From Rufibacter ruber (GTDB lineage: Bacteria; Bacteroidota; Bacteroidia; Cytophagales; Hymenobacteraceae), in the NCBI RefSeq assembly GCF_001647275.1, contig NZ_LRMM01000005.1, positions 62,001-126,000 on the forward strand: a stretch of 64,000 bases of DNA. Reading direction: 5' to 3'. The position numbers and the translations under genes are program-made. Under the pieces are notes generated by a model that made no database searches, was not told the origin of the DNA, and saw only the letters and a program-made list of their open reading frames with translations. Shown here piece by piece: positions 1 through 64,000 of the stretch (its first letter is position 1; each line of letters begins with the position of its first letter).

Positions 1-306
1 TTTAAATAGTCCCCTTCTTTCAGATAATTAGCCCACCTGCTCCTTAAAAAGCATTCATTCCCGGTAAACCCATTCATTTTCCTCTAACAAAAAGAAAATG
101 CATGGGCCATTTAAATGGTTGCTTACTTATTGGAATGCATTTAACCTGGACTTGGGGGAAGATGGTGTACTCCTAATTTCTAGAGTAGGCTGTAAAGGCA
201 CCGTGCCAAGTAGCCCCAGTGTAAGTCCAGAGCTGTTTTAGGCCTGTTTTTCTAAAAACAGGCCTAAAACAGACATGCTGGTCCGGCCCCAGCCCAAAAA
301 CACACC
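1..306. other. gene-free stretch at window start
   Basis: No ORF with family features is seen. The stretch holds the 3' flank of the DUF72 gene and one CTGTTTT palindrome (233-272). Confidence 0.6.
233..272. repeat. CTGTTTT palindrome, copy 1
   Basis: Perfect 19-bp arms around a 2-nt loop, the cleanest copy in the window. It starts 34 bp past the stop of the minus-strand DUF72 gene. The inner pair block is AGGCC/GGCCT. Confidence 0.95.
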
Positions 307-1056
307 TTATAAATTCAACAGCATCTGCTGCAGCTTCTGCGCGTCTGTGGTGGCGTTGCCCCCAATGGTGTTGTTGAAGAAGCACCACACCTCTTTGCCG
401 TCTAGCAGCCAGTCCTGCGCCATATAGGAGAAACGCTCCAGTTCCTCAGCGGGGTATGGGCTCCGGTAGACAACGTCATGGCCGTGCAGGCGCAGGTAAA
501 CCGTATCTGTAGTGGCGGCGGCCAGTGCGGGCCATTTTTTGCCGGCGCTCACCACCACCAGCGATATCTGGTACTCCTCCAGCAGTTCCAGTGCCTCCTG
601 GGTGTGCCAGGAGGCGTGCCGTACTTCCAGCGCGAAGACCGTTTCTGGGTACAGATCACGGAGGAGGGTGAAGAAATGCTTGGCCACCCGCTCATTGTAG
701 TGAAAAGACGCCGGCAACTGCACCAGCACCGGCCCCAGCCGGTCGCCCATGAGCAGGAACCGGTCCATCCATTTTCTGAGCGGGTCCTCAATGTTCTGCA
801 GGCGGTTCTCATGGGTGATGGAGCGGTGCAGCTTGGGGGCGAACCTGAAGTGCGGCGGGGTGGCCTCCAGCCATTTGAGAATGGTTTTCTCCATGGTGAA
901 GTGGTAGAAGCTGCTGTTCACCTCAGTGCAGTTGAAGTGCTGGGCGTAGAACGGCAGCATCTCGGCAGACTTGAGGTCTTCCGGGTAGAAGATGCCGCGC
1001 CAGGCGTAGCTCCAGCCAGAGGTGCCAATGTAGAGTTTGTCTTCAGGAATGTCCAT
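307..1056 (-). CDS. DUF72 (YecE-family) protein
   Basis: About 249 residues from the ATG at 1056; a TTG nine codons upstream is less likely. The N-terminus carries the family signature GTSGWSY and, shortly after, EVNSSFYHF. Both are typical of the TIM-barrel-like DUF72/YecE family, whose biochemical role is unknown. Length fits the family (about 240-290). It is transcribed away from mutA, and the divergent spacer contains palindrome copy 2. Family membership is clear; function is not. Confidence 0.9.
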   Translation of the reverse strand: MDIPEDKLYIGTSGWSYAWRGIFYPEDLKSAEMLPFYAQHFNCTEVNSSFYHFTMEKTILKWLEATPPHFRFAPKLHRSITHENRLQNIEDPLRKWMDRFLLMGDRLGPVLVQLPASFHYNERVAKHFFTLLRDLYPETVFALEVRHASWHTQEALELLEEYQISLVVVSAGKKWPALAAATTDTVYLRLHGHDVVYRSPYPAEELERFSYMAQDWLLDGKEVWCFFNNTIGGNATTDAQKLQQMLLNL

Positions 1057-1092
1057 GCTGAGTACAGACGCAGAATCAGGCAACGGGTTTCT

Positions 1093-1132
1093 CTGTTTTC
1101 GGCCTGTTTTCAGAAAAAGAGGCCAGAAACAG
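1093..1132. repeat. CTGTTTT palindrome, copy 2
   Basis: Imperfect copy in the divergent DUF72/mutA spacer, so it lies upstream of both genes and cannot be a terminator for either. Confidence 0.85.
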
Positions 1133-1278
1133 GGGTTGCCCCCTTTTCACCGGCTACTGGAGGCATCAATCTCTGCTTCACCGCGCTTGTGGGCCTGAAA
1201 ATAATCCTACTTCTGAAAATCTGGCCCGGCAGACAGCGCAATTCACGGTTCTGCCGTAGAACAGTTACGGCAAAAAGC

Positions 1279-1286
1279 TATCTTTA
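1279..1286 (+). promoter_or_regulatory. possible -7 element of mutA
   Basis: TATCTTTA is one base off the Bacteroidota -7 consensus TAnnTTTG. A start of transcription near 1293 would exclude the TTG at 1296 and favour the ATG at 1311. No convincing -33 TTG. Confidence 0.35.
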
Positions 1287-1310
1287 CCCAATCATTTGCC
1301 GGTATTTCCT

Positions 1311-3146
1311 ATGACTGACACTACCTCTACTGAGGCATTATTCCCAGAGTTCGGGCCGGTGACGGCAGCGCAATGGGCCGCCAAGATACAGCAAGACCTA
1401 AAAGGCGCCAATCCCCGGGACCTGCACTGGCAGAGCTATGAGGGCATTGACGTGGCGCCTTTTTATACTCAGAAAGACCTCCCAAGGGAGGCAGCGTTTT
1501 TTTCCGCCCCCGGCCAATACCCGTACCTGCGCACGGCTAAGCAAGACAGGAATGCCTGGGTGAACCTGCAGCCCGTGCGGGCCACCGGCAAAGGCCGCGA
1601 GGCGGTAGACAAAGCCGTAGACGCCCTCACCCGCGGGGCAGACGGCATTCATTTCATCATGCTGAACGGCTTTGACTTTGACTGCGACTACCTGATTCAG
1701 GAGATTGACCTGAGCAAGGTGCCCGTTGCCTACACCGTCTCTACAGAGGCCGCCAACTTTCTGCACCACCTCACCACGGGGCTGCACCGCAAAAAGATTT
1801 CACTGGACAGCCTGCGGGGTTTCCTGAAGTGCTCGCCCATCATGTCTTCAGAGAGCTACAAGCAGCTGGACATGGAGCATGCGCTGCACCTGCTGGAACA
1901 GACCCTGGATGCACCCAACTTCTACGCCCTCACCATTAACGGCTCCCATTTCAGCAACAAGGGGGCCACGCTGGTGCAGGAAGTGGCCATCACGCTGGCC
2001 ATTGCCGTGTGCTACACCAACGGGTTGAGCTGCGAGATTATGCCCGTAGAGCGCATTTTCCAAAACATGCAGTTCCACCTCGCCGCCGGCACCAATTACT
2101 TTTTTGAGATAGCCAAGTTCAGGGCGGTGCGGCTGCTCTGGGCCAAGGTGGTAGAGGCGTATGGGGCTCCGCCCGAGGCAGCCGGGGCTTTGCGCATCCA
2201 TGCCTCCACCTCGCGCTGGCACCAGACCACGTTAGACCCGCATACCAACCTGCTGCGCCACACCACAGAGATGATGAGTGCGGTGATAGGCGGGGTTGAC
2301 TCTGTAGAGGTAGAGCCGTTTGACAGCACGTTCCGGGAGGAAAACGCCTTTAGTGAGCGCATTGCCCGCAACATTCCCATCCTTCTGAAGGAGGAAGCGT
2401 ACCTGGACCAGGCCATTGACCCGGCGGCGGGTTCCTATTATCTGGAATACCTGACCAAAGAGATAGCCGAGAAGGCATGGGCGCTGTTTCAGGACATTGA
2501 GGGCCGGGGCGGCTTTATTCCTGCCTCCAACTCAGGCTATATTCATGACCTGATCAAAGAAACCAGCAGCCAGAAATTCAAAGCCATTGCCAACGGCTCT
2601 GAGGTGCTGGTGGGCACGAACAAATACCCCAACGCCAACGAGCAGCATGACTTTGACCCGGAACAGCTCATCCAGAGCAAGCAGTTTGACAACACCCGCG
2701 CGGCCTACTCTTATGAAGTGATGCGCCTGGCCACCGAGCTGCACTACCGGAAGAAGAACCGAAGGCCCCACGCGCTGGTGATTCACATGGGAAATGCGCT
2801 GCAGGAGCACATTCACGCCTCGTTCGCCCGCGAGTTCTTCACCTGCTCTGGCTTTACCACGCAGGTGGAGAAGTTTGACACCGTATCAGCGGCGTTGGCC
2901 ACCGTCAAAGAGATGGATGTGCAGGTAATCGTCATGGCCGCCCCAGACAAGCAGTTCCATGACTTTGCCGAGACGTTTGCCAAAGGTATGCGGTCCCAAC
3001 ACCAGCCCGGCCCTGCGCTGATCCTGGCCGACAACCCCATGCACCTGAAGGATGAACTGCGCGCCCACGGGTTTGATGAATTCCTGTTTCAGGGCTGTGA
3101 CACGGCAGAAATCATTTCCCGCATTCAGGAGAGATTGGGAACGTAG
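1311..3146 (+). CDS. mutA: methylmalonyl-CoA mutase small subunit
   Basis: 611 residues from the ATG at 1311 (an in-frame TTG lies at 1296). The N-terminal two thirds resemble the mutase TIM barrel (QQDLKGANPRDL near the start, IDPAAGSYYLEYLT later). The C-terminal Rossmann-like domain begins near residue 484 but lacks the DxHxxG cobalamin motif, as expected for the non-catalytic small subunit. It pairs with MutB to convert (R)-methylmalonyl-CoA and succinyl-CoA. mutB normally follows at once; here 546 bp with a GIY-YIG element intervene. A GC-rich hairpin (3146-3162) starts at the stop codon. Confidence 0.95.
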   Translation: MTDTTSTEALFPEFGPVTAAQWAAKIQQDLKGANPRDLHWQSYEGIDVAPFYTQKDLPREAAFFSAPGQYPYLRTAKQDRNAWVNLQPVRATGKGREAVDKAVDALTRGADGIHFIMLNGFDFDCDYLIQEIDLSKVPVAYTVSTEAANFLHHLTTGLHRKKISLDSLRGFLKCSPIMSSESYKQLDMEHALHLLEQTLDAPNFYALTINGSHFSNKGATLVQEVAITLAIAVCYTNGLSCEIMPVERIFQNMQFHLAAGTNYFFEIAKFRAVRLLWAKVVEAYGAPPEAAGALRIHASTSRWHQTTLDPHTNLLRHTTEMMSAVIGGVDSVEVEPFDSTFREENAFSERIARNIPILLKEEAYLDQAIDPAAGSYYLEYLTKEIAEKAWALFQDIEGRGGFIPASNSGYIHDLIKETSSQKFKAIANGSEVLVGTNKYPNANEQHDFDPEQLIQSKQFDNTRAAYSYEVMRLATELHYRKKNRRPHALVIHMGNALQEHIHASFAREFFTCSGFTTQVEKFDTVSAALATVKEMDVQVIVMAAPDKQFHDFAETFAKGMRSQHQPGPALILADNPMHLKDELRAHGFDEFLFQGCDTAEIISRIQERLGT

Positions 3147-3162
3147 GCGCGCAAAGCGCGCC
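3146..3162. repeat. GC-rich hairpin after mutA
   Basis: GGCGCGC-AAA-GCGCGCC, 7-bp perfect arms starting on the last base of the mutA stop codon. No T-tract follows, so it is better read as an mRNA-stabilising or processing hairpin than as a terminator. Confidence 0.6.
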
Positions 3163-3210
3163 AGTTCTGAGTTCAGAGTCCTGAGTTGTTTGTGATTACC
3201 TCCTACTTTC

Positions 3211-3590
3211 TTGTCATCCTGAAAGTACCTTGTGGGCAAACTAGATAGGCAAAAGCCATGAAACTGCACAATTACTTTGTCTATATCACAAGTAACCCAA
3301 GTAAAACTGTTTTATACACAGGTGTGAACACCGATTTGGAATCACGTTTACAGCAACATAAAGAGAACAGAGGAAAGCCTGAAACTTTTGCTGGCAAATA
3401 CTATGGTTACAAATTACTGTATTATGAGAGGCATTCAAATGTAGAGCATGCCATTGAACGCGAGAAGGAGATAAAACTGATGGGGCGGGAAGCGAAGGAA
3501 AATTTGATAAAGACTATGAATCCGAAGATGGACTTCCTGTACATAGCCAACTGATTGCAGTTCGCCCACAAGGTCCTTTCAGGATGACAA
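3211..3590 (+). mobile_element. compact GIY-YIG nuclease element with terminal inverted repeats
   Basis: A GIY-YIG ORF is bracketed by 32-bp inverted repeats: 3211-3242, and the reverse complement of 3559-3590, matching at 30 of 32 positions. The repeats begin TTGTCATCCTGAAAG. Nothing else lies inside: the left repeat is followed 15 bp later by the ATG, and the right repeat begins 4 bp after the stop. Two gene-less relatives with the same ends lie at 41114-41211 and 62558-62648. No target-site duplication could be recognised. The element separates mutA from mutB. That it moves is inference. Confidence 0.7.
3258..3554 (+). CDS. GIY-YIG nuclease family protein (UvrC/URI type)
   Basis: 98 residues, the usual size of stand-alone GIY-YIG domains. 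YFVYITSNPSKTVLYTG near the N-terminus supplies the two strands of the GIY-YIG core (here VYI and YTG). An Arg follows in DLESRLQQHK, and the conserved helix is HAIEREKEIKLMGREAK with the metal-binding Glu. It ends with the typical MNPKMDFL. Many Bacteroidota carry numerous small paralogues of this type without known role. Here the gene sits exactly inside inverted repeats, which suggests that the nuclease and the repeat form one unit. Confidence 0.92.
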   Translation: MKLHNYFVYITSNPSKTVLYTGVNTDLESRLQQHKENRGKPETFAGKYYGYKLLYYERHSNVEHAIEREKEIKLMGREAKENLIKTMNPKMDFLYIAN

Positions 3591-3659
3591 AAGTGGGAAC
3601 TTCAGATGAAAGTAATAAAGTAATAGTACCTGTTATAATATAGAACGTCCTCAAGTCTT

Positions 3660-3685
3660 GCTACTTGATACCCGCTACTTGATAC
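3660..3685 (+). repeat. direct repeat upstream of mutB
   Basis: Two copies of GCTACTTGATAC (3660-3671 and 3674-3685), 7 bp before the mutB start. It could be an operator or a simple local duplication. Confidence 0.7.
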
Positions 3686-3692
3686 GAACACC

Positions 3693-5825
<2,133 letters not shown>

Positions 5826-5833
5826 ACTTATTT

Positions 5834-5970
5834 CTGGCGCGCGTCTCCAGACTCGTGACACGGGATGAGTGGAGTCTCCAGACTCCCTTTCGCCAATACC
5901 CTGCCCGTGGTTCCCGGCGAGTCTGGAGACTCGCGTCATCCTTTGGCACGAGACTAAAGTCTCGCGCCAG
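5834..5970 (+). repeat. REP cluster, left flank of RAYT gene
   Basis: 137 bp with four short hairpins built on GTCT/AGAC: GCGTCTCCAGACTCG, GGAGTCTCCAGACTCC, GCGAGTCTGGAGACTCGC and CGAGACTAAAGTCTCG. Both ends read CTGGCGCG/CGCGCCAG. It is an inverted copy of 6641-6777, with the same length. It starts 8 bp after the mutB stop. Confidence 0.9.
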
Positions 5971-5990
5971 TTAACACGGTTAACATCTTA

Positions 5991-6035
5991 ATCCCTGCTT
6001 TGGCTGTTTTTTGAAAACAGGCCCAAAGCAGGGAT
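5991..6035. repeat. CTGTTTT palindrome, copy 4
   Basis: Variant with outer arms ATCCCTGCTTTGG / CCAAAGCAGGGAT in place of CTGTTTT; the core CTGTTTT/AAAACAG is kept. It lies 35 bp before the RAYT start. Confidence 0.7.
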
Positions 6036-6069
6036 TTTCTTTTGGTGTCAGACTCCGTATATAGCTAGC

Positions 6070-6621
6070 ATGAGCACCAAGTATAAAATATCCAATCCGG
6101 AAGGGATTTATTTCCTGAGCATGGCCACTGTGGAGTGGGTAGATGTTTTTACGCGGCGTGAATACTGTGTGATCATTGTGGAGAGTTTACGCTTCTGCAT
6201 CGAACGGAAAGGGTTGATCCTCCACGCGTGGGTCACCATGCCCAACCATCTACACCTGATCGCCTCAGCGGAGGAGAACAAGGAATTAGCGTCTATTTTA
6301 CGCGATTTCAAGAAGTTTACGGCGACCAAGCTCCTCACGGCTATTCAAGAAAGCCCTATGGAAAGCCGGAAACGATGGATGCAATGGATCTTCCAAAGCA
6401 ACGGAGCGCGTAACTCCCAAAACACGCACTACCAGTTCTGGCAGCAAAGCAACCATCCGCAGGAGCTGGACTCCAACTTCCTGATGTCCCAGAAACTGGA
6501 CTACCTGCACCAGAACCCGGTGGAAGCAGGACTAGTAGAAGAACCCGACTACTGGCGCTACAGCAGCGCCGTTGATTATGTCGGCGGAAAAGGCTTACTC
6601 CCATTGGTGTTTCTGGAGTAA
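6070..6621 (+). CDS. REP-associated tyrosine transposase (RAYT, Y1_Tnp/IS200-like)
   Basis: 183 residues. HAWVTMPNHLHLI contains the HUH metal-binding pair His60/His62, and the C-terminal YLHQNPVEAGLV carries the likely nucleophile Tyr145, followed by the family's WRYSSA. RAYTs nick and join DNA at REP hairpins and are usually single-copy, domesticated relatives of IS200/IS605 transposases. All key residues are intact and its REP flanks are well matched, so it may still be functional. Confidence 0.93.
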   Translation: MSTKYKISNPEGIYFLSMATVEWVDVFTRREYCVIIVESLRFCIERKGLILHAWVTMPNHLHLIASAEENKELASILRDFKKFTATKLLTAIQESPMESRKRWMQWIFQSNGARNSQNTHYQFWQQSNHPQELDSNFLMSQKLDYLHQNPVEAGLVEEPDYWRYSSAVDYVGGKGLLPLVFLE

Positions 6622-6640
6622 GAAAGCTAACTGGCCCCAT

Positions 6641-6777
6641 CTGGCGCGAGACTAAAGTCTCGTGCCAAAGGATGTTGCGAGTCTCCAGACTCGCCGGGAA
6701 CCATGATCAGGAATGCACGCATAAGGAGTCTGAAGACTCCACCCATCCCGTGTCACGCGTCTGAAGACGCGCGCCAG
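6641..6777 (-). repeat. REP cluster, right flank of RAYT gene
   Basis: 137 bp, the inverted counterpart of 5834-5970. Compensated changes appear in several hairpins, e.g. GTCTTCAGACGCG here against GTCTCCAGACTCG on the left. It starts 19 bp after the RAYT stop. Confidence 0.9.
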
Positions 6778-6780
6778 TGG

Positions 6781-6820
6781 CTGTTTCCGGCCTGTTTTTC
6801 CAAAAACAGGTCTAAAACAC
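6781..6820. repeat. CTGTTTT palindrome, copy 5
   Basis: Lies directly beside the right REP cluster; the outer right arm is AAAACAC. Confidence 0.8.
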
Positions 6821-6945
6821 GTACCCAAAATTTTTCTTCCAATTTCCCCCTAACCCATTAAACCTTTCTGCTTCCCGCTTGTCTAACGCGCGTGAAAAAT
6901 CCACACACCCAACACAACCCTTTATAACCAACAAGCTTTTACAGC

Positions 6946-9513
6946 ATGAAGAAATTTTTATTGACGCTGGGGCTGGTTTCCTCCTTTGCCGGAGTTGCCG
7001 TCTCCCAAACGCGTCCCACTCAGCCCGCTGATTCTACCAGGCGGGTAGCCGGGGCCACCGGCATGCAGGGGAACGCCGCCAGAAACACCAAACCCAAACC
7101 GTACACCGAGGTCATCACTGACAAAGCCCAATCCAAAGCTGGCTTTTTCAAGACCCACAAAGTAGAAGACAAGTACTTCTTTGAACTGGCCGACTCGGTG
7201 CTGGGCCGTGAGATCCTGGTGGTGAACCGGATTTCCAAAGCCGGGGCTGAGGTGCGTTCCTCTTCCGGCTATGCCGGAGACCAGATTGGCAGCGCGGTGA
7301 TCATGTTTGAGAAAGGTCCGGATGACCGTATTTTCATGCGCAAGATCTCGTACGCCACCTACAGCCCAGACAGCACCAGGTCTATGTACCAGGCGGTGCA
7401 GCGCTCCAACGTGCAGGCCATTGTAGCCGCCTTCAACGTGGCGGCCTACGGACCTAACAACAAGAGCAGCGTGATTGACATCACAGACTACCTCAAGGGT
7501 GAAAACGAGATTTTCTCGTTCAGCTCAGCCACGGGTAAAAGCCGTTTCCGGTTAGGGAACTTCCTCTCAGACCGAAGCTATATCCAGAACGTGCGCAGCT
7601 TTCCGCAGAACGTAGAGGTGACCACCGTGAAAACCTACGTGCTGACCCCGCCTACGTCCGGGTTTGGTGCGGCCCCGGCAGGCGGCGCATCTGCCAACTC
7701 AGCGTTGAACGGGTCCTCTACCATTGAGATCAACTCTTCTATGGTGGTGCTGCCCAAGAAGCCCATGCAGCCCCGCTACTTTGACCCGCGCGTGGGGTAC
7801 TTCACCGTAGGTTACACAGACTTTGACGCCAATCCGCAGGGGGTAAAGGAAATCCAGATGGTAAAGCGCTGGAGACTGGAGCCCAAGGAGAAAGACATGG
7901 CCAAGTACAAGCGCGGCGAACTGGTGGAGCCCAAAGAACCCATTGTGTTCTACATAGACCCGGCTACGCCGAAGAAATGGGTGCCGTACCTGATTGCCGG
8001 CGTGAACGACTGGCAAAAAGCGTTTGAGAAAGCCGGTTTCAAGAACGCCATCATTGGCAAAGAAGCGCCAAGCGCCAAAGAAAACCCCAACTGGAGCTTA
8101 GATGACGCCCGCCACAGCGCCATTGTGTACAAGCCCTCAGAAATCCCCAACGCCAGCGGCCCCAGCATCTCAGATCCGCGCAGCGGCGAGATCATGGAGA
8201 GCCACATCAACTGGTACCACAACGTGATGAAACTGGTGCGGGACTGGTATTTCATCCAAGCCTCGGCTATTGACCCGCGCGCCCGCAAAATGGAGTTCTC
8301 TGATGAGCTCATGGGCGACCTGATCCGGTTTGTGTCTTCGCACGAAGTGGGCCACACCCTGGGGCTGCGCCACAACTACGGCTCCAGCTCAACGGTGCCC
8401 GTAGAGAACCTGCGCAACAAGAAATGGGTGGAAGCCAACGGCCACACCCCGTCTATCATGGACTATGCCCGCTTCAACTACGTGGCCCAGCCAGAAGACA
8501 ACATCACCTCTAAGGGCATCTACCCCAGAATTGGCGACTATGACCTGTGGGCCATAGAGTGGGGCTACCGCCTGCTGCCCAACGCAAAGAGCGCTGAGGC
8601 CGAGATTCCTATCCTGAACAAGATGACGGTGGCCGCCCTGAAAAACCGCCGCCACTGGTTCGGCACCGAGACCAACCCAGATGACCCGCATTCCCAGAAC
8701 GAGGACCTGGGCGACAACGCCATGAAGGCCAGCGAGTACGGCATCAAGAACCTGCAGCGCATCATTGCCAAACTCCCTGAGTGGACCCGTGAGGAGAACC
8801 AGGGCTACGAGAGCCTGGACAACATGTATGGCCAGCTGACCACGCAGTTCAACCGGTACATGGGCCACGTGGCCAAGAATATTGGCGGCGTCTATGAAAA
8901 CCCTAAAACCGTAGAAATGGAAGGACCGGTGTATGAGCGTACGCCGGCCGCCACGCAGAAAGAAGCCATGGCGTTCCTGGACAAGCAGCTGTTCACCACA
9001 CCTACCTGGTTACTGTCTCCGGCGGTATTGAACAATACCGGTTCTAACCCCATGCTGGTGGTTTCGCGCAGCCAGGAGGCTGTCTTGAACCGCCTCATCA
9101 GCAACAACACCCTCACCAAACTGATTGCCGGTGAAGCCCTTGACGGCAACAGCGCCTACAGGGTGACAGACTTCTTCACTGACCTGAACAGCGCTATCTT
9201 TAGAGAGGTGAAAAACAAACAGGCCATTGACGTGTACCGCCGCAACCTGCAAAAGATTTATGTGGAGCAGTTGATTGACCTGGTTAAACCGGCTCCAGCC
9301 GCTTCATCCTCGGCTCAGGTGAGTTCAAGAGGCCCTGTCAGGCCAACCATGAACATTGCCCAAAGTGATGTGCTTTCTGTGGCCAAGGCTGAATTGCGCA
9401 ACATCAACAGCCTGATCAAGACAGCTGCCGCCGGGCAATCAGATTCTTTGAGCAGTTATCACCTCCTGGACCTCTCAGACCGCATCAATGACGCCTTGAA
9501 CCCCAAAGGTTAG
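6946..9513 (+). CDS. secreted zinc metalloprotease (DUF5117/DUF5118/DUF4953 type)
   Basis: 855 residues with a Sec signal peptide (MKKFLLTLGLVSSFAGVAVSQ). The metzincin-type site HEVGHTLGLRH spans residues 466-476 (His466, His470 and His476 as zinc ligands, Glu467 as base) and is followed by a downstream MDYARFNYVAQPED segment that may hold the Met-turn. This architecture is common in Bacteroidota as large periplasmic or outer-membrane-associated proteases of unknown substrate. No lipobox and no type IX sorting domain is seen at the C-terminus. A terminator follows at 9542-9574. Confidence 0.93.
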   Translation: MKKFLLTLGLVSSFAGVAVSQTRPTQPADSTRRVAGATGMQGNAARNTKPKPYTEVITDKAQSKAGFFKTHKVEDKYFFELADSVLGREILVVNRISKAGAEVRSSSGYAGDQIGSAVIMFEKGPDDRIFMRKISYATYSPDSTRSMYQAVQRSNVQAIVAAFNVAAYGPNNKSSVIDITDYLKGENEIFSFSSATGKSRFRLGNFLSDRSYIQNVRSFPQNVEVTTVKTYVLTPPTSGFGAAPAGGASANSALNGSSTIEINSSMVVLPKKPMQPRYFDPRVGYFTVGYTDFDANPQGVKEIQMVKRWRLEPKEKDMAKYKRGELVEPKEPIVFYIDPATPKKWVPYLIAGVNDWQKAFEKAGFKNAIIGKEAPSAKENPNWSLDDARHSAIVYKPSEIPNASGPSISDPRSGEIMESHINWYHNVMKLVRDWYFIQASAIDPRARKMEFSDELMGDLIRFVSSHEVGHTLGLRHNYGSSSTVPVENLRNKKWVEANGHTPSIMDYARFNYVAQPEDNITSKGIYPRIGDYDLWAIEWGYRLLPNAKSAEAEIPILNKMTVAALKNRRHWFGTETNPDDPHSQNEDLGDNAMKASEYGIKNLQRIIAKLPEWTREENQGYESLDNMYGQLTTQFNRYMGHVAKNIGGVYENPKTVEMEGPVYERTPAATQKEAMAFLDKQLFTTPTWLLSPAVLNNTGSNPMLVVSRSQEAVLNRLISNNTLTKLIAGEALDGNSAYRVTDFFTDLNSAIFREVKNKQAIDVYRRNLQKIYVEQLIDLVKPAPAASSSAQVSSRGPVRPTMNIAQSDVLSVAKAELRNINSLIKTAAAGQSDSLSSYHLLDLSDRINDALNPKG

Positions 9514-9913
9514 TTTTTAAAATATTAGTAAAGCTGTTTGGAAAGCTGCCCTGCACTGCGGGGCAGCTTTTTTTATGATGGTTACAACAAAGCGCTTTTC
9601 CACAGAAAAGGCCGTTGGCATTTACCAGGCTGTACCAGTGGTAAGAACCCTGTAGTTGGGCAGGGGCAACCGGGTGACGCATGGTAGAAACATGGCTTTA
9701 AAGCCAGAGGAAGCCCACAGCCGTACGCTATTCTTCTTTCAGCCGCTGAAAGAAAAGGGGGAAACAAGATCAAGCGAACAAGGGAAACCCCAAACGAAGC
9801 ACCGGCAAAGTGCTACAACTTATTGGTTCTGTCTCTGTTACCAGAGGCCGTGATTTTTCCTTTCATTTGAATACCTAAAGCTAGAACTTGATGTCAACCA
9901 TTGAATAAGCGGC
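9514..9913. other. gene-free stretch
   Basis: Contains the metalloprotease terminator. I see no ORF, promoter consensus or RNA gene in the rest. Confidence 0.5.
9542..9574 (+). terminator. rho-independent terminator of the metalloprotease gene
   Basis: AAAGCTGCCC / GGGCAGCTTT stem with a 9-nt loop, continuing into a T-run. Confidence 0.9.
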
Positions 9914-10072
9914 ATGAAGAAGTTTCTGATAATGCTTTTGACAGGGTTGATCTTCCTGAGCTGCGTTTCGCAGTTGGGCCGGGAGAGCTGTGAAAGTGCT
10001 GCGCAGGTGCCGCTCTCCCAGCTGAAGGTTCCCGTTTATGACTCTGCCTCTGTCTGTTTTTTAAAAGAGTAG
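9914..10072 (+). CDS. putative small lipoprotein
   Basis: 52 residues. MKKFLIMLLTGLIFLSC has a basic N-terminus, a hydrophobic core and Cys17 in a plausible lipobox (FLSC). The remainder, about 35 residues, has two more Cys and no known domain. It ends 20 bp before palindrome copy 6, as many real genes in this window do. No promoter consensus is seen and homologs were not checked, so it could be fortuitous. Confidence 0.4.
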   Translation: MKKFLIMLLTGLIFLSCVSQLGRESCESAAQVPLSQLKVPVYDSASVCFLKE

Positions 10073-10092
10073 CTCCCCTACTTCCTAAAAGG

Positions 10093-10131
10093 CGTTTCTG
10101 GCCTGTTTTTCCCAAAACAGGCCGAAAACAG
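10093..10131. repeat. CTGTTTT palindrome, copy 6
   Basis: Core GGCCTGTTTT / AAAACAGGCC is perfect; outer arms CGTTTCT / GAAAACAG are imperfect. Confidence 0.9.
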
Positions 10132-10297
10132 AAATTTCAAAGTTAGAGCAGGTAAAGTTTGAGTTGGCAAGACCAACCAGCCAAAGGAATGTTCAGAAGC
10201 TGTATAGTGCTTTTTCCTTATTCTACCGTGATGGATCTAGACGGAACCGGGCATGGCGCAAGAAGCGTGAGCCTGTGCCTTCAAGATCAGTAAGCGT

Positions 10298-10339
10298 CTG
10301 TTTCCGGGCTGTTTTTGGGAAAGTAGCCCCAAAACGCAG
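10298..10339. repeat. CTGTTTT palindrome, copy 7
   Basis: Core changed to GGGCTGTTTT / AAAGTAGCCCC; not next to any recognised gene. Confidence 0.75.
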
Positions 10340-10844
10340 GCACCAGCGGGTGCTCCTATAACTTTAAATAAAAACGCTCAACAGCTCCAATATAAAACCT
10401 AGGCACGTCTCCTTTTCTACACCTTAGTAGAAAACCTATCTCCCCTCTCCGCAGGTATAACCGGGTTCTCTCACTACAGCCCTGTTCTTCTGCTCCCAAA
10501 CCCAAGAATGAACCATGTTGCGCCAGCAGCATGTAAGACGGCTCTGCTGTTTTCCAGTAAACCCGCTAAACTGACCCGCTAAACCACCCCAGCATGTCAA
10601 CCCTGCTCACACGTGCAACCCCATCAATCCTGTAATGAAAAACTTGTTTCTGGCCAAAGCCCTAAGGCTTCCCTCCTGTTCTTTTTGCTACCGCTCCAGA
10701 TAGGTTTGAGGATCAATATTTTGCACTAGGCTACCGGGCAAACGTTTGGGAACTGGCCAGACCGGGGGCAACGGTTTGCGCAGAAAATGGCCTGATCTTT
10801 GAATTCTTCCCGCCAGAAGAAATGTTCTGAAAAAAAAGGAGAGC

Positions 10845-12002
10845 ATGAAAAAGTACCTAACCCTCTTGCCGCTGTGGCTGCTTTCACTGCTAGCCGTGGC
10901 CCAAAAAGAAGCCTCTGTCTGGTATTTCGGCCGCAATGCCGGCCTTTCGTTTGCAGAGGGGAGCCTCACGCCCCTCAAAGACGGCCACCTGTACAGTGAG
11001 GAAGGCAGCGCCAGCATCTGTGACGCCCAGGGCAATCTGCTTTTCTACACCAACGGCATGCAGGTCTGGAACAAAACCCACCAGCTCATGGCCAACGGGA
11101 AAGAATTGAAGGGGCACGAGTCCTCTACCCAGGCCGCTCTCATTTTGCCCAAACCGGGGTCACCGCATCTCTTCTACCTGTTCACCACAGATTTCCAGGG
11201 CATGGACCACGGCCTGCAGTACCACCTCATTGATATGAGCAAAGAAGGCGGCCTGGGCCAGGTAACCTCTAAAAACAACCTCATCTTTGCCCCGGTCACC
11301 GAGAAACTCACCGCCGTACGCCACCGCAACGGCCGGGACTTCTGGGTGCTCACCCACCGCTGGAACAGCACGGCTTTTTACGCGTACCTCATTACCCCCA
11401 ACGGCATCACGTTTGCCCCCGTTGAAAGCCGGGTGGGCAGCATGCACACCGGTGACAACGGCGGCACCATTGGCTACCTGAAAGCCTCCCCCGCCGGTGA
11501 CAAAATAGCCATGGCCACCTGGGCGCCTGTCAATAAGCTGGAGGTCTTTGATTTTGACAACGCCACCGGCCAGGTGAGCAACGCCCTAGACCTGGGCAAG
11601 TTTGAAGAGGCCTACGGCGTGGAGTTCTCCCCAGACGGCTCCCGGTTGTATGGCGGCAAGAACGGCATTGCCGGTGGGGAAGCCCGTATTTTCCAGTTCA
11701 ACCTGAAAGCAGGCACCCCAGATGCCATCATCCACTCTGGCAAGCAGGTGGCCAAAAGCACCAGCCGTAAGATTGGGGCCCTCCAGCTGGGGCCTGACGG
11801 CCGAATTTATGTGGCCCGCAATGAAAGCAGTTGGCTGGGCATTATCAGAAACCCCAACGCCCCGGGTGAAGACTGTGACTACAAAGATGCCGGTGTCTCC
11901 CTGGGGAGTCAACGCAGCGAGTTCGGGTTGCCCAACTTCCCCGGTTTCTATTTCCAGAACCTGTCTGCCCCCACGGGCTATGTAGTGCAGAAACAGAAAT
12001 AA
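10845..12002 (+). CDS. secreted beta-propeller protein (WYFGxNAG type)
   Basis: 385 residues with a signal peptide (MKKYLTLLPLWLLSLLAVAQ). The mature N-terminus VWYFGRNAGLSFAEG is the hallmark of propeller domains at the start of long PKD-containing, type-IX-secreted adhesins of Bacteroidota. Repeats such as GVEFSPDGSRLYGG and LGPDGRIYVARNES fit propeller blades. It ends after one propeller (NFPGFYFQ ... VVQKQK) with no PKD repeats and no C-terminal sorting domain, so it is probably periplasmic or a shortened relative. Function unknown. Confidence 0.85.
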   Translation: MKKYLTLLPLWLLSLLAVAQKEASVWYFGRNAGLSFAEGSLTPLKDGHLYSEEGSASICDAQGNLLFYTNGMQVWNKTHQLMANGKELKGHESSTQAALILPKPGSPHLFYLFTTDFQGMDHGLQYHLIDMSKEGGLGQVTSKNNLIFAPVTEKLTAVRHRNGRDFWVLTHRWNSTAFYAYLITPNGITFAPVESRVGSMHTGDNGGTIGYLKASPAGDKIAMATWAPVNKLEVFDFDNATGQVSNALDLGKFEEAYGVEFSPDGSRLYGGKNGIAGGEARIFQFNLKAGTPDAIIHSGKQVAKSTSRKIGALQLGPDGRIYVARNESSWLGIIRNPNAPGEDCDYKDAGVSLGSQRSEFGLPNFPGFYFQNLSAPTGYVVQKQK

Positions 12003-12140
12003 CTTTCAAATCATTAACCCGGCCAGCCCCCATGGGGCGGTCTTTTAGGGCTGGCGGTGCAGTTGCTTTCTGTGATTGCCCCGCCACAGCCGCTTCGCCT
12101 TCAACAGCCGTGATGGTAATCTGTATGTTTAGCAGACAAA

Positions 12141-12182
12141 CTGCGTTTCTGGCCTCCTTTTCTCAAATCAGGGCAAAAACAG
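12141..12182. repeat. CTGTTTT palindrome, copy 8 (decayed)
   Basis: Recognisable outer arms, but the core has several mismatches (GGCCTCCTTTT / AAATCAGGGC). Upstream of meaB. Confidence 0.55.
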
Positions 12183-12288
12183 GGCTGCGGCGGCAGCCTG
12201 CTGAACGTCTGCCTTCGTCTCTGATGGGCGGCAAAGCCTTCCTTTTCGTATTTTTACCGTACTTTGAGAAGAAACAGCCCACAACCCA

Positions 12289-13286
12289 GTGCCAAAAAGA
12301 TTTTCACCCCAAGAATATGCCCAGGGCGTATTGAGCGGTAACCGCATCATGCTGAGCCGTGCCATCACCCTGGTAGAAAGCACCTTGCCTTCTGACCGGG
12401 AGCTGGCGCACCAGGTTATAGAGCAGGTCCTTCCGCACGCGGGGAAGTCAGTGAGAATAGGCATTACGGGGGTGCCGGGTGTGGGCAAAAGCACGTTCAT
12501 TGAGGCGTTCGGGAATTATTTGCTGGCGCAGCACGGTAAACGGCTGGCCGTGTTGGCCGTTGACCCCACCAGCCAGCGCACCGGCGGCAGCATTCTGGGC
12601 GACAAAACCCGCATGGAAACCCTGTCTACCCAACCCAACGCCTACATCAGGCCCTCAGCGGCCGGAAAAACCCTGGGCGGCGTGGCCAGAAGCACCCGTG
12701 AAAGCATTTTGCTCTGCGAAGCCGCAGGCTTTGACGTGATTTTTGTGGAGACCGTGGGCGTGGGCCAGTCAGAGACGGTGGTGCATGAAATGGTAGACTT
12801 TTTCCTGCTCCTGATGCTGGCCGGCGCGGCGATGAGCTCCAGGGCATTAAGAAGGGCATCATGGAAATGGCCGATGCCATTGCCATCACCAAGGCAGACG
12901 GCCAGAACCTGCACCAGGCCACCAGCGCCCAGGCCGAATACCAAAGTGCCCTGCACCTCTTCCCGCTGGGGCCGTCTGGCTGGAGCCCCAAGGTAACATT
13001 GTGCTCTGCCTATGAAAGAACGGGGCTATCTACTGTCTGGGGCGCCATAGAGGAGTATGTGGCCTTGACCCGGCAGAACGGCTATTTCTACCGCCGCCGT
13101 CAGGAGCAGAACCTGCACTGGCTCAAGCAGACCATCAGGCAAAGTCTGGAGGAAATGTTCTACCAAAGCCCGGTGGTGAAAGACCAATGGCCGGCGCTCT
13201 CCCAGGAGGTGATCGCGGGCCGTAAATCGCCGTTTGCCGCCGCCAGTGAGCTCCTGGCCCGCGCCTCTGGTCAAGGGCTGTTTTAG
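12289..13286 (+). pseudogene. meaB: methylmalonyl-CoA mutase-associated GTPase MeaB, frameshifted
   Basis: G3E-family GTPase that protects and reloads methylmalonyl-CoA mutase. It starts at a GTG ([31 protein letters not shown] matches the family N-terminus). Walker [10 protein letters not shown] is at residues 61-69, followed by [18 protein letters not shown] and [10 protein letters not shown]. At about 12826-12830 the frame breaks: the conserved [15 protein letters not shown] needs GCG-GGC-GAT, but the sequence reads GCGGCGAT, one G short. The downstream frame (12861-13286) continues intact with the C-terminal half. It could be a sequencing error, a pseudogene or, less likely, a programmed shift. 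The stop codon lies within palindrome copy 9. Confidence 0.9.
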
Positions 13287-13317
13287 GCCTGTTTTTTAAA
13301 AACCAGCCCGAAAACAG
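13278..13317. repeat. CTGTTTT palindrome, copy 9, overlapping the meaB stop
   Basis: The last meaB codons CTG-TTT-TAG are the first bases of the palindrome, so the element supplies the stop codon and the last two residues. Confidence 0.85.
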
Positions 13318-13840
13318 AACCTACCGGCCGCGCACCGTTACGTTCGTTTTCCCCTCCACACCACCTTAACCAGCGCATCTGACTTACCGGCCTTTCCTGC
13401 TCCCGTCACGGGTAAGAAAAACCTCCATCATTGAGGTTACACCCACACCTTGTCCGCCCGGGAAACAGCCCCAGAAAGCGCATTTTCAAGGTTTCCTCCC
13501 TAAACTACTTCCCTCTACCAACGGTTCCACAATAACTCCCCACTGAAAGACGTTTTCTGAAGAACGGTTCCTGCCTGGGGCTTCTTCCCTTATTGGGCCT
13601 CCGGCACGCCGCATTTCTCCGTTCATTTACCAGAAGCCGCACACAGCTTAGGTTTGCCGGGGACTCAGACAGGCAAACGTTGAAGAGCCTTAGACTTCTT
13701 TCCCCAAGTAAGGGCAACCAACGCGCGGCTCCCCCAGTACAGGATCTGGCTCAGGGTATTTAGCACTGTTAGATACTGAAATAGACGGCGTACAGATAGA
13801 GACGTCACAAAGAGTTTAAACAGCATATCCCCCAATGCTG

Positions 13841-13875
13841 AAGAGGCCGGTTTCAGACTGGCCTCTTGTTTTTTC
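13841..13875 (+). terminator. orphan rho-independent terminator
   Basis: AAGAGGCC / GGCCTCTT stem followed by GTTTTTT. The nearest plus-strand gene (meaB) ended 555 bp earlier. Confidence 0.7.
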
Positions 13876-13920
13876 CCTCCACCCATCGGCCTGGCCGAAG
13901 AATGGTGACACAAGTCTCCT

Positions 13921-13964
13921 AAAAACAGAACCCCAGCAGCGCGGGCTGCTGGGGTTCTGTTTTT
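13921..13964. terminator. bidirectional terminator downstream of xerD
   Basis: 20-bp perfect arms, 4-nt loop (GCGG). The left arm begins AAAAACAG and the right arm ends CTGTTTTT, so it can stop transcription from either side. Its right arm is shared with palindrome copy 10. Confidence 0.85.
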
Positions 13965-13996
13965 GACCTGTTTTTAGAAAAACGGCTCCAAAACTG
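13957..13996. repeat. CTGTTTT palindrome, copy 10
   Basis: Shares CTGTTTTT with the preceding terminator. Core GACCTGTTTTT / AAAAACGGCTC is partly mismatched. It ends 22 bp from the xerD stop. Confidence 0.8.
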
Positions 13997-14018
13997 CCTT
14001 GGGCTTTGGTAGAGGAAC

Positions 14019-14918
14019 CTAGCTTCTGGGGTGAAACTCCTGGATCACCTGCTTGAGGTAATCCCGGTCCAGGTGGGTGTAGATCTCAGTGGTGGTGATA
14101 GACTCATGGCCCAGCATTTCCTGTACCGCCCGCAGATCAGCCCCGCCCTCAATGAGATGGGTGGCAAATGAATGCCGAAACGTATGGGGACTCACATTTT
14201 TGGCCAGCCCCACTTTGGCCGTCAGGTCTTTGATAATGTTAAACACCATCACGCGGGTGAGACTGGTGCCCCGGCGGTTGAGAAACACAAAGTCTTCGTG
14301 CCCTTTCTTGATGGTCTGGTGCCGGCGAACGCCGTCCAGGTACACCCTGATGTACTTGAGCGCGTCTTTCCCAATGGGAACCAGCCGCTCTTTGTTGCCT
14401 TTGCCGGTCACGCGCAGAAAACCCAGGTCTTCATACAGGTTGCTCAGCTTGAGCTCAATCAGTTCAGACACCCGTAGCCCTGAGCTGTACAGGGTCTCCA
14501 GCATGGCCTTGTTGCGGGTGCCTTCCGGGGTGCTCACATCAATGCCCTCAAAGAGTTGCACAATCTCCTGGTAACTCAAGGTGTCTGGCAGCTTGCGCTG
14601 CAGCTTGGGCGCCTCAATGGTCTCGGTAGGGTCTGACTGTATCATGTCTTCCATGATCAGGAACTTGTAGAACGCCCTGATGCCGGAGATGGTGCGGGCC
14701 TGGGAGTGCGGGGTCATGCCCAGGGTGTTGATCCATTCCAGAAACCCTTGCAGGTGCACCACCTCTACCGCCAGGGGGCTTATTTTCTGATGGGTGATTT
14801 CAAAATACTGCACCAGCTTGCGCACATCCCGCAGATAGGCCTCTACGGAATTGCTGGACAAGGACTTCTCCAGCTGGAGGTATCCTTGAAATTGTGTAAG
14901 ACTTGTTGACCAATTCAT
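14019..14918 (-). CDS. xerD: site-specific tyrosine recombinase XerD
   Basis: 299 residues, the standard XerC/D length. The N-terminal SAM-like core-binding domain is followed by the catalytic domain. Catalytic residues are visible: Arg in SSGLRVSELIEL, HTFRHSFATHL (HxxR), the downstream His in LGHESITTTEIY, and the Tyr nucleophile in IYTH. It resolves chromosome dimers at dif together with XerC and FtsK. It is transcribed divergently from aroQ. Confidence 0.95.
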   Translation of the reverse strand: MNWSTSLTQFQGYLQLEKSLSSNSVEAYLRDVRKLVQYFEITHQKISPLAVEVVHLQGFLEWINTLGMTPHSQARTISGIRAFYKFLIMEDMIQSDPTETIEAPKLQRKLPDTLSYQEIVQLFEGIDVSTPEGTRNKAMLETLYSSGLRVSELIELKLSNLYEDLGFLRVTGKGNKERLVPIGKDALKYIRVYLDGVRRHQTIKKGHEDFVFLNRRGTSLTRVMVFNIIKDLTAKVGLAKNVSPHTFRHSFATHLIEGGADLRAVQEMLGHESITTTEIYTHLDRDYLKQVIQEFHPRS

Positions 14919-14989
14919 GGGGGAATGAAATAGAGTTTTTGCGGGCTATAGAGGCAGTTACATCTGTATCTAGCATTTACATAGCCGCC

Positions 14990-14997
14990 CAAAGGTA
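14990..14997 (-). promoter_or_regulatory. -7 element of xerD
   Basis: TACCTTTG on the minus strand (TAnnTTTG), giving a leader of about 65 nt. It lies 9 bp from the divergent aroQ -7 element. Confidence 0.6.
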
Positions 14998-15006
14998 GTT
15001 ATTCCG

Positions 15007-15014
15007 TACATTTG
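15007..15014 (+). promoter_or_regulatory. -7 element of aroQ
   Basis: TACATTTG matches TAnnTTTG. Its position rules out the upstream in-frame start at 15012 and supports the ATG at 15075. Confidence 0.6.
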
Positions 15015-15074
15015 AGCACGATCTTCGCTTTACTTTTTCAGAGAAATGATTTCCCTCAGATAACCTGGCAGACT

Positions 15075-15533
15075 ATGAAAATACTCATATTAAACGGCCC
15101 CAACCTTAATTTATTGGGCAGACGCGAAAAATCAATCTACGGCTCCCGCTCCTTTGAAGACTACTATGAGAAGGACCTGCTCCCGGCTTTCCCAGACCTG
15201 GAGCTGGAGTGTTACCAGTCTAACATTGAGGGCGAACTGATAAACAAGCTGCATGAGGTGGGCTTTCACTACCAGGGCATTGTCTTCAACGCCGGCGCCT
15301 ACACCCACACCTCACTGGCCCTGGCAGATGCCATTGCCGCCATTGAGACGCCCGTGGTTGAGGTGCACATCTCCAATGTGTACGCCCGGGAGGCCACCCG
15401 CCACGCCACGTTTATTGGCGGCCGCTGCAAAGGCAGCATCTCCGGGTTCGGGCTGGAAAGTTATAGGCTTGCCTTGCAGTACTTTGAGCGGCTCAGGCCA
15501 TCAAAAGTAGGATTTACTTACACCAAAGCGTAA
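15075..15533 (+). CDS. aroQ: 3-dehydroquinate dehydratase, type II
   Basis: 152 residues from the ATG at 15075. It opens with ILILNGPNLNLLGRRE, the type II signature with the Arg and Tyr (SIYG) of the active-site lid. It continues with FNAGAYTHTSLALADA and VEVHISNVYAREATRH, which holds the catalytic His region. It dehydrates 3-dehydroquinate in the shikimate pathway as a dodecamer. The gene stands alone, not in an aro operon. Confidence 0.95.
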   Translation: MKILILNGPNLNLLGRREKSIYGSRSFEDYYEKDLLPAFPDLELECYQSNIEGELINKLHEVGFHYQGIVFNAGAYTHTSLALADAIAAIETPVVEVHISNVYAREATRHATFIGGRCKGSISGFGLESYRLALQYFERLRPSKVGFTYTKA

Positions 15534-15579
15534 CCACCGGCCGTTTTTAACGTGTAGGTCTAACTTGATGCCGCCGTCA

Positions 15580-15633
15580 CGCCGTTCTGTTTCAGGGCTG
15601 TTTTCAGAAAAACACCCCTGAAACAGAACGGCG
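15580..15633. repeat. CTGTTTT palindrome, copy 11 (extended arms)
   Basis: 18-bp GC-rich outer arms (CGCCGTTCTGTTTCAGGG and complement) enclose the usual CTGTTTT/AAAACA core. It starts 47 bp after the aroQ stop and probably acts as its terminator. Confidence 0.85.
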
Positions 15634-15687
15634 GCTTCTGGCTTTCAACAAGTAGCGATCCACACACCGTACCCCAGCCCTTTTGCC

Positions 15688-16749
15688 ATGCTCAATTTCT
15701 ATCCCGGCCCGTCTAAAGTCTACCCGCAGATACGCGACTTCATGGTTATGGCGTATGATGAGGGCCTGCTCAGCATACCGCACCGCAGTGAGCGGTTTGT
15801 ACACATGATGCGCGAACTGGTGGGGCTGCTGCGCAAAAAACTGAACATTCCGCAGGACTACTACCTCTTCTTCACCTCCTCGGCCACTGAGTGTTGGGAG
15901 ATCATCACCCAGAGCCTGACCCCGCACAAGAGCCTGCACCTGTACAACGGCGCCTTTGGCGAAAAATGGGGCCAGTACGCCCGGCGCCTGCGGCCAGACT
16001 GCTACAGCCAGTCTTTTGGCGTGAATGACGTGCTGGACGTGCCCAATATTCCTGTAGAAGATGACACAGATGTGATCTGCGTGACCCAGAACGAGACCTC
16101 TAACGGCACCCAGGTGAGCATGGAGACCCTGCTCAAGCTGCAGAACCAGTTCAAAGACCCGCTGCTGGCCGTAGACGCCACCTCCAGCATGGCCGGCCTC
16201 AACCTCAAGTTCATCAGGGCAGACATCTGGTTTGCGTCGGTGCAGAAATGTTTCGGCCTGCCGGCCGGAATGGCCGTGCTGGTCTGCTCCCCCAGAACTG
16301 TGCAGCGCGCCAAGGCCCTCAATGACAAGAAGCACTATAACAGCCTGGTGTTTCTGTACGAGAAAATGCTCAACTACCAGACCGGCCACACACCCAACGT
16401 GCTCAACCTGTACCTCATGCGCCAGATGCTGGAGCGCCTCCCGCTCATTAAACAGGTAGACCAGCAGCTGGTGAAGCGCTCCCAGGAGCTGTACAGCTTC
16501 TTTGAGGAACTCACAGAGGTGCAGCTGCTGGTAGAAAACCCGGAGGTGCGCTCGCAGACCGTGCTGGCCGTGCAGGGTACCGGCAAGCAGATCCTGGAGA
16601 TCAAGAAGAACGCCGCCGCGCAGGGCATCACCCTGGGCAACGGCTACGGTGACTGGGCCAAGAACACCTTCCGGATTGCGAACTTCCCGGCCATTGTTGA
16701 CGGGGAGTATGACGTATTGAAAGACTTCTTCAGGAAGAACTACAAATAA
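15688..16749 (+). CDS. class V aminotransferase (phosphoserine aminotransferase-like)
   Basis: 353 residues of a fold-type I PLP enzyme. It starts LNFYPGPSKVYPQI, as phosphoserine aminotransferases do, and has FFTSSATECWEI for phosphate binding. DATSSMAGLNL holds the PLP-pyridine Asp, and SVQKCFGLPAGMAV the Schiff-base Lys. SerC would convert 3-phosphohydroxypyruvate to phosphoserine. Several Bacteroidota also have a second relative annotated only as class V, so serC is not assigned. No serA is adjacent. Confidence 0.85.
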   Translation: MLNFYPGPSKVYPQIRDFMVMAYDEGLLSIPHRSERFVHMMRELVGLLRKKLNIPQDYYLFFTSSATECWEIITQSLTPHKSLHLYNGAFGEKWGQYARRLRPDCYSQSFGVNDVLDVPNIPVEDDTDVICVTQNETSNGTQVSMETLLKLQNQFKDPLLAVDATSSMAGLNLKFIRADIWFASVQKCFGLPAGMAVLVCSPRTVQRAKALNDKKHYNSLVFLYEKMLNYQTGHTPNVLNLYLMRQMLERLPLIKQVDQQLVKRSQELYSFFEELTEVQLLVENPEVRSQTVLAVQGTGKQILEIKKNAAAQGITLGNGYGDWAKNTFRIANFPAIVDGEYDVLKDFFRKNYK

Positions 16750-16768
16750 ACCTGAGCCGTAACCGCGA

Positions 16769-16812
16769 GGGCGTTTTTGGCCTGTTTTTTCAATAACAGG
16801 CCAAAAACGCCC
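16769..16812. repeat. CTGTTTT palindrome, copy 12
   Basis: Outer arms GGGCGTTTTTGGCCTGTT with an almost perfect complement, 19 bp after the aminotransferase stop. A T-rich tail (CCCTTTTCTTTTT) follows. Confidence 0.9.
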
Positions 16813-17083
16813 TTTTCTTTTTAGCAGCCCCCGGTTCAGGCAAAGCACAGGCAACTGTTCAGCACCAGAACCCGCCTTTGCTGCGCTGGTAAACCTTAGA
16901 ATCTCAATGGCAGAATGCCCAACCCTGGCAGGCTGACCGCCGCCCGCCCCCGCTCCTGGTGGCGGCTTACACGTATGTCTAACTCCCGCTACCGGGTCAC
17001 CGGCGCATTGTCATCGGCGAAGCCGGCCTTTACAATTCCTGCTTCGGGCATGCCCAAAATAAGGACGCATTACCCAAAATGAT

Positions 17084-17091
17084 TAGTTTTG
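17084..17091 (+). promoter_or_regulatory. -7 element of marC
   Basis: TAGTTTTG matches TAnnTTTG, 28 bp before the ATG at 17120. It argues against a start at the TTG at 17102. Confidence 0.55.
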
Positions 17092-17119
17092 CACCTGAAC
17101 CTTGCACGTAAAGCCGCCT

Positions 17120-17692
17120 ATGATCGCCTTCAGTCTGAAAGAAATTGTCTCTGTGAGCCTCATTCTTTTTGCCATCATTGATATTCTGGGCTCTATTCCC
17201 ATCATCATTGAGCTGCGCCGCCGTGAAGGGGTGATCCAGTCTGAGAAAGCCACCATTGTGGCCGGGGCCATCATGATCTCGTTCCTCTTCCTGGGCGACG
17301 GGATTCTGAGGCTGTTCGGGATTGATTTTCAGTCTTTCGCGCTGGCGGGGGCCATCATCATCTTTTTGATTGGGATGGAGATGGTGCTGGGCATTCACCT
17401 GTTCCACTCCAACCCAGACACCAAGACTGGTTCTATTGTGCCGCTGGCGTTCCCGCTCATAGTGGGGGCGGGCACCATGACCACCTTGCTCTCGCTGCGG
17501 GCGGCTTACGCGCTGCCTAACGTGCTGGTGGGCATTATCCTGAACCTGCTGTTTGTCTACATTGTCCTGAAAAGCTCTAACTGGCTGGAGCGCAAGCTGG
17601 GCCAGAACGGCACTGAGGTGCTCCGGAAGGTCTTTGGCGTGATTCTGTTGGCCATTGCCATTAAACTGTTCAAAACGCACGTCAATCTCTAA
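17120..17692 (+). CDS. MarC-family integral membrane protein
   Basis: 190 residues with six hydrophobic segments. The family hallmarks are the N-terminal ISLILFAIIDILGSIPI-like helix (here VSLILFAIIDILGSIPI) and the mid-protein PLAFPLIVGAGTMTTLLSL. MarC proteins resemble NAAT-type transporters, but the substrate is unproven. Start chosen by the promoter position. Confidence 0.92.
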   Translation: MIAFSLKEIVSVSLILFAIIDILGSIPIIIELRRREGVIQSEKATIVAGAIMISFLFLGDGILRLFGIDFQSFALAGAIIIFLIGMEMVLGIHLFHSNPDTKTGSIVPLAFPLIVGAGTMTTLLSLRAAYALPNVLVGIILNLLFVYIVLKSSNWLERKLGQNGTEVLRKVFGVILLAIAIKLFKTHVNL

Positions 17693-17693
17693 G

Positions 17694-17737
17694 TTCTGTT
17701 TTCGGCCTGTTTTTAAGAAAACACCCCCAAAACAGAA
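17694..17737. repeat. CTGTTTT palindrome, copy 13
   Basis: Starts 2 bp after the marC stop; outer arms TTCTGTTTT / AAAACAGAA, inner right arm changed to CACCCCC. Confidence 0.85.
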
Positions 17738-17824
17738 ACCGCCCGTTTTAATTTTTTTCGCTTTCACCGTATGGGCAGGCAACCCTTGGCGGCATCTCTG
17801 CATTTACCCAAGAAACAAACACCT

Positions 17825-18649
17825 ATGAGGTACCTGGCCCTTCTCCCTTTTTTCCTGCTGGCCCTTGCCGCGCAGGCGCAGCGTGTGCACGGCAGAATTA
17901 TTGATCAGCAGGCCCAGCCGCTGGAGTACGTGAACATTGGCGTGGTGGGTAAAAACGTGGGCACCGTATCTACGGCCCAAGGCACCTTCGCCCTCACCCT
18001 GCCCCCAGACCTGGACGGGGAAATCCTGCAGTTTTCGGCTATTGGCTATGCGCCGGTGCAGTTTAAGGTAGCCGAGTTCAAGCAAAGATTTTCTGGCCAA
18101 ACGGCACTGGTCCAGCTCAAGGAACAGGCGGTGGCGCTGAAAGAGGTGGTGGTGCGGCCCAAAAAATTTGTCACCAAGGTGGTGGGGAACACCGTTGACT
18201 CAAAAACGGTGTCGGCGGGGTTCACCAGCAATGACCTGGGCTCTGAGGTGGGCACCCTCCTCAAGATCAGAAAGCCCTCGTTTCTGGAGAGCGTGCGGTT
18301 CAACCTTGCCGGTAACAAGTATGATACCCTATTTCTGCGGGTGAACGTGTACAAGGTGGTGAAAAACGTGCCCACAGAGAACGTGCTGCGGGAACCAATC
18401 TACCTCAACGTAGCAAAAGGAGACATCAAAGACGGCCTTACGCTAGACCTGAGCCGGTACAATGTTTACCTGGAGAGTGATGCCCTGCTTTCTCTGGAGC
18501 TGGTACGTGACTTGGGCACCGGGGGCCTCTGGTTCAGCGGCGGTTTCATCAACAGTGACTCCTACTACCGCAAGGCCAGCCAGGGCAGCTGGCAGAAAGT
18601 GCCCCTTCTGGGCCTGGGCTTCAGCGCCGTGATCAGCCAGGAGAAATAA
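17825..18649 (+). CDS. secreted carboxypeptidase-like regulatory-domain protein
   Basis: 274 residues from the ATG at 17825, where a clear signal peptide begins (MRYLALLPFFLLALAAQAQ). Residues 20-105 form a CarboxypepD_reg-like domain (VHGRIIDQQAQPLEYVNIGV ... FALTLPPDL), as found at the N-terminus of TonB-dependent receptors. The rest has no plug or barrel and contains a stretch with SYYRKASQGSWQ. Such short proteins are common in Bacteroidota and of unknown function, probably periplasmic. Confidence 0.88.
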   Translation: MRYLALLPFFLLALAAQAQRVHGRIIDQQAQPLEYVNIGVVGKNVGTVSTAQGTFALTLPPDLDGEILQFSAIGYAPVQFKVAEFKQRFSGQTALVQLKEQAVALKEVVVRPKKFVTKVVGNTVDSKTVSAGFTSNDLGSEVGTLLKIRKPSFLESVRFNLAGNKYDTLFLRVNVYKVVKNVPTENVLREPIYLNVAKGDIKDGLTLDLSRYNVYLESDALLSLELVRDLGTGGLWFSGGFINSDSYYRKASQGSWQKVPLLGLGFSAVISQEK

Positions 18650-18676
18650 AGCCTGCCCCAGAGAGCGCTGCATTTT

Positions 18677-18715
18677 CTGTTTTGGAGCTATTTTTCAGAA
18701 AACAGGCCAAAAACG
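18677..18715. repeat. CTGTTTT palindrome, copy 14
   Basis: 27 bp past the preceding stop; left core GGAGCTATTTTT, right AAAACAGGCC, partly mismatched. Confidence 0.75.
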
Positions 18716-18786
18716 CACTTTTGCGCGGTGCCCTACGGGGGTGAAAATAATCTCCCGCTGATAGCCGCCGCTTGCGCAGAGATGGG

Positions 18787-18794
18787 TAATTTTG
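18787..18794 (+). promoter_or_regulatory. -7 element of rnhA-trmN6
   Basis: TAATTTTG matches TAnnTTTG, 22 bp before the TTG start at 18817. Confidence 0.55.
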
Positions 18795-18816
18795 CGGCAG
18801 ACTAACCAGACCTGTT

Positions 18817-19278
18817 TTGATTGAGATTTATACTGATGGCGCTTCCCGCGGAAACCCTGGCCCGGGCGGATATGGCGTGATTATGCGCTATGGCCCCCAC
18901 GTGAAAGAGCTGAGCGAAGGCTTCAGGAAGACCACCAACAACCGCATGGAGTTACTGGCGGTGATTGTAGCCCTGGAATCTATCACCAAGCCGGGCATTC
19001 CCATCACCGTGTATTCAGATTCTAAGTATGTGATAGATGCCGTGGAGAAGAAATGGGTGCTGGGCTGGGAGAAGAAAGGTTTCTCGGGCAAGGCCAACCC
19101 TGATCTGTGGCAGCGCTTTCTCAAGATTTACCGCAAGCACCAGGTAAAGTTTGTCTGGGTGCGCGGGCACGCCGGCCACCCGGAGAACGAGCGCTGTGAC
19201 CAGTTAGCCGTTGCCGCCGCCCTGCAACCCAACCTGCCGCCAGACCGCGGTTTTGAGGCCAACCCCACCGCCGGCTAA
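18817..19278 (+). CDS. rnhA: ribonuclease HI
   Basis: 153 residues from a TTG start; no ATG fits, and the family begins right here (MIEIYTDGASRGNPGPGG). The catalytic carboxylates Asp7, Glu45, Asp68 and Asp128 are all present, and RGHAGHPENERCDQLA carries the flexible His. It removes RNA from RNA-DNA hybrids. trmN6 begins 3 bp after the stop, so the two are probably co-transcribed. Confidence 0.95.
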   Translation: MIEIYTDGASRGNPGPGGYGVIMRYGPHVKELSEGFRKTTNNRMELLAVIVALESITKPGIPITVYSDSKYVIDAVEKKWVLGWEKKGFSGKANPDLWQRFLKIYRKHQVKFVWVRGHAGHPENERCDQLAVAAALQPNLPPDRGFEANPTAG

Positions 19279-19281
19279 CGT

Positions 19282-19998
19282 ATGCCCAACCCGTATTTCC
19301 AGTTTAAGCAGTTTACCGTACAGCAGGACCAGTGCGCCATGAAAGTGTGCACAGACTCCTGCGTGCTGGGGGCACACGCCCCTGTCACGGGTGCCCGGCG
19401 TATTCTAGACATTGGGGCGGGAACTGGTTTACTCAGTCTCATGCTGGCCCAGCGGGCCCCTCAAGCAATGATTGAAGCCGTGGAGATTGACCCCGCCGCC
19501 GCCGCCCAGGCCGCCGCCAACCTGGCCGCCAGCCCGTGGGCAGAACGGCTGTTGCTCCACCCCATGAGCCTGCAGGAATTTGCCGCCGCCGCCCCGGCTC
19601 CGTTTGACATGATCATCAGCAACCCGCCGTTCTTTCAGGCTTCGCTCAAATCTGCAGATACCGCCCGCAACACCGCCAAACACACCGGTTCCCTCACGTT
19701 CAAGGAGATCATCGGCTTTGCCGAACGCTTTTTATCCCTGGAGGGTCACCTGCACATTCTGCTGCCCCCACATGAAGCCCGGGTATTTGCCCAAGAAGCC
19801 TTAGCCGCGGGCTTTTACACCAGCCATATTCTCTGGCTGGAGGCTACCCCCCAAGGCAAACTGCTGCGGGCCATTCACACCTACACCCGCGTGGCCGGAC
19901 CGGTGGGGGAAGAAACGCTGGCTGTGCGGGAAAAAGACCACACCACCTACACCTTGGCGTTCAGGCAGCTGCTGCAAGACTATTATTTGATCTTTTAG
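19282..19998 (+). CDS. trmN6: tRNA1(Val) (adenine(37)-N6)-methyltransferase
   Basis: 238 residues. It starts PYFQFKQFTVQQDQCAMKV with TDSCVLGA as in the YfiC family. The SAM-binding loop is LDIGAGTGLLSLMLAQ and the N6-adenine methyltransferase motif IV is SNPPFF. It modifies A37 of tRNA-Val. The gene ends one base before palindrome copy 15. Confidence 0.93.
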   Translation: MPNPYFQFKQFTVQQDQCAMKVCTDSCVLGAHAPVTGARRILDIGAGTGLLSLMLAQRAPQAMIEAVEIDPAAAAQAAANLAASPWAERLLLHPMSLQEFAAAAPAPFDMIISNPPFFQASLKSADTARNTAKHTGSLTFKEIIGFAERFLSLEGHLHILLPPHEARVFAQEALAAGFYTSHILWLEATPQGKLLRAIHTYTRVAGPVGEETLAVREKDHTTYTLAFRQLLQDYYLIF

Positions 19999-20038
19999 CG
20001 TTTCTGGCCTGTTTATGGAAAAACAGGCAGAAACAGGA
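19999..20038. repeat. CTGTTTT palindrome, copy 15, filling a whole intergenic gap
   Basis: The 40 bp between the convergent stops of trmN6 (19998) and the dehydrogenase (20039) are the palindrome (19999-20036) and two extra bases. It is therefore the only candidate terminator for both genes. Confidence 0.9.
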
Positions 20039-21370
20039 CTATTCTTCTTTCTCAGTGAACTGGACCCCAAGCTGCTCCAGTTCAGCTAGAATGGGTTCAT
20101 AAAGCTCTGGCTGCAGGGGCACCACTACCCCGCGCTGCTGAATCTGGCCCTGCAGCAGCAGTTTAGTGGCAATGCCAATGGGCAGCCCCACAGTTTTGGC
20201 CATGGCCGTGTGCACCTCGTCTTCGCCCAGCACCACCAGTGACGAGGTTAGTTTTTTATGTTCGCCGTTCAGGTCATACTCAAGAAGGTGCTGCATCACA
20301 ATCATGTCTTTGTCACCGGGGCTGAGTTTCCAGCGGGGCACCAGCAGCTTTTCCAGGGCCTGGGCGGGGGTGGCGTTCTCCAGACCAATGGGCAGCTCGT
20401 CAAACAGGCCCGTCCAGCCTACCATGTACAGCTCCTCAGCGTCTGGGGCCAGCCCTACGTGGGCCGCCACCCGCTCCTTCAGGGTCAGCTCCTGGTCTGT
20501 GCCCGGCAAGAAGCTCTCCACCAGTTCCCGGTAGGTCATGTTGGCAGAATTTTCCAGCACGTAGGAGTCATCTGTGAGCCCCAGCTGCACCAGCACCTGC
20601 CATGCCTGGCAGTACCCAGACCGGCGCAGGGTGCCGCGCAGCAGGGTGGGAACCTCCTGCAGGCCGTACGGCTGCCGGTAACTGAGGGAGTCGCGGTTGG
20701 CATAGCCGTCAAAATACCCGAAGCCGTCTACCAGAATGGTCTCTGTGCGCTTGAACAGCTGCGGGTACGGAATGTATTTATAGGTGCCGTTCTCTATGTA
20801 TCTGGCCGTTCCCTGGCCCGCCACAATCACGTTTCTGGGGTTCCAGGTGAACTTGTAGTGCCACGGGTTGTTGTCAGACTCAGGCGCCAGCAGGCCGCCG
20901 GTGAAAGATTTAAAAGCAGTAACCGTGCCCCCCTGCTGCTTAACCTGGTGAATGATCTTCATGGCAGACATATGGTCAATGCCCGGGTCCAAGCCGCATT
21001 CCATCACAAACACCAGCCCTTTGGCTTCGGCGGCCGCCGAAAGGGCCTTCAGCTCAGGGGTGACGTAAGAGGCGGTGATCAGGTGCCGGCCCAGGGCCAG
21101 GCAGCTCTGGGCCACCAGCGGGTGAAACAGGGCGGGCAGCATGGAAATCACCACCTCGGCCTTGGCAATCTCGCGCTCCCGCTGCTCCCGGTTGTGCACG
21201 TCAAAGACAAACGTGTGGGTGTAGCTGCTGAGTTGCACAGAAGAGGGCAGGTGGTCAACGCATACATCCCCAATGGCCACCTCCCATTGTTCGGCGGCAG
21301 CCTGAGACACCAAATACTCAATCAGAACGGAGGCCGAGCGGCCAGCCCCCAGTAGCAGAATCTTTTTCAT
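20039..21370 (-). CDS. saccharopine dehydrogenase family protein
   Basis: 443 residues from the ATG at 21370. N-terminal Rossmann motif ILLLGAGRSASVLIEYL, then the family's MECGLDPGIDHMSAMKII and the C-terminal domain with GLPIGIATKLLLQG. It is related to saccharopine reductase (LYS9 type), which handles the NAD(P)-linked split between saccharopine and glutamate semialdehyde. The exact substrate in Bacteroidota is unclear. It has no lysine-degradation neighbour here. Confidence 0.9.
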   Translation of the reverse strand: MKKILLLGAGRSASVLIEYLVSQAAAEQWEVAIGDVCVDHLPSSVQLSSYTHTFVFDVHNREQREREIAKAEVVISMLPALFHPLVAQSCLALGRHLITASYVTPELKALSAAAEAKGLVFVMECGLDPGIDHMSAMKIIHQVKQQGGTVTAFKSFTGGLLAPESDNNPWHYKFTWNPRNVIVAGQGTARYIENGTYKYIPYPQLFKRTETILVDGFGYFDGYANRDSLSYRQPYGLQEVPTLLRGTLRRSGYCQAWQVLVQLGLTDDSYVLENSANMTYRELVESFLPGTDQELTLKERVAAHVGLAPDAEELYMVGWTGLFDELPIGLENATPAQALEKLLVPRWKLSPGDKDMIVMQHLLEYDLNGEHKKLTSSLVVLGEDEVHTAMAKTVGLPIGIATKLLLQGQIQQRGVVVPLQPELYEPILAELEQLGVQFTEKEE

Positions 21371-21434
21371 AGCGGGTATCAGAGCGTAAGTGGCACCCAA
21401 AATGCCTATTTTCTGCCGGACTGGCAACCTATTC

Positions 21435-21464
21435 TTGCACTTTCGGGCTATCTTATTAACTTTG
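21435..21464 (+). promoter_or_regulatory. promoter of cdd
   Basis: TTG (21435-21437), 19-bp spacer, TAACTTTG (21457-21464): a full Bacteroidota -33/-7 match. It fixes the cdd start at 21498 rather than at upstream in-frame codons. Confidence 0.75.
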
Positions 21465-21497
21465 ACTCCCGTACGAAGCCGTGCGGAACCCACCCGT

Positions 21498-21983
21498 ATG
21501 ACTGAAAAAGTACAACTGCACATCACGTATGACGTGGTGTCTTCCCTCACTGAACTACCTGAGCAGGAGCAGCAAGTGATGCTGCTGGCCCAGCAGGCTA
21601 CCAGCAACGCGTACGCCCCTTATTCCAATTACCTGGTGGGTGCCGCCCTTGCCCTTTCAGACGGGAGCCTGCACCAGGGCACCAATCAGGAGAACGCCGC
21701 CTACCCTTCTGGCCTCTGCGCTGAGCGTACGCTGCTTTTTGGCGTGGGCTCCAACCACCCAGACAAGACCATGGAGGTGCTGGCCGTAACGGTGCGCCGC
21801 CGGCATGAAAGCCATTACCTGCCCGCCTGCCCGTGCGGGGCCTGCCGCCAGGTCATTGCCGAATACCAGAACCGGCAGGGCTCTCCCATAAAGCTGCTCA
21901 TGCAGGGTCAGGACGGGAAGATTATAAGGATACAGTCTGTGGCAGACCTCCTGCCGTTCATGTTTACCAAAGACCAGCTTTAA
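21498..21983 (+). CDS. cdd: cytidine deaminase
   Basis: 161 residues. SNAYAPYSNYLVGAAL is the family N-terminal motif; the zinc site is Cys74 with Glu76 in GLCAERTLL and Cys113/Cys116 in CPCGACRQ. It deaminates cytidine and deoxycytidine for salvage. The next gene starts 1 bp after its stop, which suggests one transcript. Confidence 0.95.
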   Translation: MTEKVQLHITYDVVSSLTELPEQEQQVMLLAQQATSNAYAPYSNYLVGAALALSDGSLHQGTNQENAAYPSGLCAERTLLFGVGSNHPDKTMEVLAVTVRRRHESHYLPACPCGACRQVIAEYQNRQGSPIKLLMQGQDGKIIRIQSVADLLPFMFTKDQL

Positions 21984-21984
21984 C

Positions 21985-22635
21985 TTGGCCGCCACCCATA
22001 GAACCATAGAAGTACCGCGCACGGCGCACCTGCACCAGTTGGGCACCTTGTCCCCGGCCACCAAAGATCTCTGGCTGGTCTGCCACGGTTACGGGCAGTT
22101 GGCGCGCTTTTTCATCAGGCATTTTGAGCCGTTGCCAGACGGGCAGACAGCCGTTATAGCCCCAGAAGCCCTCTCCCGTTTTTACCTGCAGGGCGTGGGG
22201 GGCCGCGTGGGCGCCACCTGGATGACCAAGGAAGAACGTCTGCACGAAATCAATGACTATGTCTCTTATTTGAACCTGGTGCGGGAGATGGCACTGCAGG
22301 AGGCGCCCAATGCCAAACTGCACGTACTGGGCTTCTCCCAAGGCGCGGCCACCGTCTGCCGCTGGCTGGCGCAGGCGCAGTGGCCTGTTGAGGAGCTGGT
22401 GCTGTGGGCGGGCATGTTCCCGGAAGACATGGCAATGGTCTCTGCCCGGCAGGCGCTGGCCCACACCCGCCTCAGTTATGTGTATGGCCTGCAAGATGAG
22501 TTTGTAACCGATGAGAAAGTGCAGGAGCAGTTGAACAGAGTGCGGGAAGCCGGCCTGCAACCAGAGATCATTACCTTTCAAGGAAAGCATGAGATTAACG
22601 CCACCGTTCTGCAGCAGCTCAAAGCAAGAAGCTAG
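21985..22635 (+). CDS. alpha/beta hydrolase, phospholipase/carboxylesterase type
   Basis: 216 residues from a TTG start 1 bp after cdd. The nucleophile elbow is LGFSQGAAT (GxSxG), with an oxyanion-type LVCHGYGQ near the N-terminus. LQDEFV supplies the Asp and GKHEI the His of the triad. It resembles small carboxylesterases (YtpA/PF02230-like). The substrate is unknown. Confidence 0.85.
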   Translation: MAATHRTIEVPRTAHLHQLGTLSPATKDLWLVCHGYGQLARFFIRHFEPLPDGQTAVIAPEALSRFYLQGVGGRVGATWMTKEERLHEINDYVSYLNLVREMALQEAPNAKLHVLGFSQGAATVCRWLAQAQWPVEELVLWAGMFPEDMAMVSARQALAHTRLSYVYGLQDEFVTDEKVQEQLNRVREAGLQPEIITFQGKHEINATVLQQLKARS

Positions 22636-22672
22636 CCCGGTGTTATTTTAAAGTTCTTCCCAGACAGAGATG

Positions 22673-22718
22673 GTTCTGTTTTTGACCTGTTTTCCAAAAA
22701 ACAGGTCAAAAACAGAAC
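22673..22718. repeat. CTGTTTT palindrome, copy 16
   Basis: Core GACCTGTTTT / AAAACAGGTC and outer GTTCTGTTTT / AAAACAGAAC: an A-T pair has replaced the usual G-C pair on both sides. It belongs to the plus-strand esterase side of the convergent gap. Confidence 0.95.
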
Positions 22719-22757
22719 TCTATATCCCCACAGCAGGATCTCTTGAGAAAAGGCTCT

Positions 22758-22799
22758 GCCGTTTTGGGGCTGTTTTCCTGAAAACAACCCCAAAACAGC
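22758..22799. repeat. CTGTTTT palindrome, copy 17
   Basis: Core GGGGCTGTTTT / AAAACAACCCC. It lies 8 bp from the VOC stop, the second copy in this convergent gap. Confidence 0.9.
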
Positions 22800-22806
22800 T
22801 TTTGCC

Positions 22807-23196
22807 TCAGCCCCAGATGCCGGGCATGATGATCTCCAGCAGGTGGTGATCGGGATCCCGGAAGTAGCAGGACTTTCGGCCGTGCAGCCAGGTCTGTTCG
22901 TGTTCAATTGCAAGATTGGCTTGACGGAGTTTGTCTTTCCAGCGGGCGTAGTCTTCGGCCTCACATTCAAAAGCCAGGTGCAGCTGCCCTTCCCCAAAGT
23001 GCGGGGGCAGGTCTTTGCTTTCACGGGTCTTCTGGGCGTTAAAACACAGCAGCACCGAACTGCCCGCCCTGAAAAACACGTGGCGGTCTGGCATTTCGCC
23101 TATGATGGGCAACCCCAGGGTATCTGCGTAAAAGCGGGTGGTGCGGGCAAGGTCCTGCACGTACAGGCACGTCTCTTTGATCTGTCTGAATTCCAT
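22807..23196 (-). CDS. VOC-family (glyoxalase/bleomycin-resistance-like) protein
   Basis: 129 residues with two beta-alpha-beta-beta-beta modules: EFRQIKETCLYVQDLARTTRFY, and LHLAFECEAEDYARWKDKL with YFRDPDHHLLEIIMPG at the end. DPDHHLLEI is the standard metal-binding C-terminal strand. VOC enzymes bind divalent metals and catalyse varied chemistry, so the substrate cannot be told. Palindrome copy 18 separates it from the upstream SDR gene. Confidence 0.9.
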   Translation of the reverse strand: MEFRQIKETCLYVQDLARTTRFYADTLGLPIIGEMPDRHVFFRAGSSVLLCFNAQKTRESKDLPPHFGEGQLHLAFECEAEDYARWKDKLRQANLAIEHEQTWLHGRKSCYFRDPDHHLLEIIMPGIWG

Positions 23197-23247
23197 AAGC
23201 TGCAGAAATTGCTTTTCATTGAACGCGCCGACCGGGAGAAAGATGTT

Positions 23248-23287
23248 CTGTTTTGGCGCTGTTTTTCTGAAAACAGCGCCAAAACAG
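23248..23287. repeat. CTGTTTT palindrome, copy 18
   Basis: Core GGCGCTGTTTT / AAAACAGCGCC: the fourth inner pair is swapped on both sides relative to copy 1. Its right arm is shared with the SDR terminator. Confidence 0.95.
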
Positions 23288-23321
23288 CAAGCCCCGCTCT
23301 CTGGTGAAAACGGGGCTTGCT
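23286..23321 (-). terminator. terminator of the SDR gene
   Basis: AGCAAGCCCCG / CGGGGCTTGCT stem. On the minus strand it runs into TGTTTTGG of palindrome copy 18. Confidence 0.8.
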
Positions 23322-23341
23322 AAGGTATCTTTCTAAGAACG

Positions 23342-24094
23342 TTACTGCTTGTGAATGACCGTGGCGGCCGCCTGGGCCGCGGGCAGAAGGGTGACCTCGG
23401 CCAGGTTCACGTGTTTGGGGCGGGTGATCATGAACAGAAGCAGCTCTGCTACGTCTTGCGCGGTGAGCGCCTCAAAGCCTTTGTACACGTTGGCGGCCCG
23501 CTCCTTGTCACCTTTGAAGCGCACCTCAGAGAACTCAGTCTCCACGGCGCCGGGATTCACCTCAGAGACCTTCACCCCCTCATGCACCAGATCAATGCGC
23601 ATGGCTTTGGAGAGGGCGTCAACGGCAAATTTACTGGCGCAGTACACGTTTCCGTTGGCGTAAACCTCTTTGCCGGCTATAGACCCAATGTTGATGATGT
23701 GCCCGGTCTTGCGCTCCACCATCACCGGCAGCACTTCTTTGGTCACGTAGAGCAGGCCTTTCACGTTGATGTCTAGCATGGCTTCCCAGTCACTGATGTC
23801 CCCGCTCTGGATGGGGGCCAGGCCGTGGGCGTTGCCGGCGTTGTTCACCAGTACGTCAATATTCCGCCATTGGGCGGGTAGGCCGGTGATGGCTTTCTGT
23901 ACCGCCTCTCTGTCCCGCACGTCAAACTCAAGCGGGAAGACCTGTTCTGCGCCAAACGTTTCCACCAGCTCCTGCAGCCGTTCCCTGCGTCTGCCGGCGG
24001 CAATAATCTTAAAACCGTTCTGGGCGAGTATGATGGCGGTGGCTCTGCCTATACCAGAGGTGGCTCCGGTCACCAAGGCTATTTTCTGTGACAT
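23342..24094 (-). CDS. SDR-family NAD(P)-dependent oxidoreductase
   Basis: 250 residues from the ATG at 24094 (a TTG at 24109 would overlap porT). TGATSGIG (residues 9-16) binds the cofactor. NNAG is present, the Ser lies in NIGSIAG and the catalytic pair is in YCASK. It resembles the YdfG/serine dehydrogenase-like SDRs (3-hydroxy acid or 2-hydroxyacid substrates), but the substrate cannot be told. It is last in the ubiE-porT run. Confidence 0.92.
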   Translation of the reverse strand: MSQKIALVTGATSGIGRATAIILAQNGFKIIAAGRRRERLQELVETFGAEQVFPLEFDVRDREAVQKAITGLPAQWRNIDVLVNNAGNAHGLAPIQSGDISDWEAMLDINVKGLLYVTKEVLPVMVERKTGHIINIGSIAGKEVYANGNVYCASKFAVDALSKAMRIDLVHEGVKVSEVNPGAVETEFSEVRFKGDKERAANVYKGFEALTAQDVAELLLFMITRPKHVNLAEVTLLPAAQAAATVIHKQ

Positions 24095-24101
24095 GGTGGC
24101 G

Positions 24102-24851
24102 TTATTCAAAGTTCAGGTAAAGGGTAATGGTATTAGAGGTCAGGTTCTGGATGCTGTTGTTGTACACGCTGTTGGCCGGCTGGTGCAGGTTGGTAATGCC
24201 TCTGGAGAACCTTAGCTCCGGGGCAAACTTAAAGAACGGGTAGAACATGTCCAGCCCCACACCAAACTCAACAGAGAAATCTGAGGTGGCCACCTGCAGG
24301 ACCTCAGGGTCGTTCTTTTTCTGGCCGCCCACCACCAAAGACGGTTTCACGCCGGCAATGAAATACATCTGGGTGTTCTTGCGGCGGTTGGCCTCGTACT
24401 TGACCAGCAGCGGAACTTCTGCCGCAAACGAGTTGATGGCCTGTACCACGGTTTCGTCTCCCTCTCCCCGCACGTTCCCCTTGTACTCCACCTCACGGCT
24501 GTGGTAGCCCACACCCGGCTGCAACCGCACCACAAAATCTGGCGAGAGACGGTAGGTGGCAATGAAATTCACATTAAAGCCAATGCCCTGCATGGGGTTC
24601 ACGGCAATGCCGGTGCTGGCGTCTTCTCCCAGTTGTTCTACATAGTTGCGGGAGTGCTCCAGCTGGTACCAGGAGGTGTTAAGCCCCAGGGAGAAGCCCC
24701 ACCTGATCTTGCGGTTCTCATACCCCTGCAGGTTTTCGCCTTTCAGTTTCTGGGCCACAGCCTGGTTCCCGGCCAATAGGCAGAACAGGAGCAGACATAT
24801 TATTTTGTACCGGTGTAGATAGAGCTTATGCCAAAAGTAAGAGAGTGCCAT
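24102..24851 (-). CDS. porT: type IX secretion/gliding protein PorT
   Basis: 249 residues: signal-anchor-like N-terminus (YKIICLLLFCLLAGNQAVAQ), then an outer-membrane beta-barrel pattern ending TSNTITLYLNFE with a terminal Phe-type strand. FSLGLNTSWYQLEHS, IGFNVNFIATYRLSPDFVVRLQPGVGYH and LVKYEANRRKN fit the PorT/SprT family. Its position right after ubiE, overlapping it by 52 bp, is the usual context of porT in Bacteroidota. PorT is an outer-membrane protein needed for type IX secretion. Confidence 0.85.
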   Translation of the reverse strand: MALSYFWHKLYLHRYKIICLLLFCLLAGNQAVAQKLKGENLQGYENRKIRWGFSLGLNTSWYQLEHSRNYVEQLGEDASTGIAVNPMQGIGFNVNFIATYRLSPDFVVRLQPGVGYHSREVEYKGNVRGEGDETVVQAINSFAAEVPLLVKYEANRRKNTQMYFIAGVKPSLVVGGQKKNDPEVLQVATSDFSVEFGVGLDMFYPFFKFAPELRFSRGITNLHQPANSVYNNSIQNLTSNTITLYLNFE

Positions 24852-25522
24852 TCTGATTGATTAAAACCGATTTTACGGAAGATAGCCAGGAAATCATTGC
24901 CGTCTGGAAACGCCTGCACTGATTCTGGCAGGTACGTATACGCAGCATTGTCTTTTGAGATTAGCTTTCCGAAGACCGGCAGAATATGTTTGAAGTAGAA
25001 GTTGTAGGCCTGTTTCATGGGAAACGCCTGCGGCTTGGAGAACTCCAGCACTACCACCCTTCCGCCCGGCTTGAGCACCCGGTGCATCTCTGAGAGACCT
25101 TTCTCCAGGTTCTCAAAATTGCGCACCCCAAAGGCTACCGTGATGGCGTCAAAATGGTTGTCTGGGAACTGGATGTTCTCAGAGTCACCCACCTGCAGCT
25201 GCACCAGATGGCTCAGGCCCCGCTTCTCAATCTTCTGGCGGCCCACCTCCAGCATGCCCTCAGAGATGTCAATTCCAATGACCTGTTTCGGCTTAAGCCG
25301 AAGGGTTTCCAGGGCAAAGTCACCGGTGCCGGTGGCAATGTCCAGAATGAGCTGGGGGTTAGACTTCTCTAACAGTTTTACCGCTTTTTTGCGCCAGATA
25401 ATATCCACGCCGGCGCTCAGAAAATGGTTCAGAAAGTCATACCGTTTGGCAATGCTGTTGAACATCTGCGCTACCTGCGTCTTCTTACCGGCCTCCAGGT
25501 CTTTATAGGGAACTACTGACAT
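24800..25522 (-). CDS. ubiE: demethylmenaquinone methyltransferase
   Basis: 240 residues. The signature pair is MFNSIAKRYDFLNHFLSAG near the N-terminus and RVLKPGGRVVVLEFSKP near residue 150; the SAM loop is LDIATGTGDFALE. It methylates demethylmenaquinone in the last step of menaquinone synthesis. Its 3' end overlaps porT, which implies translational coupling. Confidence 0.95.
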   Translation of the reverse strand: MSVVPYKDLEAGKKTQVAQMFNSIAKRYDFLNHFLSAGVDIIWRKKAVKLLEKSNPQLILDIATGTGDFALETLRLKPKQVIGIDISEGMLEVGRQKIEKRGLSHLVQLQVGDSENIQFPDNHFDAITVAFGVRNFENLEKGLSEMHRVLKPGGRVVVLEFSKPQAFPMKQAYNFYFKHILPVFGKLISKDNAAYTYLPESVQAFPDGNDFLAIFRKIGFNQSEWHSLTFGISSIYTGTK

Positions 25523-25544
25523 GTGCTACACTTTTATGATGAGG

Positions 25545-25552
25545 CAAAGCTA
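25545..25552 (-). promoter_or_regulatory. -7 element of ubiE-porT-SDR
   Basis: TAGCTTTG on the minus strand (TAnnTTTG), 22 bp before the ubiE ATG. Confidence 0.6.
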
Positions 25553-25608
25553 CTATGCTTTAACTAGAAAACCTGTATTATGTTGTGCAATGCCCTGCCC
25601 ACAAACCA

Positions 25609-25640
25609 CAGCGCCCCGGCCAGAAACGGCCGGGGCGCTG
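25609..25640. repeat. GC-rich hairpin fused to palindrome copy 19
   Basis: CAGCGCCCCGGCC / GGCCGGGGCGCTG, 13-bp perfect arms and 6-nt loop. Its right arm ends in the CTG that opens copy 19. Confidence 0.85.
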
Positions 25641-25677
25641 TTTTGAGGCTGTTTTGGGAAAAGTAGGCCAAAAACAG
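25638..25677. repeat. CTGTTTT palindrome, copy 19
   Basis: 7 bp past the stop of the PorE-like gene; core GAGGCTGTTTT / AAAGTAGGCC is imperfect. Confidence 0.85.
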
Positions 25678-25683
25678 AAACGC

Positions 25684-27633
25684 TTATTTCTTCTCGTCTG
25701 CCCTCCGGATCACATTGAACTCTGTGCGGCGGTTCAGCTGCATGTTCTCAGGAGAATCATTTGGTGCCACCGGACGGCGCTCACCGTAGCTCACCGTGAT
25801 CAGGCGGTTAGGGTTAATACCCTGGCTCACCAGGTAGTTGTAGGCGGCGTTGGCCCTGTTCTCCCCTAGCAGCATGTTGTAAGAATCTGGCATGCGGGAG
25901 TCAGTGTGGCCGTCTACTGACAGTCTCAAAGATGGGTTCGCCTTCAGCACCCGTACAATGTTATCCAGCTCTTTGATTGACTCTGGGCGCAGGTTGTACT
26001 TGTCAGTGTCAAAGTAGATGCGTTTGAAAGCAAAGGCCTGGGCACCAATACCGGAGGTTCCTTCAAAGTCAATGTAGAAGTCTTTCTCTACCACGGTGGT
26101 GTCATTCAAGGAGAGTGGCACCTCAAACTGCTCAGTGGTGATCAGTTTCCCGTCTCTGGACAGGGTGACCTGGTAAGGTCTGGCCGAAAGCACCGTTACC
26201 TGATAGTTTCCGGAGTCTGGCTTGGTCACGTCACGGTATTCCAGGGGGGTGTTGTTGGCGGCTTTACCGGTAAACACCAGCTCTACGCCCGGCACAATGG
26301 TACTATCCCGCAGGCTGTACACGTGGCCGCGTACAATGGCGTTTCTGATGTAGCTGATGGTGTAGATGTCTTTCTCCCCGTAACCACCCATGCGGTAAGA
26401 AGAAAGATAAGCCAGGCTTCCATCTCCGCTCAGGCGGTAATAGGTGTCATCATCTGGCGTATTGATAGGGTAGCCCACGTTTTCTGGACGGCTCCAGCGG
26501 CGGCTCACTGAGTCAAATTTGATCACAAAGATGTCATAGCCGCCCATGGTGTTGTGCCCGCGGGAGCTGAAGTACATGGTCATACCGTCTTGGGTAAAGT
26601 AGGGGCTGTCTTCATCAAACTGCGTGTTCACGCCGTTCCCAAAGTTCTTAGGCTCTCCCCAGCTTCCGTTGGGCTGGCGCTTGGCATAGTAGATATCCAG
26701 GTCCCCGTTCTGGGAGAAGTGGTTGGTGGAGAAGTAAATGGTTTGACCGTCTGGGGTGATGTAGGCATCACTTTCAAAGTCACCGGTGCTGATGTTCAGT
26801 TTCTGAGGGGCTCCCCAGGTTTCGCCCTCTTTGCTGGACACAAAGATGTCCCCGTTGGTACTCTTGTTCTCATTGCGGTACAGCAGGAATTTGGAGTCAT
26901 TGTCAAACAACTGGATAGAGGCGTCATGCCCGGTACCGTTCAACCGGCCACTCAAAGAGGTGGGTTTCTCCCAGCTGTCTGGGCCTAATCTGCGGGATTC
27001 AAAGATATCTTCATAATACTCGCCGTCTGCCGCCTCTTTGCTACCGGTCACGGCCGCACTGCGTGAAGTGAAGAGTAGATAATTGTCATCTTTAGAGATG
27101 ACAGGGCTGTGCTCAGAAAATGCGGTGTTGATCACAGGACCCAGGTTTTTCACGAACACGTCTTTGGCGTTGGCCACTTCCTTTTTGGCGTTACGGGCGT
27201 GCTGAATAAGCAAGGCCGCCTGCTCTTTGCCTTCCTCATCCCGTTTCCCTAACCCTTTCTGGTAGTTCTGGGCATGCTGGATAGCCTTGTCAAACTCGTA
27301 GTTCACCAGGTCTACGCGGCCCAGCCAGTACAGGACGTCTGCCTCCACCTTGGGTTTTAACTGATACGCCTTGTAGATGTACTCGCTTGCTTTCTCTTTG
27401 TCAAAAGCAATCAAGGAAATACCGGCGCGGTAAAGCGCTTTGGCGTTGTTTGGATCCCTTTCCAGCGCACGCTCATAGAAAGGCAACGCAGACCGGAAGT
27501 TTGCCTGGTTAAAAAGTTTATCACCGCTCCTGATAAGTTGACGGGTACTCTGGGCCATGACCGCAGAAGAGATGAAAAACAGTGTCAGAAATAGAAATGC
27601 TGCTCTAAACAACCGTTTGTCTAAGTGATCCAT
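25684..27633 (-). CDS. PorE-like OmpA-family protein (TPR, PD40 propeller, regulatory domain, OmpA)
   Basis: 649 residues: signal peptide (ends AVMAQ), TPR units at about 30-130, then WD40-like PD40 blades at 160-425 (e.g. YITPDGQTIYFSTN, FTQDGMTMYFSSRG). A carboxypeptidase-like regulatory domain begins near 428 and an OmpA C-terminal peptidoglycan-binding domain near 541 (VDGHTDSRMPDSYN, ENRANAAYNYL). This order is that of PorE, a type IX secretion component that links to peptidoglycan. Adjacency to ubiE-porT supports it, but Bacteroidota carry several paralogues with the same domains, so the symbol is withheld. Confidence 0.88.
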   Translation of the reverse strand: MDHLDKRLFRAAFLFLTLFFISSAVMAQSTRQLIRSGDKLFNQANFRSALPFYERALERDPNNAKALYRAGISLIAFDKEKASEYIYKAYQLKPKVEADVLYWLGRVDLVNYEFDKAIQHAQNYQKGLGKRDEEGKEQAALLIQHARNAKKEVANAKDVFVKNLGPVINTAFSEHSPVISKDDNYLLFTSRSAAVTGSKEAADGEYYEDIFESRRLGPDSWEKPTSLSGRLNGTGHDASIQLFDNDSKFLLYRNENKSTNGDIFVSSKEGETWGAPQKLNISTGDFESDAYITPDGQTIYFSTNHFSQNGDLDIYYAKRQPNGSWGEPKNFGNGVNTQFDEDSPYFTQDGMTMYFSSRGHNTMGGYDIFVIKFDSVSRRWSRPENVGYPINTPDDDTYYRLSGDGSLAYLSSYRMGGYGEKDIYTISYIRNAIVRGHVYSLRDSTIVPGVELVFTGKAANNTPLEYRDVTKPDSGNYQVTVLSARPYQVTLSRDGKLITTEQFEVPLSLNDTTVVEKDFYIDFEGTSGIGAQAFAFKRIYFDTDKYNLRPESIKELDNIVRVLKANPSLRLSVDGHTDSRMPDSYNMLLGENRANAAYNYLVSQGINPNRLITVSYGERRPVAPNDSPENMQLNRRTEFNVIRRADEKK

Positions 27634-28007
27634 AGAATAAAGGTTAAAAAAATATAGCTACAATTTTGTGCAACTCACGCTATTACGCTTGTGAAGCAGA
27701 AGGGGCATCTGCTCACTTCACCACTTACATAAAGTGTTCCAGGGAAGTTACAATTATATTCAAATTTTTAGATATTGTGCCGCTGCCCCTGCTTTTTATT
27801 CAGCCTTTCCCTGTTTTCAGGTAACCCTAAGCATTGATCCAGGTTGGCAGTATAGAAAGTTCCTCGCCAACAGATACTGTAAAAAGCCATAAATGGTTAT
27901 ATTTTTCTCTCCTGTAAATGCCCCTTTTGGCCAATAGTCCGGTCTTGTAGCAGGTTGCCCAATTAATTTGGTAACTTTGGGGCATCAGGCACTCGTTTAC
28001 GCACTAC
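27634..28007. other. intergenic stretch between divergent genes
   Basis: AT-rich; holds the 5' region of the PorE-like gene and the engB promoter. No ORF seen. Confidence 0.5.
27972..27979 (+). promoter_or_regulatory. -7 element of engB
   Basis: TAACTTTG matches TAnnTTTG, 28 bp before the ATG. The nearest TTG (27945) leaves a 24-bp spacer, slightly long. Confidence 0.5.
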
Positions 28008-28619
28008 ATGGTTATTAAAGACGCAAAGTTTATCTGCAGCAACACCAAGGCAGAACAATGCCCCCAGACTACCCTACCTGAATATGCCTTTATTGGCCGT
28101 TCAAATGTAGGCAAGTCTTCGCTGATCAACATGCTCACCGGCCGATTAAAATTGGCCAAGACTTCTTCTTTCCCGGGCAAAACCCAACTTATCAACCACT
28201 TTCTGATCAATGAGCAATGGTACCTGGTAGACTTGCCGGGGTACGGCTGGGCCAAGGTGAGCAAGGAGTCACGGGAAAAATGGGGCAAGATGATCAAGTA
28301 CTATCTGCAGAACCGCCCAAACCTGGCATGCGTTTTGGTATTGATTGACTCCAGGCTCCCGCCGCAGAAACCAGACCTTGATTTTATGGAGATGCTGGGA
28401 ACCATGGGAGTGCCATTTGTGCTTATCTTCACAAAGATTGACAAGCAGTCTGGCCAGAAAACTGATGCCAACATTGCCGCTTACATGAAGACGCTGGAAG
28501 AAACCTGGGAAGAGCTGCCCCTGTATATGAAGAGCTCCTCTACCACCCGGCAGGGCAGAGAAGAAGTTCTGGCGTTTATTGAAGAGGTAAACAAGCGCTA
28601 CCAACTGGAACGGGAATAA
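28008..28619 (+). CDS. engB: ribosome biogenesis GTPase YsxC/EngB
   Basis: 203 residues. G1 GRSNVGKSSL, switch region SSFPGKTQLINHFL, G3 DLPGYGWAKV, G4 TKIDK, then MKSSS near the C-terminus. It binds the maturing 50S subunit and is normally essential. The TonB-C gene follows 35 bp later in the same direction. Confidence 0.95.
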   Translation: MVIKDAKFICSNTKAEQCPQTTLPEYAFIGRSNVGKSSLINMLTGRLKLAKTSSFPGKTQLINHFLINEQWYLVDLPGYGWAKVSKESREKWGKMIKYYLQNRPNLACVLVLIDSRLPPQKPDLDFMEMLGTMGVPFVLIFTKIDKQSGQKTDANIAAYMKTLEETWEELPLYMKSSSTTRQGREEVLAFIEEVNKRYQLERE

Positions 28620-28654
28620 TAACCAACTATCTTTACGTTTAAATTTTTACTACC

Positions 28655-29032
28655 ATGAAATTGAAGAACAGCCTTCTGGCAGGACTTTTCGCTCTTATGA
28701 CCGCGGGTGCCTTTGCGTTTGAAGCGCCCAGAACTGTTGTGCAGACGGGTAAGCTACCGGTAGCAGAACATTACAACGGCGGGCAGGACTCACTGGTGGC
28801 GCACCTCCAGCGCAGCATCCAGTACCCGGCCCTGGCCAAGCGCAACCGTATGCAGGGGCAATGCATTATTGGCTTCACCCTGCAGGAAGACGGCGCCATC
28901 ATCAACCTTAAGATTTTGAAAGAGGTGGGCGGCGGCACCGGCCAGGAGGCCCTGCGCGTTGTGCAATTACTCAAGTTCAAAGCGCCCGGCTACAGCCAGC
29001 AGTACAGCGTACCGGTGAATTTCAAACTATAA
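28655..29032 (+). CDS. small periplasmic TonB C-terminal-like protein
   Basis: 125 residues: signal peptide (MKLKNSLLAGLFALMTAGAFAFE) followed directly by a TonB_C-type fold (LQRSIQYPALAKRNRMQGQCIIGFTLQEDG ... VLKFKAPGYSQQYSVPVNF pattern). It lacks the N-terminal membrane anchor and the proline-rich linker, so it cannot be a full energy transducer. Many Bacteroidota have such detached domains, of unknown role. TATCTTTA (28628-28635) is one base off the -7 consensus. Confidence 0.82.
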   Translation: MKLKNSLLAGLFALMTAGAFAFEAPRTVVQTGKLPVAEHYNGGQDSLVAHLQRSIQYPALAKRNRMQGQCIIGFTLQEDGAIINLKILKEVGGGTGQEALRVVQLLKFKAPGYSQQYSVPVNFKL

Positions 29033-29053
29033 CCTTAACCAACTTTTTTCTTT

Positions 29054-29563
29054 ATGCCTTTTGACCTGAAAGAGATTGCCTCTATTTCCGGTATGCCCGG
29101 CTTGTACCGGATTGTTGCCCCTACCCGCAGCGGGATCATCATAGAAAGCCTGGCTGAGAAGCCGGCACGCAGCGTGGCCCAGGCCCGCAACCGTGTGTCT
29201 ATTCTGCAGGAGATCTCCATGTACACCAATGATGCTGAAGCAACGGTTCCGTTGGCCGACATCTTTGACCGTATTCGCAGCAAGTATGGGGCAGACCTGC
29301 CGGTGAATGCCAAATCCAGCACACAGGAGCTTTCTTCTTTTGTGGAATCTGTCCTGCCAGACTATGACCAGGAGCGGGTGTATGCCTCAGACATGAAAAA
29401 ACTGGTACAGTGGTACCAGCTGGTAAACCAGTACGTGCCTTACACAGAAGCTTCTGAGCAGGAGGCGCCTGCCTCTACCCAGGCAGAGGCTGAAGCACCT
29501 GCAGAAACAGAAGACAAGGCCGGGGAAAAGAAAAAGCCAGCCTCTAAGAAGAAACAGGCGTAA
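29054..29563 (+). CDS. DUF5606-domain protein
   Basis: 169 residues. The conserved N-terminal 130 residues start FDLKEIASISGMPGLYRIVAPTR and include SILQEISMYT and the mid-protein block DIFDRIRSKYG. The tail (about 140-169) is a low-complexity Ala/Glu/Lys run ending in KKPASKKKQA. The family is confined to Bacteroidota and its function is unknown. A strong terminator follows at 29587-29632. Confidence 0.88.
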   Translation: MPFDLKEIASISGMPGLYRIVAPTRSGIIIESLAEKPARSVAQARNRVSILQEISMYTNDAEATVPLADIFDRIRSKYGADLPVNAKSSTQELSSFVESVLPDYDQERVYASDMKKLVQWYQLVNQYVPYTEASEQEAPASTQAEAEAPAETEDKAGEKKKPASKKKQA

Positions 29564-29586
29564 GCTGCGGCTACCGCTTCTTCACC

Positions 29587-29632
29587 AAAAACAGAAAGGC
29601 CCCCGCCAATTGGCGGGGGCCTTTCTGTTTTT
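29587..29632. terminator. bidirectional terminator between DUF5606 and fbp
   Basis: 23-bp perfect arms with no unpaired loop base (CCAA/TTGG at the centre), AAAAACAG on the left and CTGTTTTT on the right. It serves both convergent genes. Confidence 0.92.
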
Positions 29633-29664
29633 GGCCTGTTTTCAGGAAATCAGCCCTAAAACAG
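29625..29664. repeat. CTGTTTT palindrome, copy 20
   Basis: Shares CTGTTTTT with the terminator arm; core GGCCTGTTTT / AAATCAGCCC. 9 bp from the fbp stop. Confidence 0.85.
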
Positions 29665-29672
29665 GGCAGGTG

Positions 29673-30701
29673 TTAAGCCAGAGAGTGGCGGGAAGGCACC
29701 CCGCGGGCAACCAGCAGCGTCTCCACCTCTTCCACCATGTCAGTAGAGCCAATGTACAGCTGGCAGCGCTGGTGTAATTCATACGGCTCAATTTCCAGAA
29801 TACGGCGCTGACCGTCTGAGGCCTTGCCGCCGGCCTGCTCCACAATAAAGGCCAGGGCATTGCACTCATACAACAGGCGCAGCTTGCCTAGCGGTGATTT
29901 CTGGGTGATGGGGTACAGGTAGATCCCGCCCTTCATAAGGTTTCGGTGAAAGTCTGCCACCAGCGAGCCAATGTAGCGGGCAGAGTAGTTGCGTACCCGG
30001 CAGAGCTCAATGTATTGCTGCACCCCTTCCGGGAAGTGGTTGAAGCTTCCTTCATTCACAGAGTAAATCTCGCCTTTCTTAGGAATGGTGATGTTGGGGT
30101 GTGACAGGAAGAACTCGCCCAGGGAGCTCTCATAGGTGAAGCCGTTCACGCCGTTCCCGGTGGTATACACCAGCATGGTGCTGGAGCCGTAGATGATGTA
30201 ACCGGCCGCCACCTGCTCAGTCCCCTTCTGCAGACAGTCTTCCAGGTTCCCTTCAGTCCCCAACTCAGACGTACGGCGATAGATTGAGAAGATGGTCCCA
30301 ATAGACACATTCACATCTATGTTAGAGGAGCCGTCCAGCGGGTCAATGGCCACAATGTACTTGCCTTTCATGTTACCGGTCTGGATGATGCCTTCCTCCT
30401 CCTCAGAGATGATGGCCGCTACCTCCCCCCCGTTGCGCAGCGCTCTGATGAACCGGATATTTGCCACCACATCTAATTTCTGCTGATCTTCGCCCTGCAC
30501 ATTCTGTTTTCCGTAAGCTCCCCCTATATCTGTAAGGCCGGCGTGGTTAATGGCACGGTTTACGATTTTGGCGGCGAGCGCTATGTCACGCAACAACTGA
30601 GACAGTTCACCGGTAGCAAAAGGAAAGTCCTCCTGCTTGCGCATGATAAACCGGTCAAGGGTGGTTCCCACCGGGAGCGCTAAGTCTTCTTTGATTGTCA
30701 T
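29673..30701 (-). CDS. fbp: class I fructose-1,6-bisphosphatase
   Basis: 342 residues. DPLDGSSN (residues 120-127) is the metal site; a [21 protein letters not shown] loop and the C-terminal MKGGIYLYP region bind the substrate. It hydrolyses fructose-1,6-bisphosphate in gluconeogenesis, which also fits carbon entry from succinyl-CoA via the mutase. It is divergent from aspartokinase. Confidence 0.96.
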
Positions 30702-30739
30702 AGGAGTAGAGTAGTGTATTGTGAACGGATTGATTATTA

Positions 30740-30747
30740 CAAAAATA
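30740..30747 (-). promoter_or_regulatory. -7 element of fbp
   Basis: TATTTTTG on the minus strand (TAnnTTTG), 38 bp before the ATG. Confidence 0.5.
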
Positions 30748-30780
30748 ATAATTTACCCGAGCTATTCCTCAGGTAAATTT

Positions 30781-30788
30781 TAAATTTG
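30781..30788 (+). promoter_or_regulatory. -7 element of aspartokinase
   Basis: TAAATTTG matches TAnnTTTG, 19 bp before the ATG; leader of about 12 nt. Confidence 0.5.
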
Positions 30789-30807
30789 TTAAATTTTACG
30801 ATATTAA

Positions 30808-32082
30808 ATGATTGTTTACAAATTTGGAGGCGCCTCAGTCAAAGACGCCGCAGCCTTTAGGAACATCTTCCAGATCCTGTCTGCCCTCTCTTCTGCAGAA
30901 AAGCCGCTGGTAGTTGTCTCGGCCATGGGCAAGACCACCAACGCGTTAGAAGAGGTGTTTCAATTAGCCCACCAGGGGCTAAGTTACACAGAAACGCTGC
31001 AGAACTCCCAGCGGTACCATCTAAACATTCTACAGGAACTGTTCCCGCAGCAGGATGCCCCCGTGTACGAAGCCGTTGGCAAACAGTTTCAGGAGTTGCA
31101 GGATATTCTAACAAACGTTAGCCCAGATGATTTTGACCGGCATTATGATCAGGTTGTCAGCATGGGGGAACTGCTCTCCAGCCTCATTCTGCACCATTTC
31201 CTCCAGGCGCAGGGCCTTGCCAACCTGTGGCTGGACAGCCGGCAGTACATCAGGACAGACAGTACCTGGCGTGAAGGGAAAGTAGACTGGGAATGGACCG
31301 AGACGCAGATACACGCCCACCTTCCCGCAATCCTGGAACAGCAGCCGGTCATTACGCAGGGGTTTATTGCGGGAACAGAGCAGGGCGCCACCACCACCCT
31401 GGGCCGCGAAGGCTCAGACTTCAGCGCCGCCATCTTCGCCTATTGCCTGCAGGCCCAGTCCCTGACTATCTGGAAAGATGTGCCGGGGCTCCTGAACGCA
31501 GACCCCAAGCTGTTTGAGGAGACCATACGGTATGAGGAGATTGCCTACCAGGAGGCCATTGAAATGGCCTATTACGGGGCGTCAATCATTCACCCTAAAA
31601 CGGTACAGCCCCTGGCCAAGCGCTGCATACCGCTGTATGTGAAATCCTTTCTGCACCCGCAGGAACCCGGCACGGTCATCTGGAACTGCCAGCACAGCCG
31701 CATTGCCCCTTCTTTCATTCTCAAGCAGAACCAGTGCCTGCTCTCGTTCCACACCAAAGACTTCGGGTTTATCTCTGAGGAGAACCTGAGCGTCATTTTT
31801 CAGGCGTTGAGCCAGTACCGGCTCAAGATCAACATGATGCAGAACTCGGCCATCTCCTTTTCAGTCTGCACAGATTATGATGCCCAGCGGGTTCCCCGGC
31901 TTATTGAAGCACTCACCCCTGAGTTTGTCGTGCTCTACAACTCGCCGCTGCACCTGTACACCATCAAGAACTATGACCAGGAGAGCCTGGAGAAAATAGC
32001 CACGGGCAAAGAGGTGCTGCTGGAGCAGCGCAGCCGCCAGACCTACCAGCTGGTCTGCCGCCCGGCCCACGCCGCCCGGTAA
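30808..32082 (+). CDS. aspartate kinase (monofunctional)
   Basis: 424 residues. KFGGASVKDA at the N-terminus, GREGSDFSAA with WKDVPGLLNADPK for ATP and aspartate, and a single degenerate ACT-like region at about 300-400 (LLSFHTKDFGFISEENLSVIFQ). It phosphorylates aspartate for lysine, threonine and methionine synthesis. It stops short of any homoserine dehydrogenase domain, unlike ThrA fusions. Confidence 0.93.
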   Translation: MIVYKFGGASVKDAAAFRNIFQILSALSSAEKPLVVVSAMGKTTNALEEVFQLAHQGLSYTETLQNSQRYHLNILQELFPQQDAPVYEAVGKQFQELQDILTNVSPDDFDRHYDQVVSMGELLSSLILHHFLQAQGLANLWLDSRQYIRTDSTWREGKVDWEWTETQIHAHLPAILEQQPVITQGFIAGTEQGATTTLGREGSDFSAAIFAYCLQAQSLTIWKDVPGLLNADPKLFEETIRYEEIAYQEAIEMAYYGASIIHPKTVQPLAKRCIPLYVKSFLHPQEPGTVIWNCQHSRIAPSFILKQNQCLLSFHTKDFGFISEENLSVIFQALSQYRLKINMMQNSAISFSVCTDYDAQRVPRLIEALTPEFVVLYNSPLHLYTIKNYDQESLEKIATGKEVLLEQRSRQTYQLVCRPAHAAR

Positions 32083-32085
32083 TGT

Positions 32086-32125
32086 CTGTTGTTTGCCTAT
32101 TTTTCAGAAAACAAGCCTAAAACAC
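32086..32125. repeat. CTGTTTT palindrome, copy 21
   Basis: 4 bp after the aspartokinase stop; the arms have several mismatches (CTGTTGTTTGCCTATTTTT). Confidence 0.7.
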
Positions 32126-32150
32126 ACCACCACTGATTTACATAAAGACC

Positions 32151-32924
32151 ATGGAATTTATCTTAGTCACCCAGCAGGCGCGCCCGCACGTAGCCCTCAT
32201 CCAACTGAACCGCCCCAAAGAACTCAACGCCCTCAACCTCCAGCTCATGGCCGAACTGCGTGATGCCCTCAAAGAACTGGACCAGAACGAGGAGGTGCGG
32301 GCCATTGTGCTCACGGGCAATGAACGGGCCTTCGCCGCCGGGGCAGACATCAAGCAGATGGCCGACAAAACCGCCATTGACATGCTCCACATTGACCAGT
32401 TCTCTACCTGGGACCAGATCAAGAAAACCAAGAAACCCCTCATTGCCGCGGTCAGCGGATTCGCCCTGGGGGGCGGCTGTGAACTGGCCATGACCTGTGA
32501 CATGATCATTGCCTCAGAGACCGCCCAGTTTGGCCAGCCCGAAATCAAGATTGGCGTCATGCCCGGCGCCGGGGGCACCCAGCGCCTCACCCGCGCCCTT
32601 GGCAAAGCCAGAGCCATGGAAATGGTGCTCACCGGCAAATCCATCTCGGCCCGGGAGGCCGAAAAACACGGTCTGGTCAACCGCGTGGTGCCGGTAGAGC
32701 TGCACCTGGAAGAGGCGTTCAAGCTGGCCGGCGAAATTGCGCAGCTGTCTCCGGTGGCCGTAAAGCTGGCCAAAGAATCTGTGAACCGGGCGTTTGAGGC
32801 CCACCTGGAGGAAGGCCTTCATTTTGAACGCAAGAACTTCTACCTCACGTTCGCCTCAGAAGACCAGACCGAAGGCATGGCTGCCTTTGTGGAGAAACGC
32901 CAGCCGGTTTTTAAAGGAAAGTAA
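32151..32924 (+). CDS. enoyl-CoA hydratase/isomerase (crotonase family)
   Basis: 257 residues. Oxyanion-hole motifs ERAFAAGADIKQM and SGFALGGGCELAM are present. The catalytic Glu candidates lie in PEIKIGVMPGAGGTQRL, a true hydratase pattern with Glu in both expected regions. It is most like short-chain enoyl-CoA hydratase (FadB/PaaF type). Not linked to other beta-oxidation genes here. Confidence 0.93.
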   Translation: MEFILVTQQARPHVALIQLNRPKELNALNLQLMAELRDALKELDQNEEVRAIVLTGNERAFAAGADIKQMADKTAIDMLHIDQFSTWDQIKKTKKPLIAAVSGFALGGGCELAMTCDMIIASETAQFGQPEIKIGVMPGAGGTQRLTRALGKARAMEMVLTGKSISAREAEKHGLVNRVVPVELHLEEAFKLAGEIAQLSPVAVKLAKESVNRAFEAHLEEGLHFERKNFYLTFASEDQTEGMAAFVEKRQPVFKGK

Positions 32925-32930
32925 TCTACT

Positions 32931-32972
32931 CCTGTTTTGGGGCTGTTTTTGAAAAAACAGCCCCAAAACAGG
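32931..32972. repeat. CTGTTTT palindrome, copy 22
   Basis: CCTGTTTTGGGGCTGTTTTT with a perfect complement around 2 nt. Core GGGGC/GCCCC instead of GGCC. 7 bp past the crotonase stop. Confidence 0.95.
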
Positions 32973-33181
32973 AACCCTCCACGGCTTGGAGCTGGCCTCC
33001 CTCTAAGAAACCTACCCAAGAAGGCCACCGGCCAGGTCAGCCAAAGCGGGTTTAGTACCCGGTCCCGTTATTGCCAAAGAGGCAATGAAAAAAAGGAAAA
33101 GCAGCGGCAGGCAATAGCGTTTTTCCCATAAAGCCCCCCTTTGCACCAGGCGGTTAGTTGCCTTAACCATACCTCTCTTTA

Positions 33182-33212
33182 TTGCGGCATACCGTTGTGC
33201 GTTGTACCTTTG
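33182..33212 (+). promoter_or_regulatory. promoter of the peroxiredoxin gene
   Basis: TTG (33182-33184), 20-bp spacer, TACCTTTG (33205-33212). The predicted leader is about 75 nt. Confidence 0.7.
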
Positions 33213-33291
33213 CACCAGATTTGCGTTTGCTGCCAAACATTTGGTAGCAAACCGGCTTAAACCCATAGAAATTTTTATTTAACAATTAACC

Positions 33292-33921
33292 ATGGCAGTT
33301 TTAGTAGGTAAAAAAGCTCCTTCGTTCAAGGCAACCGCCGTTGCAGACGGTGAGTTTGTAGAAGATTTCTCATTAGACCAATACCTTGGAAAGCAACACG
33401 TTGTTTTCTTCTTTTACCCGTTAGATTTCACATTTGTGTGCCCAACGGAGATCATTGCGTTCCAAGACCGTCTGGAAGATTTCAAACGTAAGAATGTAGC
33501 CGTGGTAGGTTGCTCCATTGACTCCCACTTCTCGCACTGGGCGTGGTTGAACACGCCGCGTGACCGTGGTGGTATTGAAGGTGTTACCTACCCGCTGGTA
33601 GCTGACACGGCTAAAACCATTGCGTCTAACTTTGACGTTCTGGCCGGCCACTATGACTACAATGAAGAAGGCGAAATGGTGTTCAACGGTGAGCCCGTTG
33701 CCTACCGTGGTCTGTTCCTGATTGACAAGCAAGGCATTGTGCGCCACCAGGTAGTGAATGACCTGCCTTTGGGCCGTAGCATTGATGAGGCGCTGCGCAT
33801 GGTTGACGCCTTGCAGTATTTTGAGGTGAAAGGTGAAGTGTGCCCTGCCAACTGGGAAGAAGGCAAAGAAGGCATGGAAGCCACCCGTGAAGGTGTCTCC
33901 AACTACCTGGCCAGCCACTAA
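33292..33921 (+). CDS. 2-Cys peroxiredoxin (AhpC/Prx1 type)
   Basis: 209 residues. FYPLDFTFVCPTE carries the peroxidatic Cys50; EVCPANWEEG carries the resolving Cys184. GGIEGVTYPLVADT and RGLFLIDKQGIVRH fit typical 2-Cys peroxiredoxins. It reduces peroxides at the expense of thioredoxin or AhpF. A canonical promoter, a dedicated terminator and codon choice skewed to CGT, GGT and GTT, unlike its neighbours, suggest strong expression. Confidence 0.96.
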   Translation: MAVLVGKKAPSFKATAVADGEFVEDFSLDQYLGKQHVVFFFYPLDFTFVCPTEIIAFQDRLEDFKRKNVAVVGCSIDSHFSHWAWLNTPRDRGGIEGVTYPLVADTAKTIASNFDVLAGHYDYNEEGEMVFNGEPVAYRGLFLIDKQGIVRHQVVNDLPLGRSIDEALRMVDALQYFEVKGEVCPANWEEGKEGMEATREGVSNYLASH

Positions 33922-33942
33922 TTACACCTGGCATTTATCTAA

Positions 33943-33974
33943 GAAAAGCCCCTGTCCCGTACAGGGGCTTTTTT
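33943..33974 (+). terminator. terminator of the peroxiredoxin gene
   Basis: AAAAGCCCCTGT / ACAGGGGCTTTT stem, 3-4 nt loop, then T-run. Confidence 0.92.
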
Positions 33975-34116
33975 ATGCAGGCTCTGTTCAAACAAGAGCG
34001 GCATGGTGCTACTACTGCTACCTCCTCCCCCTTCTCCAGATTCACCTTGACGCACCTTCTTAAAATTTCACTTTTTAATAAAAGGAAAAAAAATGGTTAG
34101 AGGCTTGGGTGACGCG

Positions 34117-34124
34117 TATCTTTG
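34117..34124 (+). promoter_or_regulatory. -7 element of waaA-rsgA
   Basis: TATCTTTG matches TAnnTTTG. It lies inside the long upstream ORF extension and so supports the ATG at 34190. Confidence 0.55.
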
Positions 34125-34189
34125 TACAAACCATACGTTCCCTGCCCTTTGGCTTTACCGGCCACGGGAAAGGGCAAACACTAAATAGT

Positions 34190-35446
34190 ATGTCAAAATT
34201 TCTTTACAACGTAGGAATCAGAGCGTATAGGTTAGGGGTAAGTCTGGCGTCTCCCTTTCATGCCAAGGCTGCCAAGTGGCAGCAAGGCCGGAGCCAGCTC
34301 TTTGAAAACCTGGAGAAGGCCTTCAAAGACAACAAAGCCCCCGTCATCTGGTTTCACTGTGCCAGCCTGGGCGAGTTTGAGCAGGGCAGACCCTTGATTG
34401 AAGGCTTCAGGGAACGGCACCCGGAGTACAAGATTCTGCTTACTTTCTTTTCCCCGTCTGGTTATGAGGTGCGAAAAAATTACCCGGGGGCTGACTACAT
34501 CTGCTACCTGCCTTTAGACACCAAAGAGAATGCCCGCCGGTTTGTGCAGCTGGTTAAGCCTAAGATGGCCGTTTTTGTCAAGTATGAGTTCTGGCACCAC
34601 TTTACCAAGGCTTTAAAGAAGCTCCACATCCCGCTGTTCTCAGTTTCAGCCATCTTCAGGCCCAACCAGATCTACTTCAGGAAGCGTGGGGCATTCTACC
34701 GCAGAATTCTGGAACGTTTTTTCCACATCTACACCCAGAACCAGGAGTCTGCCACGCTGCTTTCCTCCCTGAACTTCAGCAAAGTGAGTACTGCCGGTGA
34801 TACACGCGTTGACCGCGTGTTGCAGACGGCCGCCAGCGCCGCCCCCATTCCGGTGGCAGCCGCCTTCAAGGGCAGTTCGCCGGTGATGGTGGTGGGCAGC
34901 AGCTGGCCAGAAGACCTGAAAGTACTGCTCCCGTTCATGCAGCAGCACCTGCCGCACCTCAAGTTCATCCTAGCTCCCCATGAAATCAGGGAGCGGGAGC
35001 TGCGTGAAATTGAAACCCGGTTCCCTCAGCAGGCGGTCAGGTTTTCCCAGGCAGACGCGCAGACCGTGGCGCGGCACCAGATCCTGCTCATAGATAACAT
35101 AGGCATGCTTTCCTCCCTGTACCAGTACGCTGACTATGCGTATGTGGGCGGGGCGTTTAAAACCGGGTTGCACAACACTCTGGAACCGGCCGTCTTTGGC
35201 CCGCCCATTTTCTTCGGCCCCAAATATGCGAAGTTCCAGGAGGCCATAGATCTGGCGGAGGCTGGGGTGGCCTTTCCGGTGAAAAGCACCGGTGAACTCA
35301 GCGCAATCTTTGAAAGGCTGCAGAAAAACCCGGCAGAAAAGAACCGCATCCAATCCAAAGCGCAGGAATATCTGCAAAAACAGGCCGGAGCCTCCCAACG
35401 TATCTTAACGGCATTGGAATATTGGCTACCTTTGCCCAAGGCATGA
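34190..35446 (+). CDS. waaA: 3-deoxy-D-manno-octulosonic acid (Kdo) transferase
   Basis: 418 residues from the ATG at 34190. N-terminal membrane-proximal segment, then VIWFHCASLGEFEQGRPLIE with the catalytic Glu. FFSPSGYE, the UDP-type ADYAYVGGAFKTGLHNTLEPA and a GPKYAKFQEA segment follow. It transfers Kdo from CMP-Kdo to lipid A at the inner membrane. The stop overlaps the rsgA start as ATGA. Confidence 0.95.
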   Translation: MSKFLYNVGIRAYRLGVSLASPFHAKAAKWQQGRSQLFENLEKAFKDNKAPVIWFHCASLGEFEQGRPLIEGFRERHPEYKILLTFFSPSGYEVRKNYPGADYICYLPLDTKENARRFVQLVKPKMAVFVKYEFWHHFTKALKKLHIPLFSVSAIFRPNQIYFRKRGAFYRRILERFFHIYTQNQESATLLSSLNFSKVSTAGDTRVDRVLQTAASAAPIPVAAAFKGSSPVMVVGSSWPEDLKVLLPFMQQHLPHLKFILAPHEIRERELREIETRFPQQAVRFSQADAQTVARHQILLIDNIGMLSSLYQYADYAYVGGAFKTGLHNTLEPAVFGPPIFFGPKYAKFQEAIDLAEAGVAFPVKSTGELSAIFERLQKNPAEKNRIQSKAQEYLQKQAGASQRILTALEYWLPLPKA

Positions 35447-36366
35447 CAGGCACAGTTGTAAAATCTACCGGCTCTTGGTACCTGGTACGCTCCCACACCA
35501 ACGGGCAGCTGTACAAATGCCGCCTGCGCGGAAAATTCAAAAGCAAAGGGCTCAAGGTCAGCAACCCCATTGCCGTGGGCGATGAGGTCACCATGGAAGA
35601 TGAGGGCGAAATGCACCAGGGGGTGATCACCCAGATTGCCCCCCGCCGCAACTACATCATCAGGAGATCTACCCACAAAGCCCACCATGCGCACATTGTA
35701 GCCTCTAACCTGGACCAGGCGTTTCTGGTAGTGACCCTGGTGTCGCCGCGCACGTCGTTTGGGTTTATTGACCGTTTTCTGGTAACGGCAGAAGCCTATG
35801 ACATTCCGGCTACGCTGATCTTCAACAAGATTGACCTTTATGACCAGGAGGCCCTGAATTACCTGAGCCAGGTAGTACAGCTCTACGGCCAGATTGGTTA
35901 CGCTTGCTTTACCTGCTCAGCCCACACGGGAGAGGGGCTGCCGCAGGTCAGGGAGCTGCTTACCGGCAACGTCACCTTGTTCTCTGGCCACTCAGGCGTA
36001 GGCAAAAGCACGCTGGTCAACACGCTGGTGCCAGACCTGGAACTGAAAACCTCAGAGATCTCCGCCTTCTCAGACAAAGGCGTGCACACCACCACGTTTG
36101 CCGAGATGTTTGAAGTTGGCCCAGACACCTACCTGATTGATACCCCCGGCATTAAAGAATTAGGCGTGGTGGAGATGAAACGGGAAGAGATAGGGCATTT
36201 TTTCCCTGAGATGCGGGAACGCCTGAACCAATGCCGCTTTCACAACTGCCTGCACGTGAACGAACCCGGCTGCGCGGTGCAGGCGGCCGTGAAGCAGGGC
36301 AAGATTGCGTTGCCGCGCTATGAAAGCTATCTGAGCCTGCTGCACGAAGAAGATTCTCACCGGTAA
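35443..36366 (+). CDS. rsgA: small-subunit-dependent GTPase RsgA
   Basis: 307 residues from the ATG at 35443 (an upstream TTG at 35422 is in frame). OB-fold N-terminus, then a circularly permuted GTPase: NKIDLYD (G4) comes before FSGHSGVGKSTLVNTL (G1) and DTPGIKELG (G3). The C-terminal zinc finger is CRFHNCLHVNEPGC. It acts late in 30S maturation. The ATGA overlap with waaA suggests translational coupling. Confidence 0.95.
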   Translation: MTGTVVKSTGSWYLVRSHTNGQLYKCRLRGKFKSKGLKVSNPIAVGDEVTMEDEGEMHQGVITQIAPRRNYIIRRSTHKAHHAHIVASNLDQAFLVVTLVSPRTSFGFIDRFLVTAEAYDIPATLIFNKIDLYDQEALNYLSQVVQLYGQIGYACFTCSAHTGEGLPQVRELLTGNVTLFSGHSGVGKSTLVNTLVPDLELKTSEISAFSDKGVHTTTFAEMFEVGPDTYLIDTPGIKELGVVEMKREEIGHFFPEMRERLNQCRFHNCLHVNEPGCAVQAAVKQGKIALPRYESYLSLLHEEDSHR

Positions 36367-36419
36367 CCCGTTCACTCCTTCCTTCGCAACCCAATTTTTC
36401 ACCGGAACAACAGCTCAAC

Positions 36420-37292
36420 ATGCAGAGGCACCTCATTTACCAGGCGTATGGCAAAGAAGATATTCTTCATGAACTTCTGTATTCCCTGTACTCCCTGTTA
36501 AAGCTTTACCCGGCGGGCCTCCCCTGCCAGGTGGTTGTCTATACAGACAACGAAGCTTACCTGCGGCAGTTCCTGCCAGAGACAATTGCCTACCGCCAGC
36601 TCTCTGCCGCCCAGATACAGGAATGGCGGGGGCCGCAGGACTTTGTGCACCGCGTAAAAATCATGGTGCTGAGAGATTTTATTTCCACCCATACCGGCAG
36701 CCTGCTTTACCTGGACACAGACACGGTGTTCAACCAAAAGATTGAGCCCCTGTTTGAGCTGATTGAGAAGGGGCACACGTTTGTCATGCACGAGAACGAA
36801 GGGGTGGTCTCTACACAGAAGAACCTGATCTTTAAGAAGGTGTACAAGTTCCTGAGCGCGCGGCAGACAGGGATTTCTCCGCACATGACCATGTACAATG
36901 CCGGAGTGCTGGGGTTGCGCACAGAAGATGCCTCTGTAGTAGAGCAGGTTCTTTCTACCACAGACCGCCTCTACCGGTTGTTTCCCAAGCACATTATTGA
37001 GCAAATGGCCTTCTCCTTCCATTTAGCCCAGGGGGCTCAAGCCCCCCTTTACTGCGCAACCCAGGAAATCTTCCATTACTGGGACTTCAAAGAGTTCAGG
37101 GAGCTGCTGAACGCGTTCTTCCGGTCTCACCAGGGGCAGCCGTACCAACAGATTATTCCCCAAATGGGGGTGATAGACCCCCGCGAGCTGATTGTAGACA
37201 AGCGCAGATTTGACCAGCTACCAGGCCTCACCAGGCGCCTCTACAAACTAGTAGGTAAACGCTGGAAACTCCCCCCGTACCCGGCCCAATAG
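36420..37292 (+). CDS. putative glycosyltransferase (GT-A fold, GT8-like)
   Basis: 290 residues. YLDTDTVFNQKIEPLFEL includes a DxD motif (Asp99/Asp101) that binds the nucleotide-sugar and metal. HLIYQAYGKEDILHE leads the domain and MYNAGVLGLR resembles the acceptor region of GT8-type enzymes. The acceptor is unknown. It sits next to waaA-rsgA, so a lipopolysaccharide role is possible but unproven. Confidence 0.8.
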   Translation: MQRHLIYQAYGKEDILHELLYSLYSLLKLYPAGLPCQVVVYTDNEAYLRQFLPETIAYRQLSAAQIQEWRGPQDFVHRVKIMVLRDFISTHTGSLLYLDTDTVFNQKIEPLFELIEKGHTFVMHENEGVVSTQKNLIFKKVYKFLSARQTGISPHMTMYNAGVLGLRTEDASVVEQVLSTTDRLYRLFPKHIIEQMAFSFHLAQGAQAPLYCATQEIFHYWDFKEFRELLNAFFRSHQGQPYQQIIPQMGVIDPRELIVDKRRFDQLPGLTRRLYKLVGKRWKLPPYPAQ

Positions 37293-37302
37293 CACACTCC
37301 CC

Positions 37303-37857
37303 TTATGGCTTGAGCACCAGCTCCTGAACCAGCTGCAACATCTCCAGAAACTGGGTCTGCAGCGGGATAAAGGCCCTCACAGGTTCAGGGACCTGCAGTT
37401 CTCCTACCAATTGGCGCACAGGCACATACTGCACCACCTCTATCTCCTCCCGCTGAAATTCAAAGGACTGCGCCTCCCGTTGGGTCTGGTACAGGAAAAT
37501 ACCGGCGTGCTCCCTGTCCAGCAGTTGCGCCTGCTCGTCCTGGCCATCAATAGACATGACGGCCACAAAGCGTACGTCAGCCGGGGTAACAGCCAATCCC
37601 AGTTCCTCACTCAACTCCCGGGCGGCACAGGTTTCATACGACTCGCCGGGGCTCAGGTGGCCGCCAATGCTGATATCCCAGAGCGAGGGGAACAAATCTT
37701 TGTGCCGGCTGCGCCGATGGCAGAGATAGCCTTGTTCCGGGTGGTGTACAAAAATCTGCGCCGTGCGGTGCCAGTGCCCCAACTCATGCACCTGCCGCCG
37801 CGGCAGCGTCTGTTGCAAAGGCTCATTCTGGGCATTGTAGATGGCAAGATACTCCAT
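37303..37857 (-). CDS. Nudix hydrolase
   Basis: 184 residues from the ATG at 37857; longer upstream starts would run through palindrome copy 23. The Nudix box at residues 66-88 is perfect (Gly66, Glu72, Arg80-Glu81, Glu84-Glu85, Gly87). LGHWHRTAQIFVHH and CHRRSRHKDLFPSLWDIS resemble the isopentenyl-diphosphate isomerase-like (YfcD) branch. The substrate is unknown. Confidence 0.9.
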   Translation of the reverse strand: MEYLAIYNAQNEPLQQTLPRRQVHELGHWHRTAQIFVHHPEQGYLCHRRSRHKDLFPSLWDISIGGHLSPGESYETCAARELSEELGLAVTPADVRFVAVMSIDGQDEQAQLLDREHAGIFLYQTQREAQSFEFQREEIEVVQYVPVRQLVGELQVPEPVRAFIPLQTQFLEMLQLVQELVLKP

Positions 37858-37939
37858 GGGGCCAAAGTACGAAATCTGTTTCTGGGTTGGGACCGCGCTC
37901 TCCCTTTTCTTTTCCCAGAAAGCCCTTAGGCTTAGGTGG

Positions 37940-37978
37940 CGTTTCTGGCCTGTTTTTGAAAAAACAGGCCAGAAACAG
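37940..37978. repeat. CTGTTTT palindrome, copy 23
   Basis: CTGGCCTGTTTTT / AAAAACAGGCCAG pairs perfectly. In a divergent spacer (Nudix and cyclophilin), so not a terminator there. Confidence 0.95.
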
Positions 37979-38080
37979 AAAACCGCCCTGGGCTCAGCCC
38001 GTGCCGCCCGCAGCCCCCTTACCATTTACGGGAAGGCTCTACCGCGGTCCCCTCCTTCGGCGGAACGCCATAAAAATACG

Positions 38081-38088
38081 TACCTTTG
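38081..38088 (+). promoter_or_regulatory. -7 element of the cyclophilin gene
   Basis: TACCTTTG matches TAnnTTTG; leader of about 70 nt. No clear -33 TTG. Confidence 0.55.
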
Positions 38089-38165
38089 CAGGAACTAGCT
38101 TCCGTTGCAGGGAGGGGTTTCCTCTTTAAGCCGGGAGCGTATCAAACCAAAAGCACATATTTATC

Positions 38166-38624
38166 ATGAAAACCGCAGAAATCCATACCCAGAAGGGCGT
38201 GATGAAAGTAGAGTTCTACGAGCAGGATGCCCCTAAAACGGTTGAAAACTTTACCAAACTGGCCAAAGAAGGCTTTTATGACGGCCTCACGTTTCACCGC
38301 GTGATTCCTGACTTTGTGATTCAGGGGGGGTGCCCTAACAGCCGCGAAGGTTCTAAAGGCATGCCCGGCACCGGCGGACCCGGCTACAAGATTGACTGTG
38401 AGCTGACCGGCGGAAACCAGTACCATGACCGCGGCGTGCTGTCTATGGCCCATGCCGGCCGCAACACCGGCGGCTCCCAGTTCTTCATCTGCCACAGCCG
38501 CAACAACACCGCTCACCTGGACCGCAACCACACCTGCTTTGGCAAAGTGGTAGAAGGCCTGGATGTGATTGATGACATCAAAGCTGGTGACCGCATTGAG
38601 AAGATTGTGGTAAACGAAGCCTAA
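38166..38624 (+). CDS. cyclophilin-type peptidyl-prolyl isomerase
   Basis: 152 residues, a single cyclophilin domain without signal peptide, so cytoplasmic. FHRVIPDFVIQGG holds the catalytic Arg and Phe; HAGRNTGGSQFFI and LDRNHTCFGKVVEGLDVID complete the pocket. It catalyses proline cis-trans isomerisation. Confidence 0.95.
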   Translation: MKTAEIHTQKGVMKVEFYEQDAPKTVENFTKLAKEGFYDGLTFHRVIPDFVIQGGCPNSREGSKGMPGTGGPGYKIDCELTGGNQYHDRGVLSMAHAGRNTGGSQFFICHSRNNTAHLDRNHTCFGKVVEGLDVIDDIKAGDRIEKIVVNEA

Positions 38625-38693
38625 TTTTCCTGACAAGCTATAGTTCACGAACTTACTCTTGTTGAAAGACAGCTCTAATAGCCGGAAGACGTT

Positions 38694-38733
38694 GCGTTTT
38701 CCGGCTATTTTTGTAAAAACAGGCCGAAAACAG
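38694..38733. repeat. CTGTTTT palindrome, copy 24
   Basis: GCGTTTTCCGGCTATTTTT / AAAAACAGGCCGAAAACAG with one core mismatch. In the convergent cyclophilin/FemAB gap. Confidence 0.88.
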
Positions 38734-38760
38734 AAACCCCAAATCAGCAGCACGCTACCT

Positions 38761-39744
38761 TTAGACTGAACCGTTCTTCCAGCGGTAGAACTGCATGCGC
38801 AGATGTTTAACCCACTGCACCGGGGCGGGCAGGTGATTGCGGGAGATGGACAGAAAATGCGCTTTCTCTGACCCAAAACTGCTGTAGAAATCTGAGATGG
38901 GATCAACTTCGGGCGCCTCAAAGTCAAAAATATAATCCTGCCCCGCAAATTTCTGCAGCACGAAATCCACCAGCAGGGGAATGCCCCCCAGGCGCTTGCC
39001 CTGAGTGGTGGAGCTGTTGAAGATGTAAATAATCTGGCGGTTGAAGAAAAAGAAAAGCCCCATGGCCTGCTCCTGCCCCTGCGCGTCAACCGCCGCGAAC
39101 ATTTGCGCCATGCCGCGCTGGTTTGCCTCCTGGTACAGTTGCCGCAGCAGTCTGTATTCATAGGCTTCGCCTATCACCCCCGCAATTTTAGGGGCTATAT
39201 ACTCATGGAAGATGGAGATGATGCGGTCTATATTGGTGCTGGACTGCACGGTGAGGCCGCTGCGTTTGGCCTTGTTGATGCGCCACCGCCTGTCTTTGCG
39301 GTACCCCGAAACAATGCGCTCGTAGCCTTGCGCCAGATCAAGATGGTAGGTGGTGAAGGTGCTGCAGTTAAAACCAGTGAAAACTCCTCCCGGAATGAAC
39401 GCGTTGCCCGTGTTAAAGGCGTAGCTGGACACCAGGTTGAACCGTTTCCCCAGCAGATGAGCCGCTTGTTGCCATTCTTCTGTGGTGAATGGCTGCTGGT
39501 AGAACACACCCAGTTGATGGGCAAACAACGGCTGCCGCACGTACCGCATCCCAAACTTCCGCGCCGCGGGAACGGGCATGATGGCCACGTACTCCCCTGC
39601 GTCCTCCTTGACAATAGCTTCCCATTTGGGTGATATAATGTTCAGGTACCAGGAAAAACCGTAGATCATGCCATTGACCGAGCGGTTCAGGCAGGCGTCC
39701 CATTTCTGGAAATCGATGGCCGCATGGGAAAGGTAGCGCAGCAT
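38761..39744 (-). CDS. GNAT/FemAB-like acyltransferase
   Basis: 327 residues from the ATG at 39744. Two-domain GNAT look: SGYRKDRRWRINKAKRSGLTVQ is the FemAB-like acceptor region. MGLFFFFNRQIIYIFNSST precedes the acyl-CoA-binding-like GKRLGGIPLLVDFVLQK, and the region ends FDFEAPEVDPISDFYSSFGS. Related proteins transfer amino acids or acyl groups in cell-envelope synthesis. Substrate unknown. Confidence 0.78.
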   Translation of the reverse strand: MLRYLSHAAIDFQKWDACLNRSVNGMIYGFSWYLNIISPKWEAIVKEDAGEYVAIMPVPAARKFGMRYVRQPLFAHQLGVFYQQPFTTEEWQQAAHLLGKRFNLVSSYAFNTGNAFIPGGVFTGFNCSTFTTYHLDLAQGYERIVSGYRKDRRWRINKAKRSGLTVQSSTNIDRIISIFHEYIAPKIAGVIGEAYEYRLLRQLYQEANQRGMAQMFAAVDAQGQEQAMGLFFFFNRQIIYIFNSSTTQGKRLGGIPLLVDFVLQKFAGQDYIFDFEAPEVDPISDFYSSFGSEKAHFLSISRNHLPAPVQWVKHLRMQFYRWKNGSV

Positions 39745-39823
39745 GGGGTACGTAAGAGATGGTTCCCTGGTCAACCGTGACCAAGACGAGGGCACAAATT
39801 AAGCATAAGTTTTGAGCCGAAGG

Positions 39824-40558
39824 CTACAGAAGTAACAGAAGCGCAGAGTACGCCACCACCCCCAGCAGAAAAGCCGAGAACCTGCTTTTCCGTTCTTCAG
39901 GCAGCTCTTCTTTGAGCACGTTGAGCACCACGCCCCCTGCCAGAAACGCCAAGAGCAACGCCGTAGCCGCCTCTGAGACCTGCACCACCAGCCCGGTAGC
40001 CCAGCCAGCGGCCAGGGCAATTACCAGACACCAGCGCCCCACGTGCCGGTACTTCTGTTTGTGGTGCTCCCGCAGTCCGAAGTCATTCACCAGAAAATGG
40101 AGCGCCATGGCCACAAAATAAAAGGCCGCCTCCTGCGTTGACCGCTCCTCCTGCTCGTGCAGCAGGTACCCGATCAAGGCGTTGTAGAGCGAAAATGAAA
40201 GGATATGCACCCAGAAAACGGCGGGCGGCGAGGCGTCTGCCGCACCCTTGCCCCCGTTCCTCGACTTGATGGCCATGCGTTCCAGCCCGTAGAAGATGAC
40301 CAGCCCCAGCAGCGCCATGAGGTACATATGGTGTTTCAAGAAGGAAATATTTTGGTTTTGGGCGGCTTCCTGCACGTGCTCCTGCCCTTCCTGCAACTCT
40401 GGGAACAGGTGCAGAAACACATACGCCACCGACACCCCGCCCGCCCCCGACAGCCAGACGCTTCTGGGCACGCCCTCCAGAAACTTCAGCCTATCAGCAA
40501 ACACATGAATGAGCATCAGCCCCAAAAGCGGAAGTGCGGTAAGGAAAAAACTCTCCAT
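39824..40558 (-). CDS. ZIP-like integral membrane protein
   Basis: 244 residues with seven or eight hydrophobic segments and a His/Glu-rich loop (EGQEHVQEAAQNQNI). HLFPELQEG and YNALIGYLLHEQEER recall the metal-site helices of ZIP zinc transporters, but the pattern is weak. A metal transporter is plausible; a membrane protein of unknown function is the safe call. Confidence 0.6.
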   Translation of the reverse strand: MESFFLTALPLLGLMLIHVFADRLKFLEGVPRSVWLSGAGGVSVAYVFLHLFPELQEGQEHVQEAAQNQNISFLKHHMYLMALLGLVIFYGLERMAIKSRNGGKGAADASPPAVFWVHILSFSLYNALIGYLLHEQEERSTQEAAFYFVAMALHFLVNDFGLREHHKQKYRHVGRWCLVIALAAGWATGLVVQVSEAATALLLAFLAGGVVLNVLKEELPEERKSRFSAFLLGVVAYSALLLLL

Positions 40559-40653
40559 GAGCGGCAGGGTTGGTTCCTGCTTTTTTACTCGCTCCTCTGG
40601 AAGAATGTTGTTGGAGATCCCGCTCGCTTTTACATACCAAGAAGTTTTTACCT

Positions 40654-41025
40654 CTAAGAGATATCTTCTATGGAGATAATCTTGCCGTCTCTGAAACCAA
40701 AAATTGATTTGCCTTCCATTTCCAAACGTTCACCAGCCTGGGGGCCATCAGGAAGGTCAACCGCCAAGACGCCGCTGTAGGCGATGTTGACCTCCACCTT
40801 GTCGGCTGATTCTTCAAGGGACGTAATTTTTTGTTCCCGTTGGCTGAAAAAACTTTTTGCCTGCTCAGCCTGCGCTTTGAAGGCAGAAAGCCCCAGAAGT
40901 TGCAGGTTTACCTCGCCCGCAGAGACGTTCTTAAAGACAATTTCATCATGCAGATTTGCCAGCATTCCTTCCACATCAAAGTTGTTATAGGCCTGAATGT
41001 ACTGGGTGACGAGCTCTTTTTTCAT
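40654..41025 (-). CDS. NTF2-like (SnoaL-type) protein
   Basis: 123 residues. VTQYIQAYNNFDVEGMLANLHDEIVFKNVS is the typical SnoaL/NTF2 opening, and the C-terminus ends KSIFGFRDGKIISIEDI. The fold covers enzymes and binding proteins, so the role is unknown. Confidence 0.85.
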   Translation of the reverse strand: MKKELVTQYIQAYNNFDVEGMLANLHDEIVFKNVSAGEVNLQLLGLSAFKAQAEQAKSFFSQREQKITSLEESADKVEVNIAYSGVLAVDLPDGPQAGERLEMEGKSIFGFRDGKIISIEDIS

Positions 41026-41113
41026 AGTAATTGAAAGCGGAATTAACGTTTAGCAAATGATTAGTTTGGCTGAATACTACAATGTAATTAGACAAATTAA
41101 ATTATTCATCATT

Positions 41114-41211
41114 TTGTCATCCTAAAAGGATCTTAGGGAACAGTGAGCGAACTAGATAAGCTCTTCTTGACAGCAACTGCCGTTCGCAGCCTAGGTCCTT
41201 TTTGAATGACA
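41114..41211. repeat. solo copy of the GIY-YIG element termini
   Basis: 98 bp, TTGTCATCCTAAAAGGATCT on the left and CTTTTTGAATGACA on the right, with GAGCGAACTAGATAAGC and GCCGTTCGC inside. Its ends match those of 3211-3590, but the nuclease gene is absent. Imperfect inverted repeat. Confidence 0.7.
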
Positions 41212-41280
41212 GAGAGAAGAAAAATGTAAGATTATTTCTATCCCAGAACTTAGACTACTTAAGGTACAGAATCTCCAATA

Positions 41281-41320
41281 AAAACAGAAGGCCGAAGCTT
41301 GTGCCTCGGCCTTCTGTTTT
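41281..41320. terminator. terminator downstream of the MoxR-like gene
   Basis: AAAACAGAAGGCCGA / TCGGCCTTCTGTTTT stem. Its right arm is shared with palindrome copy 25. Confidence 0.85.
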
Positions 41321-41352
41321 GGAGCTAGTTTTCGAAAAACAGCTTAAAAACG
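41314..41352. repeat. CTGTTTT palindrome, copy 25
   Basis: Overlaps the last 9 bp of the MoxR-like gene including its stop (41344-41346), so it supplies its terminal codons. Confidence 0.75.
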
Positions 41353-42882
41353 GTCATTGTCTTCGTCCTCCTCGTCTTCTTCTAAGCTGAAGCCGCCGCC
41401 TGAGAACATGCTGCTGAGCAGGTCTTTGAACTGCAGGCCGGCGGTGAGGCGGTTGCGGGAGATGAGGCTGTATTCAGAGAGGCCGTGCAGGCAGAACTCC
41501 ATGAAGAAGAGGTGCTCGGCTTCGTCTTTGACATTGGGCAGATACTTGTCTACCACCTCAGAAAGGCTGGGCACCTGGTTGAGCACGCGCTTGTACTCGG
41601 CGTCTGAGGCATCATTGAGCAAATCTAAGGTGTGGCCATCTGAGAACCACGCGCTGATTTTCTTGTATGGGTCTTTCTCTTTCTGCTTCTTGAATTTGTC
41701 TGGGTCCGGGAAATAGTTCAGAAACTGTGTTCTGATGGCCTTTCCCATTAACCGGTAAGCAACCCCACTAGCGCCTTCCTGCTCGCCCTCGTACACCAGT
41801 TCTACTTTCCCCGTAACGGCGGGAACCGCGGACAGAAAATCAGCGATGCGCACGTGGGTCTGCGGCTCGGCGTTGAGCAGCACCCGCCGTTCTGCGGCGC
41901 TCACCACGCTTTCATACGCAGAGATGGTCAGACGGGCCGAGACACCGCTTTTGGCGTCTACAAACTCACTTTCGCGGGCCTCAAAGGCAATCTGCTCTAC
42001 CAGGTCATGAATCAGTTCATGGCTTTTCACGCGGTCATTCTGCGCCTTGGTGATGCGGGCTTCCTGCTTGGTGATGCGCTTGCCAATCTCAATGCTTTTG
42101 GGGTAATGCGTGATAATTTGGCTGTCAATGCGGTCTTTGAGCGGGGTCACAATAGAGCCGCGGTTGGTATAATCCTCTGGGTTGGCGGTGAACACAAACT
42201 GGATGTCCAGCGGAAGCCTGATCTTGAAACCGCGTATTTGAATGTCACCTTCCTGCAGAATATTGAACAGTGACACCTGAATGCGCGCCTGTAAATCTGG
42301 CAGCTCATTGATCACGAAAATGCCGCGGTGCGCCCTCGGGATCAGCCCGAAGTGGATCACCCGCTCATCTGAGTACGGCAGCTTCAACGTGGCGGCTTTG
42401 ATCGGGTCGGCGTCGCCGATGAGGTCAGCCACCGAGACATCGGGCGTGGCCAGTTTCTCGGTGTAGCGCTCGTCACGGTGCAGCCATGTAACCGCAGTAT
42501 CATCGCCGTGCTGGGCCACCTGGTCTTTCGCGAAGCGGGAAAGGGGCTGCAGCGGGTCATCATTCAGCTCAGAACCGGCCACCACGGGCACGTACTCATC
42601 TAGCAGTTGCACCAGCAGGCGGGCAATTCTGGTTTTGGCCTGCCCGCGCAAGCCCAGCAGGTTGATGTGGTGGCGGCTCAGGATGGCGCGCTGCAGGTCT
42701 GGGATCACCGTTTCCTCGTAGCCGTAAATGCCGGGGAACACTTCTTCGCCGCTGCTCAGTTTCTTGATGAGGTTGGCGCGGAGTTCCTCTTTCACGCTCT
42801 TCGGGGCATAGCCGGCGGCCTTTAGCTGGCCCAGGGTCTTGATCTTGTGCAGTTGTTCTGCAGGTATATCTGAATAAAGCAT
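41344..42882 (-). CDS. MoxR/magnesium-chelatase-like AAA+ ATPase
   Basis: 512 residues. The Walker A region is LLGLRGQAKTR, an unusual form (no classical GKS/T). Other motifs are GIFVINELPDLQ (Walker B), FTANPEDYTNRG (sensor 1) and LKDRIDSQIITHYP. Chelatase I-type elements include IPRAHRG. The acidic tail (SLEEDEEDEDNDRF) is odd. MoxR-type ATPases usually act with a VWA partner, here encoded at 44174-45274 on the same strand but 1.3 kb upstream. A chaperone-like activation of a protein complex is inferred. Confidence 0.82.
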   Translation of the reverse strand: MLYSDIPAEQLHKIKTLGQLKAAGYAPKSVKEELRANLIKKLSSGEEVFPGIYGYEETVIPDLQRAILSRHHINLLGLRGQAKTRIARLLVQLLDEYVPVVAGSELNDDPLQPLSRFAKDQVAQHGDDTAVTWLHRDERYTEKLATPDVSVADLIGDADPIKAATLKLPYSDERVIHFGLIPRAHRGIFVINELPDLQARIQVSLFNILQEGDIQIRGFKIRLPLDIQFVFTANPEDYTNRGSIVTPLKDRIDSQIITHYPKSIEIGKRITKQEARITKAQNDRVKSHELIHDLVEQIAFEARESEFVDAKSGVSARLTISAYESVVSAAERRVLLNAEPQTHVRIADFLSAVPAVTGKVELVYEGEQEGASGVAYRLMGKAIRTQFLNYFPDPDKFKKQKEKDPYKKISAWFSDGHTLDLLNDASDAEYKRVLNQVPSLSEVVDKYLPNVKDEAEHLFFMEFCLHGLSEYSLISRNRLTAGLQFKDLLSSMFSGGGFSLEEDEEDEDNDRF

Positions 42883-42914
42883 TCGTAGTTATTGGTTGAC
42901 AGTTTTAGTTATTA

Positions 42915-42954
42915 GAGTTTTCGGGCTGTTTTCAGAAAAACAAGCCAAAAACAG
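42915..42954. repeat. CTGTTTT palindrome, copy 26
   Basis: TTTTCGGGCTGTTTT / AAAACAAGCCAAAAA. Lies between the divergent MoxR-like gene and the 62-residue protein. Confidence 0.88.
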
Positions 42955-42977
42955 AACGCTCTTTTGAGGTGAACGCG

Positions 42978-42985
42978 TACCTTTA
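42978..42985 (+). promoter_or_regulatory. possible -7 element very close to the start codon
   Basis: TACCTTTA (consensus TAnnTTTG) ends 4 bp before the ATG at 42990, so the transcript may be leaderless. Confidence 0.4.
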
Positions 42986-42989
42986 ATGT

Positions 42990-43178
42990 ATGAAACCAGT
43001 TGCCACCGCTTTAGTTTTCACCGCCATTGGCGCCGCCCTCGTGATCATTAGTGCCCTATTACGTATTTTTCACGTCATAGACCGACCCTTAGGGTATACC
43101 TTGCTGGGTGTTGGCGTGGTGCTGGGCCTCATTGGCGGCTATTTGCGTAGACGTGCCGTGAATCAAAACAAGGAGTAA
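42990..43178 (+). CDS. small two-helix membrane protein
   Basis: 62 residues with two hydrophobic segments (about 5-22 and 34-52) and a basic tail LRRRAVNQNKE. No known family. The TACCTTTA box just upstream and the palindrome just downstream (copy 27) are what real genes in this window have. Confidence 0.6.
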   Translation: MKPVATALVFTAIGAALVIISALLRIFHVIDRPLGYTLLGVGVVLGLIGGYLRRRAVNQNKE

Positions 43179-43184
43179 CTCCTA

Positions 43185-43230
43185 CTTCCGTTTTTGAGCT
43201 ACTTTTTGGAAAACAGGCTTAAAACAGAAG
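43185..43230. repeat. CTGTTTT palindrome, copy 27
   Basis: CTTCCGTTTTTGAGCTACT outer left arm, 6 bp past the stop of the 62-residue protein. Confidence 0.85.
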
Positions 43231-43309
43231 TCAGCTGATTTTCTCTGGTTAAGCATTTGAAGCTTCATTTCACTATTGCTGAAAAAATCGTATCTTAGGT
43301 ATATCACTA

Positions 43310-43501
43310 ATGGATACCGCTATGCGTCATTTAACCGTCCCCTCTGTTTTCATGGTGCTGGCCCGCCTTCTGGTTTTGGCCGGCATAGGCATGTGTCTGA
43401 CTAAAACAGCCTTTCCTGAACTGGCCTTAGGTTTTATTGCGGTAGGTGGTCTTTTGAGCATTGCTTCGTATTTCATTAAGCGTAAAACGGTTGCTGAGTA
43501 G
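43310..43501 (+). CDS. small two-helix membrane protein
   Basis: 63 residues (ATG 43310; a second ATG four codons later is possible). Two hydrophobic segments (10-30 and 36-54) and tail IKRKTVAE. Like the 62-residue protein upstream in size and layout, but with no clear sequence identity. Function unknown. Confidence 0.5.
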   Translation: MDTAMRHLTVPSVFMVLARLLVLAGIGMCLTKTAFPELALGFIAVGGLLSIASYFIKRKTVAE

Positions 43502-43503
43502 TT

Positions 43504-43547
43504 TTCTGTTTCGGGGCTGTTTTTAGGAAAATAGCTCAGAAACGGAA
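43504..43547. repeat. CTGTTTT palindrome, copy 28
   Basis: TTCTGTTTCGGGGCTGTTTT with weak right core (AAAATAGCTC). Confidence 0.8.
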
Positions 43548-43803
43548 GTTGGCGCAGACACTCGCAGGTCTTGAAGACGCTGCGAGGTCTTTTGAGCTGG
43601 CGGTGAAGCGGTGGCTGGCCCATTAACCTACCCCTCCGAGGAGGGGAATATCTGGAATGCGTAAATCTGCTGGTGCCTCGTCTTTGTACGTTTTCGTTCG
43701 CCCTTTCAACCTTTATTTAGGACAATCCTTTCCCAAGGGCGAATCTACCTTAGCCACCTTCTTAAAATTGATCCTTCCCATATCTTCCTGTACGCATTCC
43801 GTT

Positions 43804-43941
43804 CCCCTTTGAAGGGGTAGGGGGATGATTACTCGTGCTGATAATAGCGTTCCCGCTACTCTTATAGGTTTCCATCTGCTTTGTTAGAGCTTTTTGCCTC
43901 TTCCTCCGCCCTTATCATCCCCCTACCCCCTTCAAAGGGGG
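43804..43941. repeat. inverted repeat pair CCCCTTTGAAGGGG(T)AGGGGGATGAT
   Basis: Left arm 43804-43829, right arm 43914-43941, complementary apart from one indel, enclosing 84 bp. Each arm is itself a small hairpin (CCCCTTTGAAGGGG). Confidence 0.8.
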
Positions 43942-44062
43942 ACGATCAGATACTGACATTTTTTATCAACCACCTGATGCGGGATAAATTTTAAATGCAA
44001 AGTCAATTTCCACGAAGGCTTGATGTAAGAAGTGCCCATCTCCAGATTTCCACATCTTCGCT

Positions 44063-44112
44063 GTTCGGGATTTATAATCCCGAACCACTCTGTCGGGGAT
44101 TTGCAATCCCCG
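44063..44112. repeat. two REP-like hairpins
   Basis: GTTCGGGATTTATAATCCCG (44063-44085 pairs end to end) and CGGGGATTTGCAATCCCCG (44094-44112), 8 bp apart. The form is that of REP doublets in Bacteroidota but unlike the RAYT flanks here. Confidence 0.8.
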
Positions 44113-44173
44113 TGTCTGCGGTTTCAGAATAGCTAAATCTAATAGGAACATCTCTCTTCATGCCTAACGTGCC

Positions 44174-45274
44174 TTACATCCGCTTCTTCTTATTCCTTCC
44201 GTAGTCTCTGAACACTAGGTTCCCCAGGCCTTTGAGGCTGCTGTAGTAGGCTTGGCCGTTGTTGACCTGGGTGAATTCCTCCACAAACTCCTGCAGGTAG
44301 GGGTCTGAGGCGATCATAAAGGTGGTGATAGGGATGTGCAGTCTTCGGCACTGGGCCGCCAGGTTCAGCGTTTTGTTCACCACCTTTCTATCCAGCCCGA
44401 AACTGTTTTTATAGTACTTCAGACCTTCTTTCAGACAGGTGGGTTTGCCGTCGGTGATCATGAAGATCTGCTTGTTGCTGGTTTTTCTTCTCCGGAGTAA
44501 ATCCATGGCCAGCTCCAGTCCCGCCACCGTGTTGGTGTGGTACGGGCCCACCATGAGGTACGGCAAGTCTTTCACGCTGATCTGCCAGGCGTCATTGCCA
44601 AACACAATGATGTCCAGGTTGTCTTTGGGGTACTTGATCTTGACCAGTTCGGCCAGGGCCATGGCTACCTTTTTGGCGGGCGTAATGCGGTCTTCGCCGT
44701 ACAGGATCATGCTGTGCGAAATGTCAATCATGAGCACGGTGCTGGTCTGGGTCTTGTGCTCCCGCTCGGTTACCTCCAGGTCATTCTCGGTGAGGAAGAA
44801 ATCCTCTGAGAGGCCGTGGGCAATCTGCGCGTTCCTGATGGACTCAGTAAGCTCAATCTGTTCGGGAGCATCGCCAAACCGGAACTCGCGCCTGTCGGCG
44901 GAAGGCTCATCGCCAATGCCGGTTTTAGGCGTGGCATGGTTGCCGCGGCCGCCTTTCTTCAGCTTCCCGAAGATTTCTTCCAGCGCACTTTTACGGATGC
45001 GCTGCTCACCTTTGGCCTGCAGGTTGAATTGGCCGTCTGGTCCTTTGTCATCAATGTAGCCGTTCTTCTTGAGGTCTTCAAAGAAGTCGCCCAAACCGTA
45101 GCGGTCATCGGTGAGTTTGTATTGCTTGTCCAGCTCACTCATCCAGGACATGGCTTCAGCCACGTCACCGGCGGTGAGCGTAATTAACTGGAGGAAAATC
45201 TTGAGCAGCGGCTCAAAGCCCTTCTCAGTGGTTTCCTCAGGTACGAATTGGGTGAATCTATATCCGGCTGCCAT
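44174..45274 (-). CDS. VWA-domain protein, partner of the MoxR-like ATPase
   Basis: 366 residues. The C-terminal VWA domain holds the MIDAS motif DISHSM with ITDGKPT as the third loop. N-terminal half: acidic/hydrophilic with helix-rich FEDLKKNGYIDDKGPDG and a basic linker FGKLKKGGRGNHATPK. MoxR-VWA pairs are chelatase-like chaperones. The two genes are separated here by a 1.3-kb repeat-rich island and two small membrane genes. Confidence 0.88.
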   Translation of the reverse strand: MAAGYRFTQFVPEETTEKGFEPLLKIFLQLITLTAGDVAEAMSWMSELDKQYKLTDDRYGLGDFFEDLKKNGYIDDKGPDGQFNLQAKGEQRIRKSALEEIFGKLKKGGRGNHATPKTGIGDEPSADRREFRFGDAPEQIELTESIRNAQIAHGLSEDFFLTENDLEVTEREHKTQTSTVLMIDISHSMILYGEDRITPAKKVAMALAELVKIKYPKDNLDIIVFGNDAWQISVKDLPYLMVGPYHTNTVAGLELAMDLLRRRKTSNKQIFMITDGKPTCLKEGLKYYKNSFGLDRKVVNKTLNLAAQCRRLHIPITTFMIASDPYLQEFVEEFTQVNNGQAYYSSLKGLGNLVFRDYGRNKKKRM

Positions 45275-45514
45275 TTCTTTTAACTGTTAATTCTGTATTT
45301 GGCGTTCCGCCTGCATTGGGGAGAAAGAGCAATGCGGGAAGTTCCTCATGTTCTTGCTGCCAACCTTGCGTAGCTTGTGCTTCCCTCCCGTGTCTCCTAT
45401 ACAACAACGAGGAAAGCATTTGGTTCTTACGCAAAGCAACCTTCTGGTGGCAACTTAGTACACAATCTTAGAAGATTCTAATCAGTTTCTTAGAGAATAC
45501 CAACTTACCTATCT

Positions 45515-45799
45515 ATGCGTGCCATCTGGAAAAATACGGTTTTAGCCGAAAGTGAAGAGACGATTGAAGTGGAAGGGAACCATTATTTTCCGCCCAGTTC
45601 CCTGCAATGGGACTACTTCCACCAAAGCGACCGCCACTCTACCTGCCCCTGGAAAGGAGAAGCCAGCTATTTTAATATACAAGTAGGCACCTTTGAGAAC
45701 AAAGACGCCGCCTGGACTTACCCCCAAACCGAAGAAGCCGCCAAAGAAATTGAAGGTTTCGTGGCATTCTGGAAGGGCGTGCAGGTGGTGGGGAGCTGA
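45515..45799 (+). CDS. DUF427-domain protein
   Basis: 94 residues, one DUF427 domain: MRAIWKNTVLAESEETIEVEGNHYFPP, then CPWKGEASYFNI and the end AAWTYPQTEEAAKEIEGFVAFW. Widespread in bacteria and fungi, function unknown. Confidence 0.92.
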   Translation: MRAIWKNTVLAESEETIEVEGNHYFPPSSLQWDYFHQSDRHSTCPWKGEASYFNIQVGTFENKDAAWTYPQTEEAAKEIEGFVAFWKGVQVVGS

Positions 45800-45850
45800 T
45801 TTGAAGATTTATAAAGGTAAAGATGAGTAAGTTTGGTGAAAAGGGAAGTA

Positions 45851-45888
45851 CGTTTTTGTGCTCGTTTTAGGAAACGAGGCCGAAAACG
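45851..45888. repeat. CTGTTTT palindrome, copy 29
   Basis: Divergent copy with CGTTTT in place of CTGTTTT (CTCGTTTT / AAACGAGG). Confidence 0.7.
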
Positions 45889-45916
45889 GAAAGTAAGACT
45901 TACTTCATCTACCTCT

Positions 45917-45947
45917 CACGCAAGTTTAGCGCTAGCGTAACTTGTGG
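45917..45947. repeat. CAAGTT/AACTTG palindrome
   Basis: CACGCAAGTT-TAGCGCTA-GCGTAACTTGTG, imperfect arms around AGCGCT; unlike the other families. Confidence 0.55.
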
Positions 45948-46202
45948 GTCCTAATCCGGAAGTTGATACACTTCCTTACGTATTCCTAATTTCTGTTACC
46001 CAATCTGTTAGTTGAAAACAAAATCGCGAAGCAAGGATCTTCATTCCAATAATTTCCTCACCCTTGTTTAGAAGAGCATCACGCTGTATCATCCTCGCAT
46101 TACATGTTGCCTAAGATAAGCGAGTACAACCAAATGCAATTAATAGGGATAAGTGGAAAACTATAATCAATGTCATTATCTCCAACTAACCTACATGAAA
46201 AC

Positions 46203-46236
46203 AAAAACGCCCCACAATTTCTTGTGGGGCGTTTTT
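46203..46236. terminator. bidirectional terminator downstream of the desaturase
   Basis: 15-bp perfect arms AAAAACGCCCCACAA / TTGTGGGGCGTTTTT, 4-nt loop; right arm shared with palindrome copy 30. Confidence 0.9.
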
Positions 46237-46268
46237 GGTCTATTTTCACAAAAACAGGTCAAAAACAG
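46231..46268. repeat. CTGTTTT palindrome, copy 30
   Basis: GTTTTTGGTCTATTTT / AAAACAGGTCAAAAAC; its end is 8 bp from the desaturase stop. Confidence 0.8.
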
Positions 46269-46275
46269 CCTGTTT

Positions 46276-47259
46276 CTAACTGTCAATCCATTTGAACTTG
46301 TATTGCAGCTCTGGTACTTTCACCCGGTCAGCCACGCGACGAAGGCGGTTAGGCAGGGCCATGATGTAGTCGCGGGCGCGCTCCCCGGCTGAGTTAAGGC
46401 CTGTGACGCTGGTGATTTTCCACTCTCTGATGAGGGTTTCCATGATCTCCACGTAGTCATTAGAGGTGTACACACCAATGCGCTGCGCGGCGTCTGTGAA
46501 ATGCCCGAAGGTCTGCCCCTGGTCAATGCCTAGTTCACGCAGGTAGTGCGCGGGCATGACAATCTTTTTGCGCATCATGTCTTCAAAGGCGAGCATCATC
46601 TCAGAAGGGTCCACCTCAAAGATCTTCTTCACAAAAGACTTGTAGGCTTTGGCGTGACGCCCCTCGTCAGCGGCAATGTGGTTACAGATACGGGCCAGCA
46701 CGGTCTCCCCGGCCTGCTTGGCCAGGGCGCCTACACGGCGGTGCGATACGTTGGTGGCCGTTTCCTGAAAGGAGGTGTACACAAAGCTGCGGTACGGGTC
46801 ATCATCGGTTTTGATGTCCATGCCGTCGGCAATGAGGTATTGGGTAGAGGCTTCCATCTGGCGCATGTCTATGCGGCCGGTCAGGTAGAGGTAGCGGTTC
46901 AAAAGATCCCCGTGGCGGTTCTCCTCTGAAGTCCAGCCACGGTTCCAGCGCATCCAGGGGCCGTCTGGGTCACGGCTCACGTCTTTGATGCTCATGATCC
47001 AGCTTTCATAGGTGGGCAGCGCCTCTTCAGTGATGGTATCGCCAATCAAGACGGCCAGCAGGTCATAAGACAGTTCACGGGCACGTTCCTTCAGGTCACG
47101 TAACTCGTCAAAGAAATTATCAAAACGGGCATCAGGCAGAAAATCAGCGGGCTGCCAGCTGTCTTCCACAGATTTCAGAAATTCCGGAAGCTTTTCTTCC
47201 AGGAAGTTCTCCAGGTATTTCATCACCTCAGAACGGGTGGCGGCAATATTAGAAATCAT
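46276..47259 (-). CDS. acyl-ACP desaturase (soluble di-iron, DesA type)
   Basis: 327 residues from the ATG at 47259; the ORF extension upstream would cross the promoter. Di-iron ligands are visible: WTSEENRHGDLLNRYLYLTG (EExxH) and ADEGRHAKAYKSF (DExRH), with the further Glu in SWIMS-type helix and FQETATNVSHR. It introduces a double bond into acyl-ACP and so sets membrane fluidity. Confidence 0.93.
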   Translation of the reverse strand: MISNIAATRSEVMKYLENFLEEKLPEFLKSVEDSWQPADFLPDARFDNFFDELRDLKERARELSYDLLAVLIGDTITEEALPTYESWIMSIKDVSRDPDGPWMRWNRGWTSEENRHGDLLNRYLYLTGRIDMRQMEASTQYLIADGMDIKTDDDPYRSFVYTSFQETATNVSHRRVGALAKQAGETVLARICNHIAADEGRHAKAYKSFVKKIFEVDPSEMMLAFEDMMRKKIVMPAHYLRELGIDQGQTFGHFTDAAQRIGVYTSNDYVEIMETLIREWKITSVTGLNSAGERARDYIMALPNRLRRVADRVKVPELQYKFKWIDS

Positions 47260-47280
47260 AAGAAACAAGATATAGAAAGA

Positions 47281-47288
47281 CAAATATA
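47281..47288 (-). promoter_or_regulatory. -7 element of the desaturase
   Basis: TATATTTG on the minus strand (TAnnTTTG), 21 bp before the ATG at 47259. Confidence 0.55.
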
Positions 47289-47434
47289 CTAACTTTCAAG
47301 TAGAACGCCCTGACTTGCCTCCCTGAAACCAGCACACAGCCCCGGTTATGACCAGAACTGAACTTATGCCTACGTAAAAATAACATCTGGGTTGACATAA
47401 GCCACCCTATGCAGAAGAAATGGTTTCGGGTCTT

Positions 47435-47442
47435 TATCTTTG
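47435..47442 (+). promoter_or_regulatory. possible -7 element of the methyltransferase
   Basis: TATCTTTG matches TAnnTTTG, 17 bp before the ATG at 47460 and after the ATG at 47409. Confidence 0.4.
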
Positions 47443-47459
47443 GGAATACGCTTTTGCCC

Positions 47460-48245
47460 ATGTTCCTGTTCAAGAAACTACTTCCCCCCGCTGCCCGGTT
47501 TGCCCTCAGGCAACTGTTCTGGCAAACCAGGAGCTGGCTGTACACAGGGCGCAAGGTGTATTGTCCGCTTTGCGAGCACTCCTATAGAACGTTCCTGCCC
47601 TTCGGGAACAAAGGGGAGAGAAGGCCGCAGGCGCTTTGCCCCCGGTGCCACACCGTTGAGCGCCACCGGTTGCTGTGGCTGTACCTGCTGGAAGAACTGC
47701 ACATTGACCGGCAATCTTTTACCGTTCTCCACATGGCCCCTGAGCCTATTCTGCAGAAAAAACTCAAACAGTTCAAAAACCTGAACTACCGCAGCGCTGA
47801 TCTGGAGTCGCCGGTGGCCATGGACAAGGTAGACATACAGGCGCTTCCCTACGCAGACGCCTCTTTTGACCTGATCCTCTGTTCCCATGTTCTGGCCCAC
47901 GTGCCCAATGACCTGCAGGCGCTACAGGAGCTGAGACGGGTGCTGCGGCCAGGCGGCAGGCTCTTGCTCCAGGACCGCATGCATGCCGCTCTTGCCAAAA
48001 CCTTAGAACAGCCTGATGCCCATACGCCCACGCAGCGGTTACACGCCTACGGCCAGGCCGACCGTTTCCGGAACTACGGCCCTGATTTTGCCCAACGGGT
48101 GGCTGCCCAGGGGTTTGCTGTAGAAGCGGTAGAATACGCCCTCACCCGTACCCCGGAAGAACAGTACCGCCTACGTCTGGGGCAGCAGGAAATTATTTTT
48201 GTGGCTACACCGCAGGCTATAAAGAAACAGGTATCTGATGTTTAA
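47460..48245 (+). CDS. class I SAM-dependent methyltransferase with N-terminal zinc ribbon
   Basis: 261 residues from the ATG at 47460 (278 from 47409). N-terminal CPLC and CPRC pairs suggest a zinc ribbon; then SADLESPVAMDKVDIQALPYADASFDLI and a SAM-methyltransferase core with LRRVLRPGGRLLLQDR. The target is unknown. Its stop overlaps the next gene by 8 bp. Position in the glycan region suggests a sugar methyltransferase (inference). Confidence 0.82.
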   Translation: MFLFKKLLPPAARFALRQLFWQTRSWLYTGRKVYCPLCEHSYRTFLPFGNKGERRPQALCPRCHTVERHRLLWLYLLEELHIDRQSFTVLHMAPEPILQKKLKQFKNLNYRSADLESPVAMDKVDIQALPYADASFDLILCSHVLAHVPNDLQALQELRRVLRPGGRLLLQDRMHAALAKTLEQPDAHTPTQRLHAYGQADRFRNYGPDFAQRVAAQGFAVEAVEYALTRTPEEQYRLRLGQQEIIFVATPQAIKKQVSDV

Positions 48246-49653
48246 GGTATTTCTGCGCTCAAGCCGTCTGCTGGGGGTAGTGGGAAAACTACGGCTCTTG
48301 CGGTGGCGCCTGTTCTATAAGCCTGCTCCCGTGCAAGACACCGTCACTCCAGACATGGTGCCCCAACCGTTAGAAGGCTATACAGACCGCCTCTGCTATG
48401 CACCTGGGCAAACGGTGACATTTCACCTCAAAGCACTGCAGGAAAACAACCTGCTGCTTCTGCAATACCGCACCCCCCAGGCCAACTGGCAAACCCTGCA
48501 CGAACATTCTTTTGGCCTCCTTCTACAGCAGGAGACCCTGGAGGAGGCCCAACACGGCTGCAACTGGACGCCAAGCTGGACCTTTACCCTCCCGGCCCAG
48601 AGCCCACAAGGGTATTACCGGGCATTCCTTAACAACCGTTTGGGCGGGTTGGCTTCAGAAATCCATTTTCTGGTGAGTTCTCCCTCCCCCACAGCTGAGG
48701 TGGCCGTTTTAGCTCCGGTTTCCACGTGGCAAGCTTACAACGCCTACGGTGGCCAGTCTTTCTACCGCAATGCCGTTGCCGCAGAAGCGGTGCCCTATGT
48801 CTCTACGCTTAGACCCAATACCGCCCTCACCTACCACCGCACCACCAGCCACCAGCATGACCTCCAGATAGAGAGCCACCTCTACCATTGGTTTGCAGAG
48901 AAGTACCAGGCAGATCTGTTGCCAGATTATTTTCTGGAGGCGCACCCTCAGCGTTTCCAGTCTTACAAAGTGATTGTGCTGGCGTACCACGCTGAATATT
49001 TTACCCAAAAGATGTACCACACGCTCAAAGACCTGGTGCAGCGGAAAAAAATCAGTTTGATCGCCCTGGGCGGAAATCAGCTTTACTGGCAGGTGCGCTG
49101 GCACAACAGCTTCACCCAGCTGGAATGCAGGAAAGACGGCGCATTCTTTGAACATGAACCTGAACGGGGCTGTCTCTGGCGCCACACCTCTGCCCCTGAA
49201 GCCACACTTTTAGGCGCACAGTTTTCTGAGGCCGGCATGAACTCCTATGCCCCGTACCAGGTGCTCACCCCAGAACATTGGCTTTTCTCCGGGTCTCACG
49301 TCACCCGGGGGCAGCTTTTTGGAGAAAAGGGCTTAGACGGGCTCCCTATCTGCGGCGATGAGACAGACAAAACCACCTGGTGCAGTCCCGCTAACACGGT
49401 GGTGTTAGCCAAAGGGCTGAACAAAGCCGCCACCTCCCAAGAAAGGGCAGTCTATCAGCCCGGTCACAAAGAATGGAACGGAGAAGGCGGGGGCGAAATC
49501 ACGGTTACAGAACTTTCCCCGCAACACGCGGTGCTGAACTCCGGCTCTATCCAGAGTGGTGCCGGCATGGGGGTAGATGCAGTGTTCACGCAGGTCATCA
49601 CCAACTTCATGCACCGCTACGCCCGTACCTCCAGCGGTGGTACCACTTCCTGA
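48238..49653 (+). CDS. N,N-dimethylformamidase beta-subunit-like protein
   Basis: 471 residues. The C-terminal two thirds match the dimethylformamidase large-subunit-like family (WQAYNAYGGQSFYRN, DLLPDYFLEAH, VIVLAYHAEYFTQ, LGGNQLYWQVRW, then GMNSYAPYQV). An N-terminal beta-rich domain precedes it. The N-terminus is basic and hydrophobic, without a signal peptide. In glycan clusters such proteins occur without known reaction. It overlaps the preceding gene by 8 bp and the convergent GT2 gene by 47 bp. Confidence 0.78.
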   Translation: MFKVFLRSSRLLGVVGKLRLLRWRLFYKPAPVQDTVTPDMVPQPLEGYTDRLCYAPGQTVTFHLKALQENNLLLLQYRTPQANWQTLHEHSFGLLLQQETLEEAQHGCNWTPSWTFTLPAQSPQGYYRAFLNNRLGGLASEIHFLVSSPSPTAEVAVLAPVSTWQAYNAYGGQSFYRNAVAAEAVPYVSTLRPNTALTYHRTTSHQHDLQIESHLYHWFAEKYQADLLPDYFLEAHPQRFQSYKVIVLAYHAEYFTQKMYHTLKDLVQRKKISLIALGGNQLYWQVRWHNSFTQLECRKDGAFFEHEPERGCLWRHTSAPEATLLGAQFSEAGMNSYAPYQVLTPEHWLFSGSHVTRGQLFGEKGLDGLPICGDETDKTTWCSPANTVVLAKGLNKAATSQERAVYQPGHKEWNGEGGGEITVTELSPQHAVLNSGSIQSGAGMGVDAVFTQVITNFMHRYARTSSGGTTS

Positions 49654-50575
49654 CAAACTGCAACGGAACCCGGTAACGCACCAGTTGCTGCAAAACCCTG
49701 TCAGAGGCCCCCACGCCGCCTTCCTCCTGCAAAATACTGAGTAGTTCTGCGGCCTGCCTGTAATTGGCGGTGAGATAAGCGTGCCTGGCTTCATACCTGA
49801 TGCGGCGTTGCAAGGCTTTCCGCTCTGCGGGGTTCTGCACCAGTTGCTGCGCCTTTCTGATTACCTGAATGGTGGAGGCCAGCTGTTGGTCGCCTTTTTT
49901 ATACAGCTGCCGGGAGAGCGAATGGGGGTGCATGCGGCGCTGGCAGAGCACCTGGTCCAGGAAATGGAATTTCCAGTTCCTGGATGACCGCACCCAGAAA
50001 TCAAAGTCCTCATACGCCAATGAAGCGTCATATCCGTTCAGCTCCTCCAGCACCCTGCGCTTTACCATGACGGTGGGCGGGCAAATAAAGTACCTGCTCA
50101 GCACCTGCGCAAACACGTCCCCCTGGGCGGGAGCCGGGGAAAGAGCACCGTCTTTGCTCCGCTGGTAAAACCGGCCCAACAGATGAGAGGCCTCATCTAT
50201 CAGGTCAGCGTCTGTGTATAGAACCCCGTAGTCAGGGGGCAGGGCGGCAAAGGCGGCCACCTGCCGGGTCACCCGCTCCGGGTGCAGCACATCATCAGTG
50301 GCGAAGTCTATCACGTAGTCTCCTTTGCTCCACCTGAACGCTTCATTGAATGAATAGCAGTTGCCTTTGTTCTGCCGGTGCCGAAGGAATTGGATAAAAG
50401 GATACCGCTGCACGTACTCCTCAATAATAGCCACACTGTCATCAGAGCTCAGGTCATCTACCACCAGGATCTCCAGGTTGGGGTACGTCTGCCCCAGCAC
50501 AGAATCCAGGGCCTGCCTGAGAAAGCGGCCATGGTTGTAGCACAGGCAAATCACAGATACCAGGGGAGCGTTCAT
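49607..50575 (-). CDS. family 2 glycosyltransferase
   Basis: 322 residues. SVICLCYNHGRFLRQALDSVLGQTYP and LVVDDLSSDDSV are the GT-A nucleotide-binding motifs; VIDFATDDVLHPERV carries the DxD-like site. The tail is a helical region with RKWYHRWRYG. Its ATG overlaps the flippase stop (ATGA), and its last 47 bp run opposite the dimethylformamidase-like gene. Confidence 0.93.
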   Translation of the reverse strand: MNAPLVSVICLCYNHGRFLRQALDSVLGQTYPNLEILVVDDLSSDDSVAIIEEYVQRYPFIQFLRHRQNKGNCYSFNEAFRWSKGDYVIDFATDDVLHPERVTRQVAAFAALPPDYGVLYTDADLIDEASHLLGRFYQRSKDGALSPAPAQGDVFAQVLSRYFICPPTVMVKRRVLEELNGYDASLAYEDFDFWVRSSRNWKFHFLDQVLCQRRMHPHSLSRQLYKKGDQQLASTIQVIRKAQQLVQNPAERKALQRRIRYEARHAYLTANYRQAAELLSILQEEGGVGASDRVLQQLVRYRVPLQFVRKWYHRWRYGRSGA

Positions 50576-51849
50576 TTTGAGAAAAAGTAAGACCGGAACA
50601 GATACAGGTGGAACAGCAGGAACAGCGCCCAGTCAATGGCATAGGCCACGGTAAGGCCCTCAATGCCCAAGAGAGGGATTAACGTGAGCACCAGCAGGAA
50701 ATACACCAATGGCGAAACCAGCTGCACCCCAATGTACAACCGCACCTGCGCCCTTACCGCCACCACATAAGACAGCACCCACGCCACCATTTTGAATAAA
50801 TCACCCAGCAACTGGTAATTGAACAGGTCCTGGGCGGGCAGAAAGTCTTCATTGAACAGTAAGACCAACAAAAACCGCCTTAATAGATACACCAACAGCA
50901 GGCCTGCCGCCAGCAACGGGGCCAGCGTAAAGAAGATGGTGCGCACGTACTTTTTCAATTCCTCTTCCCGGGGGAGAAGGGCCGCAATCTTTGGGTAATA
51001 CACCATACCCAAGATAGAGGTATAGGCGAGCGTATAATTATCTGACACTTTTACCACCGTCTGCCACAGCCCCGTATCATGCAGCGAGAAGCGGTGCATG
51101 GCAATTTCCCGCACCAGAAAATCTGAAAACTTAGCGCCAACCAGGGTGGAAACCCCCATCAAAATAAATTTCCCCAGTTCCCGCAAGGTCTCCTTTTCGG
51201 GTTTGACCTGCCAGGCAGGGACCAGGCGTTTCTGAAATACCATTGCCGCCGCCGCCAAACCGCCCACGGCCTGGCCTGCTAAAAAAAGGCACAGCACTGC
51301 TGGCAAAGGCAACTCCCCCACCGCCATCCAGATTATAGCCACCGTAGCAGTACTCACCAACAGCACCAACCCCACGTACAGCCTTAGGAACTGGCGGGCC
51401 AGCAGCACTGACAACCCGAAGAGGTACAGCAGCAACAACAGGAACAACCCCACCAGAAGCAAGGGGTACCAGCCGCTCCCCTGGAGCAGGGCATCTAAGT
51501 TAAACCGGTTCAGGAAGAAGTCAGGGAACCCCAGCACGGTGGCCAGCACCGCCACAAAGGAAAGAAGGCTGAGCCACAGCCCGGTCCAGAAAAAGGACTG
51601 GTAGCGCGGCCGCCCCACATCTTCCTGGGCCAGGTGCCTGATCAGCCCCACGTTCACCCCGCTGTTGGGAAGGGTGGTCAGAATAGCGATCAGCCCCTGA
51701 AAGTGCGACAGCAAGGTGATCCCGCTGGGGCCGTAATAGATGGCAAACAGCTTATTGACCACCAATGAACTCCCCGCCCGGGCCACCGTAGAGAGTCCTG
51801 ACCAGAGAGAGCCTTTCAAAAACTGCTGGATGTGCTGCTTTCTAGCCAT
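50572..51849 (-). CDS. Wzx-type oligosaccharide flippase
   Basis: 425 residues, about 12 hydrophobic segments, opening QFLKGSLWSGLSTVARAGSSLVVNKLFAIYYG as in MATE/Wzx flippases. It flips lipid-linked oligosaccharides across the inner membrane. It is in the same direction as the amino-sugar genes and coupled to the GT2 gene. Confidence 0.9.
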   Translation of the reverse strand: MARKQHIQQFLKGSLWSGLSTVARAGSSLVVNKLFAIYYGPSGITLLSHFQGLIAILTTLPNSGVNVGLIRHLAQEDVGRPRYQSFFWTGLWLSLLSFVAVLATVLGFPDFFLNRFNLDALLQGSGWYPLLLVGLFLLLLLYLFGLSVLLARQFLRLYVGLVLLVSTATVAIIWMAVGELPLPAVLCLFLAGQAVGGLAAAAMVFQKRLVPAWQVKPEKETLRELGKFILMGVSTLVGAKFSDFLVREIAMHRFSLHDTGLWQTVVKVSDNYTLAYTSILGMVYYPKIAALLPREEELKKYVRTIFFTLAPLLAAGLLLVYLLRRFLLVLLFNEDFLPAQDLFNYQLLGDLFKMVAWVLSYVVAVRAQVRLYIGVQLVSPLVYFLLVLTLIPLLGIEGLTVAYAIDWALFLLFHLYLFRSYFFSK

Positions 51850-51894
51850 TCTGCAAACTAAGTAATTTAGAAGAACAGTCTTTTCTTGGTGCGG

Positions 51895-51933
51895 CGTTTT
51901 CGGGCTATTTTCTGAAAAACAGCCCGAAAATAG
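51895..51933. repeat. CTGTTTT palindrome, copy 31
   Basis: CGTTTTCGGGCTATTTT / AAAACAGCCCGAAAATAG: core GGGCT/AGCCC with compensating ends. It sits between the flippase and the aminotransferase and may split the cluster into two transcripts. Confidence 0.9.
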
Positions 51934-52136
51934 CTTTTACTCTGCTTTATTCACATTGGTCTTCTGCACTGCCAACTGGCACCGGTTGAACCTGCTTTCG
52001 TCCTTCTCACTCTCCGGAACGCTGCTATGCTGATCAAAAACCACTTCGCCAGGATCTTTCACGCCCCGCCTTCGCCTGCAAAACCAAAATGGGAATATGG
52101 GCTTAGGGGAGAAAACTGGTTGGTTTGGCCTGCACG

Positions 52137-53260
52137 TCAGGCGAAGAAATGTTGCACCTGCTCCACCACATAGTGTTGCTCCCCTTCGGTCATACCCGGG
52201 TAAAGCGGAAGGCTGAGACTGGTAGCCGCCAACGCCTCTGTTACGGGCAAGCCCCCTTTTCTCACCCCCAGATGGCCGTAAGCTTTCTGCAAGTGGGCCG
52301 GCACCGGATAATGCACCAGGGTGCTGATACCTTTTTTCTGCAGGTATTGCTGCAATGCATCACGCTGCCGCGTTCTGACCACGTACAGATGAAACACCGG
52401 CTCAGTCCCGGGGGGAACTTCTGCCGGGCACTCCAGATCCCCCACCCCCGCCAACTGCTGGCTGTAACTTCTGGCCAATCTCCTCCTCTCCTCATTGAGC
52501 TGCCCCAGATACGGGAGTTTCACTGAAAGCACGGCGGCCTGCAGAGAATCCAGGCGGGAGTTCACGCCGGGCAGCTCATACGCGTACCGCTGGGACTGCC
52601 CGTAGTTCTGGTATTTCCGGATAAAGTTCAGCCGCTCCAGATCCTGGCTCACCACGGCACCCGCGTCTCCCACCGCCCCCAGGTTTTTGGTTGGGTAAAA
52701 ACTGAAGGCGTTCACATGCCCAAACGAACCTACTTGCCGGCCGCCACCACCGCCCCGTGCGCCTGCGCACAGTCTTCTACCACCAGAATGCCCTTCTCCT
52801 GCGCCACCTGCATGATCTGGGGCATGGGGCACGGCAACCCAAATAAATGAACCGGTATCACTGCCTTTGTGTGCTGGGTAATGGCTTGGTTAACGGCCTG
52901 GGCGGTGAGGTTGTAGGTTTTCTCATCTGGGTCCAGCAGCACAGGAGTAGCCCCCACCTGCTGCACCGCATTGATGGTGGCAATGAAACTGTTCCCCGGC
53001 AGCAATACGTCATCTCCGGGGCCAACCCCTAACGCCCGCAGACTCAGTACCAGGGCGTCAAACCCGTTACCGACACCTACTGCCTCTTTTACCCCAATAT
53101 AATCACTAAAACTTCGCTCAAACTCCTGAACGGAAGCACCCAAAATGAACTGCTGCCTCCGGTACTCCTCTACCAGCGTCTGCTCAATTCGTGCATGTAT
53201 TCCGTCAGGGAAGTCTCTGAACGTGAAGAAGGGTACTTGCATGTTGTTCTCCTGTGTCAT
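52137..53260 (-). pseudogene. DegT/DnrJ/EryC1-family sugar aminotransferase, frameshifted
   Basis: PLP-dependent 3-amino-sugar aminotransferase (FdtB/QdtB-like). The first frame from the ATG at 53260 reads VPFFTFRDFPDGIHARIEQT ... VVEDCAQAHGAVVA; the second continues RQVGSFGHVNAFSFYPTKNLGAVGDAG with the catalytic Lys and runs to the C-terminus. The break is at about 52736-52745: the conserved GAVVAGRQVGSFG needs GCG-GGC-CGG, but one G is missing (GCGGCCGG). Everything else is intact, so a sequencing error or a very recent mutation is likely. It would transaminate the keto sugar made by the FdtA-like enzyme. Confidence 0.88.
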
Positions 53261-53270
53261 GGCCTGCTCC

Positions 53271-54200
53271 TTACTTCCAGGTGAGCAGATACCGCTCCTG
53301 CAGCATGGCCCTGGCCCCCATGCTCTCTTTGAAGTAATACAGCTGCTCATTGATATATGGCGGGCCAGGGGAAGTCCCAAAGCTAAAATACCGTTTCTGG
53401 CCCTGATACGCAGAGAAAATCTTGTCCAGCAGATACGGGGTGGCCCCCAGTGCCTTCCCTTCTTCCCCCATGCCAATGTATTGGGCGTGCACTACCTGCT
53501 CTGTTACAAATACCACCGTCCCGCCTAAAAGCTCCTGCCCCTGGAACACCCCGTACAATACAATATTCTCCGGAAAACTCCTTGCCAACTGCCGGAGTTC
53601 TTCTACTGAATGCGTGGGATATACCCTGTACTTGGTTTGGAGCAGTTCCTGCATGATTTGCATAAACGCAGAGAGATTCTCACTCCTTCTCACTTCCAAG
53701 GCAGCTTTCTTTGCTTTCTGCACCGCCCATTTCACCCCTTTTGAATACTTTCTGGGTGCCGAAAGATCTAGTACGCTCACCAAATCCCGGGCCGTCATTT
53801 CTGCCCCCAACTGGGTCAGCACCGCCACATCTTCATTAGACGGCAACTGGTGGTAACACGCCGGAATCGCTTTGTACACCAGGGCATGAATATTTTGCGA
53901 CTTTAAATAGACTTTCAAGGCCGAAAACACCTCCCGCATTCCCAAAAAAGTCATAGCAGCGTCACAGAGAACGCCGCCAAATGTGAGGCCATTGTGTGAA
54001 TACAGCGTCTCTCCCTGCACATGCGCCGGCAAGACGGCTACCAGCCTGTTCTTTTGGAAGAACAGCAAAGACTCGTCCTGAAACCGGGAGGAATGGTACC
54101 CCATGTAGCGCCGCTGAAACATGAAATGCCCGTTCTTTGCGCGTTGCACAAAAGCATTCCACTCATTCTCATACGCGCTTGTGTATTTGATGACGTCCAT
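53271..54200 (-). CDS. FemAB/GNAT-like transferase of the amino-sugar cluster
   Basis: 309 residues. HFMFQRRYMGYHSSRFQDESLLFFQ opens a GNAT-like N-terminal domain; the second half has VVFVTEQVVHAQYIGMGEEGKALGATPYLLDKIF, a CoA-binding-like pattern. FGTSPGPPYINEQLYYFKESMGA ends it. Its place between the FdtA-like and aminotransferase genes suggests N-acylation of the amino sugar (FdtC-like role), but the family differs from the left-handed-helix FdtC. It ends 10 bp before the aminotransferase start. Confidence 0.72.
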   Translation of the reverse strand: MDVIKYTSAYENEWNAFVQRAKNGHFMFQRRYMGYHSSRFQDESLLFFQKNRLVAVLPAHVQGETLYSHNGLTFGGVLCDAAMTFLGMREVFSALKVYLKSQNIHALVYKAIPACYHQLPSNEDVAVLTQLGAEMTARDLVSVLDLSAPRKYSKGVKWAVQKAKKAALEVRRSENLSAFMQIMQELLQTKYRVYPTHSVEELRQLARSFPENIVLYGVFQGQELLGGTVVFVTEQVVHAQYIGMGEEGKALGATPYLLDKIFSAYQGQKRYFSFGTSPGPPYINEQLYYFKESMGARAMLQERYLLTWK

Positions 54201-54223
54201 GGGTTCTTCTCCGGCGGGCTTGG

Positions 54224-54628
54224 TTACTTTGCCAGAAGCTTCAAAAACTCCTGGTACTCCCTGATATAGTCTGACTCTTCAAAACATGTGGAGGTCATGC
54301 AACAGAGAATAGCATCTGCTGCAGGATGTACCGCAATCCAGCACAGCGGCGGTATGTACAGCCCCTGGGAGATATCTGACAGCTCAAAGGCCTTTTTGCC
54401 CCGGGCAGTCTGCGTATGCACCACCACGCTCCCTTGCACTACCGTCAGCACCTCTTTGGTGGTGCGGTGGGCGTGCCCCCCGCGCACGGTGTCAGCCCCG
54501 TTAGGGTACACCCAGAAAACCCGCTGCACGGCAAAGGGCAGACCAGCGGCGTCTTGGGTGGAAACTAACGTGCCCCCGGCATCTGAAAAGGTTGAAAACG
54601 GCAGTAGGTAAGGTTCTGATGGCATCAT
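54224..54628 (-). CDS. FdtA/QdtA-type sugar 3,4-ketoisomerase (cupin)
   Basis: 134 residues from the tandem ATG at 54628/54625. The cupin motif is GGHAHRTTKEVLTVVQGSVV with VYPNGADTVRGGHAHR (metal-free His pair), and the family end is YIPPLCWIAVHPAADAILC. It interconverts dTDP-4-keto-6-deoxyhexoses. It is first in the minus-strand run, which fits a dTDP-3-amino-3,6-dideoxyhexose pathway. rmlA and rmlB are not in the window. Confidence 0.88.
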   Translation of the reverse strand: MMPSEPYLLPFSTFSDAGGTLVSTQDAAGLPFAVQRVFWVYPNGADTVRGGHAHRTTKEVLTVVQGSVVVHTQTARGKKAFELSDISQGLYIPPLCWIAVHPAADAILCCMTSTCFEESDYIREYQEFLKLLAK

Positions 54629-55010
54629 TTGCCCCCAAGTTACGCAAACCCGCCAGAATGGTAACAATAGTAGCGCCAAGAGCAAGAACCAAGATCCGCC
54701 TACCCCCTTCGCCCATCCTTTGATCCCTCCCCTACAGAATAGCTTCCTAATTCAACCGGCTGCGCCGCGTCCGGTTCTAGACGCTGCAGGCTCTCCTTTT
54801 AAGCTAAACCAGTAGACCGCTCCCCGTGCCTGAGCATAAGGCATGTTTCTATCCTGGGTGAATTCCAGGCCCCTATTCTGCCAAGCCCACAGAGCGGCAA
54901 CCGGTATTCCCTATACCGCACCACGGCCTTTGAACCAGAGATGACATCTGGTGGCCGTGCCGGTGCGGTTCCTCCTATTTTATCAGGCACGGGGGCCTGT
55001 CTGCTTCAAC

Positions 55011-55050
55011 CTGTTTTAGGGCTATTTTCTGGAAAACAGCCCCAAAACGC
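55011..55050. repeat. CTGTTTT palindrome, copy 32
   Basis: CTGTTTTAGGGCTATTTT / AAAACAGCCCCAAAAC. In a divergent spacer, 27 bp before the yigZ -7 element. Confidence 0.9.
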
Positions 55051-55076
55051 ACTTCTGCCCTTTCCTAAATACTTCG

Positions 55077-55084
55077 TAATTTTG
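55077..55084 (+). promoter_or_regulatory. -7 element at the yigZ start
   Basis: TAATTTTG matches TAnnTTTG and ends 6 bp before the ATG, so transcription may start at or next to the start codon (leaderless). Confidence 0.5.
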
Positions 55085-55090
55085 CGTTCC

Positions 55091-55678
55091 ATGCAGGATA
55101 CCTACCGCACCATAGCCGCACCCGTTGAGGGGTTGTACAAAGAGAAAGGCAGCAAGTTTATTGCCAAGGCGTACCCGGTGCGCTCTGAAGAGGAGGTGAA
55201 AGAGATCCTGCAAGCCCTGCGCAAAGAATTCTTTGACGCCCGCCACCACTGCTACGCGTACCTGCTGGGGGCTGACCGGGCCACCTACCGCGCCAATGAT
55301 GACGGTGAGCCCAACCACTCAGCGGGAGACCCCATCCTGGGGCAGATCAAATCTGCAGATCTGAGCAATGTGCTGGTGGTGGTGATCCGGTATTTTGGCG
55401 GCATCAAGCTGGGCGTGGGCGGCCTCATTCACGCCTACAAAACCGCCACCGCTGAGGCATTGGCCCAGGCCTACGTAGTAGAACGCCATGAAACCACGTT
55501 CCTCACGGTCCAATTCAGTTATGAGCAGATGAATGACGTGATGCGGGTGGTGAAAGACTATGACCTTCTGGTTCGGCAGCAGGACTTTCAGCTGGATTGC
55601 CAACTCACCGTAGAGGTGCGCACCAGCCTGGCCCCGCAACTAGAAGAGCAGTTCTCCAAACTGGGCCGCCTGCGTTAG
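55091..55678 (+). CDS. YigZ/IMPACT family protein
   Basis: 195 residues from the ATG at 55091. KGSKFIAKAYPVRSEEEVKEIL, ARHHCYAYLLG, DDGEPNHSAGDPILGQI and YFGGIKLGVGGLIHAYK are the UPF0029 hallmarks, followed by the C-terminal ferredoxin-like domain. The role is unclear; proposed RNA or ribosome binding. Confidence 0.95.
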   Translation: MQDTYRTIAAPVEGLYKEKGSKFIAKAYPVRSEEEVKEILQALRKEFFDARHHCYAYLLGADRATYRANDDGEPNHSAGDPILGQIKSADLSNVLVVVIRYFGGIKLGVGGLIHAYKTATAEALAQAYVVERHETTFLTVQFSYEQMNDVMRVVKDYDLLVRQQDFQLDCQLTVEVRTSLAPQLEEQFSKLGRLR

Positions 55679-55703
55679 AATTCTCACCGCCTTCCCAACC
55701 TTA

Positions 55704-55866
55704 AGAGCTTGTTTAAATTTTGATTTTGCAAGCGAAAACGGGGAGCGAAAGGTTCTTCTATAGCGTTTTTTGAGCAGCATACGCCCCGCTATGGTGCGAG
55801 TCAACCGCGAAGTCAGGTTCTTTTGATACCCGTTTGCAGTGCAAAAGGCAAATTTAAACATGCTCT
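55704..55866. repeat. 163-bp foldback (MITE-like) element
   Basis: Terminal inverted repeats AGAGCTTGTTTAAATTT (55704-55720) and AAATTTAAACATGCTCT (55850-55866), 16 of 17 paired, with weaker pairing inwards (TTTTGCA/TGCAAAA-type). No ORF. The ends resemble those of small insertion sequences, so it is probably a non-autonomous derivative. Confidence 0.75.
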
Positions 55867-55986
55867 AAACCCACCCCGTCCCTCAGGTGGTGGCTCTCTT
55901 TGTCTGCCTCTCTTTTTGGAGCACAACATCTTTTAACTCCCCGGTTCACGTTACCTTCTTAAAAACTAGCCGTAAGGCAGCTACCT

Positions 55987-56040
55987 TGGCGCGGGACTTC
56001 AGTCTTGTGACGCAGATGGTGCAATTCTCCAGACACCCCG
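55987..56040. repeat. decayed RAYT-type REP
   Basis: GGCGCGGGACTTCAGTCTTG followed by GATGGTGCAATTCTCCAGAC: the same order of hairpin and GATGGTGNAGTCTCCAGAC as the left part of 5834-5970, with several substitutions. Confidence 0.55.
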
Positions 56041-56295
56041 GGAGCCGTCTTTGATCTCTAAAGGCAATTTTAGACCAGCTTACCACAACCTTAGGGAGCA
56101 CATCCTCCTTCGGCCAAAGGCCGAAAATGCCCCGGGAGGCTCTGGTTCATAAACGTCAACGGCGGCGGCGGTAACACACATAATCCTGTAACAGCCCCTG
56201 GCGTCGCTTCAGAAGAACGCATTTTGCCAGCGGCCTTTCTGGCCCCTTTTAAAGAACCTGGCTTCGGCAACGCCGAGGCCAAAAGCGGCCCCTTT

Positions 56296-56334
56296 CTGTT
56301 TCCGCCTGTTTTTCAGAAAACAGGCCGGAAACAG
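56296..56334. repeat. CTGTTTT palindrome, copy 33
   Basis: CTGTTTCCGCCTGTTTTT / AAAACAGGCCGGAAACAG; the outer TTTCC/GGAAA change is compensated. Confidence 0.92.
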
Positions 56335-56444
56335 GTCAGCCTTGCAAGCCAGATTTTCGTACCTTTTGAGCCGTTGGCCCTGCTGGGCACCCGGCCCCCT
56401 TGCTGGTGCGGGGAAGGCTGCGCCGTTTTTGAACCTGATTGTGC

Positions 56445-57569
56445 ATGACAGATTACCATATCCCTAAGCGGCTTCGGCCGGACACTATCTCCCGGAAGGC
56501 CGGGCAGCGGCCGGGGTCGCTGGCCCTGCCGGAGAACGCCCTTGCGCCCCGGTTTTTCCTGATTTCTTACGGGCCTGATTTTTTTCTGGAGCAGGAGCAC
56601 CAGGGCTATGACAGCCTCATGCACACGTTCAGGGAACACCCGCAGGCCAAGCACTGGCTTGATGTACGGGGCTACGCCGATGTGCCGGTGCTGGAACGCA
56701 TGATGGCTGATTTCCAGATCCACCCGCTGCAGATGGAAGACATAGTCAATGATTACCAGCGCCCCAAGGTGGAAGACGAAACCGACCGCCTGTTCATTGT
56801 GTCCCGCATGATTGAGTTCAATGAGGAGCACAAGCTGGAAGACCGGCAACTCACCCTGCTCACCGGCCCCAACTATGTGCTGACCTTCCAGAGTGACTAC
56901 CATGACTGCCTGGACGTGCTGCGGGACCGCATCAGGTCGGGCAAGGGTACTATCCGGAAACGCCCCGTCATGTCGCTCACCCACGGCATTTTAGACGTGA
57001 TCACTGACTACTATTTTCCGGCCATGGCCAAGATTGGCGACTACGCAGAGGAGCTGGAAGACTGCCTGTTTGAGAACCCCGGCCGCCAACTGCTCACCCA
57101 GATCCTGGACCTGAAGCGCGAGGTGGTGAAGCTGCGCCGCACGGTGTGGCAGGAGCGGGACAAGATCAACGAGCTGCTGCGCATGGATGAGGAGGTGATT
57201 CCGGCGGAGCTGAAAATCTACTTCCGGGACGTGTATGACCACGCCGTGCAGCTCATGGACCTGGTAGACAACTACAAGGAGACCACCAGCAACCTCTCAG
57301 ACCTGTACCTCTCAAACGTGAGCAACCGCATGAATGAGGTCATGAAAGTATTGACCATCATCTCCACCATCTTTATTCCGTTGAGTTTTATTGTGGGGTT
57401 GTACGGCATGAACTTTTCGCGGGAGAACCCCCGCGGCGGTATCAATGAGTGGAACATGCCGGAGCTGTACCACCCGTACGGGTATGTGTACCTGCTCACT
57501 TTTATGGGGTTGGTGGTCACCGGCATGGTGTATTTCTTCTACCGCAAAGGCTGGCTCAGTAATAAGTAG
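56445..57569 (+). CDS. corA: CorA-type magnesium/cobalt transporter
   Basis: 374 residues from the ATG at 56445. Large N-terminal cytoplasmic alpha/beta domain, long helices (PGRQLLTQILDLKREVVKLRRTVWQ), then two C-terminal transmembrane helices with the gate motif YGMNF and the basic end YRKGWLSNK. It moves Mg2+ (or Co2+) across the inner membrane as a pentamer. An imperfect TACCTTTTG lies near 56360 upstream. Confidence 0.95.
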   Translation: MTDYHIPKRLRPDTISRKAGQRPGSLALPENALAPRFFLISYGPDFFLEQEHQGYDSLMHTFREHPQAKHWLDVRGYADVPVLERMMADFQIHPLQMEDIVNDYQRPKVEDETDRLFIVSRMIEFNEEHKLEDRQLTLLTGPNYVLTFQSDYHDCLDVLRDRIRSGKGTIRKRPVMSLTHGILDVITDYYFPAMAKIGDYAEELEDCLFENPGRQLLTQILDLKREVVKLRRTVWQERDKINELLRMDEEVIPAELKIYFRDVYDHAVQLMDLVDNYKETTSNLSDLYLSNVSNRMNEVMKVLTIISTIFIPLSFIVGLYGMNFSRENPRGGINEWNMPELYHPYGYVYLLTFMGLVVTGMVYFFYRKGWLSNK

Positions 57570-57570
57570 C

Positions 57571-57614
57571 GCCTGTTTTGGGTCTGTTTTCCAGAAAACA
57601 GGCTCAAAACAGGC
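57571..57614. repeat. CTGTTTT palindrome, copy 34
   Basis: GCCTGTTTTGGGTCTGTTTT / AAAACAGGCTCAAAACAGGC, 2 bp past the corA stop. Confidence 0.9.
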
Positions 57615-57630
57615 CTTCAAGCTACCCACT

Positions 57631-57663
57631 AAAAAAGGCGCCCCTTTTGGGAGCGCCTTTTTT
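57631..57663. terminator. bidirectional terminator between corA and yceI
   Basis: AAAAAAGGCGC / GCGCCTTTTTT stem with a second short CCC/GGG stem, flanked by A- and T-runs. Confidence 0.9.
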
Positions 57664-57686
57664 GTTCCTGTAATTTTGTGTGCTGC

Positions 57687-58277
57687 TTATTTCTTAGCTA
57701 CCAGATTGATGTCTAGCACAAAGTCATTGCTGATGGCTTTATCGCCCAGGTTGTCAAAGAAGCTGCCTGACCCGTATTTGATGTCATATTTGGTTCTGTC
57801 AACGGTTACCTTGGCGTTGGCTTTGATCTGGTTACCGGCGTGCTGGATAGTAGCCGGGAACTGGATGGGCTTGGTGATGCCTTTGATGGTCAGGTCACCA
57901 GACACCAGGTACTGGCCTTTGCCGGTGGCTTTCGCGTTTTTGATCACCAGGGTAGACGTTGGGTATTTGGCGGTCCCAAAGAAATCTTCTGACTTCAGGT
58001 GACCCACCAGGTTCTGGTTCATTTTAGCATCAGAGATGTCTGTGCAGGCAATAGAACCCATGTCAATGGTAAAGGTACCCCCTAGAATGTTCTTGCCGTC
58101 GCTAACCAGTTTACCATCTGCAATACTGATGGTGCCTGAGTGCTCACCAGTCACCTTGGTGCCTACCCAGGCCACTTTAGACTGATTGGCTACTACTTTG
58201 TAGTCTGCGCCTTTGCCTGCAAATGCGAATGTTACCAACGCTACCAGCGCTGCTAAAACGGTGTTTCTTAGTTTCAT
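57687..58277 (-). CDS. YceI-family periplasmic protein
   Basis: 196 residues with signal peptide (MKLRNTVLAALVALVTFAFAGKG). YceI lipocalin-like barrel: NQSKVAWVGTKVTGEHSGTI, SKEDFFGT-type HLKSEDFFGTAKYPTS and GDLTIKGITKPIQFPA. YceI proteins bind isoprenoids such as polyprenyl chains. It has a full promoter and a terminator of its own. Confidence 0.95.
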   Translation of the reverse strand: MKLRNTVLAALVALVTFAFAGKGADYKVVANQSKVAWVGTKVTGEHSGTISIADGKLVSDGKNILGGTFTIDMGSIACTDISDAKMNQNLVGHLKSEDFFGTAKYPTSTLVIKNAKATGKGQYLVSGDLTIKGITKPIQFPATIQHAGNQIKANAKVTVDRTKYDIKYGSGSFFDNLGDKAISNDFVLDINLVAKK

Positions 58278-58305
58278 TTCTTTTTGACTTACTGTTTAAG
58301 TGCTG

Positions 58306-58335
58306 CAAATGTATAAACAATTAATGTACATACAA
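58306..58335 (-). promoter_or_regulatory. promoter of yceI
   Basis: On the minus strand: TTG (58335-58333), 19-bp spacer, TACATTTG (58313-58306). Leader about 22-28 nt. Confidence 0.72.
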
Positions 58336-58433
58336 ATGTTGTGCAGAAAAAAAATTTTGTCAACCCCGTCAAATAATCCCAAGTCTGTCAGCAAGAAAGC
58401 CCCTCTGCCTGTCTGCCACCAGGAAAGCCCCCG

Positions 58434-58473
58434 CTGTTTTAGGGCTGTTTTCCAGAAAACAGCCCTAAAACAG
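58434..58473. repeat. CTGTTTT palindrome, copy 35
   Basis: CTGTTTTAGGGCTGTTTT / AAAACAGCCCTAAAACAG: perfect arms with AGGGC/GCCCT in place of AGGCC/GGCCT. 60 bp past the stop of the 901-residue gene. Confidence 0.95.
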
Positions 58474-58533
58474 CAGCAGAGTAGCCAAAAGAAGTAGAAG
58501 CCCCGGTGGGCAGAGGTGGAGCTGCAGCGCTAA

Positions 58534-61239
58534 TTAGTTTCTACCCTGCACCGTTATCTTCTGCAGCACCCGGTTAAAGGAGGCAAAGAGAATGTACTGG
58601 TTCTGCACCTCGTTGAACTGCACACTCACCGGGAATGAGGTATTGATGGGGTCTTTGCCCAGCGGCTGGGCCTGCACGTCAAACAGATAGGCTTTGCGCG
58701 TACCGGTCTCCCTGATCACGTACAGCTTCTTGTCTCCCCCAAAGTGGAAGTACTGCACCTCCTTAGCTGACGACGTGACAAACCGCCGGTCTAGCAGCAG
58801 TTTGAGCTCCTGGCTGTACAGCGCCACCCGCCCAGGGTCTGTCCGGGCTATGATGTAAGATTTACCGGTTGGCTCCGGCACCAGCTCAAAGGTGCTTCTC
58901 CGGTCTGGGCGCAGCAGCTGTTTCCGGCTAATGATTTCGCCCGTCAGGTCAAATGTGACCACTTCGCCACTCTGGGTAACGGTGGCGCAGGTAGAGCGGC
59001 GGAAGGAAATGCCCGGCTTGACAAAAAGCCCTGACCGCAGGTTGGCCCCCAGGTTGATGGGGAAACCGGGGTATGGCTCCCCCTGTTCGCCAAAGGCATA
59101 GACAAACCCATTCTCCAGCACCACCATGATCACGTTTCTGCCGTTGACCTTGAGGTGCTGCGGCGGCGCGGCCAGCCGGCTGTCTAAGCGCATAGGCGTC
59201 CACCCGCCCTGCAGGTTGCCCTGCATGTCCAGCAGGAAGATATTGCCCAGCTGGTCATCTACCGCCAGCCGGTAGTTCCCGTTCTTGTCATAGTCAAACA
59301 CGGTCAACTGCTGCAGACGCAGGGAGTCTCCCAACGTAAACGGGAAGTTCTCCAGGTCATTCCCGTTCTTGTCTACCCCAAAGATACGGTTAGGCGTGGC
59401 GAAAAAATATTTGAGCCGTTTGTCTGCCCCATACACCAACTGGTGCACCGGCCCCATGACCCGGGCATCCAGCGTGTCTGTCCAGTTCTGCCTGTCCAGC
59501 TGGGCTGACACCCCGTGCAGCACCAGTGCCGAGTCCTGCACCACCAGCTCAGCGGTGTTGTCAACGGGGTACTGCAACAGGAACGGCATGGTGAGCAACC
59601 GGCTCTTCAGGTCATACGTCTCTTCCTGGGTAATGCCCTGGGAGGCCAGCACCTTCTTCACAGAAGACTCCTCCTGGTGCCGCAAGATCAGGCTGGTGTA
59701 GTACTGCTGCTCGGCGGCACTGAACTGGAAACTCAGGTAATTGAACTTCTTTACAATGCTGCTGTTGCGCAACAGGGCCGCCTGGATCTGGTTGTTCATA
59801 GACCGCACCAGCAGGTTCCAGGCGTTGGCGGTGTGGATGTACAGCCCCACGTTGTCTTCCTGCTGCGTTTCTGCCAGCAGCGGCTCCATGGCCTCAGACT
59901 TGCCCCAGACCTTGCCCGCCTTCACCTCTGCCAGGAGCGAACGCATGGTGGCCACATCATCTGTGAACAGGATATAGTTTTGCAGCGTGGTATAATAGGT
60001 CTGGTCAAACCCCTTGAACATGTCTCCAAACAGCTGCTGTGGAAGATCTTTGGCTGTCAGCAACCGAATGGTGTGGTCGGCATACTTTTCCTGAGTACCG
60101 GCGGTCTGCCCCGGCTGCAGGCGGTTCAGCAGGGACTGGGTGTACGCCGGGTTAGACGCCTGCGCAAACAGGACCTTCTCTGGCGAGGTTCTGGTGTCAT
60201 AGGCCTCTAAGTAGCAGAGCCCCAGCTCCCCGGCAAACGAATTGGCCAGAGTGTCCAGAAACGAGGCATTGGGCTTGCCTGACACCGCCCTGAGCACCCC
60301 CATCTGGTTCATGCCCAGGTGCAGCAGCACCGCCGCCCGGTTGGGAATCACCTCCCTGAGCTTGAAAGATTTGGCGGCATGCCCTTTCAACCGGCTGAAC
60401 AGGGACCCCTCCACCGTCTCCGGGTTAGAGAAGCCGTTCAGGAAAAGCCGGTTGTTGTTCAGTTTCAGCTCCAGCATGCTGTTGCGGCAGAGGCTGCTCA
60501 ACAGGTTCACGTCATCCAGCAGGTCTTCCTTCAGAAAGGTACTGAACAGGTCTGGCACGTGCTGGTAGTTGATGAACACGTTGGCGTACACCTCTGGCTG
60601 GCTCAGGTAGTTGGTGTTCTTGTAATCTTTGGCCGGTGATTCCAGCTGCCCCCGGTTTATGCGCCGCACCACCTCCTCTACCAGCACCGGGCTGGCGCTG
60701 ATCACCAGGTTGTTGTGGTAGCTGAAAAAAGAAAAGTTGTTGGTGTTGTTCTGGTGAACGATGTCTGTGATCTGAAACCCCTGGTAATCCCGTACCTCCT
60801 GCCGGTACTCGTCTGCCTTCACCACATTCTCCACCAGGGTCCTGATGTAGCGGTGCTCTGCCACCGTGTTTACCGGTATGTAATAGAGCAGCTCCTGGTC
60901 AGTGCGCCCCATCACGTGCAAAGACACCAGCATGTTCTTATTGACCAGGAAGTTTCTGAACTGGGAGCGGCCGCCAGAAAGGCTGTCCAGGGTGGTCAGC
61001 TGGTCTTCCAGCCGCAGCACAAAGGGCATCTGCGAGACGGTAGACCACAGGTCTGACTCCTGCAGGTGGTCAATGAACCGGGGCACGCTGTTGGTTTCGG
61101 CAATAAAGACGGCATCATCAGGTACCAGCGTCCAGAGGTCTACTTTTTCGCGAGCCTCTGTCCATTTGGTAAACCCGTAAAAGCCCAGCGCCAACAGCAC
61201 CACCACACCACAAAGCCAGTAAATCGTCTTTTTCGGCAT
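58534..61239 (-). CDS. large membrane-anchored DUF3352-like protein with propeller-like C-terminus
   Basis: 901 residues from the ATG at 61239. Single N-terminal transmembrane helix (IYWLCGVVVLLALGFYGFT), then a long extracytoplasmic part. The first two thirds have the DUF3352 type of repetitive, evenly spaced hydrophobic strands (FIDHLQESDLWSTVSQMP, GMNQMGVLRAVSG). The final 300 residues (from about KYFFATPNRIFGVDKNGND) look like PQQ/propeller repeats with NGNDLENFPF and FAFGEQGEPYPGFPI-like blades. Function unknown. Confidence 0.8.
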   Translation of the reverse strand: MPKKTIYWLCGVVVLLALGFYGFTKWTEAREKVDLWTLVPDDAVFIAETNSVPRFIDHLQESDLWSTVSQMPFVLRLEDQLTTLDSLSGGRSQFRNFLVNKNMLVSLHVMGRTDQELLYYIPVNTVAEHRYIRTLVENVVKADEYRQEVRDYQGFQITDIVHQNNTNNFSFFSYHNNLVISASPVLVEEVVRRINRGQLESPAKDYKNTNYLSQPEVYANVFINYQHVPDLFSTFLKEDLLDDVNLLSSLCRNSMLELKLNNNRLFLNGFSNPETVEGSLFSRLKGHAAKSFKLREVIPNRAAVLLHLGMNQMGVLRAVSGKPNASFLDTLANSFAGELGLCYLEAYDTRTSPEKVLFAQASNPAYTQSLLNRLQPGQTAGTQEKYADHTIRLLTAKDLPQQLFGDMFKGFDQTYYTTLQNYILFTDDVATMRSLLAEVKAGKVWGKSEAMEPLLAETQQEDNVGLYIHTANAWNLLVRSMNNQIQAALLRNSSIVKKFNYLSFQFSAAEQQYYTSLILRHQEESSVKKVLASQGITQEETYDLKSRLLTMPFLLQYPVDNTAELVVQDSALVLHGVSAQLDRQNWTDTLDARVMGPVHQLVYGADKRLKYFFATPNRIFGVDKNGNDLENFPFTLGDSLRLQQLTVFDYDKNGNYRLAVDDQLGNIFLLDMQGNLQGGWTPMRLDSRLAAPPQHLKVNGRNVIMVVLENGFVYAFGEQGEPYPGFPINLGANLRSGLFVKPGISFRRSTCATVTQSGEVVTFDLTGEIISRKQLLRPDRRSTFELVPEPTGKSYIIARTDPGRVALYSQELKLLLDRRFVTSSAKEVQYFHFGGDKKLYVIRETGTRKAYLFDVQAQPLGKDPINTSFPVSVQFNEVQNQYILFASFNRVLQKITVQGRN

Positions 61240-61421
61240 CCTGTAAGGGTTAGGAAACACAAAAATAACGGAAAAACCTCCGCTTCAGCGTCCTTTCTCT
61301 ACAAATTGATATGATCAGGGTGCAAAGCCACCCCGCGTTTTCTTAGTAACTTGCGCAAAGTTCAGAGCGCCCGGGGGTAACACCCCTCATGGGCGGTGTC
61401 TGTATTGGCGGCCGCCCGGGT

Positions 61422-61461
61422 CTGTTTTCGCCCTGTTTTCCCAAAAACAGGCCGAAAACAG
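61422..61461. repeat. CTGTTTT palindrome, copy 36
   Basis: CTGTTTTCGCCCTGTTTT / AAAAACAGGCCGAAAACAG with one core mismatch; in the divergent spacer before dtd. Confidence 0.92.
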
Positions 61462-61523
61462 AATACGCCCCCTCCTGTAGAGGCAGGTTTTTCTGAACCG
61501 ATGACATTCACACAGTTAAAATT

Positions 61524-61976
61524 ATGCGCGTAGTGCTACAGCGGGTCACGCAGGCATCTGTGACCATTGAAGGGAACGTGAACGGCCAAATTGGCCAGGG
61601 GCTGCTGGTGTTAGCCGGCTTCACCCCCACAGACACCCCCGAAGACCTGGCCTGGACAGCCCGGAAAATTGTCCAGCTCCGTATTTTCAATGACGCGGAA
61701 GACAAGATGAACCAGAGCGTGCAAGACGTGCAGGGCGGCCTTCTGCTCATTAGCCAGTTCACCCTGTACGCCAACACCAAGAAAGGCAACCGCCCTTCTT
61801 ACATCAACGCCGCACCGCCGGCCGTGGCCATTCCGCTGTACGGGCAGTTTCACCAGACCCTGGAAAAGGAGCTGGGCAAACCGGTTCCCACGGGTATTTT
61901 TGGCGCAGACATGAAGGTGAGCCTGCTCAATGACGGCCCCGTCACCATCACCATTGACTCGCAAAACCGCGAATAA
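61524..61976 (+). CDS. dtd: D-aminoacyl-tRNA deacylase
   Basis: 150 residues. SQFTLYANTKKGNRPSYINAAPP carries the GxxRPS catalytic loop; MRVVLQRVTQASVTI is the family N-terminus; TGIFGADMKVSLLNDGPVTI ends it. It removes D-amino acids (and glycine from tRNA-Ala) from mischarged tRNA. Confidence 0.96.
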   Translation: MRVVLQRVTQASVTIEGNVNGQIGQGLLVLAGFTPTDTPEDLAWTARKIVQLRIFNDAEDKMNQSVQDVQGGLLLISQFTLYANTKKGNRPSYINAAPPAVAIPLYGQFHQTLEKELGKPVPTGIFGADMKVSLLNDGPVTITIDSQNRE

Positions 61977-62029
61977 TTGTTCATTGTTGATTGTGTTTGG
62001 GCATCGGCCACAGGCCGAAACTAGAAAAC

Positions 62030-62069
62030 GTGTTTTTGGCTTATTTCCCCGAAAACAGCCCTAAAACAC
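62030..62069. repeat. CTGTTTT palindrome, copy 37
   Basis: GTGTTTTTGGCTTATTT / GAAAACAGCCCTAAAACAC, mismatched core. Confidence 0.75.
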
Positions 62070-62140
62070 AATTCTCATTTGCACATCAGTACATTATAAA
62101 ATTCACTCAATCACGCATTCACTCCTTCACTCATTAAAAA

Positions 62141-62470
62141 ATGACCCTAGAGCAAGCCCAACAAGCCGTAGACACCTGGATTAAAGACGTAGGCGTGCGG
62201 TACTTCTCTGAACTGACCAACCTGGCCATTCTCACAGAGGAGGTGGGCGAAGTGGCCCGCATCATTGCCCGCCGGTACGGGGACCAGTCGTTTAAGAAGA
62301 GCGACGAGGAAGTAGACCTGGCCACTGAGATGGCTGATGTGCTGTTCGTATTGATTGCGCTGGCGAACCAAACCGGCGTAAACCTGACCGAAGCGTTCCA
62401 GAAAGGCCTGGAGAAACGCACCGCCCGGGACAAAGACCGTCACCAGAACAACCCCAAGCTAAAGGGATAA
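62141..62470 (+). CDS. MazG-like nucleotide pyrophosphohydrolase
   Basis: 109 residues. ILTEEVGEVARIIAR (EExxE) and EMADVLFVLIALAN (ExxD) form the all-alpha NTP-PPase site. It cleaves (d)NTPs to monophosphates and may sanitise the nucleotide pool. Confidence 0.93.
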   Translation: MTLEQAQQAVDTWIKDVGVRYFSELTNLAILTEEVGEVARIIARRYGDQSFKKSDEEVDLATEMADVLFVLIALANQTGVNLTEAFQKGLEKRTARDKDRHQNNPKLKG

Positions 62471-62488
62471 TTCAACAAAAGAGAAAAA

Positions 62489-62528
62489 CCGTTTTCGGGC
62501 TGTTTTTCTGAAAACAGGCCAAAAACGG
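62489..62528. repeat. CTGTTTT palindrome, copy 38
   Basis: CCGTTTTCGGGCTGTTTTT / AAAACAGGCCAAAAACGG, the mazG-side copy of a convergent pair. Confidence 0.85.
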
Positions 62529-62557
62529 GAATTTAGCCAGCATCACGCCTCCCCTCT

Positions 62558-62648
62558 TTGTCAATCTGGAAGAATCTTAGGGAACAGTGGGCGAACTAGA
62601 AAAGCGGTAGCTATTACCGTTCGCCACCGGGATCCTTTCAGGATGACA
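62558..62648. repeat. solo copy of the GIY-YIG element termini
   Basis: 91 bp: TTGTCAATCTGGAAGAATCT left and GATCCTTTCAGGATGACA right, inside GGGCGAACTAGAAAAGC and ACCGTTCGCC. The right end is almost identical to that of the nuclease element at 3211-3590. Confidence 0.72.
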
Positions 62649-62691
62649 GATTTAAAAAAGCAGAGAAAGAACTTACGCTTGCTTATTAAGG

Positions 62692-62730
62692 CTGTTTTGG
62701 CGCTGATTTCTAGAAAATAAGCCAGAAACG
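62692..62730. repeat. CTGTTTT palindrome, copy 39
   Basis: CTGTTTTGGCGCTGATTTC with weakly paired right side; the comB-side copy of the convergent pair. Confidence 0.7.
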
Positions 62731-62786
62731 AAATTGCTACTAATTGGTATCTGTGGGCCGCTCCTGCCGTTTATGGAGAAAAGCGC

Positions 62787-63497
62787 TTACCCCAACTCTG
62801 CCGGCACCAGCACTTCACCCTGCAGCACGGGCACCAGCTGGTACACGTCTTCCTGCAGGCAGAACTCAATGTCTGGCAGAATGTGCAGCCGCTCCAGCCG
62901 TTGCACGTGTGAGGACTTGGACAAGAAACCAAGCAAATCAGTTTTGGCGGTTTGGTACAGGTGGTACGCCGCCAGGGTAGCGTCATGGTTCAGGTGGAAG
63001 TCAGCTTGCAATCGTTCAGCCAGCGCCCCGGCAAAGAGCGTGTCTTCCAGATTGAACAGGCCTTTCCAGCCGGCACAGACCACTACCACGTCTTTGCCTT
63101 TGGCCCGCACGTAGCGGGCCACGGCGCCCACGTTCACAAACGCCCCCACCAGCACCTCATCTGCCGCGCGTGACAGCCTGATGGCCTGCGTGCCGTTGGT
63201 GGTGGTGATGGCCAGCCGCTTGCCTTCTACGCCCTCCCGGTAATGAAACGGCGAATTGCCAAAGTCAAACCCGTCTGCCTTGATGCCATCCCGCTCAGCG
63301 GCCACCAGGTAGCCCTTCTCCCGGAACGCCAGGCATTCCTGCAGGTCACTTACCGGGGCAATGTGGGAAACCCCGTGCGCCAGGGCGGTCACCATGCTAG
63401 ACGTAGCCCGCAGCACATCTACCGCCACGGCAATCTTTCCCTTTAAATCATACAGCGGCAACAGCTCTGGGCTGAAACAAACATCTATAGAAGGCAT
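62787..63497 (-). CDS. comB: 2-phosphosulfolactate phosphatase
   Basis: 236 residues. MPSIDVCFSPELLPLYDLKGKIAVAVDVLRATSSMVTAL, AGERDGIKADGFDFGNSPFHY-type (here AAERDGIKADGFDFGNSPFHY) and TTNGTQAIRLSRAADEVLVGAFVN match ComB. It makes sulfolactate from phosphosulfolactate. In archaea this serves coenzyme M; in Bacteroidota a link to sulfonolipid (capnine) synthesis is a reasonable inference, but no other genes for it are adjacent. Confidence 0.9.
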   Translation of the reverse strand: MPSIDVCFSPELLPLYDLKGKIAVAVDVLRATSSMVTALAHGVSHIAPVSDLQECLAFREKGYLVAAERDGIKADGFDFGNSPFHYREGVEGKRLAITTTNGTQAIRLSRAADEVLVGAFVNVGAVARYVRAKGKDVVVVCAGWKGLFNLEDTLFAGALAERLQADFHLNHDATLAAYHLYQTAKTDLLGFLSKSSHVQRLERLHILPDIEFCLQEDVYQLVPVLQGEVLVPAELG

Positions 63498-63501
63498 TTT
63501 G

Positions 63502-63661
63502 AAAAAGTTCTGAGTTCTGAGCCTTGAGTCATATAAAAAATTGGCGTTTTAGGGCTGTTTTCTGGAAAACAGCCCTAAAACGCCTGCGGTTGTTCTGAGT
63601 CTAAAGCCTGAAAAATTAAAATTATCTGACTCAGGACCCATGACTCAAGACTCAGAACTCT
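63502..63661. repeat. inverted GAGTTCTGAGTC-type repeats around palindrome copy 40
   Basis: GTTCTGAGTTCTGAGCCTTG on the left and, inverted, GACTCAAGACTCAGAAC on the right, each made of related 7-10-bp units. A similar string (TTCTGAGTTCAGAGTCCTGA) follows mutA at 3166-3186. Confidence 0.65.
63543..63584. repeat. CTGTTTT palindrome, copy 40
   Basis: GGCGTTTTAGGGCTGTTTT with perfect complement around a 4-nt loop. Confidence 0.95.
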
Positions 63662-64000
63662 TTATACTGTTGGTTTGTAGAACGGCAGTTTCACCACCTG
63701 CGCCTTGAGCTGCTTGTTGCGCACTTTGATAAAGAGTTCTGTTCCGGGGGCCGAGAACTCGGTTTTCACGTAGCCTAAGCCCACGCCCTTGCCCAGAGAG
63801 GGCGACATGGTGCCAGAGGTTACTTCGCCAATGGTGGTGCCCTCTGCGTCAACAATCTCATAGTGGCTGCGCGGAATGCCCTGCTCCATCATCTCAAACC
63901 CCACCAGTTTTCTGGAGACGCCCTGTTCCTTCTGGGCTTTGAGGTTCTGGGCATTGGTGAAGTCTTTGGTGAACTTGGTCACCCAGCCCAGCCCGGCTTC
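63662..64000 (-). CDS. gcvT: glycine cleavage system T protein, C-terminal part
   Basis: The reading frame runs off the right edge, so only the C-terminal 112 residues are present and the true start lies beyond 64000. EAGLGWVTK is encoded at the edge. It continues with [38 protein letters not shown] and a terminal beta-barrel strand pattern ([18 protein letters not shown]). GcvT releases ammonia from aminomethylated lipoyl-H protein and makes methylene-THF. Confidence 0.95.

Follow-up and report, generated by a model that had tools for sequence, protein, structure and literature searches.

The window, a stretch of 64,000 nucleotides of the Rufibacter ruber genome, contains a small GIY-YIG nuclease gene enclosed by two inverted, tagged hairpins. 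Each end has the form YGTC-AT-NNN...NNN'-AT-C, and two such hairpins in inverted orientation make up a doublet. Some doublets enclose a small conserved GIY-YIG gene, and related species differ in whether a given site is occupied, both for elements that have the gene and for those that do not. We consider it fairly probable that this is a REP-like family with the GIY-YIG nuclease as its dedicated partner, in parallel to the GTAG REPs and their RAYTs and with an unrelated enzyme. The further proposal of a transposase-less class of bacterial mobile DNA, in which REP doublets spread through the action of a lone GIY-YIG domain that recognises the tagged hairpin, is made tentatively and could well fail.

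The window gene is located in a gap between genes, 15 and 4 bp from the two ends (Table 1). When a 297-bp gap was placed at random 60 times, the best 32-mer pairing in its 60-nt flanks reached at most 18 matches (median 15), against the 30 observed. This pairing and the Pfam match confirmed the 98-residue ORF between 32-bp inverted repeats reported in the initial annotation, and the two gene-less loci reported with it were found in place with the same kind of ends.

Table 1. Features of the gene-bearing element and its gene-less relatives (window positions).
Feature	Position	Strand	Description
Left end	3211..3242	+	TGTC tag, imperfect hairpin ATCCT-GAA-AGTAC (3/5 pairs), subterminal CTTGTGGGCAAACT; 30/32 match to reverse complement of right end
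Subterminal spacer AGATAGGCAAAAGCC	3243..3257	+	Start resembles CTAGAWARGC of gene-less copies, by eye
GIY-YIG nuclease gene	3258..3554	+	98 aa, ATG...TGA; Pfam PF01541, E 6e-12; Tyr9, Tyr20, Gly22, Arg30, Glu69 and Asn88 kept
Right end, inverted copy of left end	3559..3590	-	Hairpin ATCCT-GAA-AGGAC (4/5 pairs) and TGTC tag, minus-strand reading
Gene-less doublet, two inverted hairpin ends and short spacer	41114..41211	+	Extra AGGGAACA in left arm
Gene-less doublet, same family	62558..62648	+	AGGGAACA likewise in left arm

In an alignment of 35 sequences, Y20, G22, E69 and N88 were invariant and Y9 and R30 were present in at least 90%. The conserved Tyr, Tyr, Arg, Glu and Asn of the window protein presumably have the catalytic roles of these residues in GIY-YIG domains. 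Pairwise dN/dS among 10 genes of the genus was 0.03-0.17 where dS was unsaturated, by which measure the putative GIY-YIG nuclease is under purifying selection. The nearest solved sequences were the UPF0213 GIY-YIG proteins PDB 1zg2 (E 3e-4) and 1ywl (E 0.01). NCBIfam, PADLOC and PHROGs gave weak matches only, group I intron and homing endonuclease families among them, and small GIY-YIG genes were annotated as 'GIY-YIG nuclease family protein' and nothing more. Five GIY-YIG matches were obtained in the genome, and two small genes have these ends: the window copy and one on contig C46, which is 71% identical to it and has the same kind of ends. By eye, the C46 element is nested within an older element that has its own ends. 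Frames of 605 and 422 residues belong to other types, and no such ends were seen in the 0.8 kb inspected around a frame of 106 on contig C117.

Ends of the left-end kind are present throughout the genome. The core GCGAACTAGA gave 38 hits, compared with 15 for a reversed control. A covariance model of the whole doublet was built from 16 doublets and yielded 149 rows (weakest rows E 0.055), many of them both strands of one place, which correspond to at least 98 distinct places; the true number may be higher, since scoring was confined to the best 150 of 1836 candidates. These are gene-less doublets of the kind for which the initial annotation proposed a search and a count. Each end contains a small hairpin, TGTC-ATYCT-n3-AGRAT, with a 5-bp stem, a 3-nt loop and the tail CTT in the window type. 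Thirty-five copies (70 arms) were recovered by pattern from loci in hand. The foot pairs of the stem were A-T in 46/70 and T-A in 67/70 arms, and a further stem pair, C-G or T-A, covaried within the arm ([[47,2],[3,17]], p 3e-11, not a formal test of selection since the arms are related by descent), with 47 and 17 arms concordant, 5 mixed and one other left out. Left and right arms of the same copies were independent (cross-arm p 0.43 and 0.69). Covariation therefore lies within an end and not between ends, and the unit is a REP-like hairpin; the long inverted repeat, which the initial annotation had taken as the unit, was ruled out as functional unit by the absence of cross-arm covariation. 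RNAalifold on the doublet alignment added little, with 15 pairs, two of them with changes on both sides. The base before GTC was C or T in 0.91 of 190 units of the type with stem TGC, 0.91 of 11 own-genome units and 0.93 of 15 units of the GTC type.

Gene-less and gene-bearing copies have the subterminal parts CTAGAWARGC and GTTCGCC in common, by eye, as expected if gene-less copies arose by internal deletion. Of the two gene-less copies in the window, that at 41114 is the more divergent (GAGCGAACTAGA, TGAATGACA). The AGGGAACA insert occurs in the left arm of some copies, including both of these, and its complement in the right arm of two others (L020, L028). A MITE is a short gene-less element with an autonomous partner element. 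The present family is similar in that its short copies without the gene have the same ends and subterminal sequence as those with it; it differs in that there is no transposase, and no signal of target duplication was obtained in 28 own-genome copies, for which exact junctions were lacking. The flanks of these 28 copies were pyrimidine-rich on the left and purine-rich on the right beside the tags; the pyrimidine-rich tract was not treated as general since it is weak or absent in the TGC and GTC types.

Flanks were then scored around the GIY-YIG genes of the family. A GIY-YIG match was present in 48 of 60 family genomes searched. All listed places but two were taken in, one of those two being added later, and removal of duplicates and merging of fragments left 86 genes. 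A flank was scored as positive when GTCAT and a complementary 5-nt stem, with at most one mismatch overall, lay within 150 bp and pointed toward the gene. Hairpins were found on both sides of 52 genes, with the same stem on both sides in 48; 78 had a hairpin on either side, 10 had both outward and 8 had none on either side. With zero mismatches the figures were 29 (both sides), 28 (same stem), 56 (either) and 5 (both outward). Two sets of controls were used. The first consisted of any ORF of at least 120 codons, overlaps included (95 ORFs in family loci, 522 in the named loci and 20 in the alphaproteobacterial set described below), and the stricter one of non-overlapping ORFs taken longest first (69, 430 and 20), not size-matched to the GIY-YIG gene. 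Among the 95 family ORFs none had hairpins on both sides, with or without the same stem, and 14 had one on either side; with no mismatch allowed the numbers were 0, 0 and 3. The 69 stricter controls gave 2, 2 and 13, and the 41 of them with mostly non-coding flanks gave 1, 1 and 7. The expectation that most paralogues share the repeats thus held for the presence of a hairpin and for the same stem on both sides in 48/86; it did not hold for the sequence of the repeat, other clades carrying other stems.

Stems vary by clade and are commonly CCT, TGC, GTC, GCT, TCT, CTC or TTC. Stem type was mapped on a FastTree phylogeny of 154 proteins, where the 113 proteins whose stem type is a common one required 18 changes (minimum over 500 shuffles, 51), and the family-only subset of 61 proteins needed 12, compared with 32 for shuffles. 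Hairpin type and nuclease clade go together, and part of this match may come from shared descent of whole loci. Among 13 more distant GIY-YIG relatives, of which 12 lack the catalytic Arg as judged by eye, hairpins were found on both sides in 0/13 cases and on one side in 3/13. These relatives (L289-L301) occur once per genome in 13 family genomes, end near NPNWLDLSDTL and mostly lack the catalytic Arg. Having no two-sided REP flanks, they are possibly a domesticated form.

The arrangement is not limited to Bacteroidota, the phylum named in the initial annotation. Named genomes were scanned and the best 80 loci taken, 79 of which had enough flank. Both sides were positive in 47, the same stem was present on both sides in 37, either side was positive in 70 and both hairpins were outward in 13; 9/79 had no hairpin on either side. 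The 522 first controls in these loci gave 18 (both), 1 (same stem) and 172 (either), the 430 stricter controls gave 21, 2 and 141, and the 189 of these with mostly non-coding flanks gave 20, 2 and 75. Repeat-rich genomes raise the single-sided control rate, and the argument therefore rests on the both-sided, same-stem figures. By record titles, the 37 same-stem cases among the best 80 loci include Bacteroidota, Patescibacteria, Chloroflexi, Nitrospirota, Alphaproteobacteria, Bacillota, Omnitrophica, Planctomycetes and Deltaproteobacteria, so that a gene within hairpins recurs in about nine phylum-level groups. Fifty of the best 80 loci were chosen for a count of the TGC-type repeat (GTCATTGCGAN{1,24}GCAAT) and 49 genomes were searched. 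It was present in 43/49 of these gene-holding genomes; copy numbers reached 374, against 0 or 1 for the reversed control, and seven of the positive genomes had 1-5 copies. The six genomes with zero copies (L224, L231, L246, L249, L255 and L269) have other hairpin types at the gene, L246 one only and outward; other types are likewise found at the gene in some of the genomes that do have TGC copies.

In Alphaproteobacteria the gene was present in 19/58 genomes, and of the 34 genes listed, 30 entered the test, including the L255 gene a second time. Both flanks were positive in 14 and had similar stems in 9, either flank was positive in 22, and 8 had none on either side. The 20 control ORFs gave 1, 0 and 4, unchanged under the stricter controls. 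The same proteins were found in 34 records of a plasmid collection, and 15 stretches were inspected by eye. Two-sided REP hairpins were seen at 13 of the 15 genes, for example CGTCATCCTCGGGCTTGACCCGAGGATCCA in Sinorhizobium meliloti and CGTCATCCCCGCGAAGGCGGGGATCCAG in Azospirillum lipoferum; the R. tumorigenes and Photobacterium genes of this set had no REP hairpins by eye. In the Sinorhizobium C101 and N. gonorrhoeae genes of the set at least some hairpins are outward, by eye, and those on both sides of the gonococcal gene are dRS3-like.

By eye, many of the alphaproteobacterial flanks are CGTC REPs. As described in the available sections of the 2013 survey (Di Nocera et al., 2013; PMC3733652), these REPs are defined by the same tag and an AT-footed stem, S. 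meliloti and A. lipoferum are named, and Neisseria dRS3 and Rickettsia RPE-4/RPE-6 are classed among them. The repeats described here are similar to them in the CGTC or TGTC tag, the AT stem foot, the inverted doublets and the many dispersed copies, and the flanks in Sinorhizobium, Azospirillum and other Alphaproteobacteria resemble the CGTC class by eye. Of the features given in those sections, the window element has an unpaired tag (TGTC, where CGTC, TGTC or CCTC is described), AT as the first two stem pairs, and copies that are numerous and mostly inverted doublets (at least 98 doublet places in its own genome). A stem of 8-9 bp, a loop of 4-5 and the tail CCA fit several alphaproteobacterial flanks by eye; the window type, with its shorter stem and loop and no CCA tail, is unlike the four CGTC families described there. 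No dedicated transposase is reported for the superfamily in the sections available, whereas the repeats described here have a GIY-YIG nuclease gene as partner. The REPIN model (Bertels and Rainey, 2011; PMC3116915), as far as the available text describes it, is similar in its inverted REP doublets, its low-copy gene flanked by its own REP type and its many gene-less doublets. The partner there is a Y1/HUH transposase and here a GIY-YIG nuclease, and the tag there is GTAG and here YGTC.

At the site of the window element, 15 congeners were compared, with ends accepted at up to 3 mismatches. Both ends were found in 9, one end in 3 and none in 3. An intact GIY-YIG gene was present at this site in 0/15, the congener copies lying elsewhere; by eye, the first and last codons of a GIY-YIG gene are legible there in some congeners. 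Two congeners (G012 and G017) have within the same ends, at the orthologous site, a different small ORF with a lipoprotein-like start (L159 and L167). As anticipated for empty sites in relatives, no repeat was detected for either gene-less window doublet in the corresponding intervals of 5/5 syntenic congeners, with a detector that is imperfect, since it found only one end of each window copy. The neighbouring genes of the 41114 interval differ in several congeners, and at 62558 the gap is much shorter in 4/5 congeners and holds unrelated sequence in the fifth. These gaps were too divergent for exact empty-site junctions to be obtained. In A. lipoferum the sufB-sufC gap measures 617 bp and contains an element; in three relatives, about 95% identical, it measures 87, 91 and 129 bp and has none. 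One site on Sphingobium plasmids holds REP-gene-REP, a single REP or neither, and the single REP resembles, by eye, the outer halves of the two REPs. No clean junction was found at the Azospirillum or Sphingobium sites, and about 37 kb of four Sphingobium plasmids contained one further variable doublet and one common to all, again with no clean junction. Together with the nested C46 copy, presence and absence between relatives indicate mobility.

Copies of the repeat also occur apart from the gene. Ten genomes of the genus with a GIY-YIG match have 13-57 copies, and three of the ten have broken genes only. Among 16 TGC-rich genomes (at least 6 copies), 7 are without a TGC-flanked gene, one with 136 copies, and 2 of 9 matching genes in this set are broken. 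On contig C8 of G026, the listed hits were resolved by hand into 12 inverted pairs and one single. Copy number was associated with gene presence (Fisher p 8e-7 and 2e-5), a result given little weight because a type-flanked gene already implies copies of that type. That the element is self-contained and mobilised by its own nuclease, as the initial annotation proposed, we infer at most, because four congeners without a GIY-YIG match carry 35, 21, 7 and 40 copies. Overall that interpretation is partly supported, and the check it proposed, on flanks, empty sites and solo copies, came out mostly positive.

Each gene lineage has its own hairpin type in many bacteria, and the gene thus looks like the missing partner of a widespread repeat class. 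From these patterns we infer the chemistry of cutting, copying and insertion as follows. The nuclease would recognise hairpins of its own type, most likely as single strands or as extruded cruciforms, and would cut at or beside the YGTC tag. The cut would initiate the transfer of the doublet to new intergenic positions, by copying or excision, through host repair or replication. Internal deletion of gene-bearing doublets would produce gene-less doublets, which would be moved in trans, and the gene would decay in place while the ends persist longer. GIY-YIG domains act by hydrolysing DNA, and no DNA-joining activity is known for them; copying would therefore need other proteins.

The nuclease could instead have a host function, as an enzyme that processes hairpins or cruciforms for repair or for REP stability, its own REPs being regulatory and dispersed by other means. 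Purifying selection on the nuclease, the 0-5 GIY-YIG matches per genome and the action of the GIY-YIG enzyme SLX1 on branched DNA, as given in the available text of PMC8287910, are in keeping with such a function. The gene has no fixed locus, however, as the window's site shows, and the REP-free distant relatives mostly lack the catalytic Arg; we regard this explanation as unlikely.

Somewhat less likely still is a homing-type selfish gene, whose nuclease would cut pre-existing REP sites that lack the gene, the gene being copied in by recombination between REP ends and being the one part that spreads, from each REP to the next. Homing would fit the nested copy at C46, the finding that two relatives have one REP alone at the Sphingobium site, and the weak similarity to group I intron and homing endonuclease families. 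It leaves the origin of new REP sites unexplained, and what relatives lack at the sufB-sufC gap and the two window sites is the whole doublet.

It is improbable that the repeats are moved by another transposase, of RAYT or IS200/605 type, with the GIY-YIG gene as cargo that was picked up between two REPs. Cargo can evidently be carried, given the different ORF within the same ends in G012 and G017, and the genome has four Y1 transposase genes, one of them in the window. The left motif of the repeat was nevertheless absent at 4/4 Y1 loci (3.2-3.3 kb each), which have other repeats beside them by eye, and this flank evidence disfavours a RAYT as the mover in this genome. Nor was a tyrosine transposase gene with CGTC REP flanks found in the 2013 survey, according to its available sections (PMC3733652), and capture fails to explain one gene family with matched stems across the phylum-level groups listed above. 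Plain intergenic hairpins (terminators) lying by chance beside small genes are abundant, as the single-sided rates in the named-loci controls show, but the same-stem excess on both sides in family and named loci (48/86 and 37/79) and the agreement of stem type with the protein tree make this account very hard to credit.

If the proposed partnership of nuclease and hairpin is correct, the CGTC/TGTC REPs found across many phyla, GTCATTGCGAG...CGAAGCAATC among them, would be GIY-YIG-driven elements, and REP-type repeats would have arisen with two unrelated enzyme classes. The available sections of the 2013 survey (PMC3733652) do not settle whether an enzyme spreads CGTC REPs, and if so which one, and small GIY-YIG genes are common in the family genomes. 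Linking the two gives a testable function to both, and the many natural pairs of enzyme and hairpin, with their differing stems, could be used for studies of specificity. No paper tying GIY-YIG genes to REPs was found in the literature searched, with bioRxiv and most subscription journals outside its scope, and the words GIY-YIG and GIY were absent from the available text of PMC6006769, PMC12306157 and PMC10969869.

Other repeats were also recorded in the window. A different hairpin family, CTGTTTTNGGCCTGTTTTTCNNAAAACAGGCCNAAAACAG (for example at 225-273, 22668-22716 and 62476-62529), has 36-39 copies (repeat finder families D1 and D2). Duplicated repeats of another type, at 5833-5971 and 6640-6778 (TCTGGCGCG...CTCCAGACTC), enclose the Y1 transposase (RAYT-like) gene at 6070-6621, which lies some 2.3 kb away from the GIY-YIG element. 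In Planktothrix (L316, 1201-1485), a GIY-YIG gene has a type IIL restriction gene (MmeI) on one side and drmA of DISARM on the other.
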